Position numbers and translations under genes: made by a program
The notes under the pieces: generated by a model
The model's input: the letters and a program-made list of their open reading frames with translations, nothing else
The model's database searches: none
Told to the model about the DNA's origin: nothing
NCBI RefSeq assembly: GCF_031583025.1
Contig: NZ_CP134062.1
Span: 4,464,001 to 4,528,000 of the forward strand
DNA: 64,000 bases
DNA from: Mycobacterium sp. Z3061
GTDB taxonomy: Bacteria; Actinomycetota; Actinomycetes; Mycobacteriales; Mycobacteriaceae
Reading direction: 5' to 3'
Shown here: positions 1 to 64,000 of the stretch, in pieces
Layout: each line of letters begins with the position of its first letter
Numbering within the stretch: position 1 is the first letter of the stretch

Positions 1-241
1 CCTCCCAGCTGGTTTCGGTCAGCACTCCCTCACGCCGGACGAGGGGCCCGGTCAACCGGTCGGGATCGTTATCGAGCTCGCCGAAGCTCGCGCCCTTCGG
101 ACAGATGAAACCCGCACTGAACACGTCATCACGGTCGCCGCGAGCACCGACCACCCGGCCGTCGACGATGGTCAGTGTCAGGCCGCAGGTCGCCTCGCAC
201 AGCGGGCAGATCCGCAACGCTGTCCCGGTTTCTGCTGTCAT
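1..241 (-). CDS. Molybdopterin-dependent oxidoreductase, N-terminal fragment
   Basis: The gene runs off the left edge of the window, so only about 80 N-terminal residues are visible. They carry the four-cysteine [4Fe-4S] signature of the Mo-bis-MGD oxidoreductase family (CPLCEATC, then CPKG about 35 residues on), followed by the usual stretch DNDPDRLTGPLVRR. Such enzymes bind an iron-sulfur cluster and two molybdopterin guanine dinucleotides and oxidise or reduce small molecules; the substrate cannot be read from this part. I chose the ATG at 241 because an AAGGAG ribosome site lies about 7 bases before it. The frame stays open upstream to an ATG near 394, but that extension does not look like protein of this family. 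Confidence 0.85.
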   Translation of the reverse strand, partial: MTAETGTALRICPLCEATCGLTLTIVDGRVVGARGDRDDVFSAGFICPKGASFGELDNDPDRLTGPLVRREGVLTETSWE

Positions 242-459
242 GCCAGCTCCTTCCCAGGTCCGTTTTGGGCACTTGGTCCCTTGTTCGCAGCAACGAACGC
301 TCCGTTCACGCACCTCTCGGCACGGGTCGAAGACGACGCCCGCTGCGGCCAGTTCGTCGAGGCGCTGGGAAACAGTTTCCTCGTCGCCGTTCATGGCCGC
401 GCCCTCGGGTCCGGCGTAGCCAAGGCTGCCGAACGCAGCAATGGCGGGTCGGGCTCACA

Positions 460-1530
460 TCACCCGTCCGAAAGTCTTTGCGCCAAAGCCCACGCCATTC
501 GCGCTAGGGCGCGGTAGCGGTCCCGGACATCCGATGTGCCGGCCCGGGAGTCGGCCGCATTGCCATCGAGCCCGCGCCGCCACACGCCGGCGGTGATGGA
601 GGCAAGGCGGAACATGGAGAACACGATGAAGGCGTCGAGCGACCGGGGTGGCTCCCGGTCCGCATGCCGACAGTAGCTCGCAACGAAGGCTTGCTGATCG
701 GGTATGCCGGTGCCCGTGAGGTCCTGGCCCGCCACGCCCTTGGTGCCGCTGAACTCCGGCGAAAGATGGTAGGTCAGACAGGTATAGCCGACGTCGGCCA
801 ACGGGTGGCCGATGGTCGCCAGTTCCCAGTCCAAGACGGCGACAATTCGCGGCTCGCTCGGATGAATCAAGACGTTACCCAGGCGGTAGTCGCCGTGCGC
901 GATGCACGCCGGCTCATCGTCCGATGGCAGGTGTTCTGGCAGCCATTGCGCCAGCATGTCCATCGCCGGCATGTCTTCCACGCGCGCGCCCTGCCACTGC
1001 CGCGTCCACAGCGCCACCTGACGCTGCAGGTATCCCTCCGGCCGGCCGAACCCCTCCAGTCCTGCCGCACGCCAGTCCACACCATGCAGCGCGGCAAGCA
1101 CCCGAGCAAGGTCCTCGTAGATCGCCTCCCGCTGCGCCGGACTGCTGTTCGGCAGGGCTGGGTCGTGAAAGATGCGTCCGGGGACGTGATCCATGATGAA
1201 AAAAGCTGTGCCAATGACGGATTCGTCGTTGCACATCAGCCGCATGCGGGGCACCGGCACATCGGTGTCGCGCAGCGCCGACATCACGCGGTGTTCGCGT
1301 TCCACGTCATGCGCCCGCGGCAACAGCGTTCCTGGAGGCTTTTTGCGAAGGACGTACTCGCCCTCGGCGGTGTGCAGGTGGAATGTCGGGTTGCTCTGTC
1401 CGCCTTGAAACTGGCGAACCCTCAGTGGACCGTCGAAGCCTGGCAGTTGGCCGCGCAGGTGCCGTGCGAGGGCGGCCTCATCAAAGCGGTGCGCCGGCAG
1501 CACCGGTACCAGTTCTGCAACACCGTCCAT
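460..1530 (-). CDS. Phosphotransferase family protein (APH-like, FadE-associated)
   Basis: A 356-residue protein of the aminoglycoside phosphotransferase/choline kinase fold. Visible motifs are a nucleotide-binding N-lobe with EYVLRKKPPG, the catalytic loop HGDYRLGN and the metal-binding DWELATIGHPLADVG. The mycobacterial and metazoan (ACAD10/11-like) members carrying these exact motifs are normally encoded beside acyl-CoA dehydrogenases and are thought to phosphorylate hydroxy-acyl substrates. That role is family knowledge; no dehydrogenase gene is adjacent here. The open frame reaches 1641, but residues before the methionine at 1530 are arginine-rich and unlike the family, so I start at MDGVAELVPV. 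Downstream on the same strand is the molybdopterin enzyme. Confidence 0.85.
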   Translation of the reverse strand: MDGVAELVPVLPAHRFDEAALARHLRGQLPGFDGPLRVRQFQGGQSNPTFHLHTAEGEYVLRKKPPGTLLPRAHDVEREHRVMSALRDTDVPVPRMRLMCNDESVIGTAFFIMDHVPGRIFHDPALPNSSPAQREAIYEDLARVLAALHGVDWRAAGLEGFGRPEGYLQRQVALWTRQWQGARVEDMPAMDMLAQWLPEHLPSDDEPACIAHGDYRLGNVLIHPSEPRIVAVLDWELATIGHPLADVGYTCLTYHLSPEFSGTKGVAGQDLTGTGIPDQQAFVASYCRHADREPPRSLDAFIVFSMFRLASITAGVWRRGLDGNAADSRAGTSDVRDRYRALARMAWALAQRLSDG

Positions 1531-1650
1531 CGGTGCCACATTACCGCCGGACCGACCGAGCGACTGGATGTGCGGTAGGCCGCGTTCGGCACGGCGGGCC
1601 GCATTACGTTGCGGCAGTGCGTGACTGGCGTCAGCCCACACAGACTGCCG

Positions 1651-2703
1651 CTAGGTGCCGACGCCGGTCAGGCCGGCAGCCGACGCAAACGCACGTAGTT
1701 CGCGCTCGATATCGGGACCCGCCGGCTGATACGCCACTTCGGTGACGCCCGATGCGCCTAAAGCGGCGATCTTGCCCGGCAGCGCGTCACGAGTCGCCGT
1801 CAAAGCCATCGAGCTGGCCATCGGGATCAGGCCCGCGACGTGAGGTGCGTCCCGCGGGTTCGCCTCGACGAGATGGCCGGCGTGGATCGCAAGATGCCGT
1901 TCGTGTTGGGGCACAGCCTCAATCGCTTCGCGCCAGTCACGTCCACCGGGCAACGTGTCGACCGCCGCCGCGCCGCCCCGTTCGTACATCGCGTGATAGA
2001 GCACCACAGCGGCCGGGCCGGCGGCCGCGACCACCCGCGGCGACGTCAGATCCTCACCGTCGTCCAGTACGGTGCCGAACGCCAGCAACGCGCGCCAGTC
2101 GGCCGCCCGCACGGCGTCCGGCTGAGGGACGGCCGCGGAGAAGACGCCGTCGCCCAGCTCGGCCGCGACCGCCAACCCTCTGGGACCGTCCGCGCCGATC
2201 AGAATGGGCACATCGAGCGGCCGCCCCGCGCCGAAGCCGGGAAGCTGCAGCATCCGGATCGTGGCGCCGTCCCACTCGGCCGGCTCGCCTGCCAGTAGCG
2301 CCTTGAGACAGCGGACGTACTCAGCGACCCGCCGCCACGGCATCGGTCGCTGCCCCAGCGTGAAGCGCCCCGTGAACCCCGAGCCGATCGCGACGGCCAC
2401 ACGATTGGGTGCCTGATCCGCGAGCTCGGCGATCGCAGCGGCGTTGACCATCGGATGTCGCAGGCTGGGGACAAGCACCCCTGGACCGAGGCCGATGCGA
2501 GTCGTGCGCTCGGCGCACCGGCCCAGCACCATCCACACGTCGGGGTACAGTGCCGGCGAGTCGTAGAGCCACGCACGTTTGTAGCCCAGCTCTTCAGCCA
2601 GCTCGACGTGGTTGGGAGTGGTCGACGACGTCGCGAACGCGCAGGAGATCTCCACGTGAGCTGACGGTACTCGCCACGCACCTACGGATCCCGATGTCAC
2701 CAT
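1651..2703 (-). CDS. LLM class (luciferase-like, probably F420-dependent) oxidoreductase
   Basis: A 350-residue TIM-barrel flavin/F420 oxidoreductase. The N-terminus has the typical ELAEELGYKRAWLYDSPALY helix-strand unit. It is followed by RIGLGPGVLVPSLRHP and the AIGSGFTGR phosphate-binding region, and later by DVPILIGADGPRGLAVAAELGDGV. Mycobacteria use many such enzymes with coenzyme F420; the substrate is unknown. The open frame starts at 2820, but the first 39 residues look random, so I use the ATG at 2703; a GTG just before VEISCAF is a shorter alternative. The gene lies 120 bases upstream of the phosphotransferase on the same strand and may share its transcript. Confidence 0.8.
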   Translation of the reverse strand: MVTSGSVGAWRVPSAHVEISCAFATSSTTPNHVELAEELGYKRAWLYDSPALYPDVWMVLGRCAERTTRIGLGPGVLVPSLRHPMVNAAAIAELADQAPNRVAVAIGSGFTGRFTLGQRPMPWRRVAEYVRCLKALLAGEPAEWDGATIRMLQLPGFGAGRPLDVPILIGADGPRGLAVAAELGDGVFSAAVPQPDAVRAADWRALLAFGTVLDDGEDLTSPRVVAAAGPAAVVLYHAMYERGGAAAVDTLPGGRDWREAIEAVPQHERHLAIHAGHLVEANPRDAPHVAGLIPMASSMALTATRDALPGKIAALGASGVTEVAYQPAGPDIERELRAFASAAGLTGVGT

Positions 2704-2752
2704 AAGCCGGCGCCGTACACGATTTGAGTAGGGGCGGCCGCAATGCGTTGCG

Positions 2753-4048
2753 CTACACCGCCACGTCCAGGCTGGTGAGCCCGCGTAGCACCGGATTCGT
2801 CCGGTACACCGGCCGGTCATCCACGAGCGAGAGCCCTGGGAAACGCTTCGTCAGCGCGTCGAACGCGAGCCGCGCCTCGAGCCGCGCGAGTGGCGCCCCG
2901 AGGCAGAAGTGCGTGCCGAACCCGAAGGCCAGGTGCGGGTTTGGGACGCGCGCGAGGTCGAGCTGGTCTGGGTCCTTGAACATGTCGGGGTCGTGGTTCG
3001 CCGAGCCGATGCTCACCAGCACGAGCGAGCCCTCCGGGATGACCTGGTCGTCGATCGCGACGTCTTCGAGCGCGACGCGCACCGTCGCCTGCACGGGCCC
3101 GTCGTAGCGGAGCAGCTCTTCGATCGCAGTCGGGAGCAGAGCGGGCTCTTTGCACAGCCGCACCCACTGGTCGGGCTCGCGCAACAGGGCGAGCGTGCCG
3201 TTGCCGATCAAGTTCGTCGTCGTCTCGTGGCCGGCGAGCAGCAGCAGGTTGCCGGTCGCGAGCAGCTCGGCATCGGTGAGCGCGTCGCGCTCCTCCTGGG
3301 CCGCGATCATGGCGCTGATCAGGTCCTCGCGCGGGGCGCGGCGGCGGGCGGCGATGATACCGGCGAGGTAGTCGAAGACCTGGCGCCCGGCCTCCGCACC
3401 GGTTGCGCGTGCCTCGGCGCTTGGCGACGCGAAGCCGTTGATCATCGTGCTCGACCACTGACGGAACTGACGGTGGTCCTCCGCCGGGACGCCGAGCAGC
3501 TCGGCGATCACGATCGCCGGCAGCGGCTCGGCGACGTCGTGAATCAGGTCGAAGGTGCCCTTGGCCTGCGCCTCGTCGGCGAGCTCGCCGACGATCGCCT
3601 CGATGTGGCCGCGCAGCGCGGCGACGCGCTTGGGCGTGAAGGCCTTGTGGACGAGCTTGCGGACGCGCGTGTGGTCAGGCGGGTCCATGACCAGCATCGA
3701 GCGCATGCCAGTTGCGCTCTGGCGCAGAAACTCCGGCATGCGGTCGAGGTTGTCGCGCATGAGCGGCGCCCGCAGCCTCTCGACCGAGAAACGCGGGTCG
3801 CGCAACACCGAGTGGACGTCGTGGTAGCGCGTGAGCATCCACACGCCGGGGCCCGAGTAGTTCGGGACCGGCACCTCGAGCACCGGCCGCACGGTGCGGA
3901 TCACGGAGTACATCGGGTAGGGGTTCTCGAGCGAGCCGGCGCTGCGCAGCGGCAGGAACAGGTCGAAATCAGCGGAGGCGTCCGCAGAAGGAAGGGGTGC
4001 CGACCGGTGGCGAGAGGGCGCCGAGCGCTGCCAGACACGAGACGTCAT
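2753..4048 (-). CDS. Cytochrome P450
   Basis: A 431-residue soluble bacterial P450 monooxygenase. The diagnostic elements are all present: the I-helix oxygen-activation motif LLLLAGHETTTN, the K-helix ExxR (EELLRYDGP), and the heme-binding loop FGFGTHFCLGAPLAR with the axial cysteine at about residue 382. It would use ferredoxin-delivered electrons to hydroxylate a small hydrophobic substrate; none is identifiable and no ferredoxin gene is adjacent. Start at 4048 rather than 4240 because an AGAGGA ribosome site precedes it and the upstream residues are non-homologous. It diverges from the AarF/UbiB gene across 139 bases. Its codon choice favours CTC and CGC more than its neighbours, which by eye suggests acquisition from another actinobacterium. 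Confidence 0.95.
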   Translation of the reverse strand: MTSRVWQRSAPSRHRSAPLPSADASADFDLFLPLRSAGSLENPYPMYSVIRTVRPVLEVPVPNYSGPGVWMLTRYHDVHSVLRDPRFSVERLRAPLMRDNLDRMPEFLRQSATGMRSMLVMDPPDHTRVRKLVHKAFTPKRVAALRGHIEAIVGELADEAQAKGTFDLIHDVAEPLPAIVIAELLGVPAEDHRQFRQWSSTMINGFASPSAEARATGAEAGRQVFDYLAGIIAARRRAPREDLISAMIAAQEERDALTDAELLATGNLLLLAGHETTTNLIGNGTLALLREPDQWVRLCKEPALLPTAIEELLRYDGPVQATVRVALEDVAIDDQVIPEGSLVLVSIGSANHDPDMFKDPDQLDLARVPNPHLAFGFGTHFCLGAPLARLEARLAFDALTKRFPGLSLVDDRPVYRTNPVLRGLTSLDVAV

Positions 4049-4187
4049 GGCGGGTTCCTCTGGGCGAGCACAGTGTTGAGAATGACCGACTGACCAGCCA
4101 CAATAACACCGTGCCGACGATCGCCTCAAGCGCGCGCGTAGCGCCTCCCCTGTCTGTACTTCGATAGCAAAGGCGCGCTGCGGCTTC

Positions 4188-5471
4188 GTGATCCGGCACT
4201 TCCGAATTGTCCGAGTCCTGCGCGTGGCGCTTGCGGTCATGCGTGTCCTGCCCCGCTACCTGCTGCTTCTGGCGCGCGATCGCACCGCGCTGTGGCCGAC
4301 GAACGACGCCGACTGGCAGCGCGCGCACGGCGCAGCGGCCCGCGAGATCAAGCGCGTCGCGTTATCGCTGGCCGGCGCCTTCACGAAGGCCGCCCAGATC
4401 CAGGGAGCGCGGGCCGACTTCTTCCCGGCGCCCTTCATCGAGGAACTGAGCCAGTTCCACGACGCAGTGCCGCCGCGCCCCTTCGAGACCCTGCGGCCGC
4501 TCGTCGAGCGGGACCTCGGCCGGCCCCTTGACGAGGTCTTCGCGACGATCGACCGCCGGGCCCTCGCCGCGGCTTCGTTGGCGCAGGTGCACCGCGCGAC
4601 GCTGCGCGACGGCAGCCAGGTCGTCCTGAAGATCCGCTATCCCGAGATCCCGAGGATCATTCCGCTCGACCTCGGCATGCTGCGCCGCGTCGTCAGGATC
4701 GTCATGCTCGTGCAGCGGCGCATCGACCTGCGAGCGCTCGCCACCGAGACGACCCGCTTCATCGAGCTTGAACTCGACTTCCGGCGCGAGGTGCGCTCGA
4801 CCGAGCGGCTCGCGAAGAATCTCACTGACGTCCCGTTCGTGGTCGTCCCACGCGTCCATCTGGAGCTGTGCGGCGACAACGTGATCGTGCTCGAGTACCT
4901 GCAAGGCATTCAGGTCGCGCGCACGAAAGAGCTTGTCGCGGCAGGCCACAAGCTCGCGGAGATCGCGCGCAAAATCGGCGCGCTCTACGGCACCATGATC
5001 TTCGAACAGGGCTTCTTCCACGGCGATCCGCACCCCGGGAATCTACTGATACTGCCCGACGGCCGCATCGGCCTCCTCGATTTCGGCTTGGCCAAGGAGC
5101 TGCCACCAGGATTCGCGCGGCTCGTCGCGACGATGATGGTCTCCGCGATGATCGGCGACTCGCGATCCGCGTTCGCCGCGGCCGAGCAGCTCGGCTTCGA
5201 CGTCGCCTCGATGAGCCCCGACAACTTGCGCACGCTGATGCTGATGACGATCGGCGACAGCGACACCGAGGCCGGCTTCTTCGAGATCCTGGGCGAGACG
5301 AGCCTGCGCAAGATCCCGGAGGACTTCGCGCTCGTCGGGCGCACGCTGATCCTGCTCAACGGGCTCTCGCACCGACTCGCGCCCGGGCGCCGGCTGATCC
5401 AGGCCGAGCTGCTGAAGCACCTCGCCGCGGGCGCAGCCAGCGCGGACGATTCGGCGCGCAAGCCCGCCTAG
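4188..5471 (+). CDS. ABC1/AarF (UbiB-like) atypical kinase family protein
   Basis: A 427-residue member of the AarF/ADCK/UbiB family of atypical kinase-like proteins. Landmarks: the family-specific KxGQ region appears as KAAQIQGARADFFP (an alanine-rich variant of the canonical motif), then the alanine-rich nucleotide loop AAASLAQVH, the lysine strand VVLKIRYPEI, the catalytic loop HGDPHPGN and the metal motif LLDFGLAKEL. Family members support ubiquinone or other isoprenoid-lipid metabolism, often as ATPases. A role with the divergent P450 is only inferred from proximity. The start is a GTG; the ATG about 50 bases downstream (MRVLPRYLLL) is also possible. Codon use resembles that of the P450. 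Confidence 0.88.
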   Translation: MIRHFRIVRVLRVALAVMRVLPRYLLLLARDRTALWPTNDADWQRAHGAAAREIKRVALSLAGAFTKAAQIQGARADFFPAPFIEELSQFHDAVPPRPFETLRPLVERDLGRPLDEVFATIDRRALAAASLAQVHRATLRDGSQVVLKIRYPEIPRIIPLDLGMLRRVVRIVMLVQRRIDLRALATETTRFIELELDFRREVRSTERLAKNLTDVPFVVVPRVHLELCGDNVIVLEYLQGIQVARTKELVAAGHKLAEIARKIGALYGTMIFEQGFFHGDPHPGNLLILPDGRIGLLDFGLAKELPPGFARLVATMMVSAMIGDSRSAFAAAEQLGFDVASMSPDNLRTLMLMTIGDSDTEAGFFEILGETSLRKIPEDFALVGRTLILLNGLSHRLAPGRRLIQAELLKHLAAGAASADDSARKPA

Positions 5472-5559
5472 TCCTGAGGTTTGGCGGGGCCAATCGGGTG
5501 ATGAAATACCTAGTGGGGCTCCAAAATTCGAGACATGCGGCGTGCTTGGCGGTGCCGAC

Positions 5560-6990
5560 CTACCGATAGCGCCAGACGCCAACGTGACCGTCGACCCCTT
5601 TGAGAGCCGCCATCTCGCGCGCGCCCACTGGGCTCAGTTCGGTTATCACCTCGGCCGCACCCGGCGCGTCGCGCACATCGTCGGTGCAGACGATCTGGCG
5701 CGAGTCCGCGATCGCCTGCACGCGCGCCGCGATGTTCACCGTCTGGCCGAAATAGTCGAGGCGCTCGTTCAGGTCCACCGCGATGCACGGGCCGGCATGG
5801 AGGCCGATCTTGAGCTCGAGATCGCCAACCCTGCCGACTTCGCGGTTCATCACCATGGCCGCTTCCAGCGCCGGCGCCGGCGTCGGGAAACTCGCCATCA
5901 CCGCGTCGCCGATAGTCTTGACCACCGCGCCGCCGCGAGCGGCGACCACCTCGCGCAAAATGCCGAAGTGTTCGCCGACGAGGGCGTAGGCACGCATGTC
6001 GCCCATGCGCGAGTACAACTCGGTCGAGCCCTTGAGATCGGTGAAGAGCACGGTCAGGTTCTTCAGCGCCAGGCCACCCTGCGCCGGAATGCTCTCGGCG
6101 CGAAACAGATCCCGGAACGCTTGAGTGGTTACCAGCTCCTTGACCGAAAAGAACCGGTGGAACTTCTCGCCGGATTGCCCAGCCAACAAATCGAGTTTCG
6201 CGGCGAGCGCCTCCGGCGAGGACGGGCGCGGGTCGGTGAAGGCTCCGAAGACCACTGGCCGGCTGAGCCGGTTGTGCAGTGTCATGTGCACTTGGCCGGC
6301 CGCAAGCCGGTCACCATCCTGGACGAGCTCGCCCCCGGCGAGGACCTCGTAGTCCAACGTCGAACCGCCCGCTTTTTCTTCGACCGTGAAGCGTCGCAAC
6401 GAGTGGTACTGCGGCAGCGCCAGCACGTAATGCCCTGGCGCGAGCGACGTCTCGGTCTCCAGCTTCGCGCCCGCCGGAGCGGTACCGAACCACACGGGCT
6501 TTTCCACGGCGCGGTCGATGTGCGTTCTGTCAGCGACGCTTGGCGAGAAGAACAGTGTGAGGCTGTCGCGTAGGAAGTCGAGCTTCTCCGAGTCGTGGAA
6601 GCGGATCACGCGCGCCGATGGCGCGACATTGAAAGTGACCTCCACGTTGTCGTCGATCACCGGCGGCACGGCGATCTCGCAGATCGTGCAGAAGCGGTCC
6701 TCGCTGAGCGCGCGCAGCGCATGGTCGGTGGTGATGAACGACCCGCAGGCCGGGCAGATTACCCCCCAACTGAATTCGACCACCCCCGCATGCGCCGCAT
6801 GGAGGAACAGGTCTACCGCCAAGCGCTCAGGCGTGCCCGTCTCCCTCGCGTAGCGATAGGGGTTCATTCGGAAGAGCTTCTCGTCGGGCGCCTCGGCGAT
6901 GTAGCGGGCAAAGCTGTCTACGGCAGTTGCGTCGAAGTGGCCAACGTTCTTGACGGCCGCAAGGCGGCTCTGGAGGACAGCGGTGGTCAT
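5560..6990 (-). CDS. Class III adenylate cyclase with N-terminal zinc-ribbon/DUF5939-type region
   Basis: A 476-residue soluble cyclase that makes cAMP from ATP. The catalytic domain occupies about residues 308-476 and keeps all six expected residues: metal-binding D318 (LFTDLKGST) and D362, adenine-selecting K358 (VKTIGD) and D412 (LDYFGQ), and transition-state N419 and R423 (VNIAARVQ). The long N-terminal part matches in layout the DUF5939 region of related cyclases. It contains two CxxC pairs, C79/C82 and C101/C104, that could form a zinc ribbon. There are no membrane segments. The gene converges on the AarF gene and shares its atypical composition. The signal that controls it is unknown; a metal, redox or ligand input through the N-terminal region is an inference. 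Confidence 0.92.
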   Translation of the reverse strand: MTTAVLQSRLAAVKNVGHFDATAVDSFARYIAEAPDEKLFRMNPYRYARETGTPERLAVDLFLHAAHAGVVEFSWGVICPACGSFITTDHALRALSEDRFCTICEIAVPPVIDDNVEVTFNVAPSARVIRFHDSEKLDFLRDSLTLFFSPSVADRTHIDRAVEKPVWFGTAPAGAKLETETSLAPGHYVLALPQYHSLRRFTVEEKAGGSTLDYEVLAGGELVQDGDRLAAGQVHMTLHNRLSRPVVFGAFTDPRPSSPEALAAKLDLLAGQSGEKFHRFFSVKELVTTQAFRDLFRAESIPAQGGLALKNLTVLFTDLKGSTELYSRMGDMRAYALVGEHFGILREVVAARGGAVVKTIGDAVMASFPTPAPALEAAMVMNREVGRVGDLELKIGLHAGPCIAVDLNERLDYFGQTVNIAARVQAIADSRQIVCTDDVRDAPGAAEVITELSPVGAREMAALKGVDGHVGVWRYR

Positions 6991-7531
6991 GGCACCTCCG
7001 GGACTGGCGCTGGCTGGGACGACCGAATTCGCGCGCTAGGCCACTGAGAACAGTGCACCGCACCTTCTTATTCCGTGATCGCCCCCGACGAAGTGTGATC
7101 CATACCGGGAGGATTAGACATCCGGCAACTCCGCGCCTGCACGAATCGGACCCGGAGTTGGTGGCCGGCACGAAAACGGCACGGCTTTCTGAGAGGGTCT
7201 GGCCGCGCAGGCGGCGGCCCCGGCAAGTTATCCGCCGAGCTTGGTCCGCAGATATTCGATGAGCGCGAGCCCAATATCCGCGGGGGTGTCAACTCGTCTT
7301 ACGTGTGGATCGGTGAGGTTAAGTCTGCGGCGATTGAAGTAGTGGACTACCTAAGTCACCTCCGTCGCTTAGGGCAACGCTTGGGTCGTGCGCGTAACCG
7401 CCCAGCCACACTGAGGAAGACGCCATGACCGCGAAGCGTCAACAACCTCGAATGCAAGCGCATGACTGGCGACGTTCGCGCGCAGACCAAACATTGGAAC
7501 GGGACTGGGCCGACGAGCCGAAGGAGTCGTT
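6991..7531. other. Intergenic region upstream of the PE_PGRS gene
   Basis: About 540 bases without an intact gene, between the divergent cyclase and PE_PGRS genes. It should hold both promoters. The only protein-like stretch I see is a 40-codon fragment on the minus strand, listed separately. The last bases contain the AAGGAG ribosome site of the PE_PGRS gene. Confidence 0.5.
7228..7350 (-). pseudogene. Possible C-terminal remnant of an unidentified gene
   Basis: On the minus strand a 40-codon frame, bounded upstream by a TAG and ending in TAA, reads like a genuine protein tail (HYFNRRRLNLTDPHVRR, then ADIGLALIEYLRTKLGG). It has balanced composition and helix-like periodicity, unlike the other frames here. 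It has no obvious start codon and I do not recognise the family. It may be the relic of a gene truncated when neighbouring DNA was rearranged. Confidence 0.3.
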
Positions 7532-9496
7532 ATGTCGTTCGTGATCGTAACGCCGGATTTTATGACCACGGCCGCAGCGGATTTGGCCCGTATCGAGTCG
7601 GTGCTTCGGGTCGCACATACGGCCGCAGCAACGTCGACGACGCAGGTGCTGGCGGCTGCCGAGGACGAGGTGTCAGCGGCGGTCGCGGCGCTGTTCTCCG
7701 CTCACGGCCGCGAGTACCAGGCGCTCAACGCCCAGGCGACCGCGTTCCATGACGGATTCGCCCGGGCATTGGCCGCAAGCGCCGGTTCGTATGCCAGCGC
7801 GGAGGCCGCCGCCGCCTCGCCGCTGCAGGCTGCGCAGGACGCGGTGCTGGGCGCGATCAATGCACCCTTCCTGACGCTGACCGGGCGCCCGCTGATCGGT
7901 GACGGCGCCAACGGACTGCCAGGTACCGGACAAGCCGGCGGGGCCGGCGGGTGGCTGATCGGCAACGGCGGCAATGGTGGCTCGGGCAAGCCAGGCACGG
8001 GCAACGGCGCTGGCGGTATTGGCGGGGCCGGCGGCGCGGCCGGCCTCTGGGGCCACGGCGGCAATGGTGGCGCCGGGGGAATCGGCGGCTCGTCGGGAGG
8101 GATCGGCGGTAACGGCGGGGCCGGGGGTGCCAATGGGTGGATCGGAGGCGGTAACGGTGGTGCCGGCGGGCCCGGCGGCACCGGTGGGACTGGCGCACCC
8201 GGCGGCAACGGTGGAGTCGGCGGGCCCAACATTCAGCTGTTGTCGTTGAACGGCACTGGTGGTACCGGCGGGGCCGGTGGTAACGGCGGGGCCGGCCATG
8301 CCGGCGTCGACAGCACCGTGGCACAAGGGAACGGCGGTACCGGTTTCGTAGGCGGTGCCGGCGGTCAAGGCGGCGCCGGAGGCGCCAACCAGGCGCTGCT
8401 GGGCGGATCCGGCGGAGCCGGCGGCACAGGCGGCACAGGCGGACTCGGCGGGACGGGTGGTGCGGGCTCGACGCCAGACGCAGCCCACCTCGTGGCTGGT
8501 AATGGTGGCACCGGCGGGGCTGGCGGTGCTGCCGGAGCGGGAGGTGCAGGTGGCGCCGGCGGAATGCTGTTGGGGCACCCCGGCAGCGGCGGCCTAGGCG
8601 GTACCGGCGGTGCGGGCGGCGCCGGCGGCACCGGCGGTGCGGGCAACGCCCACACCGGGTTCAGCTTCGGCGGCGCCGGCGGCAACGGTGGCATCGGCGG
8701 CGCCGGCGGCTTCGGTGGCAACTCCAGCGGCACGGGTATCAACGGCACCGGTGGCGGGGGCGGTGCCGGCGGCGCGGGCGGCACCGGCGGCTACAACATC
8801 GGTGTCTCGGGCACCGGCGACGTGCTCATCGGCGGTGGTGGTGGCGGAGGCGGGGTCGGCGGCCGTGCCGGCAGTGGCGGCACTGGCGGCACCGGCGGCG
8901 GTGGAGGTGGCGGTACCGGCGGCACCGGCGGGGTCGGCGGCACCGGAGGTGGTGCCTTCGAAGTCGACGGCTTGACCTTCCGACTGGCGGCGGGGGGCGG
9001 CCACGGCGGGAGCGGCGGCGCCGGTGCCACCGCTTCCGGGAGCACAGGCGGCTTCGGCGGTGCCGGCGGTGGCGGTGGTGGCGGTGGTGTCACGGATAAC
9101 GGCATCGCTACCGGCGGCGGCGGTGGTGGTGGCGGCGGGGCCGCCACGGCCGGAGGTGTCGGCGGCACAGGCGGTCTGGGCGGTTGGGCCACCTGTGTCG
9201 CGCCCGGAACCGGCCAGGGCGGCAACCCCGGAATTGGCGGAGCCGGCACCGGCGGCGGCGGCGGTGGCGGCGCCTTCGCAATAAACGCGTTCCTTGGCGC
9301 CGGGGTTGCCAACGGCGGAGCCGGCACCGACGGCGCCGCCGGCGGGGCGGGCGGGGCCACCGGCAACAGCGTCGATATCAACATGGGAGGCCGCGGCGGC
9401 AAAGGCGCCATCGTCGGTGTCGGCGGCACCGGAGGCGAAGGCGGTGCCGGCGCCAAATGGTTCGGTGGGGGCGGCGGCCTGAACGGTCAGTTCTGA
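7532..9496 (+). CDS. PE_PGRS family protein
   Basis: A 654-residue mycobacterial PE_PGRS protein. Residues 1 to about 95 form the PE domain (start [11 protein letters not shown], two helices, and SYASAEAA carrying the YxxxE export motif used by ESX-5). A short linker [11 protein letters not shown] follows, as in many PE_PGRS proteins. The remaining 530 or so residues are glycine- and alanine-rich GGX repeats (GGAGG, GGNGG, GGTGG) with a few non-repetitive islands, such as residues 470-490 around [16 protein letters not shown]. Such proteins are exported to the cell surface; individual functions vary and none can be assigned. An AAGGAG site precedes the ATG. PE_PGRS genes are typical of slow-growing species of the tuberculosis/marinum/kansasii lineages. 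Confidence 0.97.
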
Positions 9497-9523
9497 GAGC
9501 GGGTGACCCGGCGGCGACCGAAG

Positions 9524-9601
9524 AATCGACACCCCATCGGCGTTCACAGCCATCGCGGCCTGATACCTCTGCGCAGCCACGCTCAACCGACTAGGAGTCA
9601 A
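9524..9601 (-). pseudogene. Decayed N-terminus of an IS481-type transposase (left copy)
   Basis: Read on the minus strand, this encodes VAAQRYQAAMAVNADGVSI, the start of the helix-turn-helix region of IS481-family transposases, then loses similarity. Over 57 aligned bases it matches the right-hand copy at 11526-11582 in 48 positions, and both lie in the same orientation. It sits immediately downstream of the PE_PGRS stop codon. Only the first 20 codons or so survive, so this is a relic and not a functional element. Confidence 0.6.
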
Positions 9602-9978
9602 ATGGTCGCGGTCGAACGAGTGCGGCCACGATGAGCCAAGTACCCCGTGGTATCCGGGCGCATTTCGGTCATCGGATATTCAGAGATAACGGGGGCATCA
9701 GACGAGTTCGCCTGTCGCACAATGTAGTCCGATCATCACTGACCGGGAGCAACCATCTCGGGCGTGTCTCCTCGCCGCCCTCAGGTGGTGCGCCGAACAG
9801 ACTTCTCATCGGACCGTTCTGCCCGCATCGGCGCCGAACATCTCGGGCACAGCTATGTGAGCATGAACCAGACCGCTACATGAGCCGTGGCCGCATCCAT
9901 ACCCAAGTGGCCGATCTGCTCGATCGCACCGTGCGCGAAGGCGATGACGAAAAGAGCTCGAACTAAGCTTGCGGAGTG
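9602..9978. other. Intergenic region between transposase relic and AbiE module
   Basis: About 375 bases with open frames on both strands, none with a convincing ribosome site, domain or codon pattern. It is probably degenerate DNA left by insertion events, plus the upstream part of the toxin-antitoxin promoter. Confidence 0.4.
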
Positions 9979-10019
9979 AGTACGCATTTCGTACTCTCCA
10001 AAAGTACGAAATGCGTACT
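9979..10019. promoter_or_regulatory. Perfect inverted repeat, probable AbiEi operator
   Basis: Two 17-base arms (AGTACGCATTTCGTACT at 9979-9995 and its exact reverse complement at 10003-10019) flank a 7-base spacer. Each arm is itself a dyad, AGTACG-N5-CGTACT, so the site holds four half-sites with a 24-base period between dyads. It lies just upstream of the AbiEi start. AbiEi antitoxins of other bacteria bind inverted repeats in their own promoter and repress it; the same role here is inferred. Confidence 0.75.
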
Positions 10020-10030
10020 GAGGAGTGAAG

Positions 10031-10684
10031 GTGACACAGAACCGCAGCACTCCGCTTCCTGCCGCACTGGCACGGGCGCCCCTGCGAACGGTGCGGCCAC
10101 GCGATGCCGGCGCTGTTTACGCCCACCCCCGGACCCAGCTCGTACGGCTTGCCGATCGCGGTCTCCTGCACCGACTCGCCGACGGCTACTACGTCGTCGT
10201 CCCCCAGGACTTGGTGGGGCGCAGGTGGATCCCAGAGCTCGAAGCCGCCGCCGCGGGAATTGCCACCACGATTTACGGGCACCACGACGTAGTTGTCATG
10301 GGGCCCAGTGCCGCACGCCTGCACGGCGCCCTTCCGCGGGCGATAGCAACCGCAATCGTGGCAGTGCCACGCCGACACCATCGCATCGCACTGACCGATC
10401 GGCCCGCCGTCGTGCAATTCGTCCAGCGCGACACCCGCGGCCTGGACGCGGAACGCATCAGCACCGAACTGGGGCTGGTGTTGGTGACCACTCCCGAACA
10501 AACCGTGCTCGACCTGGCCCACCGCCCCACCCTCGGTGACAACGAAGCCGACGTACCGACCGCCGTCGCGACCCTCTACGCCCGCAGCGACAGAAAGCAC
10601 CTCGAAGAACTCGCCACGGAACAGCGCCTGGTGGCCTCAATGCGCCGCGCCGAGGAGTGGGCCGGGGTCGCCAATGGATCCTGA
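10031..10684 (+). CDS. Type IV toxin-antitoxin system AbiEi-family antitoxin
   Basis: A 217-residue antitoxin of the AbiE system. The N-terminal third is a winged-helix DNA-binding region (VYAHPRTQLVRLADRGLLHRL, DGYYVVVP). The middle and C-terminal parts (MGPSAARLHGALPRA, VQFVQRD, LGLVLVTTPEQTVLDLAHRP) form the AbiEi domain that neutralises the partner nucleotidyltransferase. I prefer the GTG at 10031, which has AGGAG about 5 bases before it, over the GTG at 10025 that overlaps this site. Its coding end overlaps the toxin start by 11 bases, so the pair is translationally coupled. The perfect inverted repeat just upstream fits autorepression. The module may act in phage abortive infection or in plasmid/island stabilisation. 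Confidence 0.88.
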   Translation: MTQNRSTPLPAALARAPLRTVRPRDAGAVYAHPRTQLVRLADRGLLHRLADGYYVVVPQDLVGRRWIPELEAAAAGIATTIYGHHDVVVMGPSAARLHGALPRAIATAIVAVPRRHHRIALTDRPAVVQFVQRDTRGLDAERISTELGLVLVTTPEQTVLDLAHRPTLGDNEADVPTAVATLYARSDRKHLEELATEQRLVASMRRAEEWAGVANGS

Positions 10685-11456
10685 CGAACGCGATTCCGTT
10701 GCAACACAGTTCGGCGTCTCCGCCGAACAGGTCGAGCGCGACCACCTGATCTCCCACCTCCTGGGCTTCCTGAGCCGAGACTTCGGTGACCAAATCCACT
10801 TCATCGGCGGCACCGCCCTGGCCCGCACCCATCTGCCGGACGGCCGCCTCAGCGAGGACATCGACCTCATCGCCGTCGGCAGCCGCAAGGACGTCGCGGA
10901 CGCGCTCGACGCGGCGCTCCCGCGCGCCCTGGCGCGCACCCACGGCCGACTCACTGTGGAACCGGCGCTGGCCGCCACACCGAACGTCACGGCGGCGGTC
11001 CTGCGCCCCACACAAGGGCGACCCGTCCGACTGCAGCTGCTCTCGGCACGCGAGCGCACCGTATGGCCGACCGAACGTCGGCGCTTGGTCCAGCGCTACA
11101 CCGACGCTCCCGCCGCCGAACTAATCGTGCCCACGCTTCCCGCGTTCGCAGCATCGAAGACCGCGACGTGGGCGGACCGTCTCGCGCCACGTGACCTCTG
11201 GGACCTGTGGGCTCTGAGCGGGCTCGGCGCGATCGACGCGCACGCGGCAGCCCTGTTCCGACAACACGGACCCACCAACCAGAACCCAGCGCCGCACATG
11301 TTCACCCGTGCGCCGTCCGACGCCCAATGGCAGGCGCAGTTGGCCGGCCAGACCCGCCTAAGCGTCTCGGCCACCGAGGCGCTCACGGTCGTTCGCGTTG
11401 CGTGGATGCGGGCATCACGACCTGCACAAACCTCGCAAACCATGAATAAACGATGA
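10674..11456 (+). CDS. AbiEii/AbiGii-type nucleotidyltransferase toxin
   Basis: A 260-residue toxin partner of AbiEi. It carries the two nucleotidyltransferase signatures of the family: GGTALARTHL (GGT with following arginine) and LSEDIDLIAVG, where the two acidic residues would bind metal. Related toxins (MenT in mycobacteria) transfer nucleotides to tRNA 3' ends and block translation. That activity is known for the family and not shown for this protein. The ATG at 10674 lies inside the antitoxin reading frame, giving an 11-base overlap. A second relic transposase start follows 4 bases after the toxin stop. Confidence 0.87.
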   Translation: MDPDERDSVATQFGVSAEQVERDHLISHLLGFLSRDFGDQIHFIGGTALARTHLPDGRLSEDIDLIAVGSRKDVADALDAALPRALARTHGRLTVEPALAATPNVTAAVLRPTQGRPVRLQLLSARERTVWPTERRRLVQRYTDAPAAELIVPTLPAFAASKTATWADRLAPRDLWDLWALSGLGAIDAHAAALFRQHGPTNQNPAPHMFTRAPSDAQWQAQLAGQTRLSVSATEALTVVRVAWMRASRPAQTSQTMNKR

Positions 11457-11459
11457 TCC

Positions 11460-11597
11460 TCAAGATCCGATCTTGAAATACCGTCTGAAGTGGGGCGACA
11501 CCCCCGTCTTCTCCGCTGCCTGACTAATCGACAACCCATCGGCAATCACTGACATCACGGCCTGATACCGCTGCTCGGCCACGGTTAACTCCCTCAT
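11460..11597 (-). pseudogene. Decayed N-terminus of an IS481-type transposase (right copy)
   Basis: A 45-codon frame starting MRELTVAEQRYQAVMSV and continuing ADGLSISQAAEKTGVS. This is the N-terminal helix-turn-helix of an IS481-family transposase, after which the sequence changes to unrelated residues and stops. The catalytic DDE core is absent. It lies in the same orientation as the left copy at 9524-9601, so the AbiE genes sit between two directly repeated transposase remnants. Confidence 0.72.
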
Positions 11598-11605
11598 CTA
11601 GGGAG

Positions 11606-11692
11606 TGTCAAGGATCAACCGAAACAACTGTCAAGCATCAGCCGAAACACTGTCAGGCATCACCCGAAACAGAAACGTCAAGCATCACCCGA
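11606..11692. repeat. Tandem 22-base direct repeats, likely insertion-sequence end
   Basis: Three and a half copies of a unit like TGTCAAGCATCAGCCGAAACAC begin at 11606, 11629, 11651 and 11676. They lie directly upstream of the relic transposase start at 11597, where the end of an IS481-type element would be expected. Copies differ at one to three positions and the last is cut off at about 11692. I read them as transposase-binding terminal repeats; a CRISPR array is excluded because there are no spacers. Confidence 0.6.
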
Positions 11693-11711
11693 CGTCATAC
11701 AAACTTTGAAG

Positions 11712-11785
11712 TAGGGCGGGCGGGGCTCGAACCCGCGACCAACGGATTATGAGTCCGCGGCTCTAACCAACTGAGCTACCGCCCC
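11712..11785 (-). tRNA. tRNA-Met (anticodon CAT)
   Basis: A complete 74-base cloverleaf on the minus strand. The acceptor stem GGGGCGG pairs with CCGCCCT (one G-U at the end). The D arm is AGCTCAGTTGGTTAGAGC. The anticodon arm GCGGA-CTCATAA-TCCGT places CAT in the anticodon, and the T arm is GCGGG-TTCGAGC-CCCGC. It is either elongator methionine tRNA or the lysidine-modified isoleucine tRNA that shares this anticodon; I favour methionine. CCA is not encoded. Its 3' end faces the transposase-relic repeats. Confidence 0.92.
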
Positions 11786-12159
11786 GAGACGCCTCAACGT
11801 CGCCGAGCACGACCTAGACCTTAGCTTCCCCGCCGACCGCGAGTGACGACACGCCACCCGACGCGACCCGGGCGTCAGCGCACGCGTGTCCCGGCGCGAC
11901 ATCCGCGCCTCCACCGCTTAGCCTGGTCAAACGGGGCCTGTGACGGCGGTGCCACTACATACAAAGCCGCTACTTAAGTGTCACCCACGCCCACCTCATC
12001 TAGCGGCAGTTAGGCTCGACAGACGAACAAGATTGGCGTGCAGAGACATTGGACGCAGTGCAGCGTCACGTCCTCGACGCGCGATTAGCCCGCAACGATC
12101 AGGCCGCGCAAGGCCGATCGTCAGGCGCGGCATCAAACGACACCAACCGGGGGAAACAC
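11786..12159. other. Intergenic region upstream of the desaturase gene
   Basis: About 375 bases with no convincing gene. It separates the leftward tRNA gene from the rightward desaturase gene and should contain both promoters. I recognise no repeat or riboswitch. Confidence 0.5.
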
Positions 12160-13401
12160 ATGGCGATCACGGACGTTGCGGCGTTCGCCCACCTGACCGA
12201 TGCCGACATCGAGAATCTGGGCACAGAACTCGACGCCATCCGGCGCGACATCGAGGAGTCCCTGGGTGCGCGCGATGCCCGCTACATCCGCCGCACCATC
12301 GCCGCTCAACGTGCCCTGGAACTCACCGCCCGGGTCATGCTCGCCGGCAGTGCAAAACGCCCGGTCAAATGGGCGGGAACCGCGACGCTCGCCCTGGCCA
12401 AGATCATCGAGAACATGGAGATCGGCCACAACGTCATGCACGGCCAGTGGAACTGGATGAACGATCCCGAGATTCACTCCACCACGTGGGAATGGGACAT
12501 GAACGCCGCGTCCAAGCACTGGCGCAACGCCCACAACTTCCAGCACCACAAGTACACGAACATCCTCGACATGGATGACGACGTCGGCTATTTCATCCTG
12601 CGAGTCACCCGTGACCAACCGTGGCAGCCCTACAACCTCGGAAATCTGCCCTACAACCTCATCCTTGCGCTCGCGTTCGAGTGGGCGATCGGTCTGCAGA
12701 CTGTCGACCTGGAAAAGTACTTCGAGGATGGTCCCGACGGGGACATCGCCCGCCAGCGGACAAGCGAGTTCGTCACCAAGGTCAGCCGGCAGATCGTCAA
12801 GGATTACGTCGCGTTTCCCGCCCTCACCGCGCTCTCACCTGCCGCCACCTACACCTCGACCCTGAAAGCCAACGCGGTGGCCAATGTGATCCGCAGCGTC
12901 TGGGCACACGCGGTCATCGTGTGCGGCCATTTCCCGGACGGCGCAGAGAAATTCACCACGACCGACATGGCCGGCGAGACCAGGGGCGAGTGGTATCTGC
13001 GCCAGATGCTGGGCAGCGCCAACTTCGAGGCCGGGCCCGTGTTGCGGTTCTTGAGCGGCCACCTGTGCCACCAGATCGAGCACCACCTGTTCCCCGACCT
13101 GCCCAGCAACCGGCTGCGCGAAGCCTCGGTAAAGGTCCGGGCATTGTGCGAGAAGTACGACTTGCCCTACACCACAGCCAGTTTCGCCGTTCAGTACGGC
13201 AAGACGTGGCGAACGATCGCGAAGTTGTCGCTGCCGAACAAATTCCTGCGGGCCACCGCTGACGACGCACCGGAAACCCGGAGTGAGCGAATGTTCGCCC
13301 ACCTCAAGCCCGTTGACGCCAAGCTAATTACCGGTCGCCGCCGCGGACTGAAGACCGCGCTCACCCGGGCGCGCCGCAAGGCCGCAGCCGAAACACCCTG
13401 A
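12160..13401 (+). CDS. Fatty acid (acyl-CoA) desaturase, DesA3-like
   Basis: A 413-residue membrane-bound di-iron desaturase. The three histidine boxes are clear: GHNVMHGQ, RNAHNFQHHKYTN and HQIEHHLFPDLPSN. Hydrophobic segments lie between boxes one and two and between boxes two and three. It would insert a cis double bond into a fatty acyl-CoA, supplying unsaturated chains for membrane or mycolic lipids. It needs an electron-transfer partner (an oxidoreductase such as Rv3230c in M. tuberculosis), which is not next to it here. The start at 12160 follows GGGGGAAACAC; the frame is open further upstream but without homology. Its 3' end overlaps the convergent deazaflavin gene by 41 bases. Confidence 0.93.
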   Translation: MAITDVAAFAHLTDADIENLGTELDAIRRDIEESLGARDARYIRRTIAAQRALELTARVMLAGSAKRPVKWAGTATLALAKIIENMEIGHNVMHGQWNWMNDPEIHSTTWEWDMNAASKHWRNAHNFQHHKYTNILDMDDDVGYFILRVTRDQPWQPYNLGNLPYNLILALAFEWAIGLQTVDLEKYFEDGPDGDIARQRTSEFVTKVSRQIVKDYVAFPALTALSPAATYTSTLKANAVANVIRSVWAHAVIVCGHFPDGAEKFTTTDMAGETRGEWYLRQMLGSANFEAGPVLRFLSGHLCHQIEHHLFPDLPSNRLREASVKVRALCEKYDLPYTTASFAVQYGKTWRTIAKLSLPNKFLRATADDAPETRSERMFAHLKPVDAKLITGRRRGLKTALTRARRKAAAETP

Positions 13402-13879
13402 TCTCGCGCGGCGCGCACTTGGCGCGATAGTTCTCGTACCCGATGAAGAAGTCGACCGCCCTGGCCCACGCATCAGCGCGATCCTGCCCGCTCAGCAACT
13501 CGGCGCGATACTGCCGCGGCGGCCCCTTGTACTCGACCGTGCATTCGGGATGGGCCAACAGATTCGCGCTCCAACCCGGGTGCGAAGGGCGCCCGTAATT
13601 GGAGCCGATCGCCAGCAATCCATCCGAATCTTCAATCAGCGTCAGCGGATTCGTGCGCGGCCTGCCGGATTTGGCGCCGGTCGTCGTCACCAGGCCCGTC
13701 CGGTTGGGACCGGCCGTGCTCAGCCGCCCATTCGTCCGGGGAATCAGCACCTTGTCGATCCGGGGCGCCAGGTGCATCCCGAGCTGGGATCCGAGCCGGC
13801 TCATGGCGAGCCGCTCCCCCAGAGCTTCGTGGAGCCGCAGCCGCCGGCCACGGATGGGACTCTCGCGCAGAAACGGCAT
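13361..13879 (-). CDS. Nitroreductase/deazaflavin-dependent oxidoreductase (Ddn-like)
   Basis: A 172-residue split-barrel protein of the mycobacterial F420H2-dependent quinone/nitro reductase family. Recognisable parts are GLVTTTGAKSGRPRTNPLTL, AIGSNYGRPSHPGWSANLLAHPE (written in pieces in the family alignment) and the C-terminal Trp/Tyr-rich helix. Members bind reduced F420 and reduce quinones or nitro-compounds at the membrane. Start at 13879 (MPFLRESP); the frame is open upstream to 13972 without family similarity. The last 41 bases overlap the 3' end of the desaturase gene in antisense. Confidence 0.85.
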   Translation of the reverse strand: MPFLRESPIRGRRLRLHEALGERLAMSRLGSQLGMHLAPRIDKVLIPRTNGRLSTAGPNRTGLVTTTGAKSGRPRTNPLTLIEDSDGLLAIGSNYGRPSHPGWSANLLAHPECTVEYKGPPRQYRAELLSGQDRADAWARAVDFFIGYENYRAKCAPREIRVFRLRPCGAPG

Positions 13880-13907
13880 GCCCAAACGGTACCCGCCGGC
13901 AGGCAAC

Positions 13908-14651
13908 TCAATACACGTAGACAACTGCCCCGTTGCCGCCGTTGCACACCACCATGGAACCGTTGGCGGCACAGGTCATGGTGTAGTGCTGGCCGGTCAC
14001 CGGGCTGTCGGCTTCGACCTGGCGCGGCGTCACGCTGGCCGGCCCGCCCGCGCCGTAAGCAACCCGAACCTGCTCGGCGAACGGACACGACGTGTCCGCC
14101 GACCCGACCGCGGAATGCGCAAACCCGCCGGCCGGTCCGGACGTCGATGGACACGCCTGCGCACCCGCCGGCAGCGCCACCGAAGTGGAAGTCGTCGTCA
14201 ACCCGTCCGTCACCAAGGTCCACGGAGCGCAGCCCTGCGACCGGAACCCGGCGTCCGTCGGCGCGATCGTGACCGTCTGGGGCAGAATCCCCGCGCCGTT
14301 GGCGATGATGTCGGCGGTCTGCCCGCCGAAGCCGCGCAGCCGTTCCCAGTAGCAGGAGTCGCCGCCCTGCGACCGGTAGGTGCCCGGCACCAGGTCCACC
14401 CCGGTCCGGAACGTCCCGTCACCCGGGATGGTGCGAGCAACCGGCGCCGAAGACGACGGGGTTGTAGAAGACGACGACACGGAAGTGGAGGGCGGAAACG
14501 AGACCGTGGTCCCGGGGTAGATCGGCGGCAGCCGGGACGGATTGTCGTGACCGGTCGGCGTTTGCCGCGCCGGCTTATCGCCGGAGCCAGAACAGCCGGT
14601 CATCGCGAACACCGCGGCCACCATGATGGCGAAAAGCGCTCTAACCGCCAT
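13908..14651 (-). CDS. Putative lipoprotein, unknown function
   Basis: A 247-residue exported protein with a lipoprotein signal peptide: a charged start, hydrophobic core, and lipobox MTGC placing the lipidated cysteine at residue 19. A Pro/Ser/Thr-rich linker (about residues 25-72) leads to a globular domain with six or so cysteines, beginning GDGTFRTGVDLVPGTYRS. This beta-rich domain recurs in secreted mycobacterial proteins of unknown role. It lies 28 bases downstream of the start of the Ddn-like gene on the same strand and is divergent from the P-type ATPase across 90 bases. I assign no function. Confidence 0.8.
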   Translation of the reverse strand: MAVRALFAIMVAAVFAMTGCSGSGDKPARQTPTGHDNPSRLPPIYPGTTVSFPPSTSVSSSSTTPSSSAPVARTIPGDGTFRTGVDLVPGTYRSQGGDSCYWERLRGFGGQTADIIANGAGILPQTVTIAPTDAGFRSQGCAPWTLVTDGLTTTSTSVALPAGAQACPSTSGPAGGFAHSAVGSADTSCPFAEQVRVAYGAGGPASVTPRQVEADSPVTGQHYTMTCAANGSMVVCNGGNGAVVYVY

Positions 14652-14741
14652 GACCCCTCGCTGCTGCTCCTGCTGCAGGCTTGTTCAGTGTGCTAACGCT
14701 ACCGCGAGCAAGGACCACGGTAACCGCCCCCGGGTGAGAAC

Positions 14742-17309
14742 ATGGCCGATGTGACGGCAGCAGGCCTGACCACTGTGGAAGCCTCCGCACGGCGTGCGCG
14801 GGACGGCGCCAACACGTTGCCCGCGGCCAAGCGACCCTCCGTCTTCCGCCGCCTGCTCGGAGAGCTGACGCACTTTTTCGCCGTATTGCTGTGGGCGGCC
14901 GCCGCGTTGGCCTTCTTCGCGAAGCTCCCGCAACTCAGCGTCGCGATCATCGCCGTGATCGTGCTCAACGGGGTCTTCGCGCTGATTCAGCAGGCTCGGG
15001 CGGATCGCGCGGCCGACCGACTGCAGGAGATGCTGCCAACGCGCGTAACAGTCTTCCGCGACGGCCGGCGGCGTCTGATCGAGGCCGAGGACGTCGTCGT
15101 CGGCGACGTGCTGCTGCTGGAAAGCGGCGACCGGGTGCCGGCCGACGCCGTGGTGCTGGCCGAGAATCGGTTGCTGGTCGACTCGTCGATGCTCACCGGC
15201 GAGAGCCAGGCCAATTCCGTCGCCGAGGGCGAAGCGCTCTTTGCGGGCACCTTCGTCGTCGAGGGCGACTCCCGCGCCCGCGTCACGGCGATCGGCCAAC
15301 ACACGCGGCTGGCCGGGATCGCCCGGCTGTCGACGTCGACCGCGAAGCCCGACACGCCCTTGACTCGCGGCCTCAACGGCGTCGTGCGGCTCACCGCCGC
15401 GATCTCGGTCAGCGTCGGCGCGCTGTTCCTCCTTGTCTGCCTGCTCATCGGCAACCCGGTCCAGCAGGCCTTCGTGTTCGCGATCGGTGTGACGGTCGCA
15501 CTGGTTCCCGAGGCACTGCTGCCGACAGTGACACTCTCGCTGGCCTGGGGCTCGGAGCAGATGGCCAAACGGCAGATCCTGGTGCGCAACCTCGAGGCGG
15601 TCGAAACGCTCGGTTCGACCACCTTCATCTGCACCGACAAGACCGGGACACTGACCCGGAACCAGATGACCGTCGTCGAAACATGGACGCCCGCCGGCAC
15701 AGTCAGCGTGGACGGCGCCGGCTACGGGCCAACGGCAACTCTCACACCGTCCTCCCCCGCCGCAACAGACGCCGCGCGCACCCTGGCCCTGGCCGCCGAA
15801 CGTTGCTCCACCGGCTACGCCGAAGAAGTCCACGGGCAATGGCGGGCGCACGGCGATCCGATGGAGGCGGCCCTGGACGCCCTGGCCCGACGCCTCGGTG
15901 TCGACACGGTCGAGGACCGCCGCGCCGGGCCGGCGGAACTACGGTTCCCCTTTGACCCCCGACTGCGCCGCATGGCGGTCGTGCTGGCCGACGAGATCGT
16001 GGTCAAAGGCGCGCCGGACGCCGTCCTTCCGCTCTGCGGTGACGACCCGGCGCCTCACCAGGCGATGGACGCACTCACCGCGCGCGGGCTGCGGGTACTC
16101 GCCGTCGCCGCCGCTGCGAGGAACGGCCGAACCCCGCGCGATCAGACCGACTGCGATCAGGGGCTGCGACTGCTCGGCCTAATCGGACTGCAGGATCCGC
16201 CGCGTGACGACGTGTCGGAGTCGCTGCGGGCGTGCCGCGCGGCCGGTGTGAAGGTGGCGATGGTGACCGGCGACCATCCGGCCACCGCGACGACCATCGC
16301 CGACGAGGTGGGCCTGCGGTTCCCCGACTCACCGGTGCTGTCGGGGACCGACCTACCCGAAGATGAGCGCCAGCTCGCGGCTCTGCTGGACCACGACGGT
16401 GCGGTCATTGCCCGGGTATCGCCGGAGGACAAGCTTCGGATCGCCCGGGCGCTGCGCTCCCGCGGCCACGTGGTGGCGATGACGGGAGACGGGGTCAACG
16501 ACGCTCCGGCACTGCACGAGTCCGATATCGGTGTGGCCATGGGACTTTCAGGCACCGATGTCGCCCGCGCGGCCGCCGACCTGGTCCTGCTCGACGACTC
16601 CTTCGCCGGCATCGTCGCCGGCATCGAGCAGGGACGCGCGACCTTCGTCAACATCCGACGCTTCCTGACCTACCACCTGACCGACAACGTCGCCGAGCTG
16701 GCGCCGTTTCTCGTCTGGGCGCTGTCCGGCGGATACTTTCCGCTGGCGCTCGGTGTCCTGCAGATCATCGCGCTCGACCTCGGCACCGACACCCTGTCCG
16801 CGGTCGCGCTCGGCGCCGAACCACCCGCCAAGCACCTGCTGGAGGGACCGCCCGTGCATGGGCGGCTGATGAACCGCACGGTGCTGCGCCGGGCCTTCGG
16901 TCTGCTGGGTCCGCTGGAAGCGTTTCTCTCGCTCGCCGCCTTCGTCGTGTCCCTACTGGCGTTGGGCTGGCTGCCCGGGAACCCGTTCCCCACCGGGCAC
17001 GCGCTGGCCGCGGCATCCGGCGCGGCATTCATCACCGTCGTCCTGGCCCAGACAGCCAACGTTTTCGCCTGCCGTTCATCGTCCCGCTGGCCGGGAGCGC
17101 TGGGGTGGTTCACCAACCGGTTGCTGGTCCCAGCGGCCCTCACCGGGCTGGTGATCTCGCTGCTCGAACTGTGGGTGCCACCTATCGCGCGGCTGCTGGG
17201 CCAGTGGAACCCACCGCTGTGGGGATGGATCGTGGCACTTGCCTCGATGCCGATCCTGCTGGCTGTCGACGCGCTGGATAAGCGAGCGCGTCAGCTGAAA
17301 ACCGTCTGA
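14742..17309 (+). CDS. Cation-translocating P-type ATPase (P2-like)
   Basis: An 855-residue ion pump with all P-type hallmarks. These are the actuator motif LTGES, the ion-binding M4 helix PEALLPT, phosphorylation site DKTGTLT with the acceptor Asp at residue 299, nucleotide-domain KGAPD, and the hinge [11 protein letters not shown]. About ten hydrophobic segments fit the P2 (Ca/Na/K-like) type, and there is no N-terminal heavy-metal-binding domain. PEALLPT rather than the CPC motif argues against copper, zinc or cadmium transport; the true ion is unknown. The ATG at 14742 fits the family start. The 3' end overlaps the convergent AhpD-like gene by 19 bases. Confidence 0.95.
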
Positions 17310-18130
17310 CCATCGACGTCGATCAGATACCGCTCGGTCCCCGACTCCACCCGCGGCGCGTCCGCAGCCAGCGACACGGCAATCTTGTTACTGGCATTGC
17401 GCATGATGTCGAACGTCAACTCCACGGCCTCATCCGGCGAGAAGCGGGAGCGCACCTCGGCGGCATCGTCGACGGCGAGGTGCGCAGGCGTCCAAATTAA
17501 CGCATCCGCATACCGCAGCGCTGCTTTTGCGCGTTCATCCAGTACGACCGAGTTCTCGAATTGCGCAATCTCGTCGTACAGCGACTCGGTACCACCGGCG
17601 TCCAGGGCGTGTCCCTCGCGCAGCGACTTGCACAGCCGGCAGTTGTGCGCGGCGGCACCGCGCAGGCGCACCAGCTCCGAGGTGACCGGGTCCACGGCCC
17701 GTTCGCGGGCCACCCTCGGCAGGAACCGACTGAACAACTCATCCGAGGGATCGCGCGCGTCGTCCCACTTGATCGGCCCATCAACCCATTTCAGGTACTC
17801 CGAGCCGACACCCAGTGCCTCGAACCCGGCCCGCACCCGCGGCACGAAGTCAGCGATAAAAATCCCGACGACGACCCGAAAGGCATTGCTCCCCAACGTC
17901 TTCAACAGCAAAGATCGTTGTTCGGCGGTGATCGCCGAGACGTCGGCGCTGAACTGCTCGGCGAACTCGGCGACGACGGTTTCAGCCTCGGACTCGGGCG
18001 CATCGACGGCGACGGGATTGGGCAACGGCGGCAGCGACATGGTCTGAGCGCACACCCGGCGCACCAGGCCGGACAGACGCCCGTCGGAGAACGCGACCAG
18101 CCTGGTCAGCTGGTCAGCAGGAAGCGGCAT
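17291..18130 (-). CDS. Carboxymuconolactone decarboxylase/AhpD-like protein
   Basis: A 279-residue alpha-helical protein of the AhpD-like superfamily. The redox motif appears as [19 protein letters not shown], with the CxxC pair expected for alkyl-hydroperoxidase-type activity. A second helical half ([18 protein letters not shown]) has the typical AhpD packing signature. It probably acts as a thiol peroxidase or adaptor, but no substrate can be read. It is encoded just after the TldE gene on the same strand with 10 bases between them, so the tldD-tldE-ahpD-like genes may form one operon. Confidence 0.82.
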
Positions 18131-18140
18131 CTTTCGTACG

Positions 18141-19514
18141 CTACTGCGCCTGGCTCACCGAGGACATATGGAAGTCGGGTATCCGCAACGACGGCATCGC
18201 CGCCCGGGTGGCCCAGTCACCCCACTCGCGCGGCAGCGTCTTCTCGCTGACACCGGCCTCGGTCGCCCGCCTGAGCAGGTCCAGCGGGCTCTCGTTGAAC
18301 CGGAAGTTGTTGACCGACCCCGTCACCTCGCCGTCCTCGATCAGGTACACGCCGTCACGCGTCAGCCCCGTCAGCAGCAGGGTGGTCGGGTCAACCTCGC
18401 GGATGTACCACAACGTGGTCAGCAGCAGTCCCCGCTCGGTGGCGGCGATCATATCGGCGAGCTCGACCGTCCCGCCGGTCATGATGATGTTGTCGCAGGC
18501 GACCCCCACCGGGGCGTCGAACCGCGCGGCGGTGGCCCGCGGGTAGGCCAGCGCGTTGATCACGCCGTCACGGATCCAGTCGACCTGGTTGATCTCCATG
18601 CCGTTGTCGAACACCGACACGGTCTCCGAGGAGTTGCTCACCGCGACGAACGGCGTGCATGCCAGGCCCGGAGCCATCGGGTCGGAGAACAGGGTGAGCG
18701 GCAGACCCGTGAGCCGCTCCCCTACCCGCGTCCCACCGCCCGGCGCCGACAGCGCGGTGCGGCCCTCCTGGGCGGCGCGACCGGACATCTTCCAGGCCAG
18801 GTAGATCATCATGTCGGCGACCGTCGAGGGAGGCATGATCGTCTCGTAGCGGCCGGCCGGCAGTTCCACCGACCGCGACGACCACTCCAGGCGGGTCGAA
18901 AGATCCGAAAGCAGCGAATCAATCGGCACGTCAACGAAATCCGAGGTTCCGATCCCGGCCCAGGCGCTGGCTTCACCACGCTTGGCGTTGACCTCGATCG
19001 CCCCGGTCGGCTGGGTGTAACGCCGGCGCAGCCCGGTCGACGACGCCAGGAACGTCGTCGAAACGCTGTGGTGCGCATAGCCGTACAACCGGTCACTGCC
19101 CCGGAAACCCCGGCACAACGCACCGGTGATGCTGCTGAACACCCCGGCGCCGGTACCGGGCACCGGCGCATCCCAGTCGGCCGGCTCCCCGGAGTCGCCC
19201 AGCAGCGGCGCCGCGTCCCCGGCCTCCGGCGCGGAGCGGGCCGCATCCTGCGATGACGCGACCAGCTGGGGCAGCACCGTCGGGTCCGCCTCGCCCGTGA
19301 CCACCGTGCCGACATACGCGCTATCACCCTGTCGGACAATGGAAATAATCGCGATGCTACGGGTGACCGCGACGCCGTTGGTGGTCATCGTGCTGTTCGC
19401 CCAGCGCAACGATGCCTCGACCGTGTCGGTCACCAGCACCATGGTCTCGTCGGCGCGCCCGATCTTGGCAGCCTCGTCCAGGACGATGTTGATGACGTGC
19501 TGAGGTGTGATCAT
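18141..19514 (-). CDS. TldD/PmbA family protein, TldE-type subunit
   Basis: A 457-residue protein of the PmbA/TldE type. It lacks the HExxxH zinc motif found in its TldD partner, as is usual for TldE. Typical family stretches are [35 protein letters not shown] and [18 protein letters not shown]. TldD and TldE form a heterodimeric metalloprotease that degrades unfolded peptides and, in other bacteria, matures peptide antibiotics. From memory it corresponds to Rv2314c. The ATG at 19514 overlaps the TldD stop in an ATGA arrangement, so I use this start rather than 19643. Confidence 0.9.
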
Positions 19515-21028
19515 CGGCCGCCCTCGGTCCGGGTGTTGAGCACATTGATGCCGCGGAACAACGCCGACGGGCAGCCGTGGCTGACGGGCGCGATCTGACC
19601 GGGTTGGGCCTTGCCGCAGTTGAGCGCACCACCGAGTCGCCACGTGGAACGGCCACCGACCGCCTCCATCGCATTCCAGAAGTCAGTAGTGGTCGCCTGG
19701 TAGGCCACGTCGCGCAGCTGCCCGTAGAGGCGGCCGTCCCGGATTCGGTAGAAACGCTGGCCGGTGAACTGAAAGTTGTAGCGCTGCATGTCAATCGACC
19801 ATGATTTGTCGCCGACGATGTAGATGCCGTCGTCAATCCGGCTGATCAGATCCTCGGTGCTCAGATCCTCCGGTCCCGGCTGCAGCGACACGTTGGCCAT
19901 CCGCTGGATCGGCACGTGGTGAGCCGAGTCGGCATAAGAGCACCCGTTGGAGCGCGGTTCCCCCAGTCGCGGCGCGAACACCCGGTCGAGTTGGTAGCCG
20001 ACGAACACCCCGTCGCGCACCAGATCCCAGCTTTGCGCGGCGACCCCTTCGTCGTCGTAACCGACGGTTGCCAAACCGAAGTCGACCGTCCGGTCGGCGG
20101 TCACATTCATCACCGGCGAGCCGTACTGCATGCTGCCCAGTTTGTCGGGAGTGGCGAATGACGTCCCGGCGTAGGCGGCCTCGTAGCCGATAGCGCGGTC
20201 GTATTCGGTTGCGTGGCCGATGGATTCGTGGATCGTCAACCACAGGTTGGTGGGGTCGATCACCAGGTCGGTCGGGCCGGGCACCACCGACGGCGCATGC
20301 ACCTTCTCGTAGAGCAGGTCCGGTAGCTCCGCAAGCTCGGCGGACCAGTTATAGACGTCGTCGCCGGCCACCAGCTCCCAGCCCCGTGCGGCCGGCGGCG
20401 CCAGCGTGCGCATCGACTCGAAGTTGCCCGCCTTGGCATCGACGGTCACCGCCTCGAGTTGGGGTTGCAGCCGCACCCGTTGCTGAGTGATCGAGGATCC
20501 GAAGGTGTCGGCGTAGAAGGTCTGCTCCTTGGCGGCGTTCAGGGTGGCCGACACGTGATCGACGCCGTCGGCGTCCAGCAGCCGGCGGGAGTAGTCCTCC
20601 AGCACACTGATCTTGTCCGAAGCAGGGAGTCCGAACGGATCGATTCGATAGTCCGAAGCCCACATCGCGTCGGCGTACACCGGCTCGGGTGCGAGCCTGA
20701 CCTGTTCGGTGTTCAGCGCCGCCAGGATGGTGGCCACCTGCACGGCGTGACGCGCGGTGCGGGCCGCCACATCCGGGGACAGCTCGGCATGGGAGGCAAA
20801 GCCCCACGTGCCCGCGACGATCACCCGCACCGCCAGCCCGATGTCGCGGGACAGGACGGCGGTCTCGAGTTCGCCGTCGCGCAGCTGGATGATCTCGGTG
20901 CTGATGCGGTGAATCCGCAGGTCTGCATAACTGGCCCCGGCCGCCCTCGCCGCGGACAACGCGGCGTCCGCCAACTGACGGCGCGGCAGGTCAAGGAAGT
21001 CGGCGTCGATTCCCCGGTTCGCTGTCAC
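19511..21028 (-). CDS. TldD-type zinc metalloprotease subunit
   Basis: A 505-residue TldD protein. It carries the zinc-binding HESIGHATEYDR (HExxxH with the following Glu-containing segment), and the C-terminal substrate channel region GQLRDVAYQATTTDFWNAM. With TldE it forms a peptidase that pulls unfolded peptides into a narrow tunnel. The open frame extends to 21895 through non-homologous sequence overlapping uspA; the family start is the GTG at 21028 (MTANRGIDADF). It diverges from uspA with only 33 bases between the start codons, so both promoters must be very compact or overlap the coding sequence. From memory the equivalent is Rv2315c. Confidence 0.9.
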   Translation of the reverse strand: MTANRGIDADFLDLPRRQLADAALSAARAAGASYADLRIHRISTEIIQLRDGELETAVLSRDIGLAVRVIVAGTWGFASHAELSPDVAARTARHAVQVATILAALNTEQVRLAPEPVYADAMWASDYRIDPFGLPASDKISVLEDYSRRLLDADGVDHVSATLNAAKEQTFYADTFGSSITQQRVRLQPQLEAVTVDAKAGNFESMRTLAPPAARGWELVAGDDVYNWSAELAELPDLLYEKVHAPSVVPGPTDLVIDPTNLWLTIHESIGHATEYDRAIGYEAAYAGTSFATPDKLGSMQYGSPVMNVTADRTVDFGLATVGYDDEGVAAQSWDLVRDGVFVGYQLDRVFAPRLGEPRSNGCSYADSAHHVPIQRMANVSLQPGPEDLSTEDLISRIDDGIYIVGDKSWSIDMQRYNFQFTGQRFYRIRDGRLYGQLRDVAYQATTTDFWNAMEAVGGRSTWRLGGALNCGKAQPGQIAPVSHGCPSALFRGINVLNTRTEGGR

Positions 21029-21061
21029 GGGTACACCGTAACGACCGGCTTTAATACATTC

Positions 21062-21934
21062 ATGCCCGACGCGCCACGCCGCTCCACCGCGCTGGCCTAC
21101 GCGCTGCTGGCGCCCAGCCTGTTCGGCGTCGTCGCGTTCCTGTTGCTGCCGATTCTGGTGGTGGTGTGGCTCAGCCTGTACCGCTGGGACCTGCTGGGAC
21201 CGCTGCATTACGTCGGGTTCGCGAACTGGCGCTCGGTGCTGCACGACGGCGACTTCGCGGACTCGCTGGCGGTCACGGCGATCTTCGTCGCGCTGGTGGT
21301 GCCGGCGCAGACGGCGCTGGGACTGCTGGCGGCCCTGCTGCTGGCCCCGCGGCTTCCGGGCAGCGGGCTGTTCCGGACGCTGTACGTGCTGCCGTGGATC
21401 TGTGCGCCGCTGGCGATCGCGGTGTTGTGGCGCTGGATTCTGGCCCCCACCGACGGTGCGGTCAGCACCCTGCTGGGCCGCCGCATCGAGTGGCTGACCA
21501 ACCCCGACCTGGCGCTGCCGATGGTGTCGGCAGTGGTCATCTGGACCAACGTCGGCTACGTGTCGCTGTCGTTTCTGGCCGGCCTGCTGGCCATCCCCGA
21601 AGACGTCCACAACGCCGCGCGCACCGACGGGGCGGGCGTGTGGCAGCGGTTCTGGCGCATCACCCTGCCGATGCTGCGGCCCACCACGTTCTTCGTTCTG
21701 GTCACCGGGATCGTCAGCACCGCACAGGTTTTCGATACCGTCTACGCGCTGACCGGCGGCGGCCCCGAGGGCAGCACCGACCTGGTGGCCCACCAGATCT
21801 ACGCCGAAGCGTTCGGCGCGGCGTCGATCGGCCGCGCCGCGGTGATGGCCGTCGTGCTGTTCGTGATCCTGGTCGGCGTCACATTCGTTCAGCACCTGTA
21901 CTTCCGGAAGCGGATCAGCTATGACCTCGTCTAG
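21062..21934 (+). CDS. uspA: Sugar ABC transporter permease UspA
   Basis: A 290-residue inner-membrane permease with six predicted transmembrane segments. It carries the EAA-loop motif near residue 185 (NAARTDGAGVWQRFWRITLP) that docks the ATPase. It belongs to the carbohydrate-uptake-1 type (MalF/UgpA). The gene order with TldD/TldE upstream and two further Usp genes downstream matches Rv2316-Rv2318, where UspC binds amino sugars. The ATG at 21062 lies 33 bases from the TldD start. No ATPase gene is present in the cluster; a shared ATPase encoded elsewhere is assumed. Confidence 0.92.
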   Translation: MPDAPRRSTALAYALLAPSLFGVVAFLLLPILVVVWLSLYRWDLLGPLHYVGFANWRSVLHDGDFADSLAVTAIFVALVVPAQTALGLLAALLLAPRLPGSGLFRTLYVLPWICAPLAIAVLWRWILAPTDGAVSTLLGRRIEWLTNPDLALPMVSAVVIWTNVGYVSLSFLAGLLAIPEDVHNAARTDGAGVWQRFWRITLPMLRPTTFFVLVTGIVSTAQVFDTVYALTGGGPEGSTDLVAHQIYAEAFGAASIGRAAVMAVVLFVILVGVTFVQHLYFRKRISYDLV

Positions 21935-22742
21935 GGCGTCGTTGGGCCTGATCTATGGGGGCCTTGTCGCCGGCGCGTTGATCACCCTGGCTCCCTTCGC
22001 GCTCGGATTACTGACCTCGTTCACCTCCGAGCACCAGTTCGCCACCGGTTCGCCGCTGCAATGGCCGCGTCCGCCGACCCTGACCAACTACACCGACCTG
22101 ATCGGTACCGGGTTCGGCCGCGCCGCGGCGGTGACCGCGCTGATGACCGCGGTGATCCTGCTGGGCCAGATGACATTCTCGGTGCTGGCCGGTTACGCGT
22201 TCGCGCGCCTGCACTTTCCCGGGCGCAACGCCCTGTTCTGGGTCTATGTCGCGACGTTGATGGTGCCGGGCACGGTGACGGTGGTGCCGCTGTATCTGAT
22301 GATGGCTCAGCTGGGTCTGCGGAACACGTTCTGGGCGTTGGTGATTCCGTTCATGTTCGGCTCGCCGTATGCGATCTTCCTGCTGCGCGAGCACTTTCGG
22401 CTCATCCCCGAGGACCTGATCAACGCCGCGCACCTCGACGGCGCCAACACCCTCGACGTGCTGGTGCACGTGATCCTGCCGTCCAGCAAGCCGGTGCTGG
22501 CCGCGCTGACCATGATCACGGTGGTCTCGCAGTGGAACAACTTCATGTGGCCGTTGGTGATCACCAGCGGCCGCAAGTGGCGGGTGCTGACGGTGGCCAC
22601 GGCAGACCTGCAGTCCCGGTACAACTCGCAGTGGACGCTGGTGATGGCGGCCACGACCGTCGCTATCGTGCCGCTGGTCGTACTGTTCCTGGCGTTCCAG
22701 CGCCACATCGTGTCCTCGATTCTGGTTTCGGGGCTCAAGTGA
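21921..22742 (+). CDS. uspB: Sugar ABC transporter permease UspB/UspE
   Basis: A 273-residue MalG-type permease that pairs with UspA. It has six hydrophobic segments and the EAA motif around NAAHLDGANTLDVLVHVILP. Its start overlaps the end of uspA by 14 bases, which indicates translational coupling. Together with UspA it forms the membrane channel of the predicted amino-sugar importer. Nothing about it is unusual compared with the M. tuberculosis protein as I recall it. Confidence 0.92.
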   Translation: MTSSRASLGLIYGGLVAGALITLAPFALGLLTSFTSEHQFATGSPLQWPRPPTLTNYTDLIGTGFGRAAAVTALMTAVILLGQMTFSVLAGYAFARLHFPGRNALFWVYVATLMVPGTVTVVPLYLMMAQLGLRNTFWALVIPFMFGSPYAIFLLREHFRLIPEDLINAAHLDGANTLDVLVHVILPSSKPVLAALTMITVVSQWNNFMWPLVITSGRKWRVLTVATADLQSRYNSQWTLVMAATTVAIVPLVVLFLAFQRHIVSSILVSGLK

Positions 22743-22836
22743 ACGGGCCGGGGGTCGCCGAGATTGCCGCCAGGGTTGCGAACGACGGCGATCCACGACC
22801 CTCACGGCAACCTCGGCGACGCGCAAGGGGGCTGAG

Positions 22837-24153
22837 GTGAAACGCCCCCGCTTCTCGACGCTGTTCGCCGCCGCGCTCGCGCTGACGGCGGCGCTGCTGC
22901 TGACGACCGCGATGCTGATGGGCCGCTCCGAGGACAACGGCAAGATCGTGGTGACGGTGCGACTATGGGCCGAACCCATCGCCCGGGTCTACCAAGAGTC
23001 GTTCCGGGCATTCACCCGCACGCACCCCAACATCGAGGTGCGCACCAACATGGTGGCGTTCTCGAACTACTTCGACACCCTGCGCACCGACGTGGCCGGC
23101 GGCAGCGCCGACGACATCTTCTGGGTGTCCAACGCCTACCTCGACGCGTACGCGAACAGCGGCCGCCTGATCAGAATCGAGGGCCCCGACCAGGGCTGGG
23201 ACCCGGCGGTCACCGAGCAGTTCACCCGCAACGGCATCCTGTGGGCGGTACCCCAACTCACCGATGCCGGAATCGCGCTGTTCTACAACGCCGACCTGCT
23301 GGCTGCGGCCGGCGTCGATCCTGCCGTGTTGGACACCCTGCGCTGGAGCCCCGGCAGCGACGACACACTGCGGCCGCTGCTGGCCCGCCTGACCGTCGAC
23401 GTCGACGGACACCTGGCCGGCACAACAGGTTTCGAGCCGCGACGGGTGCGCCAGTGGGGATACAACGCCGCCAACGACCCGCAGGCCATCTACCTCAACT
23501 ACATCGGCTCAGCAGGCGGAGTGTTCCAGCGCGGCAACGAATTCGCCTTCGACAACCCCGAGTCACTGCAAGCCTTCCAATACCTGGTCGGCCTGATCAA
23601 CAGCGACCACGTCGCGCCGCCGGCCTCCGACACCAACGACAACGGGGACTTCTCCCGCAACCAGTTCCTGGCCGGCAAAATGGCACTCTTCCAGTCCGGG
23701 ACCTACAGCCTGGCCGCCGTGGCGCGCGATGCCACCTTCCACTGGGGGGTGGCCATGATGCCGAGCGGGCCGAAGGGCCGCGTCAGCGTGACCAACGGCA
23801 TTGCCGCGGCAGGCAATTCGGCATCGAAGCACCCCGACGCGGTCCGCCAGGTACTGGCCTGGATGGGCAGCAGCGCGGGCAACGCCTATCTGGGCCGTGA
23901 AGGCGCTGCCATCCCGGCGGTTCTCTCGGCCCAGCCCGGCTACTTCGCGTACTGGAAAACCAAGGGCGTGGACGTCGGGCCGTTCTTCGCGGTCATACGC
24001 GGACCACGGATCCCGGCGCCCGGCGGCGCCGGCTTCGCCGCCGGCAACGAGGCCCTGCAACCCTTCTTCGACGAAATGTTCCTGGGCCGAGGCGACATCG
24101 CTACCACGCTCCAGCGGGCCCAGGACGCCGCCAACGCCGCCGCCTCCCGGTAG
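22837..24153 (+). CDS. uspC: Sugar ABC transporter substrate-binding protein UspC
   Basis: A 438-residue extracellular solute-binding protein of family 1. A short charged start and one hydrophobic segment (residues 9-29) act as signal or membrane anchor. There is no lipobox cysteine, so it is probably tethered by that uncleaved helix and not by lipid. The mature part shows family stretches such as GGSADDIFWVSNAYLDAYA, LTDAGIALFYNADLL and FLAGKMALFQSGTYSLA. M. tuberculosis UspC binds amino sugars including chitobiose-like ligands; the same is likely here. The GTG start has GAGG immediately upstream; 94 bases separate it from uspB. A stretch of about 300 bases after it holds no gene. Confidence 0.92.
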   Translation: MKRPRFSTLFAAALALTAALLLTTAMLMGRSEDNGKIVVTVRLWAEPIARVYQESFRAFTRTHPNIEVRTNMVAFSNYFDTLRTDVAGGSADDIFWVSNAYLDAYANSGRLIRIEGPDQGWDPAVTEQFTRNGILWAVPQLTDAGIALFYNADLLAAAGVDPAVLDTLRWSPGSDDTLRPLLARLTVDVDGHLAGTTGFEPRRVRQWGYNAANDPQAIYLNYIGSAGGVFQRGNEFAFDNPESLQAFQYLVGLINSDHVAPPASDTNDNGDFSRNQFLAGKMALFQSGTYSLAAVARDATFHWGVAMMPSGPKGRVSVTNGIAAAGNSASKHPDAVRQVLAWMGSSAGNAYLGREGAAIPAVLSAQPGYFAYWKTKGVDVGPFFAVIRGPRIPAPGGAGFAAGNEALQPFFDEMFLGRGDIATTLQRAQDAANAAASR

Positions 24154-24451
24154 GAGCAGCCGCTGCTAGATCCAGGACTCCGAACAATCGAAGCTGTGAC
24201 TGATCGACAACGCCGCAGCCCGACGAACCTCGTCGGCCATTGGGACCGCGGCCCCATCTGGGCGCGCGCCCGGTCCGGCTTCCGCGACCTAGGTCAGGCG
24301 ATCCCACGTCACCGCGAACTATGATGCTTATTTGTGGCTTTAGGGATCAACATTCAACCCAGTCGCTTATAGTGCTCACCAGCCAGCGGCTCGACGATCA
24401 GCGTCCCGCGCTCACAAGCTAAAGCTCGTAAGCCACACCGATCGACTCCCT

Positions 24452-24817
24452 TCAGTCGCCTGCGACGTCAAAGTATTGCGGGCAATAGTTGGCCACCGCG
24501 ATCCCCATCAATTGGTGAGCCTCCATGCCACTGAGGCCAGTGTTCTGGAGATTGCTGATGACCTTGCCGCGAATCGCGTCGTAGCTCATACTCCCTGACA
24601 CCCCCGATTCCATCATTTGGCAAACGCTCTTACCGAGCTTTATTGCCTGCTCCGGCGTTTGGTAGGGAACGTTCACCTGATCGAGGTCGGCGAGGTACTT
24701 GTCGTCCGGACCTGTCGCGCTAGCGGTCCCGGCGCCTAGTGCGACCAGAGATCCGACGATCATCGCCGCGGTGACCGCGTTCCGGCGACGAGAAAATCGC
24801 GTGGCGAATGTGGTCAT
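24452..24817 (-). CDS. Secreted DUF732 domain protein
   Basis: A 121-residue exported protein. A classical signal peptide (arginine-rich start, hydrophobic core, cleavage after ASA near residue 35) precedes the DUF732 domain. That domain has the two usual conserved cysteines (SVCQMM and ANYCPQYFD) and the helix pattern around GLSGMEAHQLMGIAVANYC. DUF732 proteins are small, secreted, abundant in mycobacteria, and of unknown function. I prefer the ATG at 24817, which has GGAG 7 bases upstream, over the ATG at 24838. It follows the TetR gene of the alkane operon on the same strand after 180 bases. Confidence 0.87.
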   Translation of the reverse strand: MTTFATRFSRRRNAVTAAMIVGSLVALGAGTASATGPDDKYLADLDQVNVPYQTPEQAIKLGKSVCQMMESGVSGSMSYDAIRGKVISNLQNTGLSGMEAHQLMGIAVANYCPQYFDVAGD

Positions 24818-24994
24818 CTCACGTCTCCAAATCGGCATGGTGCACTTCCTCCGCTCCCCACCTTATTTGCTGACGGCCGCAAGGAAAACGGATTCAAAAG
24901 ATTCGCGGCGCGACCCGCGAAATGTAGCGAGCTCGTATCACCTCCTTCAATCGCGCGATAATTCGAGGCCCGTCGCGGCGTGAATTGACGTGGC

Positions 24995-25633
24995 CTAATC
25001 TCGCCGGATCGCGCTGAGAAACGGCGCCAATACCTGCGCAATGGTGGTCGCCGCGTCCTCCGCACCGACCGGCGCCAGTGCGAGAAAGCTCAGCGCGGCC
25101 CGGGCGATGGTCTGGCCGAGCACGTGGGCGTCGGCGGCATCGGCCCCTATCCAGCTTCCCTCGAAAATCGCCGTCAGGTGTTCTCCGGCGTAGTCGACGA
25201 TGAACTGGCTCTCCACCGTGATCATTCGGAGCAGATCATTGGGCGCGTCCTCGGTTCGCAGTGCGCGCACCAGCGGATCGCCGTCGGCGCGGGCGAAGAA
25301 CTCACTGAATGCCGACCGCAGGGTGCCGTAGCAGTCACCACGGTGGGCTTCGACCGCGGCTTCCATGCCGGTGACGATGCTGTCGGTGAGCCGCAGGGCA
25401 TAACTGCGTGCCAGTCCGCGACGCGTCCCGAACTCGTTGTAGAGCGTGCCCCGGCTGATCCCGGCTTCCTTGGCGACGTCGGCCATGGTGATCGTCGACC
25501 ACTTGCGTTCGACCAGCAGCCGCTGCATCGCGTCGAGGACCCCCTCGCGCATCAGCGCAAAGGCGTTGTTCTGGTACGGGCTGCGGTTTCGCGGCGAACT
25601 CGGCTCCACCATCCAGCCGAGACTAGTGCGCAT
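24995..25633 (-). CDS. alkX: TetR-family regulator of the alkane hydroxylase operon (AlkX-like)
   Basis: A 212-residue TetR/AcrR repressor. The N-terminal helix-turn-helix is clear (WSTITMADVAKEAGISRGTLY, followed by NEFGTRRGL). The C-terminal ligand-binding part has several helices and a methionine-rich face. Its start overlaps the end of the rubredoxin gene by 11 bases, so it is the last gene of alkB-rub-tetR. In M. tuberculosis and other actinobacteria the TetR gene at this place represses alkB in the absence of alkane-derived ligands. A strong palindrome upstream of alkB (27096-27119) is the likely operator. The open frame begins at 25798, but homology starts at 25633. Confidence 0.88.
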   Translation of the reverse strand: MRTSLGWMVEPSSPRNRSPYQNNAFALMREGVLDAMQRLLVERKWSTITMADVAKEAGISRGTLYNEFGTRRGLARSYALRLTDSIVTGMEAAVEAHRGDCYGTLRSAFSEFFARADGDPLVRALRTEDAPNDLLRMITVESQFIVDYAGEHLTAIFEGSWIGADAADAHVLGQTIARAALSFLALAPVGAEDAATTIAQVLAPFLSAIRRD

Positions 25634-25823
25634 CTCGCTCGGCTCCTGTCTTCGAGCGGACACGCTTCGGATCGAAGTCGAACTTCTCGCGGACGCCACA
25701 GTCCGGGCAGGGCCAGCCGTCTTCGACGCTGTCCCAGCTGGTTCCGGGCGGATAGCCCTGTTGCGGTGCGCCGGTCGCTTCGTCGTACACGTAGTCACAG
25801 TTCGGACACTGGTAGGCGGCCAT
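25623..25823 (-). CDS. Rubredoxin
   Basis: A 66-residue rubredoxin with the two iron-binding pairs, CPNC near the N-terminus and CPDC after GWP. It has the usual core YDEATGAPQQGYPPGTSW and DSVEDGWPCPDCG. It passes electrons from a rubredoxin reductase to the alkane hydroxylase encoded just upstream. Its ATG shares bases with the alkB stop (TGATG). M. tuberculosis, as I recall, has two rubredoxin genes here; this window has one. Confidence 0.93.
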   Translation of the reverse strand: MAAYQCPNCDYVYDEATGAPQQGYPPGTSWDSVEDGWPCPDCGVREKFDFDPKRVRSKTGAERDAH

Positions 25824-27043
25824 CACCGGGCTCCGTATCGAGCGATGATCTTGTCGCGTTTGCGCGGGTCGATGTTGATCCTGGTGATGTCGCCGTCATA
25901 GTGCTCGATAACCCGGTGGTCCATCAGCTTGCGCCAGACCGGCGGGAAATACGTCAGACCTACCAGCGATGCGTATCCGCTCGGCAGATTCGGCGCCCCG
26001 TCCATACTGCGCAGAGTCTGGTAGCGCCGCAACGGATTTGCGTGGTGGTCGCTGTGGCGCTGCAGGTGATAGAGGAAGACATTGGTCACGATGTGGTCTG
26101 AGTTCCAGCTGTGCACGGGCGCGCAGCGCTCGTACCGCCCAGATGACGTCTTCTGCCGCAACAAACCGTAGTGCTCGAGGTAGTTCACCGATTCCAAGAG
26201 GGAGGCGCCGTAGGCCGCCTGAATGATCAGGAAGGGCAGCACCTGCCAGCCGAAGGCAACCGTCAGCACACCGAACAGCACGACGGACATGACCCACGCG
26301 TTGAGCACGTCGTTCTGGATGCTCCACGGCGACTTGCCGAGTCGCCCCATCCGCGTCTTCTCCAATTCCCACGCCGACTTCAGCGAACCGAAAACGCTGC
26401 GCGGCAGGAACATCCAGAAGCTTTCACCGAACCGTGCGCTGGCCGGATCCTCCGGCGTGGAGACCCGCACATGGTGGCCGCGGTTGTGTTCTATGTAGAA
26501 ATGCCCGTAGAGGGTCTGCGCGAGCGTCACCTTGGACAACCAGCGCTCCAGATCCTCACGCTTGTGACCCATTTCGTGAGCGGTGTTGATTCCGACCCCA
26601 CCGATGACACCCATCGTCGCCATCACACCGATTTTGGAGATCAGCCCCAGGCCGCCGCTGATCCCCAGCCAGCTCAGATCGTCGGCCGACCAGAGGTAGC
26701 ACGCGACGATCAGGCTGACCATCTGGAAGGGAATGAACGCGTAGGTGCAGTACCGGTAGTACCTGTCATTCTCCAGGTAAGCGATCACCTCGTCCGGCGG
26801 GTTCTGGTCGTCGGCGCCGAAGAACGTGTCCAGGATCGGCAGCAACACGTACAACAGGATCGGCCCGATCCACCACAGGACCGGTGTGGCAGCGGTCCAC
26901 CCGAGCCTGCCGAACAACCAGGCCACACCCACTGCCACCAGCAGGGACGTGGGCAGTATCAGGCCCAGCGGCCATAGGTAACGCTTGCGGTCACGCCATT
27001 GCGCGACACTCGCACCGGAACTCGTCTCTGCAGTGGTCGTCAC
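25823..27043 (-). CDS. alkB: Alkane 1-monooxygenase AlkB
   Basis: A 406-residue integral-membrane di-iron alkane hydroxylase. The histidine motifs are all present: HEMGHK, EHNRGHHVR, the NYLEHYG (HYG) motif and LQRHSDHHA. Around six hydrophobic helices form the alkane channel. It hydroxylates medium- to long-chain alkanes to 1-alkanols using electrons from rubredoxin. The start is a GTG with GAGGAGG 6 bases upstream. It leads the alkB-rubredoxin-tetR operon, whose genes overlap, and a palindromic operator lies 53-76 bases before its start. In the M. tuberculosis order I recall, this operon is located elsewhere, so here it interrupts the usp to rocE region. Confidence 0.96.
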   Translation of the reverse strand: MTTTAETSSGASVAQWRDRKRYLWPLGLILPTSLLVAVGVAWLFGRLGWTAATPVLWWIGPILLYVLLPILDTFFGADDQNPPDEVIAYLENDRYYRYCTYAFIPFQMVSLIVACYLWSADDLSWLGISGGLGLISKIGVMATMGVIGGVGINTAHEMGHKREDLERWLSKVTLAQTLYGHFYIEHNRGHHVRVSTPEDPASARFGESFWMFLPRSVFGSLKSAWELEKTRMGRLGKSPWSIQNDVLNAWVMSVVLFGVLTVAFGWQVLPFLIIQAAYGASLLESVNYLEHYGLLRQKTSSGRYERCAPVHSWNSDHIVTNVFLYHLQRHSDHHANPLRRYQTLRSMDGAPNLPSGYASLVGLTYFPPVWRKLMDHRVIEHYDGDITRINIDPRKRDKIIARYGAR

Positions 27044-27095
27044 TGCGAACCTCCTCAGCTCATCGTCAGGCCCCCGGTGACGTCGTCGTCTGCAA

Positions 27096-27119
27096 TGAAC
27101 ATATCAGCTGATTTGTTCA
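27096..27119. promoter_or_regulatory. 24-base palindrome, probable TetR (AlkX) operator
   Basis: Outer arms TGAACA and TGTTCA enclose a perfect inner palindrome ATCAGCTGAT, so 22 of 24 positions are dyad-symmetric. The site lies 53-76 bases upstream of the alkB start, a normal place for a TetR operator, and the tetR gene is the last in that operon. Binding is inferred. Confidence 0.75.
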
Positions 27120-27135
27120 ACTCGTGCACCAATTT

Positions 27136-27150
27136 TCTGATCTGTTCAGA
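27136..27150. promoter_or_regulatory. Secondary dyad upstream of alkB
   Basis: TCTGA and TCAGA flank a 5-base spacer, 16 bases beyond the main palindrome. It shares the TGTTCAGA/TGTTCA core and may be a weaker second regulator site or part of the promoter. Support is only the symmetry and position. Confidence 0.4.
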
Positions 27151-27347
27151 GATGCGCGGCTTGGCGGTCCACATCGGGGCAGGCATCGGAGCATTGGCCG
27201 GCTCTGGTGAGGTGCTCGCCGGCCGCACCGTGCGCGATCTGTCCGCGGGCTCGGAGCCTCGTCTTCGAAAGCCTTGGCCCGCAACAGCTCAAGGGCCTGT
27301 CAGAACCTGTCGACGTGTATCGGCTGGGGATGCGTTAGCGCCCGGCA

Positions 27348-28226
27348 CTAGCCGGGCAGCACTACTACCGGCACCGGGCTGTGACGGATGATCTGGCCGC
27401 TACGCACCCCGAGGAACACCCGGCGAATGTCACCGCCCGGCGACGTACCCAGCATCAAAACCTCACCGTCGATCCAATCCGCTCGGTGCAGCGCCTCCAG
27501 CCAGCTGTGACCGGTAACCACGCGCAGCGCAACGGTTTCGCCGATGACGCCGTCACTCTTCAACGATTCCAATATGTTTCGTGCCTGTTCGGCCCACGCC
27601 TGCAGGATCGTGTCCTCTGCGTTCAGCCCTACGTCCGGCGGATACATCGTGCGTCCGCGCACGGCGAAGGTCATCACCCGCAGCGGCACACCCATCCGCT
27701 CGGCGTATTCGGCGCTGCGGCGCACCACGTCGACTGACTGCGCGATCCCCGAGTACGCGCACGTGAGCCGGGTCAATTTGCCGGTGCGCGAATGGTATCC
27801 CGGTGAGCTGATCGCCACCGGAACCGGAGAGGAGTGCAACAGCGAATCCGCGGTACTACCGACCACCATGTGCACGCGCCCACTGCTGGGCAACGACCCG
27901 AGCACCAGGATCTCGGCTCCGACTTCTTCGACCACTTCGGCCAAACCGCTCGGCACCGACCGATGCGCGCGGTGACGGTAGTTGACCTCCAGATCCCCGG
28001 CCAACGACGCGAGGTAATTGCGGGCTTCATCAGCCGAGTTCTCCGCCAGATGCGCGGCCCAGTACTCGTATTCGGCGTCGACGCGCGCCAATGACGGTGC
28101 GGGCCAGGCTTTGGGCACGATGGTCGCCACTGTCAGCGAGGTGTGCAGTGTGCGGGCTATGCCGGCGGCCAGGTACAGGCCCGACAGCCCCACCTTGTCG
28201 GCGCGGTACCCGACGACGACGGTCAC
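27348..28226 (-). CDS. Universal stress protein, two tandem USP domains
   Basis: A 292-residue cytosolic protein made of two USP domains (about residues 1-140 and 150-292). The first ends in VGSTADSLLHSSPVPVAI and the second in GVRSGQIIRHSPVPVVVLPG, each with the ATP-binding G-x2-G-x9-(S/T) type pattern. Its start GTG overlaps the rocE stop in a GTGA arrangement, making it the last gene of the ddaH-rocD-rocE operon. The equivalent in M. tuberculosis is, from memory, Rv2319c. Linkage to a transporter suggests it modulates transport or metabolism in response to ATP or stress; that is inference. Confidence 0.9.
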   Translation of the reverse strand: MTVVVGYRADKVGLSGLYLAAGIARTLHTSLTVATIVPKAWPAPSLARVDAEYEYWAAHLAENSADEARNYLASLAGDLEVNYRHRAHRSVPSGLAEVVEEVGAEILVLGSLPSSGRVHMVVGSTADSLLHSSPVPVAISSPGYHSRTGKLTRLTCAYSGIAQSVDVVRRSAEYAERMGVPLRVMTFAVRGRTMYPPDVGLNAEDTILQAWAEQARNILESLKSDGVIGETVALRVVTGHSWLEALHRADWIDGEVLMLGTSPGGDIRRVFLGVRSGQIIRHSPVPVVVLPG

Positions 28227-29668
28227 GGCGGATTCTCGTTCAGGGCGCTGTGATGCCGGCCCCACACGAAGTAGTAGATCAGCGCCACCGCGATCCAACC
28301 GCTGAACGCCAGCCAGGTGTACCAATGCAAGCTGGCCAGGATGTACCCGCAGGCCAGCACCGAAAGCGCCGGCGTGACAGGGTAACCGGGCACCCGGAAG
28401 CCGCGCGGCAGGTCGGGTTCGCGTACCCGCAGGATGACGACACCAAGCGACACCACGATGAACGCGGTCAGGGTGCCGATGGACACCATGTCCGCCAGCT
28501 TGTCCAGCGGGACGAACGCGGCCAGCAGGCCCGCGGCAACCGCGACGATCACGGTGTTGTTGACCGGGGTCATGGTTGTCGGGTTGACCGTCGCGAACCG
28601 GGTGGGCAACAACCCGTCACGGCCCATCGCGAACAGGATGCGCGTCTGGCCGTACATGGTGACCAGGGTGACGGTGAAGATCGAGATCACCGCCCCCGCG
28701 GCCAGCACCGTGCCGGCCCACCGACTGTGGGTGACGTTGTCGAGGATGGTCGCCAGTCCCGCGTTCTCCTGGGAGCCGAAGGCCTGCCATGGCTGCGTGC
28801 CGAGCGCGGACAGCGCGACGAGCAGGTAGACCCCGGTGACCACCACCAAAGCCGAGACGAGCGCGCGGGGCATGGTCTTCTGCGGGTCCTTCACCTCGTC
28901 GCCGGCGGTCGAGACGGCATCCAGGCCGATGTAGGAGAAGAAGATGGTTCCGGCCGCAGTGCCGATGCCCGCGACACCGAACGGCGCGAAGTCTTTGAGG
29001 TGGTCGTCGTTGAAGGCGGTGAAGGCGATCACGGCGAACATGCCCAGAACACCGAGCTTGATCAGCACCATGATGGTGTTTACCTTGGCCGATTCACTGG
29101 CGCCACGGATCAGCAGCAGCGCGCACATGACGATCAGGATGACCGCCGGCAGGTTCACCCACCCGTGGGAGACACCCGGTGGTGTCTTGTCCCACGGCGC
29201 TGCCGACAACGCGTGCGGCAGTTCGGCTCCGAACAGGTTGTGCAGCAGCTTGTTGAGGTAACCGCTCCACCCGACGGCCACCGCGGCGGTGGCCACCCCG
29301 TACTCCAATAGGAGGCACGCGGCCACCACCATCGCCACCGCCTCACCCAGTGTGGTGTAGGCGTACGAGTACGACGAACCCGAAACCGGTACGGCCGAGG
29401 CCAATTCGGCGTAGCAGATAGCGGCCAGCCCGGCCGCGATGCCGGCCACCAGGAACGACACCAGCACGCCGGGCCCGGCCTCGGGCACCGCCTGGGAGAG
29501 CACGAAGAAGATCCCGGTGCCGACGGTGGAGCCGACCCCGAACAAAGTCAGCTGGAAGGTGCCGAAACTGCGCTTGAGTTCGGGAGCGGCTCCCTGAGCG
29601 ACGGGTGCGCCACCTACCGGGCGGCGGCGCAGCATCTGGTCCTTGAGGCTGATCGAAGTGGCCGGCAA
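28223..29668 (-). CDS. rocE: APC-family amino acid permease (RocE-like)
   Basis: A 481-residue permease with about twelve transmembrane helices. The APC signature helix 1 is present as FGVGSTVGTGIFFVLSQ, with further family stretches SGSSYSYAYTTLGE and FFSYIGLDAVSTAGDEVKDP. It belongs to the cationic amino acid transporter (CAT) group and, being linked to ddaH and rocD, is likely to import arginine or ornithine. The start is a TTG after GAGGGGAGCGC. It is 19 bases downstream of rocD and overlaps the stress-protein gene. From memory it corresponds to Rv2320c. Confidence 0.9.
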   Translation of the reverse strand: MPATSISLKDQMLRRRPVGGAPVAQGAAPELKRSFGTFQLTLFGVGSTVGTGIFFVLSQAVPEAGPGVLVSFLVAGIAAGLAAICYAELASAVPVSGSSYSYAYTTLGEAVAMVVAACLLLEYGVATAAVAVGWSGYLNKLLHNLFGAELPHALSAAPWDKTPPGVSHGWVNLPAVILIVMCALLLIRGASESAKVNTIMVLIKLGVLGMFAVIAFTAFNDDHLKDFAPFGVAGIGTAAGTIFFSYIGLDAVSTAGDEVKDPQKTMPRALVSALVVVTGVYLLVALSALGTQPWQAFGSQENAGLATILDNVTHSRWAGTVLAAGAVISIFTVTLVTMYGQTRILFAMGRDGLLPTRFATVNPTTMTPVNNTVIVAVAAGLLAAFVPLDKLADMVSIGTLTAFIVVSLGVVILRVREPDLPRGFRVPGYPVTPALSVLACGYILASLHWYTWLAFSGWIAVALIYYFVWGRHHSALNENPP

Positions 29669-29687
29669 CTGCGCTCCCCTCGCTGTG

Positions 29688-30914
29688 TCAGCTCAGTATG
29701 GCCTCTCGCAGCACATCGGCGAAGTGTTCCACCACCCATTCGATCTCGGCGGCGGTGATCACCAGCGGCGGTGCGAACCGCAGTGTCCAGTCGTGAGTGT
29801 CCTTCACCAGAACGCCGCGCTCGGCCAGCCGCAGGCTGATCTGCTTTCCGGTGCCCAGTCCCGGGTCGATGTCGACGCCGGCCCACAAGCCGAATCCGCG
29901 CACCGCGGTCACCCCGTGGCCGATCAGCGCACCCAACCCCTCGTGCAGGTGCGCACCCAGATCGGCCGACCGGGCCTGAAATTCCCCGCGCGCCAGCATG
30001 CCCACCACGGTGGTGCCGATCGCGGCCGCCAGCGGGTTGCCACCGAACGTCGAGCCGTGTTCACCCGGATTCAGCACGCCCAGTACGTCGCGGTCGGCGA
30101 CCACCGCTGACAGCGGAACCACACCACCGCCCAGCGCCTTGCCGAGGAGGTAGACGTCGGGCACCACCCCCCACCGGTCGCAGGCGAACGTGTAGCCGGT
30201 GCGCGCCAGCCCCGACTGGATTTCGTCGGCGATCAGGAGCACGTTGTTTTCACTGCACAACGCACGCACCGCGGGCAGGTAGTCGTCCGGGGGCACGATG
30301 ATGCCCGCCTCGCCCTGGATCGGCTCCAGCAGCACCGCGACGGTGTGCTCATCGATCGCCCGGGCCAGCGCTGCCGCGTCACCGAAGGGCACCGAGCGGA
30401 ATCCCGGCGTGAACGGGCCGAACCCGCCCCGCGCCACCGGATCCGAGGAAAAGCTGACGATGCTGATCGTGCGCCCGTGAAAGTTGTTGTCCGCCACGAT
30501 GATGTTGGCCTGCCCCGCCGGGACGCCCTTGACCTCGGCGCCCCACTTGCGGGCCACCTTGAGACCGCTTTCCACGGCCTCGGCGCCCGAGTTCATCGGC
30601 AACACCATGTCCTTGCCGCAGAGGTCGGCCAGCGCCGCACAGAAGGGGCCGAGGCGGTCGGAATGGAAGGCGCGGCTCACCAGCGTGACGGTGTCGAGCT
30701 GGGCGTGCGCCGTCGCGATGATCTCGGGGTGGCGGTGACCGAAGTTGACCGCGGAGTAGGCCGCCAGGCAGTCCAGGTAGCGGCGGCCGTCCACATCGGT
30801 GATCCAGGCCCCCTCAGCACTGGATGCCACCACCGGAAGCGGTGAATAGTTATGGGCTGCATGCCTTTCCACCAGAGCGATGGACGTGTCGGTCAGGTCG
30901 GCCAATACCGTCAT
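29688..30914 (-). CDS. rocD: Ornithine aminotransferase RocD
   Basis: A 408-residue class III PLP aminotransferase. Motifs: AYSAVNFGHRHPEI, the cofactor helix NSGAEAVE, the acidic PLP partner LIADEIQSGLARTG, and LLGKALGGG with the Schiff-base lysine. It converts ornithine and 2-oxoglutarate to glutamate semialdehyde and glutamate. The reading frame is intact, in contrast to M. tuberculosis, where I recall the gene being split into rocD1 and rocD2. The ATG at 30914 overlaps the ddaH stop (ATGA). The operon order ddaH-rocD-rocE supports arginine/ornithine catabolism. Confidence 0.94.
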   Translation of the reverse strand: MTVLADLTDTSIALVERHAAHNYSPLPVVASSAEGAWITDVDGRRYLDCLAAYSAVNFGHRHPEIIATAHAQLDTVTLVSRAFHSDRLGPFCAALADLCGKDMVLPMNSGAEAVESGLKVARKWGAEVKGVPAGQANIIVADNNFHGRTISIVSFSSDPVARGGFGPFTPGFRSVPFGDAAALARAIDEHTVAVLLEPIQGEAGIIVPPDDYLPAVRALCSENNVLLIADEIQSGLARTGYTFACDRWGVVPDVYLLGKALGGGVVPLSAVVADRDVLGVLNPGEHGSTFGGNPLAAAIGTTVVGMLARGEFQARSADLGAHLHEGLGALIGHGVTAVRGFGLWAGVDIDPGLGTGKQISLRLAERGVLVKDTHDWTLRFAPPLVITAAEIEWVVEHFADVLREAILS

Positions 30915-31774
30915 GAGTGCACCTCCAATGTGCAGCACTTCACCGAACCGCCACCTTTGAGCAGTTCGGACAGGTCGACCCCGATCGGCTCGAAGTCGGC
31001 GGTACGCAGCTGGTGCGCGAAACCAGTTGCCGCAGCGGGCAGTACCACATGGCGGCCGTCGGAGACGGCGTTGAGCCCGAACAGGTAGGCATCGGCGGTG
31101 CCGACGACGATCGCGTCGGCGAACAACGCCCGCAACTGGGTCTGGGCCGATTCACTGAACGCCGGCGGGTAGTACGCGATCGTGCGCTCGTCCAGGACGG
31201 CCAGCGCGGTATCCAGGTGGTAGAAACGAGGATCGACCAGTTCGAGCGACACAACCGGCATCCGCAGCGCCGCCGCGATCTCGGCGTGCGCCCGCTGGTC
31301 GGTGCGAAACCCGTAGCCCGCCAACACCATATCGCCGATGAGCAGCAGATCGCCCTGCCCCTCGTTGACGTGGCGAGTGGATACCGGCCGGTATCCGACC
31401 GAGGACATCCAACTCGCGTACGCACGGGATTCCTCGGCGCGCTCGGCGAACCGGAACCTGGCGACGACGGCGATGTCCTGAGCGATGAAGCCGCCGTTGG
31501 CCGCGTACACCATGTCCGGCAGGCCCGTCACCGGCTCGACCACGTCCACCCGGTGGCCGAGCCGGATGTAGGTCTGGCGCAGCCGCTCCCACTGCGCGTT
31601 CGCGCGGCCGAGGTCGACCGCCGCCGTGGGGTCCATCCACGGATTGATGGCGTACTCGACGGCGAAGAAGGCCGGCGGTGTCATCACGTAGTGGCGGGCG
31701 GTCGGTGTCCGTTCGGCCCGCGTGGCGTGCCGCAACCCAGGCACAAGCCGAGCCTCAACATAGTTGTCCGTCAT
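30911..31774 (-). CDS. ddaH: Dimethylargininase-like amidinohydrolase (DdaH family)
   Basis: A 287-residue guanidino-group-modifying enzyme with the pentein fold. Key parts are PDMVYAANGGFIAQD, the catalytic histidine in FYHLDTALAVLD, and the nucleophilic cysteine in the C-terminal GGGSVKCCTLEVHS. Members hydrolyse methylated arginines or related guanidines to citrulline or ornithine derivatives; the exact substrate is uncertain because many bacterial members prefer other guanidino compounds. Start at 31774 (MTDNYVEAR). It is the first gene of an operon with rocD and rocE and diverges from an Lrp/AsnC regulator. Confidence 0.88.
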   Translation of the reverse strand: MTDNYVEARLVPGLRHATRAERTPTARHYVMTPPAFFAVEYAINPWMDPTAAVDLGRANAQWERLRQTYIRLGHRVDVVEPVTGLPDMVYAANGGFIAQDIAVVARFRFAERAEESRAYASWMSSVGYRPVSTRHVNEGQGDLLLIGDMVLAGYGFRTDQRAHAEIAAALRMPVVSLELVDPRFYHLDTALAVLDERTIAYYPPAFSESAQTQLRALFADAIVVGTADAYLFGLNAVSDGRHVVLPAAATGFAHQLRTADFEPIGVDLSELLKGGGSVKCCTLEVHS

Positions 31775-31801
31775 AAATATCAACGCTATTGGCCGGTTCT
31801 G

Positions 31802-31849
31802 GCGCAAGCAAACGATGTATATTGCGCATTTACCATTGATATGTTGCGC
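31802..31849. promoter_or_regulatory. Phased TTGCGC half-sites between ddaH and the Lrp-type gene
   Basis: In an AT-richer intergenic stretch, the hexamer TTGCGC occurs at 31822 and 31844 and its complement GCGCAA at 31802. Spacings are 20 and 22 bases, close to two helical turns. Lrp/AsnC proteins wrap DNA using such phased, weakly conserved sites, so this is the expected control region for both divergent units. Confidence 0.5.
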
Positions 31850-31899
31850 TAGACTCTCCACAGCGGCGATTTGTTGCGTGAACCGGTTGGAGGTGCCTC

Positions 31900-32346
31900 T
31901 TGGACCGCCTGGACGAGATGGACGAGCGCATCCTGGTCGAACTCGCCGAGCATGCCCGGGCCACGTTCGCGGAGATCGGTCAGAAGGTGAATCTGTCCGC
32001 GCCGGCGGTGAAGCGCCGGGTGGACCGGATGCTCGACAGCGGGGTGATCCGGGGCTTCACCGCCGTCGTCGACCACAATGCGCTCGGCTGGAATACCGAG
32101 GCGTACGTGCAGGTGTTCTGCCACGGCCGGATTGCGCCAGAGAAGCTGCGCGAAGCGTGGGTGGACATTCCCGAGGTGGTCAGCGCGGCCACCGTGACCG
32201 GCACCTCGGACGCGATCCTGCACGTGCTTGCGCGTGACATGCGGCATCTGGAGGCCGCGCTGGAACGCATCCGCTCCAGCGCCGACATCGAGCGCAGCGA
32301 GAGCATCGTGGTCCTGTCCAACCTGATCGACCGGATGCGGCCGTAA
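31900..32346 (+). CDS. Lrp/AsnC-family transcriptional regulator
   Basis: A 148-residue regulator with an N-terminal helix-turn-helix (TFAEIGQKVNLSAPAVKRRV) and a C-terminal RAM ligand-binding/oligomerisation domain (VSAATVTGTSDAILHVLARD). It diverges from ddaH and most likely controls the arginine/ornithine operon in response to an amino acid. The start is a TTG; upstream sequence in other frames lacks homology, and the family begins MDRLDEMDERIL. From memory it equals Rv2324. Confidence 0.92.
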   Translation: MDRLDEMDERILVELAEHARATFAEIGQKVNLSAPAVKRRVDRMLDSGVIRGFTAVVDHNALGWNTEAYVQVFCHGRIAPEKLREAWVDIPEVVSAATVTGTSDAILHVLARDMRHLEAALERIRSSADIERSESIVVLSNLIDRMRP

Positions 32347-32362
32347 CCGGGCCGCCACCCAG

Positions 32363-33211
32363 TCAGCGCGCCGTGAGGATCGTCTGAATCGCCACGCCCG
32401 CGCCGCAGACCAGGACGGCGATGGTCAGCGCCACCCAGTCCGACAGCTTGGGCCGCCGCGGGTGGGCCGACAGCTGGCCGGTGCCGCCGCGGGCGGTGAT
32501 CGCATCGCCCATCTCGTCGGCGCGGCGCAGGGTCACCGTGATGGTGGCCGCGAGCAGGTCGATGACCTCCAGCCTGCGTTGCTGGCGCCTCTCTTTACGG
32601 TTGCGCGGCGCCGGTTTCGGCCGGAGCCGGCGCGCCGCGTACAGCACCTGGAACTCGTCGATCAGCATCGGGAAGGCGCGCAGCGCCAACGCCAATGCCA
32701 CCGCCCATTCGTCGATCGGCAGCCGCAACAAGCGCAGCGGCCGGCCCAAAGTGGCCACCGCAGGCCCGATTTCGGCGACGTTGGTGGTGTAGGACACCAG
32801 ACCGCCCAATGCCAGTAGCACCAGTGTGAGCGCGGTGATCCGCAGAAAGTTCAAGAGACCGCCGAGCCCAACCTCGAGACCCGCCACCGAGACCAGCGGA
32901 TCACCACCGGCCAGCGCCGCGGTGAAACCACCGATACCGATGACGATCCACAACCAGCGCGGTATCGACGGCAGAGCGCCACGCGGGATGTGCGCGGTCC
33001 AGATCGCCGCCAGCACCAAGGCCGCGGCACACCCGATCGTCACCCAGCCCGGGTAGAACGCCAGCAGCACCGAGATGCCGAATACCACCAGCAATTTCGT
33101 CCCGGCCCACAGGTCGTGGATGGGCGAGCTGCCGGGTATCGGAACCAGCAACACCACCGGGCGACCGGGCTTACGGTTCTCGCGCTGCCTCGGGTGCGAT
33201 GTCGTCGTCAC
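32363..33211 (-). CDS. ECF transporter transmembrane component (EcfT)
   Basis: A 282-residue membrane protein with five or so hydrophobic helices. A long cytoplasmic segment near residues 195-215 ([17 protein letters not shown]) is followed by the coupling motif [11 protein letters not shown]. It would connect the ATPases to a substrate-binding S component in an energy-coupling-factor vitamin or metal importer. Its start overlaps the end of the upstream ATPase gene by 4 bases. From memory it is Rv2325c; the substrate is unknown. Confidence 0.87.
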
Positions 33212-35325
33212 GACACACCCCCTGGGCGCATGCCGGACGTCGAGGCCGTCTCCAGCACGCCGTCACGCAGGTGCAGGGTGCGCGGGCAGAGGCTTTCCAT
33301 CCCGACGAGATCGTGCGAGATGACCACCACGGTCAGACCCCGCTCGCGGCGCAGATCCTCCAGCAGGCGCAGCAGCCCGCTCTGGCTTTCGGCGTCCAGT
33401 CCGGCCAGCGGCTCGTCGAGGATCAAGGCTTTGGGCTGGCAGGCAAGCAGCCCCGCCAGGACCACCCGACGCATCTGACCACCACTGAGTTTGTCGATGC
33501 TACGGCCGGCCAGCGCAGGGTCGAGTCCGACGACGCCCAGCGCCGCGATGACCCGTTCGTGGTCCCGGTGCGAAAAACCGGCCGCTGAGGCCACTTCCAA
33601 GTCGACGCGGCTGCGCATCAGCTGCAGCCGGGCCGCCTGGAACGACAGAGCCACCGCGCCCACCTGCTCATCGGTGGGACGCCCGTCGAGCAGGCACACA
33701 CCACTCGTCGGTGTCGTCAAACCGGCCATGATCCACGCCAATGTCGACTTGCCCGAACCGTTTCCGCCGTGGATCAGCACGCCGTCGCCTTGCTCCACCT
33801 GGAAATTGATGTCGCGCAACGCTGTCTTGGCCCACGGGGTCCCGACGCCGTATTCATGGCCGACGCCGACGAGTTCGAGCGTCGACCCGCTACGCGTTCC
33901 GCCCACTCCCACGGTCGGCATCTGTGCGTCCCCGGCGGGCTGGACCATTCCGGAGTTGTCCGGGGAATCGCTGAGTTTGATTGTGCGGTCCGCGGATTGG
34001 GCCTCGTTGTTGTAATGCGTGATGTGCACCAGTGCCGTCCGGTGCCGTTTCGTGAGACCGGACAGCACGTTCAGCAAGCCCTCGCGGCCCTGCTGGTCGA
34101 CCATCGTGGTGACCTCGTCGGCGATCAGCATGGCGGGCTCACGCGCCAACGCCGCTGCGAGCGCCAGCCGCTGTAGTTCACCGCCGGACAGGCTGCCGGT
34201 GTCGCGTTCGGCTAGGTCTTCCAGCCCCACCTCGCGCAGCAGTGTGTCGACGTCGGTCTTGGTGCCCGGCGGCAGCCCCCACACCACGTCGTCGGCGACC
34301 CGGGTGCCGAGCACCTGGCTTTCGGGATGTTGCAGGACGACCGCCGTGCCGCCGAGCTTGCCCAGACCCACCGCACCCGGGCGCTGCACGGTGCCCGAAG
34401 TCGGCTCCCGTCCGGCCAGGATCAACATCAGCGTGGTCTTGCCGGAGCCGTTGGCGCCGGTGATCGCGACGTGTTCGGCCGCACCGATGTCCAGGCTGAT
34501 CTCGCGCAACGCGTCCTGGCCGGCGCCCGGGTAGCGGAAACGCACGTGGTCCAGGCGCACCGGAACGGGGCCGACGGTGGCATCGGCGACGTCGCCGATG
34601 GGGGCGTCCAGCTTGTGCACGTCCGGGATGCCCCGCATCCGCTCCAGCAGTCGAGACAGTGCCCACCACCCGATCAGCGAGATGAAGACAACCCCAACGG
34701 CGACGCTGCCGAGCAGCACCAGCTGCCAGTAGTGCAGCGCCCCGGCGTACACCTTCTTCAGCCAGAACCCGGCATCCTGCAGACCCACCCGCCCGAAGAA
34801 GGAGGCCAGTCCGTTCACGTTCGCGCTGATCGCGTCGCGCATCAGGTGACGCAGGCGCGTCAGAACCATCAGAATTCCGACGTTGCCGGCCCCGAACACC
34901 AGTCCGGCGATCACCGACGAGACGACCACCGTGGGCGTGCCGCGGCCCCGCCGCTTGATGATTCCGGTCAGCCCGCCGATGTAGGCGCTCTGGATGACGC
35001 CCATCAACCCGCCACCGCCGGCGATCAGGAAGGCGATGACGCCGGCTGCGATCGTCGCCGTGATCAGCACCCGCAGGCGGTAGCGGTACGCGAGTAACCC
35101 GGTCGGGACGGTGCCCAGCAGCGCCAGTCCCGCGGCAAACGGCACCACGACGGAGATGATGGCGGTCACCGCGCACAGCGCGGCCATCACCGACGCCTGT
35201 GCCAACTCACTCGGTCGCAGCGGTCCACCCCGAGCGCGCGAAGGGGGTGGCCCGATCTCGCTCACTCGACCGATTCTGCCAGGTCCACTCGCCGCAGGAT
35301 GACCAGCACGCAGGCCCTCGGGCAT
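33208..35325 (-). CDS. ECF transporter: membrane domain fused to two ATPase domains
   Basis: A 705-residue single-chain transporter subunit. Residues 1 to about 235 form a membrane part with five to six helices, probably the S-type component. Two complete ABC ATPase domains follow: the first with [22 protein letters not shown] and LIADE; the second with [23 protein letters not shown] and [11 protein letters not shown]. With EcfT it makes an entire ECF importer from two genes. A GTG at 35265 (MSEIGPPP) is a plausible later start. It diverges from a MarR gene across a perfect palindrome. From memory it is Rv2326c; the ligand is unidentified and no riboswitch is visible upstream. Confidence 0.9.
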
Positions 35326-35354
35326 TTAACTCGACGGCCTTCACGATTGGTCTC

Positions 35355-35371
35355 GCATAGCAAAGCTATGC
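35355..35371. promoter_or_regulatory. Perfect 17-base palindrome, probable MarR operator
   Basis: GCATAGC and GCTATGC flank a 3-base AAA spacer between the divergent MarR and ECF genes, 13 bases before the MarR start codon. MarR-family repressors usually bind palindromes of this size in their own divergent promoter. Binding is inferred. Confidence 0.7.
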
Positions 35372-35383
35372 AACGATGGACAT

Positions 35384-35860
35384 ATGACTTCGTCCGCCGC
35401 GGCTAAAGACGCCGGCGTCGCGCACGGTCTGGGAGCCGACCTGCTGGCAGTGGTCGCGCGGTTGAACCGGCTGGCCACCCAGCGCATCCAGATGCCGTTG
35501 CCGTCGGCGCAGGCCAGGTTGCTGGCAACCATCGAAGCTCAGGGGGAAGCCCGCATCGGCGACCTGGCCGCCGTCGACCACTGTTCCCAGCCGACGATGA
35601 CAACCCAGGTGCGCCGACTCGAGGACGCCGGACTCGTGTCGCGCACCATCGACCCGGGTGACGCCCGCGCCGTCCGCATCAAAATCACGCCGAAGGGTGT
35701 GCACACGCTCAACGCGGTGCGCCGGGACCGGGCCGCCGCCATCGAACCGCAACTCGCGCGCCTCGATGCCGCCGACCGTCAGGTGCTGACCGATGCCGTC
35801 GAGGTATTGCGGCGTCTGCTCGAGAACGCCGCCAACGCGCCGGGCCGCCACACACTCTGA
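35384..35860 (+). CDS. MarR-family transcriptional regulator
   Basis: A 158-residue winged-helix repressor. The recognition region is IGDLAAVDHCSQPTMTTQV followed by RRLEDAGLVSR, and the wing is DPGDARAVRIKITPKG. The flanking helices form the dimer interface. It diverges from the ECF transporter genes and most likely controls them and itself through the palindrome at 35355-35371. The ligand is unknown. From memory it corresponds to Rv2327. Confidence 0.9.
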   Translation: MTSSAAAKDAGVAHGLGADLLAVVARLNRLATQRIQMPLPSAQARLLATIEAQGEARIGDLAAVDHCSQPTMTTQVRRLEDAGLVSRTIDPGDARAVRIKITPKGVHTLNAVRRDRAAAIEPQLARLDAADRQVLTDAVEVLRRLLENAANAPGRHTL

Positions 35861-35928
35861 TCGGCTCAGCGCGGGTGGAGGGACCGGGTGAACGGGTAGA
35901 CACTTGAGTCAGCACTCCACGATGAAAG

Positions 35929-38532
35929 GTGACGGCCATCCCTGACGTCTCCCCGTTGACCGTATGGGTCGGATCGGTGCGGTACGTCTTCGCGCCGGGC
36001 CGCGATGTGATCGTGGGACACGGCGGACACTGTGACGTCCGACTGGACCCCGATGGCCCCGGACTTGACGGTGAACCCGTCCCCGACGTGGTGCTGCGCT
36101 TCGCCGGCACCCACTGGCTGGCCGTCGATCAGAGCCACCGAGGCCTGTTCCTCGATGGGATGCGGATGTCGACGATCGACATCCGCGACGGTCAGACGAT
36201 CGCGATCGGCGACCCGCAGCGCGGACCGCGGCTGAGTTTCCAGGTCACCGCTCCTGACGACGCGCCACCGCCCACCACCGATCCGATGGGGGTGAGGACG
36301 CCGGTGCCTCCACCCGTCCCGGCGCCGCCCGATATCCCCGACGAACCCGCCACCACCAGCATCCCCGCCCAACCCGCGGAATTGCCGGCCGAACCCGCCA
36401 CCACCAGCATCCCCGCCCAACCCGCCGAATTCCCGGCCGAACCCGCCACCACCGGCATTCCGGCCGAACCCGCCGACGAACCCGCCACCACCAGCATCCC
36501 CGCCCCACCCACCGAATTCCCGGCCGAACCCGCCACCACCGGCATCCCGGCCCAACCCGCCGACGAACCCGCCACCACCAGCATCCCGGCCCAACCCGCG
36601 GCGGGGTACGGCCCGGTCGAACCTTCCCCGCTGGAAAGACCCACCAGGCCGTTCCGGTACGTCCCGGCGGACGCACCTCCCGTCCTGCCGCCTCCGCACG
36701 ACGCCCCGGCCAAGCTGCCTGGGCTGGTCGAGCGGATGACCGAGGCGGGCCGCAGGATGCTCCCCGGCGGCGACGACAACCCACTCGACGAGCTCCCGCC
36801 CCAGACCAGCCGGTTGCCGCTGCTGCCGGGCGCGCGGACGATCGGCGTGGCCGGTCACCAGCTCGGTCTCACCGTCGATGGCCACGAACTGCTGTCGAAC
36901 GTCACGTTCACGGCACCCCCGGGATCACTGATCGCGGTCGTCGGGCCGACGGCAGCGCGCAATTTCGCACTGACCGGCCTGCTCGCCGGAACCCGCCGGC
37001 TGACCTCAGGTCTACTGACAGTGGACGGCCACGACGTGCACGCCGAGCCCGATGTGCAGCGACTGCGAATCGGTGCGGTGGCGCGCGACAACCGGGTGCA
37101 TCCCCGGCTCACCGTGGAGCGAGCCCTGGAATACGCGGCCGCGCTGCGGTTGCCGCCGGACGCCTCGCCGGAGAACCGGGACCGGGTCGTCCATCAGGTT
37201 CTCGACGAGCTCGAGCTGACCCCGCACCGCACGACCCGGGTCGCCAAGTTGCCCCCCGAAGCGCGCCGGTGCGTGTCGCTGGCGGTCGAGTTGGTCACCA
37301 GGCCGTCGCTGCTGGTGGTCGAGGGGCCGGGAGCCGGGCTGGATCCGGTGCAGGAGAAGCACGTCATGGCGCTGCTGCGCCGGCAGGCCGACCTCGGCTG
37401 CGTGGTGGTGGTGGCCGGCACTTCGCCGGTCTACCTCAACATGTGCGACCAGGTGTTACTGCTCACCCCCGCAGGCCAGTTGGCGTTCGCCGGGCCGCCC
37501 TCGCATATCGACTCGGCGCTGGGCACCACCGACTGGTTCGAAATCTTCGGGCGAATCAGCGCGGACCCGCACGGCGCCCACCACGCCTTCCTGATGCGAC
37601 AGCAGTCTTCGGTCTCGCCGACGCCGCCGTCGGTAGCCAGGCCGCAGCGGCTCGCGCCCGTCCCCGGCTTCGGGCAGCAGTTCCGGCTGCTGGTCCGTCG
37701 TCAGCTGCGACTGCTGTCGTCGAGCCCGGTGTATTCGCTCTTCCTGCTGGCGCTCCCCTTCGTGTTGGGAGCGTTGACATTGTTGATCCCCGGCAATTCC
37801 GGGTTGACCCGGCCCGGCCCGTCGTCTGCCAACGCGCACGAAGCGATCGAGATCCTGGCCGCGCTCAACTTCGCCGCGGTGCTCATGGGCACCACCGTCA
37901 CCATTGGCAGCCTCGTCTCCGAACGCCGGATCTTCCGGCGGGAACAGAGAATCGGATTGTCGGCATCGCCCTACCTACTCGCCAAACTCGCCGTATTCGG
38001 TGTGGTCGCCGCCGCGCAAGCCGCCGTTCTGACCGCCATCGTCATCGTCGGCAAAGGCGGGCCGAAACACGGCGCGGCGCTGCTCGGCACGTCCCCACTG
38101 GCGGCGGGCATCGAGCTTTACGTCAGCGTGGCGGCGACGGCCATTGTCTCGGCGATCGTGGGCCTGGCGCTGTCGTCGCTGGGCAAGTCGATAGCCGAGG
38201 TGGTGCCGCTGTTGATCCCGGCGCTGCTGGCCTCGCTGTTGTTCGCGGGTGGGTTGGCCTCGCTGGGGGGGACCTGGGGCTACGACCAGGTCTCGTGGTT
38301 CATTCCGGCCCAGTGGGGTTTTGCGGCCGCGGCCGCCACGGTGGATTTGCGCCGGATTGACAAGCTGGCGGACCACAACGCGATGTGGAGCCACTACTCG
38401 GGTTGGTGGGTATTCGACATGCTCATGCTCGGGGTCCTCGGCGCGGTGTGGCTCGGGATTGTCCGCTACCGATTGCGTCCGCCGACGGCAGCGCCGCTGC
38501 CTCGCGAGAAGCAGGAAATTGCGCGACCTTGA
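35929..38532 (+). CDS. FHA-domain ABC transporter with degenerate ATPase (Rv1747-like)
   Basis: An 867-residue protein. Residues 8 to about 108 form an FHA domain, a phosphothreonine-binding module. Residues 139-224 are six near-identical repeats around TTSIP/TTGIP. Residues 300-525 resemble an ABCG-type ATPase, and 590-860 hold six hydrophobic segments of an ABC2 permease. The layout resembles Rv1747, which is phosphorylated by PknF, but that protein has two FHA domains. The nucleotide domain appears dead: the Walker A is GPTAARNFA (no lysine, no Ser/Thr), the signature is LPPEARRCVSLA, the Walker B glutamate position is Gly (VVEGPGAGLD, G466), and the switch histidine is absent. The start is a GTG at 35929 after AAAG. 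It may pair with an active subunit or act as a scaffold. Confidence 0.9.
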   Translation: MTAIPDVSPLTVWVGSVRYVFAPGRDVIVGHGGHCDVRLDPDGPGLDGEPVPDVVLRFAGTHWLAVDQSHRGLFLDGMRMSTIDIRDGQTIAIGDPQRGPRLSFQVTAPDDAPPPTTDPMGVRTPVPPPVPAPPDIPDEPATTSIPAQPAELPAEPATTSIPAQPAEFPAEPATTGIPAEPADEPATTSIPAPPTEFPAEPATTGIPAQPADEPATTSIPAQPAAGYGPVEPSPLERPTRPFRYVPADAPPVLPPPHDAPAKLPGLVERMTEAGRRMLPGGDDNPLDELPPQTSRLPLLPGARTIGVAGHQLGLTVDGHELLSNVTFTAPPGSLIAVVGPTAARNFALTGLLAGTRRLTSGLLTVDGHDVHAEPDVQRLRIGAVARDNRVHPRLTVERALEYAAALRLPPDASPENRDRVVHQVLDELELTPHRTTRVAKLPPEARRCVSLAVELVTRPSLLVVEGPGAGLDPVQEKHVMALLRRQADLGCVVVVAGTSPVYLNMCDQVLLLTPAGQLAFAGPPSHIDSALGTTDWFEIFGRISADPHGAHHAFLMRQQSSVSPTPPSVARPQRLAPVPGFGQQFRLLVRRQLRLLSSSPVYSLFLLALPFVLGALTLLIPGNSGLTRPGPSSANAHEAIEILAALNFAAVLMGTTVTIGSLVSERRIFRREQRIGLSASPYLLAKLAVFGVVAAAQAAVLTAIVIVGKGGPKHGAALLGTSPLAAGIELYVSVAATAIVSAIVGLALSSLGKSIAEVVPLLIPALLASLLFAGGLASLGGTWGYDQVSWFIPAQWGFAAAAATVDLRRIDKLADHNAMWSHYSGWWVFDMLMLGVLGAVWLGIVRYRLRPPTAAPLPREKQEIARP
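36343..36600 (+). repeat. Tandem repeat encoding six TTSIP/TTGIP motifs
   Basis: The coding sequence repeats a unit beginning GAACCCGCCACCACC with variable unit length (about 33-57 bases). It encodes PATTSIPAQPAE-like peptides, four with TTSIP and two with TTGIP. It lies in the disordered linker between the FHA and ATPase-like domains. The threonine pairs resemble the FHA-binding phospho-site of GarA (ETTSVF). Confidence 0.85.
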
Positions 38533-38705
38533 CCGGTAGCGGCGGGACCGCACACAAGAATTCCGCAAGTCCCCGGAGCTAATCTCTGCCCGACTGCAAT
38601 CAATGCCATTTCAAGAATGGAAATGGTGCGGATACTGCGGCACGCGAATCGCGTCCGCGAACTTCGGTGCGCACCTGTTTTCTGCCTGCGGAAAGGAGGG
38701 TCATC

Positions 38706-39037
38706 GTGCGACTGGCCCACGCAACAAAGCAAGTCCTGACAGCAACCCTGCTGGCGCGGGGTCGGCCGCACTTGCGGGGTGGGGTGCGGGCGTTGCCCAC
38801 GCGGAGACGTTTGCGCCGCACCAGTGGTGTCCGGGTAACCCCAAGCAGCCGCCCTACATTGTGAACCAGTTCATCGACTGGGACTGGGGCGTTTGCCACA
38901 CCTGGTATCCGACCAACTACGGGATGGGCAACGTCACCTCGCAGGGCAGCCCGATCTCGATCTGGGACGGTGACAATCCGCCGATCGAGGCGATCACCAG
39001 AAGGGAATGCCCGCCGATCAGCTTCATGTGCCCCTAG
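38706..39037 (+). pseudogene. Small secreted protein with an apparent frameshift in the signal peptide
   Basis: The GTG at 38706 follows an excellent ribosome site (AAAGGAGG) and begins a signal peptide, VRLAHATKQVLTATLLA, but that frame then runs into unrelated arginine-rich sequence. The next frame supplies the rest of the signal peptide and a mature protein (GSAALAGWGAGVAHAETFA, WCPGNPKQP, WDWGVCHTWY, PISIWDGDNPP) ending at 39037. Removing two bases near 38757 (GC in CTGGCGCGGGG) would join both parts. The mature part belongs to a family of about 110-residue secreted mycobacterial proteins of unknown function. It is either a fresh pseudogene or a sequencing error. A long in-frame alternative start at 38603 gives no signal peptide. 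Confidence 0.65.
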
Positions 39038-39500
39038 TCCGGGAGACGGATTACCCCACCAATTCCGCGATTTCCATCACCTTCGGCGGTGCCTGATCCA
39101 CCTGACGCATCAATTTCCCAGCCGACTAAAGTCGCCTCCGTTTCGATGGTGAAGGAACCCTGTGATGGAGGTTCGTCACAATTTGGAGAGATAATCGGCG
39201 GGGCATTGCACGTGCCCCTAGGCCGGCTCCGCCGCGGCGGCAGTGACGGCCTCGGGCGGCGGCGGTTGCGCCCAGCGAGGGGGAATCCGGCATCGTGCGC
39301 GGAGCGCGGGCGAAAATGCGCCGACGGTCATAGCGCCCGGCAATTCCCTTGTGCCGGAACCAAATCAGCATGCCCTGGGCCCGCGCCGCGGATTACGACC
39401 AACACGAGAATGCACGTAACGACTGAAAGATTTCTGCGACACACTGTGTTCATAGGGCCGACCTGTTCCTGCCGGGCATTCGAACGACTACGGTCGGGGA
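39038..39500. other. Intergenic region upstream of fadE
   Basis: About 460 bases with no gene I can support. Open frames on both strands have atypical composition and no ribosome site. It should hold the terminator region of the small secreted gene and the fadE promoter. Confidence 0.5.
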
Positions 39501-41441
39501 ATGGCGTCAGACAACAAAAGCACTGCCGACTACATCCGCGACGCGCTTGACGGGCGTTGGCGCGACGTGAAGAACGAGACGCGGGCCAAGCTCTCGCATG
39601 AGGCTTTCCGTCCGCACCACACCCCAAACACGGTCATCGCGCGCGCCAAGGTCGCCGAGCAGATGCAGATGATGGCGGCCGCCGGCGTTTCGGACGAAGG
39701 GTTCCGCAAGGAGCACGGCGGCACCGGCGACGTCGGTGCGGCGGTCACCATGATCGAGATGCTGGCGATGTCTGACCTTTCGCTGATGGTCAAGGCCGGC
39801 GTGCAGTGGGGCCTGTTCGGCGGTGCCGTCGAGAATCTGGGCACCGAGCGCCATGCCTCCTACGTCAGGGACATCATCACCCTGGATCTGCTCGGGTGTT
39901 TCGCGATGACCGAGACCGGGCACGGCAGCGACGTCCAGTCGCTGGAGACCACGGCCACCTATGACGTCGAGACCGAAGAGTTCGTCGTCAACTCCCCCAC
40001 CCCGACCTCGCGCAAGGACTACATCGGCGGCGCGGCCGAAACCGCAACCATCGCAGCGGTTTTCGCCCAACTCATCACGCATCAGGACGGCAAGCCGGTC
40101 AACCACGGCGTGCACTGCGTCCTGGTCCCAATCCGCGACGCCGACGGCAACGACCTGCCCGGCGTGACCACCTCGGACTGTCACTACAAGGGCGGCCTGC
40201 CCGGTGTCGACAACGGCCGCATCATGTTCGACAACGTCCGCGTGCCGCGGGTCAACTTGCTGAACAAGTACGGCGAGGTCGAACCGGACGGCACCTACAC
40301 CTCGCCGATCGACAACGCCAACCGGCGCTTCTTCACGATGATCGGCACGCTGATCCGAGGCCGGGTCACCGTCGGTGGCAGCGCCGGCAACGCGGCCCAC
40401 GTCGCGCTGGACATCGCGACCCGTTATGCGTTGCAGCGCAGGCAGTTCAGCGCGCCCGGAGACGACGACCACGAAGTGCTCATCATGGACTACCTGGTGC
40501 ACCAGCGGCGGCTGTTCCCGTTGATCGCCAAGTCGTACGCGCTGCAGTTCGCTCAGAACGAACTGGTGTCCAAGTGTCACGACCTGCAGACCTCCGACGT
40601 AGTGGACGCCGAGGAGCAGCGGGAGCTGGAGGCGCGTGCCGCCGGGCTGAAGGCGGCCAACACCTGGCATGCGTCCCAGGCCATCCAGGAGGCCCGCGAA
40701 GCCTGCGGCGGCGCCGGTTACATGGCCGAGAACCGGCTGATCGCGCTGCGGGCCGACACCGACGTGTTCACCACCTTCGAAGGTGACAACCACGTGCTGA
40801 CCCAGCTGGTGGCCAAGGAACTGCTGACCGCCTACGCCGACGACATCAAGAGCATGAGCCCGGTCGAGTGGGTGCGTTTCGCGGCCAACACCGTGGGCGA
40901 CCGGGTGAAGAAACGCACTGCGGCCGAAGCGATCATGCAGCGCATCGTCGACTCGCGGCAGGACAACGAGGAGGAAGGCAGCCTGTTCAACCGCGGCACC
41001 CAGGTGCAGATGTTCGAAGACCGCGAGGAATATCTGTTGTCCTCGGTGGCACGCCGGCTGCAGGGCAAGTCCAAGGAGATGTCGGCCTTCGACGCGTTCA
41101 ACGCGGTGCAGGATCACGTGCTGCACGCGGCGAAAGCGCACATCGACACTGTGGTGCTGGAAGCCTTTGTCGCCGGGATCGAGTCATGCCGGGACCGCGA
41201 GGCACGCGAGCTGCTGGGCGTGGTGTGCGACCTGTACGCGTTGACGGTCATCGAAGAGGACAAGGCCTGGTTCATCGAGCACCGGTACCTGTCGACCGAG
41301 CGCGCCAAAGCCGTCACCCGGGGCATCAACGACCGGTGCCGGGTGCTGCGCCCGCACGCCAGGACGCTGGTCGACGGGTTCGGCATTCCGGCGCCGCTGC
41401 GCTACGCCGAGATGCTGCACCCGGAGAATCTGCCCGACTAA
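39501..41441 (+). CDS. Acyl-CoA dehydrogenase, acyl-CoA oxidase-like (FadE)
   Basis: A 646-residue flavoenzyme, longer than ordinary FadE proteins (about 390 residues) and built like acyl-CoA oxidases. It has an N-terminal helical domain, the FAD/substrate region CFAMTETGHGSDVQSLETTA, and the C-terminal ACOX extension. The catalytic glutamate lies in TTFEGDNHVLTQ, and RREACGGxGY-type contact is represented by REACGGAGYMAENR. It would introduce the trans-2 double bond in fatty acyl-CoA, passing electrons to ETF or oxygen. It is encoded alone; its stop codon overlaps that of the convergent narK gene by 4 bases. Confidence 0.92.
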   Translation: MASDNKSTADYIRDALDGRWRDVKNETRAKLSHEAFRPHHTPNTVIARAKVAEQMQMMAAAGVSDEGFRKEHGGTGDVGAAVTMIEMLAMSDLSLMVKAGVQWGLFGGAVENLGTERHASYVRDIITLDLLGCFAMTETGHGSDVQSLETTATYDVETEEFVVNSPTPTSRKDYIGGAAETATIAAVFAQLITHQDGKPVNHGVHCVLVPIRDADGNDLPGVTTSDCHYKGGLPGVDNGRIMFDNVRVPRVNLLNKYGEVEPDGTYTSPIDNANRRFFTMIGTLIRGRVTVGGSAGNAAHVALDIATRYALQRRQFSAPGDDDHEVLIMDYLVHQRRLFPLIAKSYALQFAQNELVSKCHDLQTSDVVDAEEQRELEARAAGLKAANTWHASQAIQEAREACGGAGYMAENRLIALRADTDVFTTFEGDNHVLTQLVAKELLTAYADDIKSMSPVEWVRFAANTVGDRVKKRTAAEAIMQRIVDSRQDNEEEGSLFNRGTQVQMFEDREEYLLSSVARRLQGKSKEMSAFDAFNAVQDHVLHAAKAHIDTVVLEAFVAGIESCRDREARELLGVVCDLYALTVIEEDKAWFIEHRYLSTERAKAVTRGINDRCRVLRPHARTLVDGFGIPAPLRYAEMLHPENLPD

Positions 41442-42892
41442 GCCTTGCCCACAACGAGTTCCGCCGACGGCACCACCGGGGTGACAGCTCTGCGGGCGTA
41501 AGCCTGCCAGGTGAGCGCGGCGGCAGCGGCATAGCAGCACATGAAGATCCAGAATGCCTCGGTCCCGGCCCCGGTGCTCTGATACGACGCCCGCAGCGCG
41601 AGGTTGATGCCGACCCCGCCGAGTGCGCCGATGGAGGCGACAAACCCGATGACCACGCCGGAAATGATCCGCGACCATTCCCGCCGATCGGCCTCGCCGA
41701 CGTCGAGCGTGCGGCTGCACGCCTCGAAGATCGTCGGGATCATCTTGTAGACGGATCCGTTGCCCAACCCGGACAATACGAAAAGTGTGATGAAACAGGC
41801 GAAATAGCCTGCCATGGCGGTACCGCCGTGATGACGGTGCTGATGCGCACTGGTGCTGATCAGTAGCCCCGCGGTGATCGCCATGCCGATGAACACCATC
41901 AGCGTCAGGCGGCTGCCACCGATGCGGTCGGCCAGCCGGCCGCCGTAAACCCTTGCCACCGCAGCCAACAGCGGGCCCAGAAAGGCGAGTTCGGCGGCGT
42001 GCAGGCTGGCCTGCGCCACAGTTTCCCCGCTCGCCACGAAGTTGGTCTGCAACACCTGGCCGAACGCGAAGGAGAAGCCGATGAACGAGCCGAAGGTACC
42101 GAGGTAGAGCAGCGAGAGCAGCCAGGTGTCGCGGGACGCGAACATCGCCGCGATGATCGGCCGCAGCCGTGCGGGCCTGACGTGATGCTGCGCAACGGTA
42201 TTCATGCCTCGGGTCACCCCGATCGACGCGATCACCAGTGACACCGCATACATTCCGCAGACCAGATACGGTTTGCGGTCGCCTGCGGTGGCGATGACCA
42301 GCAACCCGACCAGCTGGATCGTCGGCACGCCGAGATTACCGATACCGCCGGCCAATCCGAGCGCGGAACCCTTGAGCCGGTGTGGATAGAAGGCATTGGC
42401 GTTGCTCATCGAGGCCGCGAAATTGCCGCCACCCAATCCGGTGAGCGCCGCGCAGACCAGGTACGGCCACAACGGCAGACCCGGGTGCAGCAACAGCACC
42501 ATCGTGCCGACGACGGGGACCAGCAAGGCCAGCGACGAAAGGATCGCCCAGTTGCGTCCGCCGAAGACCGCGGTGGCCAACGAGTAAGGCATCCGCAGGC
42601 AGGCTCCGACCAACGTCGCGGTCATGCCCAGCAGCAACTTGTCGCCCGTGGAAAACCCGTACACGTTCTGCGGCATGAACAGTTCCATCACCGGCCACAG
42701 CGTCCACACCGAGTAGCCGAGGTGAACCGTGACGATCGACCACAACAGATTCCGTCGCGCGATGAGTTTGTTGCCGGCCTCCCACGCGGCCACATCTTCG
42801 GCATCCCAGTGGGAGATGTGACGCGGGCCACGACGACCGCTTGCGACGTTGTCACGAGGCTGCACCCTTGGCGGCAGCGTTTGCTGGTGCAT
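41438..42892 (-). CDS. narK: Nitrate/nitrite transporter NarK (MFS)
   Basis: A 484-residue major facilitator protein with twelve hydrophobic helices. It carries NarK-type glycine-rich motifs, GLGGGNFAASMSNANAFYP in TM5 and GLGNGSVYKMIPTIFE in TM11. It imports nitrate or exports nitrite. GGAGGGTC precedes the ATG at 42892. The gene is close to a nitrate reductase gene at 43867, which supports a role in nitrate uptake for assimilation. From memory it corresponds to narK1 (Rv2329c). Confidence 0.92.
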   Translation of the reverse strand: MHQQTLPPRVQPRDNVASGRRGPRHISHWDAEDVAAWEAGNKLIARRNLLWSIVTVHLGYSVWTLWPVMELFMPQNVYGFSTGDKLLLGMTATLVGACLRMPYSLATAVFGGRNWAILSSLALLVPVVGTMVLLLHPGLPLWPYLVCAALTGLGGGNFAASMSNANAFYPHRLKGSALGLAGGIGNLGVPTIQLVGLLVIATAGDRKPYLVCGMYAVSLVIASIGVTRGMNTVAQHHVRPARLRPIIAAMFASRDTWLLSLLYLGTFGSFIGFSFAFGQVLQTNFVASGETVAQASLHAAELAFLGPLLAAVARVYGGRLADRIGGSRLTLMVFIGMAITAGLLISTSAHQHRHHGGTAMAGYFACFITLFVLSGLGNGSVYKMIPTIFEACSRTLDVGEADRREWSRIISGVVIGFVASIGALGGVGINLALRASYQSTGAGTEAFWIFMCCYAAAAALTWQAYARRAVTPVVPSAELVVGKA

Positions 42893-43034
42893 GACCCTCC
42901 TTACTGCGTCCTGACCCGGTGTCTGGTACGGAAGCTTCAGCGTGCCAGGCGAACCGGAGTCAAGCACGTCACCAGCAGCCGGAACCTGCTGTAGGTGTGC
43001 TGTAGAAGTGCTGAAAGAGGCGAAAACCGCAGGT

Positions 43035-43535
43035 CTAGGCGGGCGGCTGATGCGGGATGGGGCTGAGCGCCCTGAGTTTGCCGCCGGGTCCGATCTCGAA
43101 CTTCACCGTGCCCTTGCCCGTGGGGCAGCATTCTTCGTCACTGCCGTTTCGCCACTGGTACTGCACGGTCACGGTGTCGTCGGCGGGAGGCAGCACGGTG
43201 ATGTAGGGCTTGGGGTTCGGGGTGGGCGAACCCAACGGGTTGTTGCGATCGAAGAACAACAGCTGTTGCGGCGTCGATTCCGAGGCGATGGTGGGAATGA
43301 TCTGTACCCAGTTCAGCCGGCATTTGCGCGTGTGGCCGCGGGCGATTTCCACCCAGGCGGACCCCGGCACCTCGACCGGGACGGCGGCGATGGCCCGTCG
43401 TACCGTGTCGGCGGTGGGGCTGTCGGACTCCTTGCAGGAATCCGGTTTCGCTTGCGGCGGCGACGACGAATGGCCACTACAACCTGCCACCGCCACCCCC
43501 AGCATGAGCAGGGCAGCGCCGAACCGAGACCGCAC
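43035..43535 (-). CDS. lppP: Lipoprotein LppP
   Basis: A 166-residue lipoprotein with signal peptide and lipobox VAGC (lipidated Cys at residue 19). The mature part contains PVEVPGSAWVEIARGHTRKC, LLFFDRNNPLGSPTPNPKPY and a CC pair near the C-terminus. These match my memory of LppP (Rv2330c), a secreted/antigenic lipoprotein of unknown function. It lies upstream of narK on the same strand with 142 bases between them and diverges from the nitrate reductase gene. Confidence 0.82.
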   Translation of the reverse strand: MRSRFGAALLMLGVAVAGCSGHSSSPPQAKPDSCKESDSPTADTVRRAIAAVPVEVPGSAWVEIARGHTRKCRLNWVQIIPTIASESTPQQLLFFDRNNPLGSPTPNPKPYITVLPPADDTVTVQYQWRNGSDEECCPTGKGTVKFEIGPGGKLRALSPIPHQPPA

Positions 43536-43866
43536 CTGGCGAGCTTAGCGAAGAGGCCGGCCACCGGCCGCCGCAGCTGGGCACACTCTGTGAATGTCCG
43601 TCGGGTTTGGTCAAAACCCCAGGTGCAAGGCCTGAAGCGCGGCTCGGCGTGGGTAACCTCGGCGAAGACCACTGGTCGACGAGGACCGGTGTTGCGTCGA
43701 CGGCGGCACGCGCCGCCACCCGAATTTCATGCCGACCGCACACGGGGCCTTACCCCGTGCGAGAAGTCCGTAAAGCCGCTGAAACCTCGGGTGCGCGGTA
43801 CCGAAACATCGTTACCGGACGATCAGGACAGTTCCCGGTGGGCGAGAGGAGAGGTCGGAAATCACC
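43536..43866. promoter_or_regulatory. Leader/promoter region of the nitrate reductase gene
   Basis: This 330-base stretch has no gene. It holds two hairpin-forming repeats. CACGGGG and CCCCGTG (43741-43759) flank a 5-base loop. CGGTACCG and CGTTACCG (43796-43817) form an imperfect palindrome with one mismatch and a 6-base loop. A purine-rich ribosome site (GAGAGGAGAGG, about 43843-43855) follows. The second repeat has TTAC and GAAAC elements like nitrogen-control (GlnR) sites, but spacing does not match the consensus I know, so no regulator is named. Confidence 0.4.
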
Positions 43867-46800
43867 ATGCGGTCCCCCGACGATGCCGTGCGCACCATGT
43901 GCGCCTACTGCGGCGTCGGCTGCGGAATGGTGTTGCAGATCACCACGGATCCGGAAAGCGGCCGCCGTCACATCGCGAAAACCGTTGGGCAGGAGAATCA
44001 TCCGGCCAACTTCGGCCGATTGTGCACCAAAGGCACGACCACGGCTGACTTTCTGGCCGCCTCGGGACGGGCCGAATCGGCATACGTACGGACCGACCGT
44101 GGTCAGCCGTTTGAACCCATCGAAACCGACACCGCGATCATGCGATCCGCCAAGCGATTACGGGGCATCATCGACAAGCACGGACCGGACGCCGTAGCCC
44201 TGTACGTTTCGGGGCAGATGTCGCTGGAAGCTCAGTATCTGGCGAACAAGCTGGCCAAAGGTTTCATCGGCACCAACCAGATCGAATCCAATTCGCGGCT
44301 GTGTATGGCCGGGGCCAGTTCCGGTTATAAGTTGTCGCTGGGAGCCGACGGACCGCCTGGGTCATACCAGGATTTCGACCACGCCGATGTGTTCTTCGTC
44401 ATCGGCGCCAATATGGCCGACTGCCATCCAATTCTGTTCCTGCGCATGATGGAACGGGTCAAGGCGGGTGCCAAACTGATCGTCGTCGATCCCCGCCGCA
44501 CCGCGACCGCGGCCAAGGCCGACCTTTTCCTGCAGATCGCTCCCGGCTCGGATCTCGCGCTGCTCAACGGGTTACTGCACCTGATCGTGCGCAACGGGCA
44601 CACCGACCCGGACTTCATCGCTGAGTTCACCACCGGCTGGGAGGTGATGCCGGGCTTCCTGGAACAGTTCTCCCCCGAGCGGGTCAGTGAAATCACCGGC
44701 ATTCCGATCGAAGACATCCGCACCGCGGCACAATGGATCGGCGAAGCCGCCAATTGGATGAGCTGCTGGACGATGGGACTCAATCAGAGCACCCACGGCA
44801 CCTGGAACACCAACGCAATCTGCAACCTGCATCTGGCCACCGGTGCGATCTGTAAACCCGGCAGCGGACCGTTCTCGCTCACCGGCCAGCCCAACGCCAT
44901 GGGCGGGCGCGAAATGGGTTACATGGGACCGGGTTTGCCGGGCCAGCGCGCGGTGACCAGCAGCGAGGACCGCGAGTTCACCGAGGACCAGTGGGGCATT
45001 CCCCGCGGGTCGCTGCGCACCGACGTCAGCGACGGTGTGATCGACATGTTCACCCGCATGGCCGACGGTCAAATCAAGGCGTGCTGGATCATCTGCACCA
45101 ATCCCGTTGCCACCGTTGCTAATCGAAAAACGGTGTTGGCCGGTCTGGAGCGGGCCGAGTTGGTGATCACCCAGGACGCGTATCTGGAGACCGAGACCAA
45201 CGAATACGCAGACGTCGTGCTGCCGGCCGCCCTGTGGACGGAGTCCGACGGCGTGATGGTCAACTCCGAACGCAACCTGACCCTGTTCCAACAGGCGGTC
45301 GATCCACCGCCGCAGGCCTTACCGGACTGGCAGATCATCGCCCGAATCGCCTGCGCGATGGGTTTTTCCGACTCGTTCGGCTACTCCTCCGCCGAGGAGG
45401 TGTTCGAGGAGATCAAGCGGTTCGCCAATCCCAGGACCGGCTACGACATCCGTGGCATCAGCTACCCGCGGTTACGCCAGACGCCGGTGCAGTGGCCCTG
45501 CCCGCCCGACAGCACCACCGACCGCAACCCGATCCGCTATCTCAACGACGGGGTCAGCCAGACCCGCCTGGTCCGGGAGGGCGGGCACGTACCCCGGCTC
45601 GCGTTCCCGACTCCGCACGGGCGGGCCGTGTTCTTCGCCCGTCCGCACCTGTCGCCTGAGGAGATGCCGGACAACGATTACCCGTTCCTGCTCAACACCG
45701 GGCGCCTGCCGCACCAGTGGCACACCATGACCAAGACCGGCAAGGTCGCCAAGCTGAACAAGCTCAACCCGGGGCCTTTTGTGGAGATCAACCCGGAAGA
45801 TGCTGTCCGCCAGGATATCTGCGACGGCGACCGGGTTGAGATCGCTTCCCGACGCGGCCGCGCCGTGCTGCCCGCCGTCGTCACCGACCGGGTCCGGCCC
45901 GGCAATTGCTTCGCCCCGTTCCATTGGAACGACACCTTCGGCGAATACCTGTCGATCAACGCGGTCACCAATGACGCCGTAGACCCGGTGTCGCGCCAGC
46001 CGGAGTACAAGGCCTGCGCGGTCACATTGACCAAGGTCGCCGGCCGCACCGCGACGCCGCCCCAGGAGTCGCAGACACCCGACACCGGTCACCCGGCGCC
46101 TCTCGTCAGCCTGTCCCAGATCGACGCGATCGCCGAGTTCCTGGGCGTGGCATCCGAACCCGCGCCCGAGTTCGACCCGAACGGTCGCGCCTACCTGGCG
46201 GGGCTGCTGGCCGGGCTGCGGGTCGAGGCCGGCCGGCCGATGACCGGGTTGCCCACTTTGCCGGTCAGCGCACCGTTCGACATCCGCACCCGGATGTGGC
46301 TGGACGGCGTGATCGCGGGGATGTGCTCACGCACCCCTGCGCCGGCCGCGGAAATCGACACCCACCGCAAGCCCGATGCCGCAGCCGGCCGGCCCGCCGT
46401 CGTGCTGCTGTGGGCCTCCCAGACCGGCAACGCCGAGGAACTCGCGGCCGGCGTGGCCGCGCGCCTTGCTGACGCCGAACTGTCGGTGGCCGTGCACGCG
46501 ATGGACGACTTCCCGGTCGGCGACCTGCCGGGCACGAGCGAGTTACTGCTGATCACCAGCACCACCGGTGACGGCGATCCCCCCGACAACGGCGCCGCCC
46601 TGTGGCGGGCACTCTCGGGCCAGGAAGCGCCCCGGCTGGCCGAGACCCGCTACGCCGTTCTGGCCCTCGGCGACTCCAATTACAACGACTTCTGCGGCCA
46701 CGGACGAAGGCTCGACGAGCGGCTCGCCGAACTGGGCGCGACCCGCATCACCGGCCGCGTCGACTGCGAGCCCGACTACGAAGACGCCGCCGCCCGCTGG

Positions 46801-48003
46801 CTCGACGACATGCTGGGCGCACTGTCGGACACACCCGTCCGCAAGCCCGCGACCGCCACCAGCAGCACGCAGTACTACACCAAAAAGCGGCCCCTGGTCA
46901 CCGATGTGATCCGCAACATCACACTGAGCCGGCCGCAGTCGGCAAAGGACGTCCGCCAGTTGGTCTTTGACCTGCCCGAGGAGACGGTCGACTATCAGGC
47001 CGGCGACGCGCTCGGAGTCTGGCCACACAACAACGAGCAGTGCGTAGACGAATGGCTGACCATCACCGGACTGGACGGACGTACCGAGGTCGAGGTCGCC
47101 GACCACGGCGCGATGTCGTTGCGCACGGCGTTGACCGACCGCTTCGAGATCGCCCACATCAGCCCCGACCTGCTGCGCTTTGTGCAGCAGCGAACGGTCG
47201 ACGCCGGCGCGGCCGCCCGGCTGAGCGAGCTGATGAGAACGGAAAACAAAGCGGCGCTGGCGGATTGGTCCTGGGGACGCCAGGCGGTGGACCTGCTGGC
47301 GCAGGCGCCCGTGCACGCGTCGGTGGACGAGTGGCTGAGCGTGCTCAAACCTCTTCAGCCCCGGCTGTATTCGATTTCGTCGAGCCCCAAAGTGCATCCC
47401 GGCGAGGTCCACCTCACAGTCTCGCCGGTGCGGTACAACTTCCAGGGCGTCCCGCGGCGCGGGGTGTGCTCAACCTATCTGGCCGACCGCGCCCCCCGTG
47501 ACCGCATCGCGGTCTACGTACGGACATCGAAGAACTTCCGGCCTCCCAGCGACCCGCAAACTCCGATGATCATGATCGGCCCCGGCACCGGGATCGCCCC
47601 GTTCCGCGGATTTCTGCAGGAGCGGCGCGCGCTGGGCCACACCGGACCCAACTGGCTGTTCTTCGGCGAGCAGCACGCGGCCACCGACTTCTACTACCGC
47701 GATGAGATCCAGGCCATGCACACCGACGGGTTGCTCACCGAGCTCGACCTGGCATTCTCCCGTGATCAGCGGGAAAAGGTGTACGTGCAGCATTTGATGC
47801 GCAAGCGCGGTGCCGAGCTGTGGAGCTGGCTCCAAGACGGTGCCCAGCTATACGTATGCGGTAGCGCCGACCCGATGGCCAAGGATGTTGACCAGGCAAT
47901 CTGCGATATCGCGGCCGAACACGGCAAACTCGACGCGGAGGCGGCCAGGGCCTTCGTGCAGGCGCTGAGCACTGCCAAGCGCTACCACCGCGATGTGTAC
48001 TGA
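43867..48003 (+). CDS. Assimilatory nitrate reductase fused to a CysJ-like NADPH diaphorase
   Basis: A 1378-residue bifunctional protein. Residues 1 to about 730 form a Mo-bis-MGD nitrate reductase: [4Fe-4S] cysteines C12, C15, C19 and C53, and the NapA/Nas-type molybdenum ligand C146 in [13 protein letters not shown]. After a linker, residues 845-985 are an FMN flavodoxin domain ([34 protein letters not shown]). Residues 1000-1378 are a sulfite-reductase/P450-reductase-type FAD and NADPH module ([32 protein letters not shown]). One chain can thus move electrons from NADPH through FAD, FMN and iron-sulfur to nitrate. The organism then needs nitrite reductase (not in this window). narK nearby supplies nitrate. 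Confidence 0.93.
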
Positions 48004-48117
48004 GCGCAACTACTGGGTAATCGCTTAATTTGACGGAAACGTCACACGCCTTTCGCTGAAACATGGGCGTCGCACCATTCACCCAAGAGAACGTGCACTC
48101 GAGGGAGGGTCGTACGC

Positions 48118-48420
48118 GTGGCTCGGGAGCCTGAAGGCAAGTCTGGGACCTCTGGGACAGATGTGCGCACTGTCTGCCCCCGGCACTGCCGAACCCGCCA
48201 GGGCACCAACGCACCGGTTGACCAGGTCGATTGGGCCGGGTTGCCGGTCAACCTGGACTTGGCGTTCTCCCAGAACCAGCGCGACAAGGTCTACGCCCAG
48301 CACCTGAAATTCGAACGCGCCGGCCGCTTCCGTCGCCGGGCGCAGGAGATGTGCATCTGCGACCTGGCGGAGCACTCGGACCTCAACCGCGACACGCGCA
48401 AATCCGCCTCCGGCTGGTAA
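48118..48420 (+). pseudogene. Vestigial flavoprotein fragment behind the nitrate reductase gene
   Basis: A 100-codon frame whose middle reads LDLAFSQNQRDKVYAQHL. That matches 14 of 18 residues of [18 protein letters not shown] in the NADPH domain of the upstream protein (its residue 1290 region). The preceding part includes TVCPRHC, reminiscent of the start of a molybdopterin enzyme, and the tail after the match is unrelated, with arginine and aspartate runs. It has a GTG start with GAGGGAGGG upstream, so it may still be translated. I read it as the internally deleted remnant of a second reductase/flavoprotein gene. Confidence 0.5.
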
Positions 48421-48484
48421 CCCCCAGTTACTCATTCAGCGCTAACGTGACCTGACATCTCCCTAGTCACGGACGGAGCTGGCG

Positions 48485-50131
48485 ATGAGTGACGCCTGCG
48501 TGCCACGGTTCCCGGAAGCACTGTCGACCCCGAGCCTGAACCGCGGCGTGGGATTCACCCACGAACAGCGGCGCCGGCTCGGGCTGACCGGCAGGCTCCC
48601 GTCGGCGGTGCTGACCCTGGACCAGCAGGCCGACCGCGTCTGGCACCAATTGCAAACTATGGCAACCGATTTGGGCCGTAATCTACTGCTGGAACAGCTG
48701 CACTACCGCCACGAACTGCTGTACTACAAGGTCCTCACCGATCACCTTCCCGAACTGATGCCGGTGGTGTACACGCCTACCGTCGGCGAGGCGATCCAGC
48801 GCTTCTCCGACGAGTACCGCGGCCAGCGCGGACTGTTCCTGAGCATCGACGAGCCCGACGAGATCGCCGACGCCTTCGCGACGCTCGGGCAGGGCCCCGA
48901 CGACATCGACCTGATCGTCTGCACCGATGCCGAGGCGATTCTGGGCATCGGTGACTGGGGCGTGGGCGGGATTCAGATCACCGTCGGCAAGCTGGCGCTC
49001 TACACGGCCGGCGGCGGCATCGATCCGCGGCGCTGCCTGGCGGTGTCCCTGGATGTCGGCACCGACAACGAGCAGTTGCTGCAGGACCCGTTCTACCTGG
49101 GCAACCGGCACGCCCGCCGTCGCGGGGACCAGTACGACGAGTTCATCAGGCGCTACATCGAGACGGCTCACCGGTTCTTCCCGCAGGCGATTCTGCACTT
49201 CGAAGACTTCGGTCCGGCCAACGCACGCAAGGTGCTGCAGACCTACGGTGAGAACTACCTGGTGTTCAACGACGACATGCAGGGAACCGGCGCGGTGGTC
49301 CTGGCCGCGGTCTACGGCGGCTGCAGAGTCACCGGGTCACCGTTGCGGGACCAGCGCATCGTGGTGTTCGGCGCCGGCACCGCGGGGCTGGGCGTCGCCG
49401 ACCAGATCCGCGACGCCATGATCGCCGACGGCGCCACTCCCGAGCAGGCCACGTCACAGATCTGGCCGATCGACCGCCAGGGTCTGCTGTTCGACGACAT
49501 GGAAGACCTGCGTGACTTCCAGGTGCCCTACGCCAAGAACCGCGACCGCCTCGGCGTGGCCGCGGACCAGCACGTCGGCCTGGTCGATGCGATCAAGCTC
49601 GCCGCGCCGACCGTGCTGCTCGGATGCTCGGCGGTGCACGGTGCGTTCACCCGGGAGGCCGTCGACGCGATGACCGCCCGCTGCGAGCGGCCGATGATCT
49701 TTCCTCTGTCCAACCCGACCTCCCGGATGGAGGCCATGCCGGCCGACCTGGTGCAGTGGTCAGACGGCCGGGCGCTGGTCACCACCGGCAGCCCGATGGC
49801 GCCGGTCGTACACGAAGGGACGACGTACACCATCGGCCAGGCCAACAACGTGCTGGTGTTCCCGGGCATCGGGCTGGGCATCATCGTCGCAGGCGCCCGC
49901 CGACTCACCCAATCGATGCTGCACGCTTCGGCGAAGGCCGTTGCGCAACAAGCTGATCCGGTTGCGCCCGGGGATTCCTTGTTACCGGATGTGCAGGGTT
50001 TGCGCGACATCTCGGCGAAGGTCGCCGAGGCCGTGTATCACGCTGCGGTCGACGACGGGGTCGCCACCAAGACCTATGACGATGTCAGGCAAGCCGTGCT
50101 CGACCGGATGTGGTCGCCCGTATACGACTGA
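48485..50131 (+). CDS. mez: NAD-dependent malic enzyme
   Basis: A 548-residue oxidative decarboxylase of the long SfcA type. It starts with LNRGVGFTHEQRRRLGLTG and has PVVYTPTVGEAIQ, the metal site FEDFGPANARKVLQ with FNDDMQGTGAV, the Rossmann loop VFGAGTAGLGVADQI, and PLSNPTSRMEAMPADL. It converts malate to pyruvate, feeding gluconeogenesis and lipid synthesis. It is the same length as M. tuberculosis Mez (Rv2332) as I recall. It is separated from the convergent CAP-domain gene by three bases. Confidence 0.95.
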   Translation: MSDACVPRFPEALSTPSLNRGVGFTHEQRRRLGLTGRLPSAVLTLDQQADRVWHQLQTMATDLGRNLLLEQLHYRHELLYYKVLTDHLPELMPVVYTPTVGEAIQRFSDEYRGQRGLFLSIDEPDEIADAFATLGQGPDDIDLIVCTDAEAILGIGDWGVGGIQITVGKLALYTAGGGIDPRRCLAVSLDVGTDNEQLLQDPFYLGNRHARRRGDQYDEFIRRYIETAHRFFPQAILHFEDFGPANARKVLQTYGENYLVFNDDMQGTGAVVLAAVYGGCRVTGSPLRDQRIVVFGAGTAGLGVADQIRDAMIADGATPEQATSQIWPIDRQGLLFDDMEDLRDFQVPYAKNRDRLGVAADQHVGLVDAIKLAAPTVLLGCSAVHGAFTREAVDAMTARCERPMIFPLSNPTSRMEAMPADLVQWSDGRALVTTGSPMAPVVHEGTTYTIGQANNVLVFPGIGLGIIVAGARRLTQSMLHASAKAVAQQADPVAPGDSLLPDVQGLRDISAKVAEAVYHAAVDDGVATKTYDDVRQAVLDRMWSPVYD

Positions 50132-50134
50132 TCG

Positions 50135-50623
50135 TCAGCGGGCCGGAGTTGCCGGCTGCCCGTACAGGGCCACCACCACGGTGCGGTCCAGGCTGTTGGC
50201 GGACCAGACCCCCATCGCGGTGTTGGCGCAATCCCGCATGATGGCCAGGTAGTCGGGGTTGTTGTACCACTGGTTCATCAGCTCGAAGCTGCTGATCGAC
50301 AGCGCCGGGTTGATGGCCACGGTCTCGGTGACCCGGCCGCGGAAGCCGGCGGCGTTGGCGCGGTCCTGCGGTGTCGATCCGTCGGATCCGATGTCGTCGT
50401 TGATGTTTCGGTTGCTCATCATGTCGTCGGCGTGCCACTGGGCGGCCAGGTAGAGCGAGTTGTTCATCACGACGTCGTTGGTGCAGCCGGCTTGGTGCTG
50501 AATGGTATAGACGCCGGAGACCACCGCGTCATTCAGCCGCTTGTTGTCGGCGTGTGCGGACGGGACCGCCAATATTGCTGCCGCCGCAAGGGTTACGGCG
50601 ACTGACAACACGCTCCTGCTCAT
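50135..50623 (-). CDS. Secreted CAP-domain (SCP/PR-1-like) protein
   Basis: A 162-residue exported protein. A signal peptide ends at SAHA near residue 25. The CAP domain follows, with VSGVYTIQHQAGC, SLYLAAQWHADDMM, the helix TVAINPALSISSFELMNQW and NPDYLAIMRDCANTAMGVW, and four cysteines likely forming disulphides. The CAP fold binds lipids in several families; here that is unproven. The ATG at 50623 overlaps the stop codon of the second mce-associated gene (ATGA), so it is translationally coupled as the last gene of the mce operon. Confidence 0.85.
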   Translation of the reverse strand: MSRSVLSVAVTLAAAAILAVPSAHADNKRLNDAVVSGVYTIQHQAGCTNDVVMNNSLYLAAQWHADDMMSNRNINDDIGSDGSTPQDRANAAGFRGRVTETVAINPALSISSFELMNQWYNNPDYLAIMRDCANTAMGVWSANSLDRTVVVALYGQPATPAR

Positions 50624-51294
50624 ACCGGGTCGAAATGCGAAACCAGCCATCGGCCGTCGACTTTCTCCAGTGTCACCCGGACTACTGGTTGGGTGTCGGT
50701 GGGGGTGCCGCCGTCGCCGATCGTCACGGTCTGGTCGACGAACAACAGCACGACGGCGTGCGTGGCCGTTGCCGACACCGACGCCGCCGCATTCACTTTC
50801 GCCACCGCCGCGATGCGTTTCTCTTTCGCACCCGGAATGACGACCTGCCGGGTCAGCGCGGTGTAGGCGTCTTTGAAATCGCCGGTGAGCCGGTCGCGGG
50901 CGGCGCTGAGTTGCTTTTCGGCGGTATCGGGGCTGTAGGACAACAGGGCGACTGCGTCCTCACTGGCGACGCGCATCGACTCGGTGCGCGCTTTCGCAAC
51001 GTCGGTCCCCGACACGGCGACCCACTTGAAGTAGCCCGCGGCGATTGCCAGCAGCAAGGCCAGACCGGGCAGCACGCCGTACGCAAGCACTCGCGACCAT
51101 GCGATCGGCTTCCTCTTCGGTTCCGGTTCGTCGGGCTGGTCATCGGACGCGTCGAGTTCGGCAACCTCGCTGGTGTCGCTGACCTCGGAGACCTCCGAAT
51201 CCTGTTGCGTGGCCTCGTCTTCGGTGGTCGGGTCAGGCGTTTCGGTGATGGTGTCCTCCGTCCTTTCGCTGGCCCTTTCGCTCAGTGTCGTCAT
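50620..51294 (-). CDS. Mce-associated membrane protein (Mas), second copy
   Basis: A 224-residue protein. An acidic, disordered N-terminus (about residues 1-62, rich in Glu, Asp and Thr) precedes one membrane helix (VLAYGVLPGLALLLAIAAGY) and a domain of about 140 residues outside the cytoplasm. This layout is typical of Mas proteins encoded after mceF; they interact with and stabilise Mce complexes. Both ends overlap their neighbours by ATGA. Confidence 0.86.
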   Translation of the reverse strand: MTTLSERASERTEDTITETPDPTTEDEATQQDSEVSEVSDTSEVAELDASDDQPDEPEPKRKPIAWSRVLAYGVLPGLALLLAIAAGYFKWVAVSGTDVAKARTESMRVASEDAVALLSYSPDTAEKQLSAARDRLTGDFKDAYTALTRQVVIPGAKEKRIAAVAKVNAAASVSATATHAVVLLFVDQTVTIGDGGTPTDTQPVVRVTLEKVDGRWLVSHFDPV

Positions 51295-51923
51295 GGCACG
51301 AACACCACATTGGACATCTTGGCATCGTCCCCGACCGCCTTGACCTCGATTTTCATCCGCCATTCCCGGGGCGCCTCTTCGCCGCCCGCCGTGCGTGACT
51401 TCACCGCGACCGCGACGAGCACCTGCGCGGAGTCGCCCTGCTGGGACTCCAGACCGGCGTCGGTCACCGTGCCCTCCGACACCGACTGTGCCGCCTTGAC
51501 GAGTTCCATGAACGGCTTGGACCGGTGTTCGAAGTCGTCGCGGAACGCTCCGGTTGCCAGGTCGAGGATCCGCTGCACGTCCGAATCGATCTCGGTGTAA
51601 CTGATGGTGGTGAGGTTCACCGCGCCCTGGCGTGCGATCTGCACGAACAGATCGCGCTGCCTCTGCGCTTCCCGCTCCTGGTAGGCGCGGTAGCCGAGCC
51701 AGCCGGTCAATCCGGCCAGTGCGGCCACCACGAGCGCGCCGGCCACCAGTGCGCGTGCGGGCTGCGAGAGCCGGCTGCTGATCCGCAACCGCCGGCGGGT
51801 TTTGCCGGCCGGGGTGTCCTCGTCGGCCTCGGCGTCCTCGTCGGTGTCGGCGTCCTCGGTTTTCACGTCCTCGATGTCGGTTGTCACCTCATCGAGGTCA
51901 GGGGTATCAGGTTCTTCGGCCAT
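51291..51923 (-). CDS. Mce-associated membrane protein (Mas), first copy
   Basis: A 210-residue protein with an acidic N-terminus (residues 1-40), one transmembrane helix (ALVAGALVVAALAGLTGWL) and a periplasmic domain resembling that of its neighbour. It lies 27 bases after mceF, one of only two visible gaps in the operon. Paired Mas genes are known after mce1, mce3 and mce4 operons of M. tuberculosis. Confidence 0.86.
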   Translation of the reverse strand: MAEEPDTPDLDEVTTDIEDVKTEDADTDEDAEADEDTPAGKTRRRLRISSRLSQPARALVAGALVVAALAGLTGWLGYRAYQEREAQRQRDLFVQIARQGAVNLTTISYTEIDSDVQRILDLATGAFRDDFEHRSKPFMELVKAAQSVSEGTVTDAGLESQQGDSAQVLVAVAVKSRTAGGEEAPREWRMKIEVKAVGDDAKMSNVVFVP

Positions 51924-51950
51924 GTTGCTCCTTGTCTTACGGGACGAGGC

Positions 51951-53441
51951 TTACGGGGAGGACGGCACCAGCAGTGACTGCCAGTTCTTGGCACGCGGGT
52001 GCGCCAGGTCGGCCTCGGTGTAGCGGTGCCCGTCCGGCCCGATGTACTCACCGGAGGACGGGTCGTAGGTGGCGACCGCCACCGGTGGCGGCGGTGGAGG
52101 CGCCGGAGGCGCCGGTGCGGTGCCGCGCGGTGGTGGGAGCCGCGGATCCTGTCCCGGCGGGTACTGGGGCACACCCTGTCCACTGGTGGTGGCGTTCGGG
52201 TCGCCCTTCCAGTTGTAACCGTCGTTGAGTGGCACGTACTCCTCGTCGCTCTCACACATCTCGACGGTGGGAGCCCGCTTCCAGGGCTTCGTTTCGCACG
52301 GAATGTTGCGTGCGCCACGGACATTGAGCTCCGAATCCTGTGGCAGCCGGCAATATAGTTCGGCGGCCGGGCGGTCGGGGGCGTCAACGCTGGCCGGCGA
52401 TCTGCGCTGGGTCGGCGGCAAAAAGCCGGTCGTGCAGGGCGGCGGCAGGTTCATGTTGAGGTTGAAGTCCAGATAGAAGCCGGTGTAGTCCTGCTTGGTG
52501 CCGGCATTCGGTACCAGGGAACCGGCCATGACGGCGATCCCCTGCGGCAGCAGCACCAGAATCTGTTCGATGTCGTGGCGGTAGACGTAGGCGATGTCCC
52601 CGAGGCTCACCAGGTTGGCGAACAACACCGGGACCGCGGGCGCGACCCGGTTGAGCATCGCGCGGCCTTCCTCCAGCCCGGCACTGCCCTGCGTCAACAG
52701 GTCGCGCAACGCGGCGTCCTGTGCCTGGAACTGCGCGGTGATGGCCGCGGTCCGCGCTGCCCATGTGGCAATCGCATCGGCCGTCTGGACCTGCGAGTTC
52801 AGCACGGGCGGGGTCTGGTCGATCAGCGTGGCCAGCGGATCGATGGTCCGTCCCCCGGCGATGGCCAATGCCGTTGAGCCGTCGACTATCCGAGACAGCT
52901 CCGGGCCGAGGCCACCGACGGCGCGGTTCGCCTCATCGGTCACCGTGCGCAGGTTGTCCCGCGGAATGGCCTGCAGCGCACGGTTCGTCATGTCCAGCAA
53001 CCGCCCGATGTCGACCGGCACGTCGACCTGGCCGGCCGGGATGACGTCGCCGGCACGCAACTGCCGGGCGTTTTCTCCCCCCTTGCCGGGTTGGGGAGTC
53101 AATTCGATGAACTGCTCACCGATTGCCGAACGGCTGTGCACGGAAGCCTGCACTTCGGCGGGCACCTTGACACCGGATCGCATGGCCAGCACCGCGCGCA
53201 CCCCATTGGCGGTGACGTTGACCGACTTGACCTGGCCGACGTCGGTGCCGCGATAGGTCACCACCGAGTTCTCATACAACCCGCCGGACTGGGGCAGGTC
53301 GACCGTGACGTTGTACTCGCCGATCCCGAACAGCGTCTCGGGCAACTTCATGTAGTTGAAAGCCATTGCGCCACAGGAAACGATGGTCACCAGGGTCAAC
53401 ACTGCCAGTTGAATCCAGGTCTTGCGGTTCAGGCGCAGCAT
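51951..53441 (-). CDS. mceF: Mce family protein MceF
   Basis: A 496-residue cell-envelope lipid-transport protein. One N-terminal membrane helix precedes the MCE domain (about residues 38-115: GGLYENSVVTYRGTDVGQV, RSAIGEQFIELTPQPGK). A long helical region forms part of the shuttle needle, followed by a proline-rich C-terminus with a PPPPPP run. Start at 53441 (MLRLNRKTWIQL), overlapping the mceE stop (TGATG). The extra open frame to 53558 is not homologous. Confidence 0.94.
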   Translation of the reverse strand: MLRLNRKTWIQLAVLTLVTIVSCGAMAFNYMKLPETLFGIGEYNVTVDLPQSGGLYENSVVTYRGTDVGQVKSVNVTANGVRAVLAMRSGVKVPAEVQASVHSRSAIGEQFIELTPQPGKGGENARQLRAGDVIPAGQVDVPVDIGRLLDMTNRALQAIPRDNLRTVTDEANRAVGGLGPELSRIVDGSTALAIAGGRTIDPLATLIDQTPPVLNSQVQTADAIATWAARTAAITAQFQAQDAALRDLLTQGSAGLEEGRAMLNRVAPAVPVLFANLVSLGDIAYVYRHDIEQILVLLPQGIAVMAGSLVPNAGTKQDYTGFYLDFNLNMNLPPPCTTGFLPPTQRRSPASVDAPDRPAAELYCRLPQDSELNVRGARNIPCETKPWKRAPTVEMCESDEEYVPLNDGYNWKGDPNATTSGQGVPQYPPGQDPRLPPPRGTAPAPPAPPPPPPVAVATYDPSSGEYIGPDGHRYTEADLAHPRAKNWQSLLVPSSP

Positions 53442-54568
53442 CAGTATCCCCCGTCGTGGTAGGGGAAGGTCAGCGGGTTGCCCGCGGTGGCGGGACTGGG
53501 CTGCATGCCGATGGTGCGTCCCCACTGCATCTCGAGTTGGGTGAGGTTGCCTTCCCACCGGGAGCCGGTGAAGATTCCGGTGTCGATGCGGCTCAACGTC
53601 AGATCGACGATCATCGTGAGGTTGGCGTAGTCACCGCGGAACCAGTTGGTGACCGTCGAAGTCGGCCACGGGTAGGTGGCCAGGCCGTCCAGACCCTTGG
53701 TGAGCGCTGGGCCGGCATCCGCGAGATGGCGCAGCACCGGCGCGATCTGGCGCAGATTGTTGACCAGAGACTCCTTGCTCTGCCGCACGGTATCGGCAGC
53801 GATGGCGCTGAACTTGCCGAGCTGATCGATCGCATCCGCGATCTGTCCGCGCTCCCTGGCCAGCACCGCCAGCGCTTTCGGCACGGTCATCAGCGCCCGG
53901 TCGACAGCCGGGTCCTTGGCGGCGAACTGTCCCACCAGTGCGTTGAGGTTTTCGGAGGCGGCGATGATGTCGTCGGTTTGCTTGTTCGTCCCGGCGATGA
54001 ACTCGTCGAGCTGGTGCAGCAGGCTGCGCATGTCGTTTTCGCGGCCGGCGAAGGCCTTCGCGATCGACTGGGTGATCTCCTGCAGCTGGGCCAGCCCGCC
54101 GCCGTTCAGCAGCACCGAGACCGATGCCAGTGTCTGCTCGGTGGTGGGATACATGCTGGCGTGCGACAACGGGATGACCGACCCGTTCTTGAGCTGCCCC
54201 ACCGGCGGCTCGTCTTTGGGCGGCGCCAGTTCGATGTGCATCGAGCCCAGCAGGCTGGTCTGCCCGATCTTGGCGGTGGCGTTGGCCGGCAGGTGAACGT
54301 CGCCGTTGATCCTCATGGTGACCAGCGCATGCCAGTCCTGCACTTCGATTTTGGTGACGTTGCCGATGTTGACGTCGTCGACCCGGACCCGGGTGTTCTC
54401 CTGGATGTTCACTACGTCAGGCAGTTCCGCCTGGATCGTGTAGGAGCCCGGCCCACCGCCGGAAGTGCCCGGCAGCGTCAGTGAATTCAGGCCGTGCCAG
54501 TCGCTCCCACATCCCGGGAGCACCGCGACGCACGCCATGCTCAGCACGGCAACGATGGCGCGCCTCAT
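53441..54568 (-). CDS. mceE: Mce family lipoprotein MceE
   Basis: A 375-residue Mce protein with a lipoprotein signal peptide; the lipobox is LPGC with Cys at residue 20. This is the rule for the fifth mce gene (Lpr proteins). The MCE domain (VVNIQENTRVRVDDVNIGNV, QTSLLGSMHIELAPP) and a helical region follow. The ATG at 54568 overlaps the mceD stop. Confidence 0.94.
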   Translation of the reverse strand: MRRAIVAVLSMACVAVLPGCGSDWHGLNSLTLPGTSGGGPGSYTIQAELPDVVNIQENTRVRVDDVNIGNVTKIEVQDWHALVTMRINGDVHLPANATAKIGQTSLLGSMHIELAPPKDEPPVGQLKNGSVIPLSHASMYPTTEQTLASVSVLLNGGGLAQLQEITQSIAKAFAGRENDMRSLLHQLDEFIAGTNKQTDDIIAASENLNALVGQFAAKDPAVDRALMTVPKALAVLARERGQIADAIDQLGKFSAIAADTVRQSKESLVNNLRQIAPVLRHLADAGPALTKGLDGLATYPWPTSTVTNWFRGDYANLTMIVDLTLSRIDTGIFTGSRWEGNLTQLEMQWGRTIGMQPSPATAGNPLTFPYHDGGY

Positions 54569-55863
54569 GAACCGGCACCCTGCGGAACCATCAGGCCCTG
54601 CAGACCCAGGCTCGGGTCGACGACGGTCGGGGCCTGAGCGGGTGCGGGCTGTTCGGCCGGCAGCGGCTCGGGTGGCGTCGGGGCCTGATAATCCGGGCGC
54701 AGCCGGTCGTCGCTGTAGGTGATCTCGCTGGGGCGGGCCTGCGGCCCGACGAACGGGTTGAGCCCCGCCGGGACGTAGTTGTAGATGCGGTTCTTGATGA
54801 TCGGCTCGACGTACTGCAGGCAGAGTTTCGACACCCGGTCCAGGCCCCGACGGGACGCGGCTTCGATTGAGCTGCAGATCCATTGGGGGATGTCGGCGAA
54901 GTTGTTCAGCGCGATGATGCCGGTCATCGCGCCCTGCGCCGGCTGATAGATGTTGGTGAAGTTCTGGAACACCGTGGGAACCACGTGCAGGATCTGCTTG
55001 ATATCGGCCCGGCTGTCGTTCAGGGCGGTGGTGATCGAACTGAATCGGTCGAAGGTGACGCCAATCGACTCCCGGTTCTCCGCCAGAAAGCCGCGCAGGT
55101 CCGCCAGGGCCCCGTCGAGGCCCTGCACCGCATTGGCCACCTCATTGGGGGTGTTGGACAGCACCGTCGTGACACTGGCCAGGTTGCGGTTGAACGACGC
55201 CAACAGGTCGCTGCTGGAGTACAGGGCCGACACCAGTAGTTGCAGGTTGCGCACAGTGCTGAAGATGTCGTCGGCGTGATCGCCGAGAGCGGAGATCGCA
55301 GCGGAGAGTTTGATGATGGTGTCGCGAGCGGTATCGCCCTCACCCCGCAGGTTTTCTGCCGTCGAATTGACCAGCTCGCCAATCGAATTCACGCCGCCCG
55401 GACTGGTGGGCTGCAGGGCTTCGGTGAGCTTCTCCAACTGCTTGCGGAAGTCGTCCCACTCGACCGGTACCGCGGTCCGGTTCAGCGGGATCGACGCTCC
55501 GGCGGCGAGCTTGGGACCACCCGAGTAGGCCGGGACGAGCTGAATGGCTCGCGAGGTGACCAGCGACGGCGACAGGATTGCGGCACGGGCGTCGGCGGGA
55601 ATCGCGTACTGCTTGTCGACGGAGAAGACGACCTTGGTGCTGGCCGGCTGCGGTTCGATGCGGTCCACGGTACCGACACCGACGCCGAGGATGCGGATCT
55701 CGTCGCCGGCGAACAGACCGTTGGCGTTGACGAAATACGCGGAATAAGTGTTGGTTTCCACTTCTTTCCAAAGATTCCGGCCAACCAGAAACGAAGCGGC
55801 GACGAGGGTGACGGCCAGGCTGACCGCGGTCACCTTGCGGACGATGCCGCGATTGATGTTCAT
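54565..55863 (-). CDS. mceD: Mce family protein MceD
   Basis: A 432-residue Mce subunit. It has one N-terminal membrane helix, the MCE domain (NGLFAGDEIRILGVGVGTV, SPSLVTSRAIQLVPAY), a long helical middle and a proline-rich C-terminus (PPEPLPAEQPAPAQAP). It starts and ends in ATGA overlaps with mceC and mceE. It forms one of the six chains of the hetero-oligomeric lipid conduit. Confidence 0.94.
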   Translation of the reverse strand: MNINRGIVRKVTAVSLAVTLVAASFLVGRNLWKEVETNTYSAYFVNANGLFAGDEIRILGVGVGTVDRIEPQPASTKVVFSVDKQYAIPADARAAILSPSLVTSRAIQLVPAYSGGPKLAAGASIPLNRTAVPVEWDDFRKQLEKLTEALQPTSPGGVNSIGELVNSTAENLRGEGDTARDTIIKLSAAISALGDHADDIFSTVRNLQLLVSALYSSSDLLASFNRNLASVTTVLSNTPNEVANAVQGLDGALADLRGFLAENRESIGVTFDRFSSITTALNDSRADIKQILHVVPTVFQNFTNIYQPAQGAMTGIIALNNFADIPQWICSSIEAASRRGLDRVSKLCLQYVEPIIKNRIYNYVPAGLNPFVGPQARPSEITYSDDRLRPDYQAPTPPEPLPAEQPAPAQAPTVVDPSLGLQGLMVPQGAGS

Positions 55864-57023
55864 CGGCCCCCCGTTTCAGCGGGCTCAGGCGGCGGACCCG
55901 GCGCGGGTCCGGGTGAGGGTGGCTGCGACCACAGCGGCACCGGCGCGGCCTCCGGCGGGACGGGAGGGGTTCCCGTCGGCGGGTCGACCGACTCCGACGG
56001 CAGGCCCTGGTTGGGGTCCAGATAGCGGTCATACATCCGGGAGTCGAGAATGGGTCCGCTGAGCTGACCGGGAACCAGGTTCGCCACGTAGGCCTTGAAG
56101 AACGGCCCGGAGCCCAGCACCTCGCCGAAAGACATTGCGTACCTTTTGAATTTAGGCAATGTCCGCTGCAAGTCTTCCTTGCGGTTGTCGAGTATCTCCA
56201 ACACGCCGTTGAGCTTGTCGAGTGCCGGTTTGAGCTGAGTGCGGTTGTCGTCGACCAATCCGGAGATCTGATGCGACACCGCGGTGATGTTGTTCATCAG
56301 GGCGTCGATCGAATCGCGCTCCTGCAGCAGGGCCACCAGTAGGGCATTGGAATTCGAAACCAGCGTGGCGATCTGTTGGCTGCGCCGTCCGAGCACTCCG
56401 GACACGCTGTTGGCGTTGCTCAACAGGCTGCGCAGCTGGGCGTCGCGATTGTTCAGGGTGTCCGAGAATCGGGCGACGCCCTCGAGCGCAGGCCGCAGAT
56501 TCGGCGGTGTCTCTTTGAATGTATCGGCCAAAGTCGCTAGAGATGAGGACAATTGGGTGGTGTCGAGGCCGCTGATCTGGGTGGTGAGATCGCCCAGCGC
56601 ATCGGGTAGATCGTAGGGCGAAGTGGTTCGCTGCAGTGGAATGGTTTCCCGCAGCCGGCCTTCGCCACGCGGCGTCAGCTCCAGCATCTTGGAGCCCAGG
56701 ATCGTCTCCGTCTTGATCGCCGCTTCGGTCCGGTCACCCAGCTCGACGCTCTTGCGGACGGTGAAACCGACCCTGACTTTGGTGCCCTCCAACCGGACAT
56801 CGGAGACTCTGCCGACGCCCACACCGGAAACCCGGACCTGATTCCCGGGTTTGATGCCGCCGGCCTCGGAGAAGAACGCGGCGTAGTTGTCGTAGCCGTT
56901 GACGAACGGCAGTTTGTCGTACTGGAAGGCGACGATGACCGCGCATGTCACCAGCACGGTGCCCATCACTCCCAACAGGACCGAGCTGCGGCCCTTCCCC
57001 GGTGTGCGTTTGAAGCGGCTCAT
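55860..57023 (-). CDS. mceC: Mce family protein MceC
   Basis: A 387-residue Mce subunit with one N-terminal helix, the MCE domain (GGIKPGNQVRVSGVGVGRV, ETILGSKMLELTPRGEG), a coiled helical region and a proline-rich C-terminal tail. The ATG at 57023 overlaps the mceB stop; a start 12 bases upstream is less likely. Confidence 0.94.
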   Translation of the reverse strand: MSRFKRTPGKGRSSVLLGVMGTVLVTCAVIVAFQYDKLPFVNGYDNYAAFFSEAGGIKPGNQVRVSGVGVGRVSDVRLEGTKVRVGFTVRKSVELGDRTEAAIKTETILGSKMLELTPRGEGRLRETIPLQRTTSPYDLPDALGDLTTQISGLDTTQLSSSLATLADTFKETPPNLRPALEGVARFSDTLNNRDAQLRSLLSNANSVSGVLGRRSQQIATLVSNSNALLVALLQERDSIDALMNNITAVSHQISGLVDDNRTQLKPALDKLNGVLEILDNRKEDLQRTLPKFKRYAMSFGEVLGSGPFFKAYVANLVPGQLSGPILDSRMYDRYLDPNQGLPSESVDPPTGTPPVPPEAAPVPLWSQPPSPGPAPGPPPEPAETGGR

Positions 57024-58060
57024 TGCGGTGTGCACCGCCCGGAGGGCTGGTTCAGCAGCTTGACGTAGATCGGGTTGCCCCCCTTGCCGTTGAGCTTGAG
57101 CAACACTTCGCAGAAGTAGAAGCCGAAATAGTCGCCGTTGAGTCCCTGCCGGGACAGCACCTGATACACGTCGGGAAGGCTGTGCAGCAGGTTGTCCACG
57201 TATGGCCCGTCAGCGAGGATCTGGCCGGATGCGCGGTCGGTTTCGTGCACCACGTCCTTGATCGGCTGGCGTGCCTGCACGAGCAGGTCGGATATCGATC
57301 CGGCGGCGGCGTTGACATACGCCAGTCCCGTCGAGATGTCGTTCTTCCGTTGTGCCAGCCCGTCAACGAACTCGGACAGCTTGTCCAACCCGTCGGCGAA
57401 CTCGTGATCCCGGGTGGCGAAGGTGTGCAGCACGGTGTTCAGGTTGGTGATCAACTCGCTGATCAGTTGGCTGCGGCCGGCCAGCGTGGACGTCAGCGTC
57501 GCGGTCTGCGCCAGGACCGAGGACAGGGTGCCGCCCTGCCCCTGGAAGATACGCAGCAATTGGCCGGACAGCGCGTTGACCTGATCGGGATCCAGTGCGC
57601 GGAACAGGGGACGGAAGCCGCCGATCAGCACGTCGACGTCCAGGGCCGGCGCCGTCCGCGACAGCGGTATCGTCGCGCCGGGCGCCAACCGGTGCGGTGA
57701 GCCGGCGCCCTGTTCGAGCGCGAGATACCGGTCACCGATCAGGTTTTCGTACCGGACGACGGCGCGGGAGCCCTCGGTGAGTCGCACACTCCTGTCGATC
57801 GCGAAATCGATGCTGACCGTGCCGTCGCGGTGCAGATTGATGTCGCCGACCTTGCCGACCTCCGCTCCGGCGATGCGGACGAAGTTGCCGGATTTCAGCC
57901 CGGAGATGTTGGTGAACACCGCGTGGTATCCGGTGCGGTCCTCGAATCGGAGCTGCCCGAACACCGCGATCAGCGTAAAAGTGAACACCAGGCAGACGAC
58001 GGTGAAGAGCGCGACCCTGGCCCAAATTTTGAAGGTGCTCGGCCTTCCTTCTGGACTCAT
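57020..58060 (-). CDS. mceB: Mce family protein MceB
   Basis: A 346-residue Mce subunit. It has one N-terminal helix (VALFTVVCLVFTFTLIAVFG), the MCE domain (SGLKSGNFVRIAGAEVGKV, ENLIGDRYLALEQGAG) and the usual helical region ending in a cysteine-containing tail. The open frame extends to 58408, but the ATG at 58060 overlaps the mceA stop and starts the family homology. Confidence 0.94.
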   Translation of the reverse strand: MSPEGRPSTFKIWARVALFTVVCLVFTFTLIAVFGQLRFEDRTGYHAVFTNISGLKSGNFVRIAGAEVGKVGDINLHRDGTVSIDFAIDRSVRLTEGSRAVVRYENLIGDRYLALEQGAGSPHRLAPGATIPLSRTAPALDVDVLIGGFRPLFRALDPDQVNALSGQLLRIFQGQGGTLSSVLAQTATLTSTLAGRSQLISELITNLNTVLHTFATRDHEFADGLDKLSEFVDGLAQRKNDISTGLAYVNAAAGSISDLLVQARQPIKDVVHETDRASGQILADGPYVDNLLHSLPDVYQVLSRQGLNGDYFGFYFCEVLLKLNGKGGNPIYVKLLNQPSGRCTPQ

Positions 58061-59325
58061 GGTGGCGGTTGTCCTCCACGGTAGAAGTAACGCGGCGGCT
58101 CGGGCGGGTTCTTGGTGGTCGGGAAGTAGTTGGACCACCAGGGATTTCCGACGGCCAGGTTGGTGCGGATCTCGTTGGGCGCGGCACCCCATCCGGTGTC
58201 GGTGACCAGCGCACGCACCGGGTAGTTGGCGCTCGGGTCGGGCAGCGAGCCACACCCGGGCTTTCCACCGGGACCTCCGGTGGCATTCACCTTCGGCAGG
58301 TGTTTGGGGTAACGGTACGGGTCGTCGCCGAACAGCAGGCCGGCGTCCATGATGAACGAGTAACCGTTGCCGCCCAACGTGTGTCGGCCGCCGTGCTCCA
58401 CGTACCACTGCGCGCCCTGGAAGAGGCAGGTGTAGGTCGGCGAGTACATGTCCAGCAGCCTGGTGGTGGGGTCGAGCAGGTTGATCGCCTGCACGATGTT
58501 GCCTTCGTTGCGGCCGATGACCCCGATGCCGGTCTGGCTGAAGCCGATCGCCGACATCAGCAGCGCGTCCAGTGACTGCTGGTTCTCGGTGATGGTGACG
58601 CTGGTGGTGGACGCCGAGTCCAGGATCGACAGAATGTCTTGCGCTGCAGCCGAATACACCGCAGTGGTCTTACCGAACAGTTTCCAGTCCTTGTGGATGG
58701 TCTCCAGCCGGGGATTGACGGCCAACAGGAGGTTGTTGGAATCGGTGATGGCCTGGCCGATCCGATCCCCCTTGCCGCGCACCGACTGAGCGAAGGCCGA
58801 CAGGATCGCGTTCAACTTGGCGGGGTCGATGGCCTGAACCAGTGACTGCAGATTCTCGAAGACCGTGTTGACCTCGACGGTCACATTGCGGGAGTGCAAC
58901 ACCGCGCCGGGTTTCAGGGCTACCGGACTGGGGTGTTCGGGCACGATCAGGTCGACGTACTTGGACCCGAATGCGGTGGTCGACCTGATCTCGGCCTCGA
59001 CGTTGCTCGGCAAGAACTTGAACGCGTCAGGCTGCATCTTCAGTTGCAGCTGAGCGGCTTTCACGTCGGTACCGATCGAGGCGACCTGCCCGACCTGCAC
59101 GCCGCGCAACTTGACCTTGGCGCCCTGCTCCATCACCAGCCCCGCCCGGTCCGAGACCAGGGTGAGCGGGATCGTCTGCTGGAACTTGCCCGAGAACGCG
59201 CCGGTGGTGAAGGCGATGAGGCCCGCGACGACGATGAACAGGATCGGCGCGTACCAGATCGGATCGATCTTGGCTGATCGGACCCGGTTGGGGCGGAACG
59301 CGCCGCTGGGGTATTGGTTGCTCAC
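58057..59325 (-). CDS. mceA: Mce family protein MceA
   Basis: A 422-residue Mce subunit with a membrane helix (PILFIVVAGLIAFTTGAF) and the MCE domain (AGLVMEQGAKVKLRGVQVG, TTAFGSKYVDLIVPEHP). A long helical region and a C-terminus of about 110 residues with two cysteines follow. The start is a GTG (VSNQYPSGAF) placed 11 bases after the yrbEB stop; the longer open frame to 59544 overlaps yrbEB and is rejected. Confidence 0.93.
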   Translation of the reverse strand: MSNQYPSGAFRPNRVRSAKIDPIWYAPILFIVVAGLIAFTTGAFSGKFQQTIPLTLVSDRAGLVMEQGAKVKLRGVQVGQVASIGTDVKAAQLQLKMQPDAFKFLPSNVEAEIRSTTAFGSKYVDLIVPEHPSPVALKPGAVLHSRNVTVEVNTVFENLQSLVQAIDPAKLNAILSAFAQSVRGKGDRIGQAITDSNNLLLAVNPRLETIHKDWKLFGKTTAVYSAAAQDILSILDSASTTSVTITENQQSLDALLMSAIGFSQTGIGVIGRNEGNIVQAINLLDPTTRLLDMYSPTYTCLFQGAQWYVEHGGRHTLGGNGYSFIMDAGLLFGDDPYRYPKHLPKVNATGGPGGKPGCGSLPDPSANYPVRALVTDTGWGAAPNEIRTNLAVGNPWWSNYFPTTKNPPEPPRYFYRGGQPPP

Positions 59326-59336
59326 TCTCGAAGAAC

Positions 59337-60257
59337 CTAACCCGACAGGTTGAAATTGCCGTGCTGCCCGTAGACGGACAGCGAAATCATCAGGCAGACA
59401 AAGGCAGTGACGATCATCGATGACCGCACCGAGCGACCGACGGCCTCTCCCACCCCGGCCGGACCGCCGGAAGCGGTGAAACCGTAGTAGGTGTGCACGA
59501 CCATCACACCGGTCGCCATCGTCAGCGCCGACAGGAACGACCACAACAGGTCGTTGGGGTGCAGGAAGGTGCCGAAGTAGTGCTCATACACGCCACGCGA
59601 CTGGCCGTACACCGAGATCGTCAGAAACTTCGCCGCGATGAACGACATCAGCACGGCGACGGCATACAAGGGAATAACCACCAGCACACCGGCGATGATG
59701 CGCGTGGATGCCAGGTAGGTGATGGCCCGGATACCCATCACTTCGAGGGCGTCGATCTCCTCATTGATGCGCATGGCGCCCAGTTGAGCCGTCGCACCCG
59801 CACCGATGGTCGCCGCCAGGGCCAGACCCGCCGTGCAGGGCGCGATCATCCGCACATTGAGGAACGCGGACAGGAAGCCCGTCATCGCTTCGACGCCGAT
59901 ATTGGACAACGTGTCGTAGCCCTGAACGGCGACCAGGGCACCGGTGGTCAGCGTGAGGAAACCGATGATGCCGACGGTGCCACCGATCACCGCCAATGCG
60001 CCTGTGCCCATGCCCATTTCGGCGATCAGGCGGAGTAGTTCGCCAGGGTAGCGGCGCACCGCTTCGCCGATATTCGCCAGTGCCCGCCCGTAGAACGCGG
60101 TCTGCTCACCCAGTTGTCGGGTGGCGGCGGTCAGGCGGGGCCCCAGCGTAGACAGCCACGACGGCTCATCGACGACGGCTTCCTTGCGTTGCGCCGTTCG
60201 CCCTGGCTCAGCGGGCGGCGATATCCCGTGGCGCGCGGCGGGCGCATCCACGCTCAT
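59337..60257 (-). CDS. yrbEB: YrbE-type ABC permease, second subunit
   Basis: A 306-residue MlaE/YrbE-family membrane protein with five or six helices. It carries the characteristic EQ-loop-like motif NEEIDALEVMGIRAITYLAS and the C-terminal GFTASGGPAGVGEAVGR. With the other YrbE it forms the inner-membrane permease of the Mce lipid importer and works with the MceG-type ATPase encoded elsewhere. It overlaps the upstream yrbEA by four bases. Confidence 0.94.
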   Translation of the reverse strand: MSVDAPAARHGISPPAEPGRTAQRKEAVVDEPSWLSTLGPRLTAATRQLGEQTAFYGRALANIGEAVRRYPGELLRLIAEMGMGTGALAVIGGTVGIIGFLTLTTGALVAVQGYDTLSNIGVEAMTGFLSAFLNVRMIAPCTAGLALAATIGAGATAQLGAMRINEEIDALEVMGIRAITYLASTRIIAGVLVVIPLYAVAVLMSFIAAKFLTISVYGQSRGVYEHYFGTFLHPNDLLWSFLSALTMATGVMVVHTYYGFTASGGPAGVGEAVGRSVRSSMIVTAFVCLMISLSVYGQHGNFNLSG

Positions 60258-61033
60258 TTCGCGGTCACCTTCACACCGAGCGCGGTGGTCAAGATGTTGA
60301 TGAAGAACAACGCCATGAACGAGAACACCACAGTTTCGTTAACCGCGCTGCCTACACCGGCCGGGCCGCCCCCGACCGAGAGGCCTTTGTAGCAGGCGAT
60401 CAGGCCCGCGGAGATTCCGAACAACGTCGCCTTGATCAGCGAGATCACCACCTGCGGCAGCCCCGTCAGCAGGGTCATCCCGGCCACGAACGCACCGGGT
60501 GTGACGTGCTGGACGTAGACCACGAAGATGTAGCTGCCGACCAGTCCGGTGACCGCGACCACCGAGTAGAGCAGCACCGCGACGAAGGTGGCGGCGATAA
60601 GACGCGGAACCACCAGCGCTTGGATCGGGTTGATCCCGATCACCTTCATGGCGTCGATCTCCTCGCGGATGGTGCGCGCGCCCAGGTCAGCGCACATCGC
60701 GGTGGAGCCGGCCCCCGAAACGACCATCGCCGTCACGACCGGACCGACCTGCGTCACCGACGCGAGTCCCGCGCCGGCGCCGGAAAGGTCGCCGGCGCCG
60801 ATCTCGACGAGCAGGATGTTGAGCACGAACACGATCAGCACCGTGTACGGAATCGACAACATGATGGTCGGGAAAATCGACACCCGGGCGACGAACCAGA
60901 TCTGCTCGAGAATCTCGCGCCAATTCCAGGAGCGCCGGACCAGGACGACAAAAGTCTCGGCGCAGAACTTGAAGAACTCGCCGAGCGCATTCATAGGCTT
61001 GGCGATGGTCGATGCGGTCGTCACGGTCTGCAC
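60254..61033 (-). CDS. yrbEA: YrbE-type ABC permease, first subunit
   Basis: A 259-residue MlaE/YrbE permease and the first gene of the mce operon. Motifs include IREEIDAMKVIGINPIQALV and GLSVGGGPAGVGSAVNE. Two GTG codons (61033 and 61024) are possible; a GGGGGGG run just upstream can serve either. The operon promoter must lie within 61034-61271, a gene-free stretch of 238 bases after the cysteine desulfurase gene. Confidence 0.94.
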   Translation of the reverse strand: MQTVTTASTIAKPMNALGEFFKFCAETFVVLVRRSWNWREILEQIWFVARVSIFPTIMLSIPYTVLIVFVLNILLVEIGAGDLSGAGAGLASVTQVGPVVTAMVVSGAGSTAMCADLGARTIREEIDAMKVIGINPIQALVVPRLIAATFVAVLLYSVVAVTGLVGSYIFVVYVQHVTPGAFVAGMTLLTGLPQVVISLIKATLFGISAGLIACYKGLSVGGGPAGVGSAVNETVVFSFMALFFINILTTALGVKVTAK

Positions 61034-61271
61034 CCCCCCAGGTCAATCCGCAGTTGCAAAAGGCTCATCTCGGATCCATTACGCCGAGCAGCAGGGAAAA
61101 TCCGGTTTGTCTTGTAATCCCTTGGCCTGCAACAACTTAACAGCATCCGAGAGTGGAGCCACGTCGCGCCGCCTGAATGCAGATAGAATCACGACGCCAG
61201 CTTACGAGCAACCCGAAATGGATCCCAGCTTTGCAATCAGCGGGAAATCAACTGTGGAATGCGTGCGGGAT

Positions 61272-63146
61272 TCAGCCTACGGTCGTGCCGCCTTCGGCAA
61301 TACGGCGCACTGCGCGCAGAAATACATCGATCTCCTCATAGGTGTTGTAGAACGCGAATGAGGGACGCACGGTCGCCTCCAGACCATAGCGGCGCAGGAT
61401 CGGTTGTGCACAGTGATGTCCGGCACGTACCGCGATGCCTTCGGCGTTCAGGGCCTTGCCCACCTCGAGTGGCTCATGCCCGGCCAGCACGAACGACAAC
61501 ACACTCGCCTTCTCGTCCGCGGTACCCACCAGGCGCACACCCGGGATGTCGGCCAGTCGCGGCGTCGCATACTCGAGTAGGGCGTGCTCGTAGGCGGAGA
61601 TGCGTTCGATGCCCACCTTCTCGACGTAGCGCAGCGCCTCGCCCAGACCGACCGCGTCGGCGATGTTTCCGGTGCCTGCCTCGAACTTGTTGGGCAAACC
61701 CTGGTACAGCGAGCGTTCCAGCGTGACGTCGGCGATCATGTTGCCGCCGCCCTGCCACGGCGGCGTCTCGGCCAGCGCCTCCTCGCTCCCGTACAGCACC
61801 CCGATACCGGTCGGGCCGTAGATCTTGTGCCCGGAGAACACGAAGAAGTCCACCCCGAGCTCAGCGACGTCGATCGGCAGATGCGGAATCGACTGCGCGC
61901 CATCGATCAGCACCCGCGCGCCGTACCGGTGACCCAGCGCCACGATCTTCTCCACCGGCGTCACGGTGCCCAGGGCGTTCGAAACCTGAGTCGCGGCAAC
62001 GAGTTTGGTCTTCGGGCCGAGCAGGTCTTCGAATTCCGACAGCAGCAGGTTGCCGGCGTCGTCCACCGGCGCCACCTTGAGGACCGCGCCGGTCTGCTGC
62101 GAAACCAGTTGCCAGGGAACGATGTTGGCGTGGTGCTCCAGATGGGTGATGACGATCTCGTCGCCCGGCTTCAGGTGCTTGCCGCCCCAGGCATAGGCGA
62201 CCAGATTGATCGCCTCGGTGGTGCCGCGCACGAAGATGTTCTGCTCGGACTTCGGCGCACCGATGAACCGCCGTACCGTGTCGCGGGCTTCTTCGTAGGC
62301 GTCGGTGGCCCGCGCGGCCAGCTCGTGCGCGGCGCGGTGGATGTTGGAGTTCTCGTGAGTGTAGAAGTACGACAGCCGGTCGATGACCGCTTGCGGCTTC
62401 TGGGTGGTGGCGGCGTTGTCGAACCAGATCAGCGGCTTGCCGTTGACCGTCTCCCGCAGGATCGGGAAGTCGGCCCGCACCGCATTGACATCAAACACCT
62501 CGTGCTCGTCCGGCAACTGCGGCACCGGCTCGGAGACGGTGAGGAACTGATAGTTCGCCTCGTCGCCCACCGGCTCGGCGGCGGGCACATCGGACCAGCC
62601 CAGATCGGCGACCGACGGCGCCTCCCGCGGCCACCCCGGTGCCGAACCCCGCGGCGCGGGCGGGGCGGCGGGCGGCCCGCCGGCCAGCACCCCGGGGACG
62701 GTCGGCACGAGGCCCGAGGTCGGCACGGCGAAGACGCTGAGATCACTGGGCAGGAAGGGGTCCGCCACCGACGCGGCGGCTTGTGCCGCCGACGGTACGG
62801 CGGTGGTGTCCGGAACGTTCCCGCGGGGCGCAACCGGCACCGTCTCCGGCGGGAGGGGTTCCGGGCCGGGCGACGTCGGCGCCGGGAGATAGATGTTGGA
62901 GACGCCGATGAACGGAACGGGGTTCGGCAGCGCATCGGACGTCCCGAAAGCCGTCGCTCCCGCCGACGTGGCAGCTGTGGTATCCGGGACACTCCCGCGG
63001 GGAGCGACGGGCACCGACTGCGGCGGACTGTCCGGACCCGGCCGGATGCTGGCCGCGTACAGCTGGCTGGCCAGCGCCGCCAGCTCTGCGGCGCTGATCG
63101 GCAGGTCGCTTTCGGCGTCTACCGAGCGGTACTCACTTGTACTCAT
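61272..63146 (-). CDS. Cysteine desulfurase with long disordered N-terminus (encapsulin cargo)
   Basis: A 624-residue SufS-type enzyme. Residues 1 to about 215 are Pro/Ala-rich and disordered; residues 216-624 are the PLP fold. Catalytic residues are Lys441 (SGHKIYGPTG), which binds PLP, and Cys579 (RAGHHCAQPIL), which takes the persulfide sulfur from cysteine. Cysteine desulfurases of this type are the known cargo of family 2A encapsulins and are loaded through their N-terminal extension. That extension holds two near-identical copies of VPVAPRGSVPDTTA (residues 45-58 and 103-116) and a third weaker one (APPAPRGSAPGW). The ATG at 63146 overlaps the shell gene by 14 bases. Confidence 0.93.
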   Translation of the reverse strand: MSTSEYRSVDAESDLPISAAELAALASQLYAASIRPGPDSPPQSVPVAPRGSVPDTTAATSAGATAFGTSDALPNPVPFIGVSNIYLPAPTSPGPEPLPPETVPVAPRGNVPDTTAVPSAAQAAASVADPFLPSDLSVFAVPTSGLVPTVPGVLAGGPPAAPPAPRGSAPGWPREAPSVADLGWSDVPAAEPVGDEANYQFLTVSEPVPQLPDEHEVFDVNAVRADFPILRETVNGKPLIWFDNAATTQKPQAVIDRLSYFYTHENSNIHRAAHELAARATDAYEEARDTVRRFIGAPKSEQNIFVRGTTEAINLVAYAWGGKHLKPGDEIVITHLEHHANIVPWQLVSQQTGAVLKVAPVDDAGNLLLSEFEDLLGPKTKLVAATQVSNALGTVTPVEKIVALGHRYGARVLIDGAQSIPHLPIDVAELGVDFFVFSGHKIYGPTGIGVLYGSEEALAETPPWQGGGNMIADVTLERSLYQGLPNKFEAGTGNIADAVGLGEALRYVEKVGIERISAYEHALLEYATPRLADIPGVRLVGTADEKASVLSFVLAGHEPLEVGKALNAEGIAVRAGHHCAQPILRRYGLEATVRPSFAFYNTYEEIDVFLRAVRRIAEGGTTVG

Positions 63147-64000
63147 GGAACTGGTCCACCGCGACGTCGTCGAGCACAGCGAGAGCATCGTCGGTGAGCA
63201 CGGCCAAGGACGTGTACAGCGTGACCAGGTAGGTCGCGATGGCCGACTTGTTGATACCGGTGAACCGCACCGAAAGTCCCGGGGCCTGCTCACCGACCAG
63301 GCCCGGCTGGAACAGACCCACGACGCCCTGGCGCTCCTCACCGGTGCGCACCAGGATGATCTTGGTCTTGCCGTCCTCGACGGGCACCTTGTCGGAAGGG
63401 ATGATCGGGATGCCACGCCAGGTGATGAACTGGGCGCCGAACAGACTCACGACAACCGGGGGCACGCCGCGGTAGGTGGCTTCGCGGCCGAACGCGGCGA
63501 CGCCCAGCGGGTGAGTCAGAAAGAAACTTGGCGTCTTCCACACCTTGGTGATCAGAGCGTCCAGGTCATCGGGGGTCGGCGCACCGACCAGCGTCTGAAT
63601 GGTCTGCTCCGGCGTCGCCTGCGCCAACAGCCCGTACTCGGGGCTGTTGACCAGCTCGAACTCCTGGCGCTCCTTGATGGTCTCGATGGTCAGCCGCAGC
63701 TGCTGAGCGATCTGGTCGTGCGGGCTGGAATAGAGGTCGGAGACCCGGGTGTGGATGTCGAGCAGCGTGGAAATGGTCCGCAGCGTGTACTCGCGCGGGC
63801 TGGTCTCGTAGTCGACGTACGTCTCGGGCAACGGCTCGTCGACGCTGGCGCCGGCCTCGGCCTTGACGGCGACCTGATCGGGGTTGATGACGCGGTTGAC
63901 CCGGTAGATTCCGGCTTCCACCGGCACCCAGCTCAGCAGGTGCAACAGCCAGCGCGGCGTGATGGTGGAGAGCTGCGGGACGGTCTTGGTGGCGTTGGCG
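63133..64000 (-). CDS. Family 2A encapsulin shell protein (SrpI/MMPI-like), 5' end outside window
   Basis: The visible 288 C-terminal residues match the major membrane protein I (M. leprae antigen)/SrpI type, with the HK97 phage-capsid fold. Landmarks are RWLLHLLSWVPVEAGIYRVN, the helix HTRVSDLYSSPHDQIAQQLR, the ring-contact region FGREATYRGVPPVVVSLFGA, and the C-terminal ITYLVTLYTSLAVL-like segment (written ATYLVTLYTSLAVLTDD). There is no cyclic-nucleotide-binding insert, so it is family 2A and not 2B. The gene is open to the window edge, so its start is missing. It is followed by the cargo gene in a 14-base overlap; expression of shell and cargo is therefore coupled. Confidence 0.93.
   Translation of the reverse strand, partial: ANATKTVPQLSTITPRWLLHLLSWVPVEAGIYRVNRVINPDQVAVKAEAGASVDEPLPETYVDYETSPREYTLRTISTLLDIHTRVSDLYSSPHDQIAQQLRLTIETIKERQEFELVNSPEYGLLAQATPEQTIQTLVGAPTPDDLDALITKVWKTPSFFLTHPLGVAAFGREATYRGVPPVVVSLFGAQFITWRGIPIIPSDKVPVEDGKTKIILVRTGEERQGVVGLFQPGLVGEQAPGLSVRFTGINKSAIATYLVTLYTSLAVLTDDALAVLDDVAVDQFHEYK

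What the first reader, a model, noticed from the sequence alone, without database searches (positions are those of the whole stretch)
35929..38532. FHA-ABC fusion with an apparently dead ATPase domain
All nucleotide-binding elements are eroded together (Walker A GPTAARNFA, signature LPPEARRCV, Gly for the catalytic Glu, no switch His), yet the rest of the domain and the permease are intact. This suggests selection for a non-catalytic ATPase-like domain that reads phosphothreonine through the FHA module. It could be the inactive half of a heterodimer with an Rv1747-type protein.
Basis: partly seen in the sequence, partly recalled or inferred. Interest (0 to 1): 0.7.

Follow-up and report, generated by a model that had tools for sequence, protein, structure and literature searches.

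The report
Conserved dead ABC transporter in mycobacteria
Many slow-growing mycobacteria carry a membrane pump-like protein that has lost the parts needed to use ATP and to read phosphorylated threonine, yet evolution largely keeps it, which suggests that it has become a regulator or sensor and is not just a worn-out pump.

Summary
The 867-aa ORF is a complete FHA–linker–NBD–permease half-transporter whose Walker A, Q-loop, signature, Walker B and switch-His residues are all changed. It is not simply a decaying copy: of 69 named orthologues none of 68 readable has the Walker A lysine, the NBD–permease frame is open in 68 of 69, and the altered letters are themselves conserved (Arg344 66/68, Cys448 68/69, Cys491 69/69). 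FHA, NBD and permease evolve under purifying selection, and the copies form one supported clade at one syntenic locus. The FHA domain has lost its phosphothreonine residues too (SRxH in place in 0 of 44 readable). And because Walker A and the signature are lost in the same NBD, a heterodimer with a canonical partner would have no intact ATP site, unlike ABCG5/G8 or Pdr5; the 7 FHA-ABC paralogues found in this genome are canonical. Best reading: a pseudo-ABC transporter that regulates or scaffolds active FHA-ABC transporters, or a stand-alone non-ATP-driven sensor. Anatomy well shown; mechanism inferred.

The parts
35929..38532 (+). pseudo-ABC half-transporter gene, 867 aa, GTG start
   Evidence: 68 bp after the stop of marR
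35950..36252 (+). degenerate FHA domain, aa 8-108 (His31 for Arg, no SRxH, Arg71 for Asn)
   Evidence: 6ccd match aa 10-106, 2.8e-9; residue counts
36253..36855 (+). Pro/Ala-rich linker aa 109-309, fast evolving
   Evidence: dN/dS 0.16-0.48 in 14 dead-family pairs with data; alignment
36342..36600 (+). tandem repeat in the linker (EPATTSIPAQPA-like)
   Evidence: TRF period 48 score 288; a period-87 row at 36390-36599 has 94% matches
36856..37518 (+). pseudo-NBD aa 310-530
   Evidence: Pfam ABC_tran; AlphaFold model mean pLDDT 89.1 for the 550-aa NBD+TMD part
36943..36969 (+). Walker A position, GPTAARNFA; Lys -> Asn345, Gly -> Arg344
37084..37086 (+). Q-loop Gln -> Arg386
37249..37275 (+). signature position, LPPEARRCV; contains newly fixed Cys448 (37270-37272)
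   Evidence: C448 68/69, R447 69/69 in the family; Arg and Lys in 12/12 active
37321..37326 (+). Walker B Asp -> Glu465, catalytic Glu -> Gly466
37399..37401 (+). newly fixed Cys491
   Evidence: 69/69 in the family, Arg in 12/12 active
37420..37422 (+). switch His -> Thr498
37666..38478 (+). ABC-2/ABCG-type permease domain aa 580-850, intact
   Evidence: Pfam; Foldseek matches of the NBD+TMD model to ABCG2 and ABCG5/G8
35384..35860 (+). MarR-family regulator next door, conserved neighbour but not dedicated to this gene
   Evidence: neighbour; a match at E<=1e-30 in 110 of 118 genomes

Best explanation
It is a conserved pseudo-ABC transporter. SHOWN: the members of one FHA-ABC (Rv1747-type) clade at the marR locus that were read lack key ATP-site residues, from its early branches on. 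The derived members have also lost the FHA pThr residues, have fixed new residues in the old ATP site (R344/N345, E444-x-R-R-C448, C491), and keep the domains under purifying selection. INFERRED: the protein cannot hydrolyse ATP. Working mechanism: it sits in the inner membrane as an ABCG-like half-transporter, associates with active FHA-ABC paralogues (through NBD/permease dimer surfaces or through linker-FHA clustering of the kind known for Rv1747), and lowers or spatially organises their activity, since mixed dimers would have no complete ATP site. My odds: about 0.95 for 'conserved and non-canonical, not simply decaying', about 0.9 for 'no ATP hydrolysis', about 0.45 for the regulatory/scaffold mechanism. 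The single confidence value given is for the mechanism.
For: Walker A Lys in 0 of 29 orthologues and 0 of 68 readable of 69 named ones, His in 0 of 68 readable, Q-loop Gln in 0 of 69. New letters: R344 66/68, N345 62/68, R447 69/69, C448 68/69, C491 69/69; the 12 active relatives have G, K, K, R, R in 12/12. 13 NBD positions are fixed (95%) for one residue in active and another in dead proteins, on thinned sets of 19 active and 40 dead. NBD-to-permease frame open in 68 of 69. dN/dS in 15 dead-family pairs: NBD 0.04-0.29, TMD 0.05-0.29; FHA 0.03-0.44 in the 10 pairs with FHA data. One clade of 31 rows, 100/99, with active-site columns removed. marR beside the gene in 19 of 20 neighbourhoods fetched from close-orthologue genomes (the 20th, L058, starts at a contig end inside the gene) and in L042-L044, L159, L160. 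NBD+TMD model pLDDT 89.1, ABCG fold. Seven canonical FHA-ABC paralogues in the genome as possible partners. Rv1747 clustering: PMC9312465, passages.
Against: No interaction, expression or activity data exist here. No paralogue read shows a matching change, so a specific partner is not identified. The gene is patchy: 35 of 118 sampled genomes have a match at E<=3.4e-175 (8 candidates scored per genome), two more were found at the locus, and 8 of 16 further marR neighbourhoods (L167-L174) showed no relative at E<=1e-10. Some copies are broken: NBD deleted in L161 and L164; among the 69 named, 3 have a frame break or stop between FHA and NBD (L087, L105, L131) and 2 have no FHA piece found upstream (L085, L114). 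The NBD is less constrained than in active copies (74 versus 106 of 225 positions fixed). Nucleotide binding without hydrolysis is not excluded, because Walker B Asp and Glu remain in many members. A stand-alone homodimer fits the sequence data equally well.
Confidence: 0.45

Rival explanations
1. Stand-alone pseudo-transporter: a homodimer in which the NBDs are a fixed scaffold or sensor, and the permease binds a lipid or other ligand and signals or leaks it without ATP.
For: The permease is constrained at least as much as in active copies (85 versus 71 of 268 TMD positions fixed at 95%; the active set is a mixture of paralogues, so this comparison is loose). New fixed NBD residues at the old ATP interface. 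Two newly fixed Cys.
Against: I recall no ABCG-type homodimer known to work without ATP; no ligand is known; the distance between the two Cys could not be measured (the model tool gave no coordinates).
Confidence: 0.35
2. Inactive half of a productive heterodimeric exporter with an Rv1747-type partner.
For: ABCG half-transporters such as ABCG5/G8 heterodimerise (PMC7756502, passages); canonical FHA-ABC paralogues are present.
Against: Walker A and signature are lost in the same NBD, so both composite sites would be incomplete with a canonical partner. In degenerate transporters the changes are spread over both NBDs so that one site stays canonical (PMC7756269, passages; ABCG5 signature / ABCG8 Walker A, and the same changes in the intact site inactivate, PMC7756502, passages; consensus site of MsRv1273c/72c, PMC12038006, passages). 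The 7 paralogues read are canonical, so none is a matching asymmetric partner.
Confidence: 0.12
3. A decaying copy on the way to loss.
For: Two genomes carry remnants with the NBD deleted (L161, L164) and one lacks the gene at the locus (L162); 3 of 69 named copies have a frame break or stop between FHA and NBD (sequencing error not excluded); NBD dN/dS (0.04-0.29 in 15 pairs) is higher than in 6 active pairs (0.02-0.12).
Against: NBD-to-permease frame open in 68 of 69, one frame from FHA to permease in 43 of 69 with 21 more cut by or beginning near contig ends; purifying selection in all domains and newly fixed residues.
Confidence: 0.06

Closest known systems
Rv1747-type FHA-ABC transporters (Mycobacterium)
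   Same: FHA - linker - NBD - ABC-2 permease order; 44-47% identity over NBD+TMD to the five nearest paralogues in the same genome
   Different: ATP-site and pThr-site residues lost; one FHA found where Rv1747 has two (PMC9312465, passages); neighbour is marR, whereas Rv1747 forms an operon with pknF (PMC3908365, abstract in listing)
ABCG5/ABCG8 and Pdr5 (degenerate-site ABCG-type transporters)
   Same: ABCG fold (for ABCG5/G8); conserved loss of ATP-site residues
   Different: there one composite site stays canonical; here a mixed dimer with a canonical partner would have none and a homodimer has two dead sites
Mycobacterial phosphorylated pseudokinase complex (MviN/FhaA)
   Same: conserved dead enzyme domain tied to FHA signalling (analogy; title seen in a reference list; names and details recalled)
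   Different: unrelated fold; there the FHA partner is said to bind pThr (recalled)
Active FHA-ABC sister group (M. kyorinense, M. celatum and others, L145-L149, L151, L154)
   Same: 48-52% identity, nearest active rows in the tree
   Different: ATP-site residues and SRxH intact in these rows

Membership tests
Functional ABC ATPase | Walker A Lys | tested here: not met
   Asn345; 0 of 68 readable orthologues keep Lys
Functional ABC ATPase | signature LSGGQ | tested here: not met
   LPPEA; first Gly -> Pro443 fixed at 95% in the thinned set, second Gly -> Glu in 61/69
Functional ABC ATPase | catalytic Glu and switch His | tested here: not met
   Gly466 and Thr498; in the family Glu kept 55/69, His 0 of 68 readable
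Functional ABC ATPase | ATP hydrolysis | not testable with these tools
   needs purified protein
ABCG-like half-transporter fold | NBD followed by a helical ABC-2 permease in the ABCG fold | tested here: met
   model pLDDT 89.1, pTM 0.85; best PDB matches ABCG2 and ABCG5/G8, TMq 0.72-0.81 in the 50 rows shown
Rv1747-type FHA-ABC transporter | FHA-linker-NBD-TMD architecture and homology | tested here: met
Rv1747-type FHA-ABC transporter | pThr-binding FHA residues (Arg, Ser/His of SRxH, Asn) | tested here: not met
   44 of 70 readable (window included): SRxH in place 0, Arg 6, Asn 11, Arg and Asn both 2
Rv1747-type FHA-ABC transporter | second FHA domain | tested here: inconclusive
   only aa 10-106 matched (60 of 212 PDB rows shown); the FHA model could not be run
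Asymmetric heterodimer with one canonical site | partner in the genome that complements the lost motifs | tested here: not met
   7 of 7 FHA-ABC paralogues canonical; no pairing restores a whole site
Pseudoenzyme (selected non-catalytic relative) | consistent loss across orthologues under purifying selection | tested here: met

The most novel reading that the evidence does not exclude
A whole ABC exporter family has left ATP behind: the nucleotide site was rebuilt into a new conserved site (A-R344-N345, E444-x-R-R-C448, C491), perhaps redox- or ligand-responsive through the two newly fixed cysteines, so that an ABCG-type permease is gated by something other than ATP.
Probability: 0.25. Interest if true: 0.85.

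Novelty: new variant of a known kind. Interest (0 to 1): 0.6.

Why it matters
A complete ABC half-transporter kept by selection, with neither of its two composite ATP sites able to be canonical either in a homodimer or with a canonical partner, would be a clear case of a pseudo-ABC transporter; the degenerate transporters in the papers seen keep one working site. It occurs in many opportunistic mycobacteria, and the window's genome also holds active Rv1747-like copies, so it offers a testable way in which such transporters might be tuned. Naturally occurring intermediate states (L042, with an intact FHA motif but a dead NBD) allow the order of loss to be studied.

Tried and rejected
Tried and rejected: simple decay (orthologue counts, open frames, dN/dS). 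Misread strand: the first extraction read the minus-strand loci on the wrong strand; redone, and one search is not used. A plasmid-borne copy: the only hit at E<=1e-60 in the plasmid collection (Mycobacterium ulcerans BS123 'unnamed2', linear, NZ_CP083743.1) carries the same gene order as the chromosomal locus, so it looks like a piece of chromosome; its protein also has ARN, RRC and DLGC. A dedicated marR partner: marR is matched in 110 of 118 genomes, the gene in far fewer. Outside the genus: in a scan of 81 genomes, 4 of them in the genus, no out-of-genus match exceeded 46% identity; 11 candidates were scored per genome, and the motifs of those matches were not read. One of 22 dN/dS pairs (L091-L155) mixes a dead and an active protein and was dropped; 15 dead-family and 6 active pairs remain. 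The SRxH count printed 1 hit in 44 (L133, SPGH elsewhere in the loop); I count it as a false match. The automatic sorting put 12 long frames (L082, L093, L100, L104, L106, L109, L117, L121, L137, L139, L140, L142) under 'other' because its FHA hit filter missed them; their FHA is readable in the frame, so I count 31+12=43 full frames. Literature: 10 searches; no listed title or abstract names this family; open-access papers only, and the listed papers were not read through. The FHA structure could not be predicted (queue full each time), and no coordinates were given for the other model, so the Cys448-Cys491 distance is unknown.

Full report
What is there. The ORF at 35929-38532 (+) is open, starts with GTG and encodes 867 residues. 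It has an N-terminal FHA-like domain (aa 10-106 match Rv1747 FHA-1, PDB 6ccd, 2.8e-9), a long Pro/Ala-rich linker with a tandem repeat, an ABC NBD and an ABC-2 permease. An AlphaFold model of aa 306-855 on 67 sequences has mean pLDDT 89.1 and pTM 0.85, and Foldseek places it with human ABCG2 and ABCG5/ABCG8 (E down to 6.8e-23, TMq 0.72-0.81 for these in the 50 rows shown). So the NBD is predicted to fold as an NBD even though its ATP site is changed. The FHA part could not be modelled (queue).

Where it is. The host genome is 6.79 Mb in one contig. A genome labelled 'same species' has a contig of the same length as one of M. gordonae CTRI 14-8773, and the protein there is 96% identical over the part held, so the window is M. 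gordonae or very near it (inference). The genome has seven more FHA-ABC proteins (119 candidates scored), with intact Walker A, Q, LSGGQ, Asp-Glu and His in 7 of 7. In the first FHA of two of them (L003, L004) the Arg and Asn are also changed.

The loss is family-wide. In 118 genomes of the genus, 35 have a match at E<=3.4e-175 (counted from its listing; 8 candidates scored per genome). The 29 orthologues read (L013-L041) lack the Walker A Lys, 29 of 29. A scan of named genomes kept the best 80 of 400 relatives; 69 belong to this family and 11 are canonical (split by motif and identity; these sets share genomes). One of the 69 lacks the Walker A stretch (contig start); of the other 68, none has Lys. 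Q-loop Gln is in 0 of 69, switch His in 0 of 68 readable. Walker B Asp is kept in 65 and catalytic Glu in 55 of 69, so the Gly of the window is a local change (7 of 69).

Frames. Of the 69, 68 have the NBD-to-permease part in one open frame (the other starts at a contig end). 43 have one open frame from FHA to permease, 21 are cut by or begin near a contig end, 3 have a frame break or stop between FHA and NBD (L087, L105, L131), and in 2 no FHA piece was found upstream (L085, L114) (with for 12 frames that its filter missed). So the part from NBD to permease is kept more faithfully than the FHA.

New residues are fixed. In the same 69, Arg344 is in 66/68 and Asn345 in 62/68; Arg447 in 69/69; Cys448 in 68/69; Cys491 in 69/69. 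The twelve active relatives compared (11 named plus L002) have Gly, Lys, Lys, Arg, Arg at these places, 12 of 12. After thinning (40 dead, 19 active), 13 NBD positions are fixed at 95% for one residue in the active and another in the dead group. Overall the dead NBD has fewer fixed positions than the active (74 versus 106 of 225), and the permease more (85 versus 71 of 268). Some positions that served catalysis (switch His, last signature residue) drift. This pattern suits a changed function better than free decay.

Selection. Among 15 dead-family pairs, dN/dS was 0.04-0.29 for the NBD and 0.05-0.29 for the permease, and 0.03-0.44 for the FHA domain in the 10 pairs with data (the highest has very low dS). 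Six active pairs gave 0.02-0.12 for the NBD and 0.10-0.27 for the permease (own NG86 script). So the NBD has lost its extra constraint but is still held like the permease.

Order of events. Neighbouring genes are conserved: the ecfT/ecfA-like pair on one side, marR directly upstream, acyl-CoA dehydrogenase beyond (gene names or by recall). Early branches at the same locus (L042, L043, L044, L159, L160) lack the Walker A Lys and the switch His, 5 of 5, but with different letters (GPSAARNTA, GPSPAAGCA, GPSPAAASA, GPTGAALSA, GLSEASTSA); L043 still has the Q-loop Gln and Asp-Glu, and L042 still has the FHA motif. The tree with active-site columns removed joins L042-L044 and the derived family in one group of 31 rows (100/99), next to canonical transporters; its root is at the midpoint, for drawing only (L159 and L160 were not in that tree). 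The simplest order is: Walker A, signature and His first, FHA pThr site next, Walker B last (inference). Two genomes have copies with the NBD deleted (L161, L164), one is rearranged at a contig end (L165) and one has no gene at the locus (L162), so it is dispensable in some lineages.

The FHA domain. The residues reported for Rv1747 FHA-I are Gly32, Arg33, Ser47, His50, Asn69 (PMC5549992, passages). In 44 members readable of 70 (window included), Arg is kept in 6, Asn in 11, both in 2, and SRxH in place in none (one printed hit is a false match); in 12 active proteins the counts are 11, 12 and, for SRxH, 12. Phosphothreonine reading is therefore not supported for this protein, though binding was not tested.

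The heterodimer idea. [quoted passage not shown] In ABCG5/G8 the degenerate signature is in ABCG5 and the degenerate Walker A in ABCG8, so one site stays whole, and putting the same changes in the intact site inactivates the transporter (PMC7756502, passages). Here both are in one NBD. With a canonical partner neither site would be whole. A mixed dimer should then be inactive, which suits a brake better than a pump. This is inference from sequence.

Mechanism. I favour a regulatory or scaffold role on the active FHA-ABC transporters, because they are present in the same genome, share the fold, and Rv1747 itself is controlled by phosphorylation and clustering (PMC9312465, PMC7761784, passages). 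A stand-alone non-ATP-driven homodimer is nearly as likely. No tool here could tell them apart.

Comparison with M. tuberculosis is by recall only: I recall the order Rv2326c, Rv2327, PE23, narK1, lppP at this place, without this gene. No call tested that genome by name. The M. ulcerans record does carry the gene, and its ATP site is changed too.

Noticed in passing
window 35950-36252: The FHA-like region also matches the NCBIfam model of EspM, an ESX-1 transcriptional regulator (1.7e-11, below its whole-protein cut-off), so EspM may carry an FHA-like N-terminus.
   Followed up: no
window 36342-36600: The linker repeat varies between close relatives, and several draft assemblies break inside this gene (L014, L030, L032, L033, L037, L038, L041 have frames that begin at a contig end).
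   Followed up: partly
L161 6060-6809; L164 5650-6961: Two genomes have the NBD deleted, leaving FHA and permease pieces at the locus.
   Followed up: partly
L087, L105, L131: Three named copies have a frame break or stop between FHA and NBD; sequencing error not excluded.
   Followed up: partly
L177 (NZ_CP083743.1 64946-82739): A linear 'plasmid' record of Mycobacterium ulcerans BS123 carries the conserved chromosomal gene order, so it may be a mislabelled chromosomal piece.
   Followed up: partly
window 43867-48003: A 1378-aa ORF looks like a molybdopterin oxidoreductase fused to a flavodoxin/FAD reductase (label from reading the sequence, not from a search).
   Followed up: no
L003, L004: Two paralogues of the window genome have changed Arg and Asn in the first FHA but intact ATP-site residues.
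   Followed up: no
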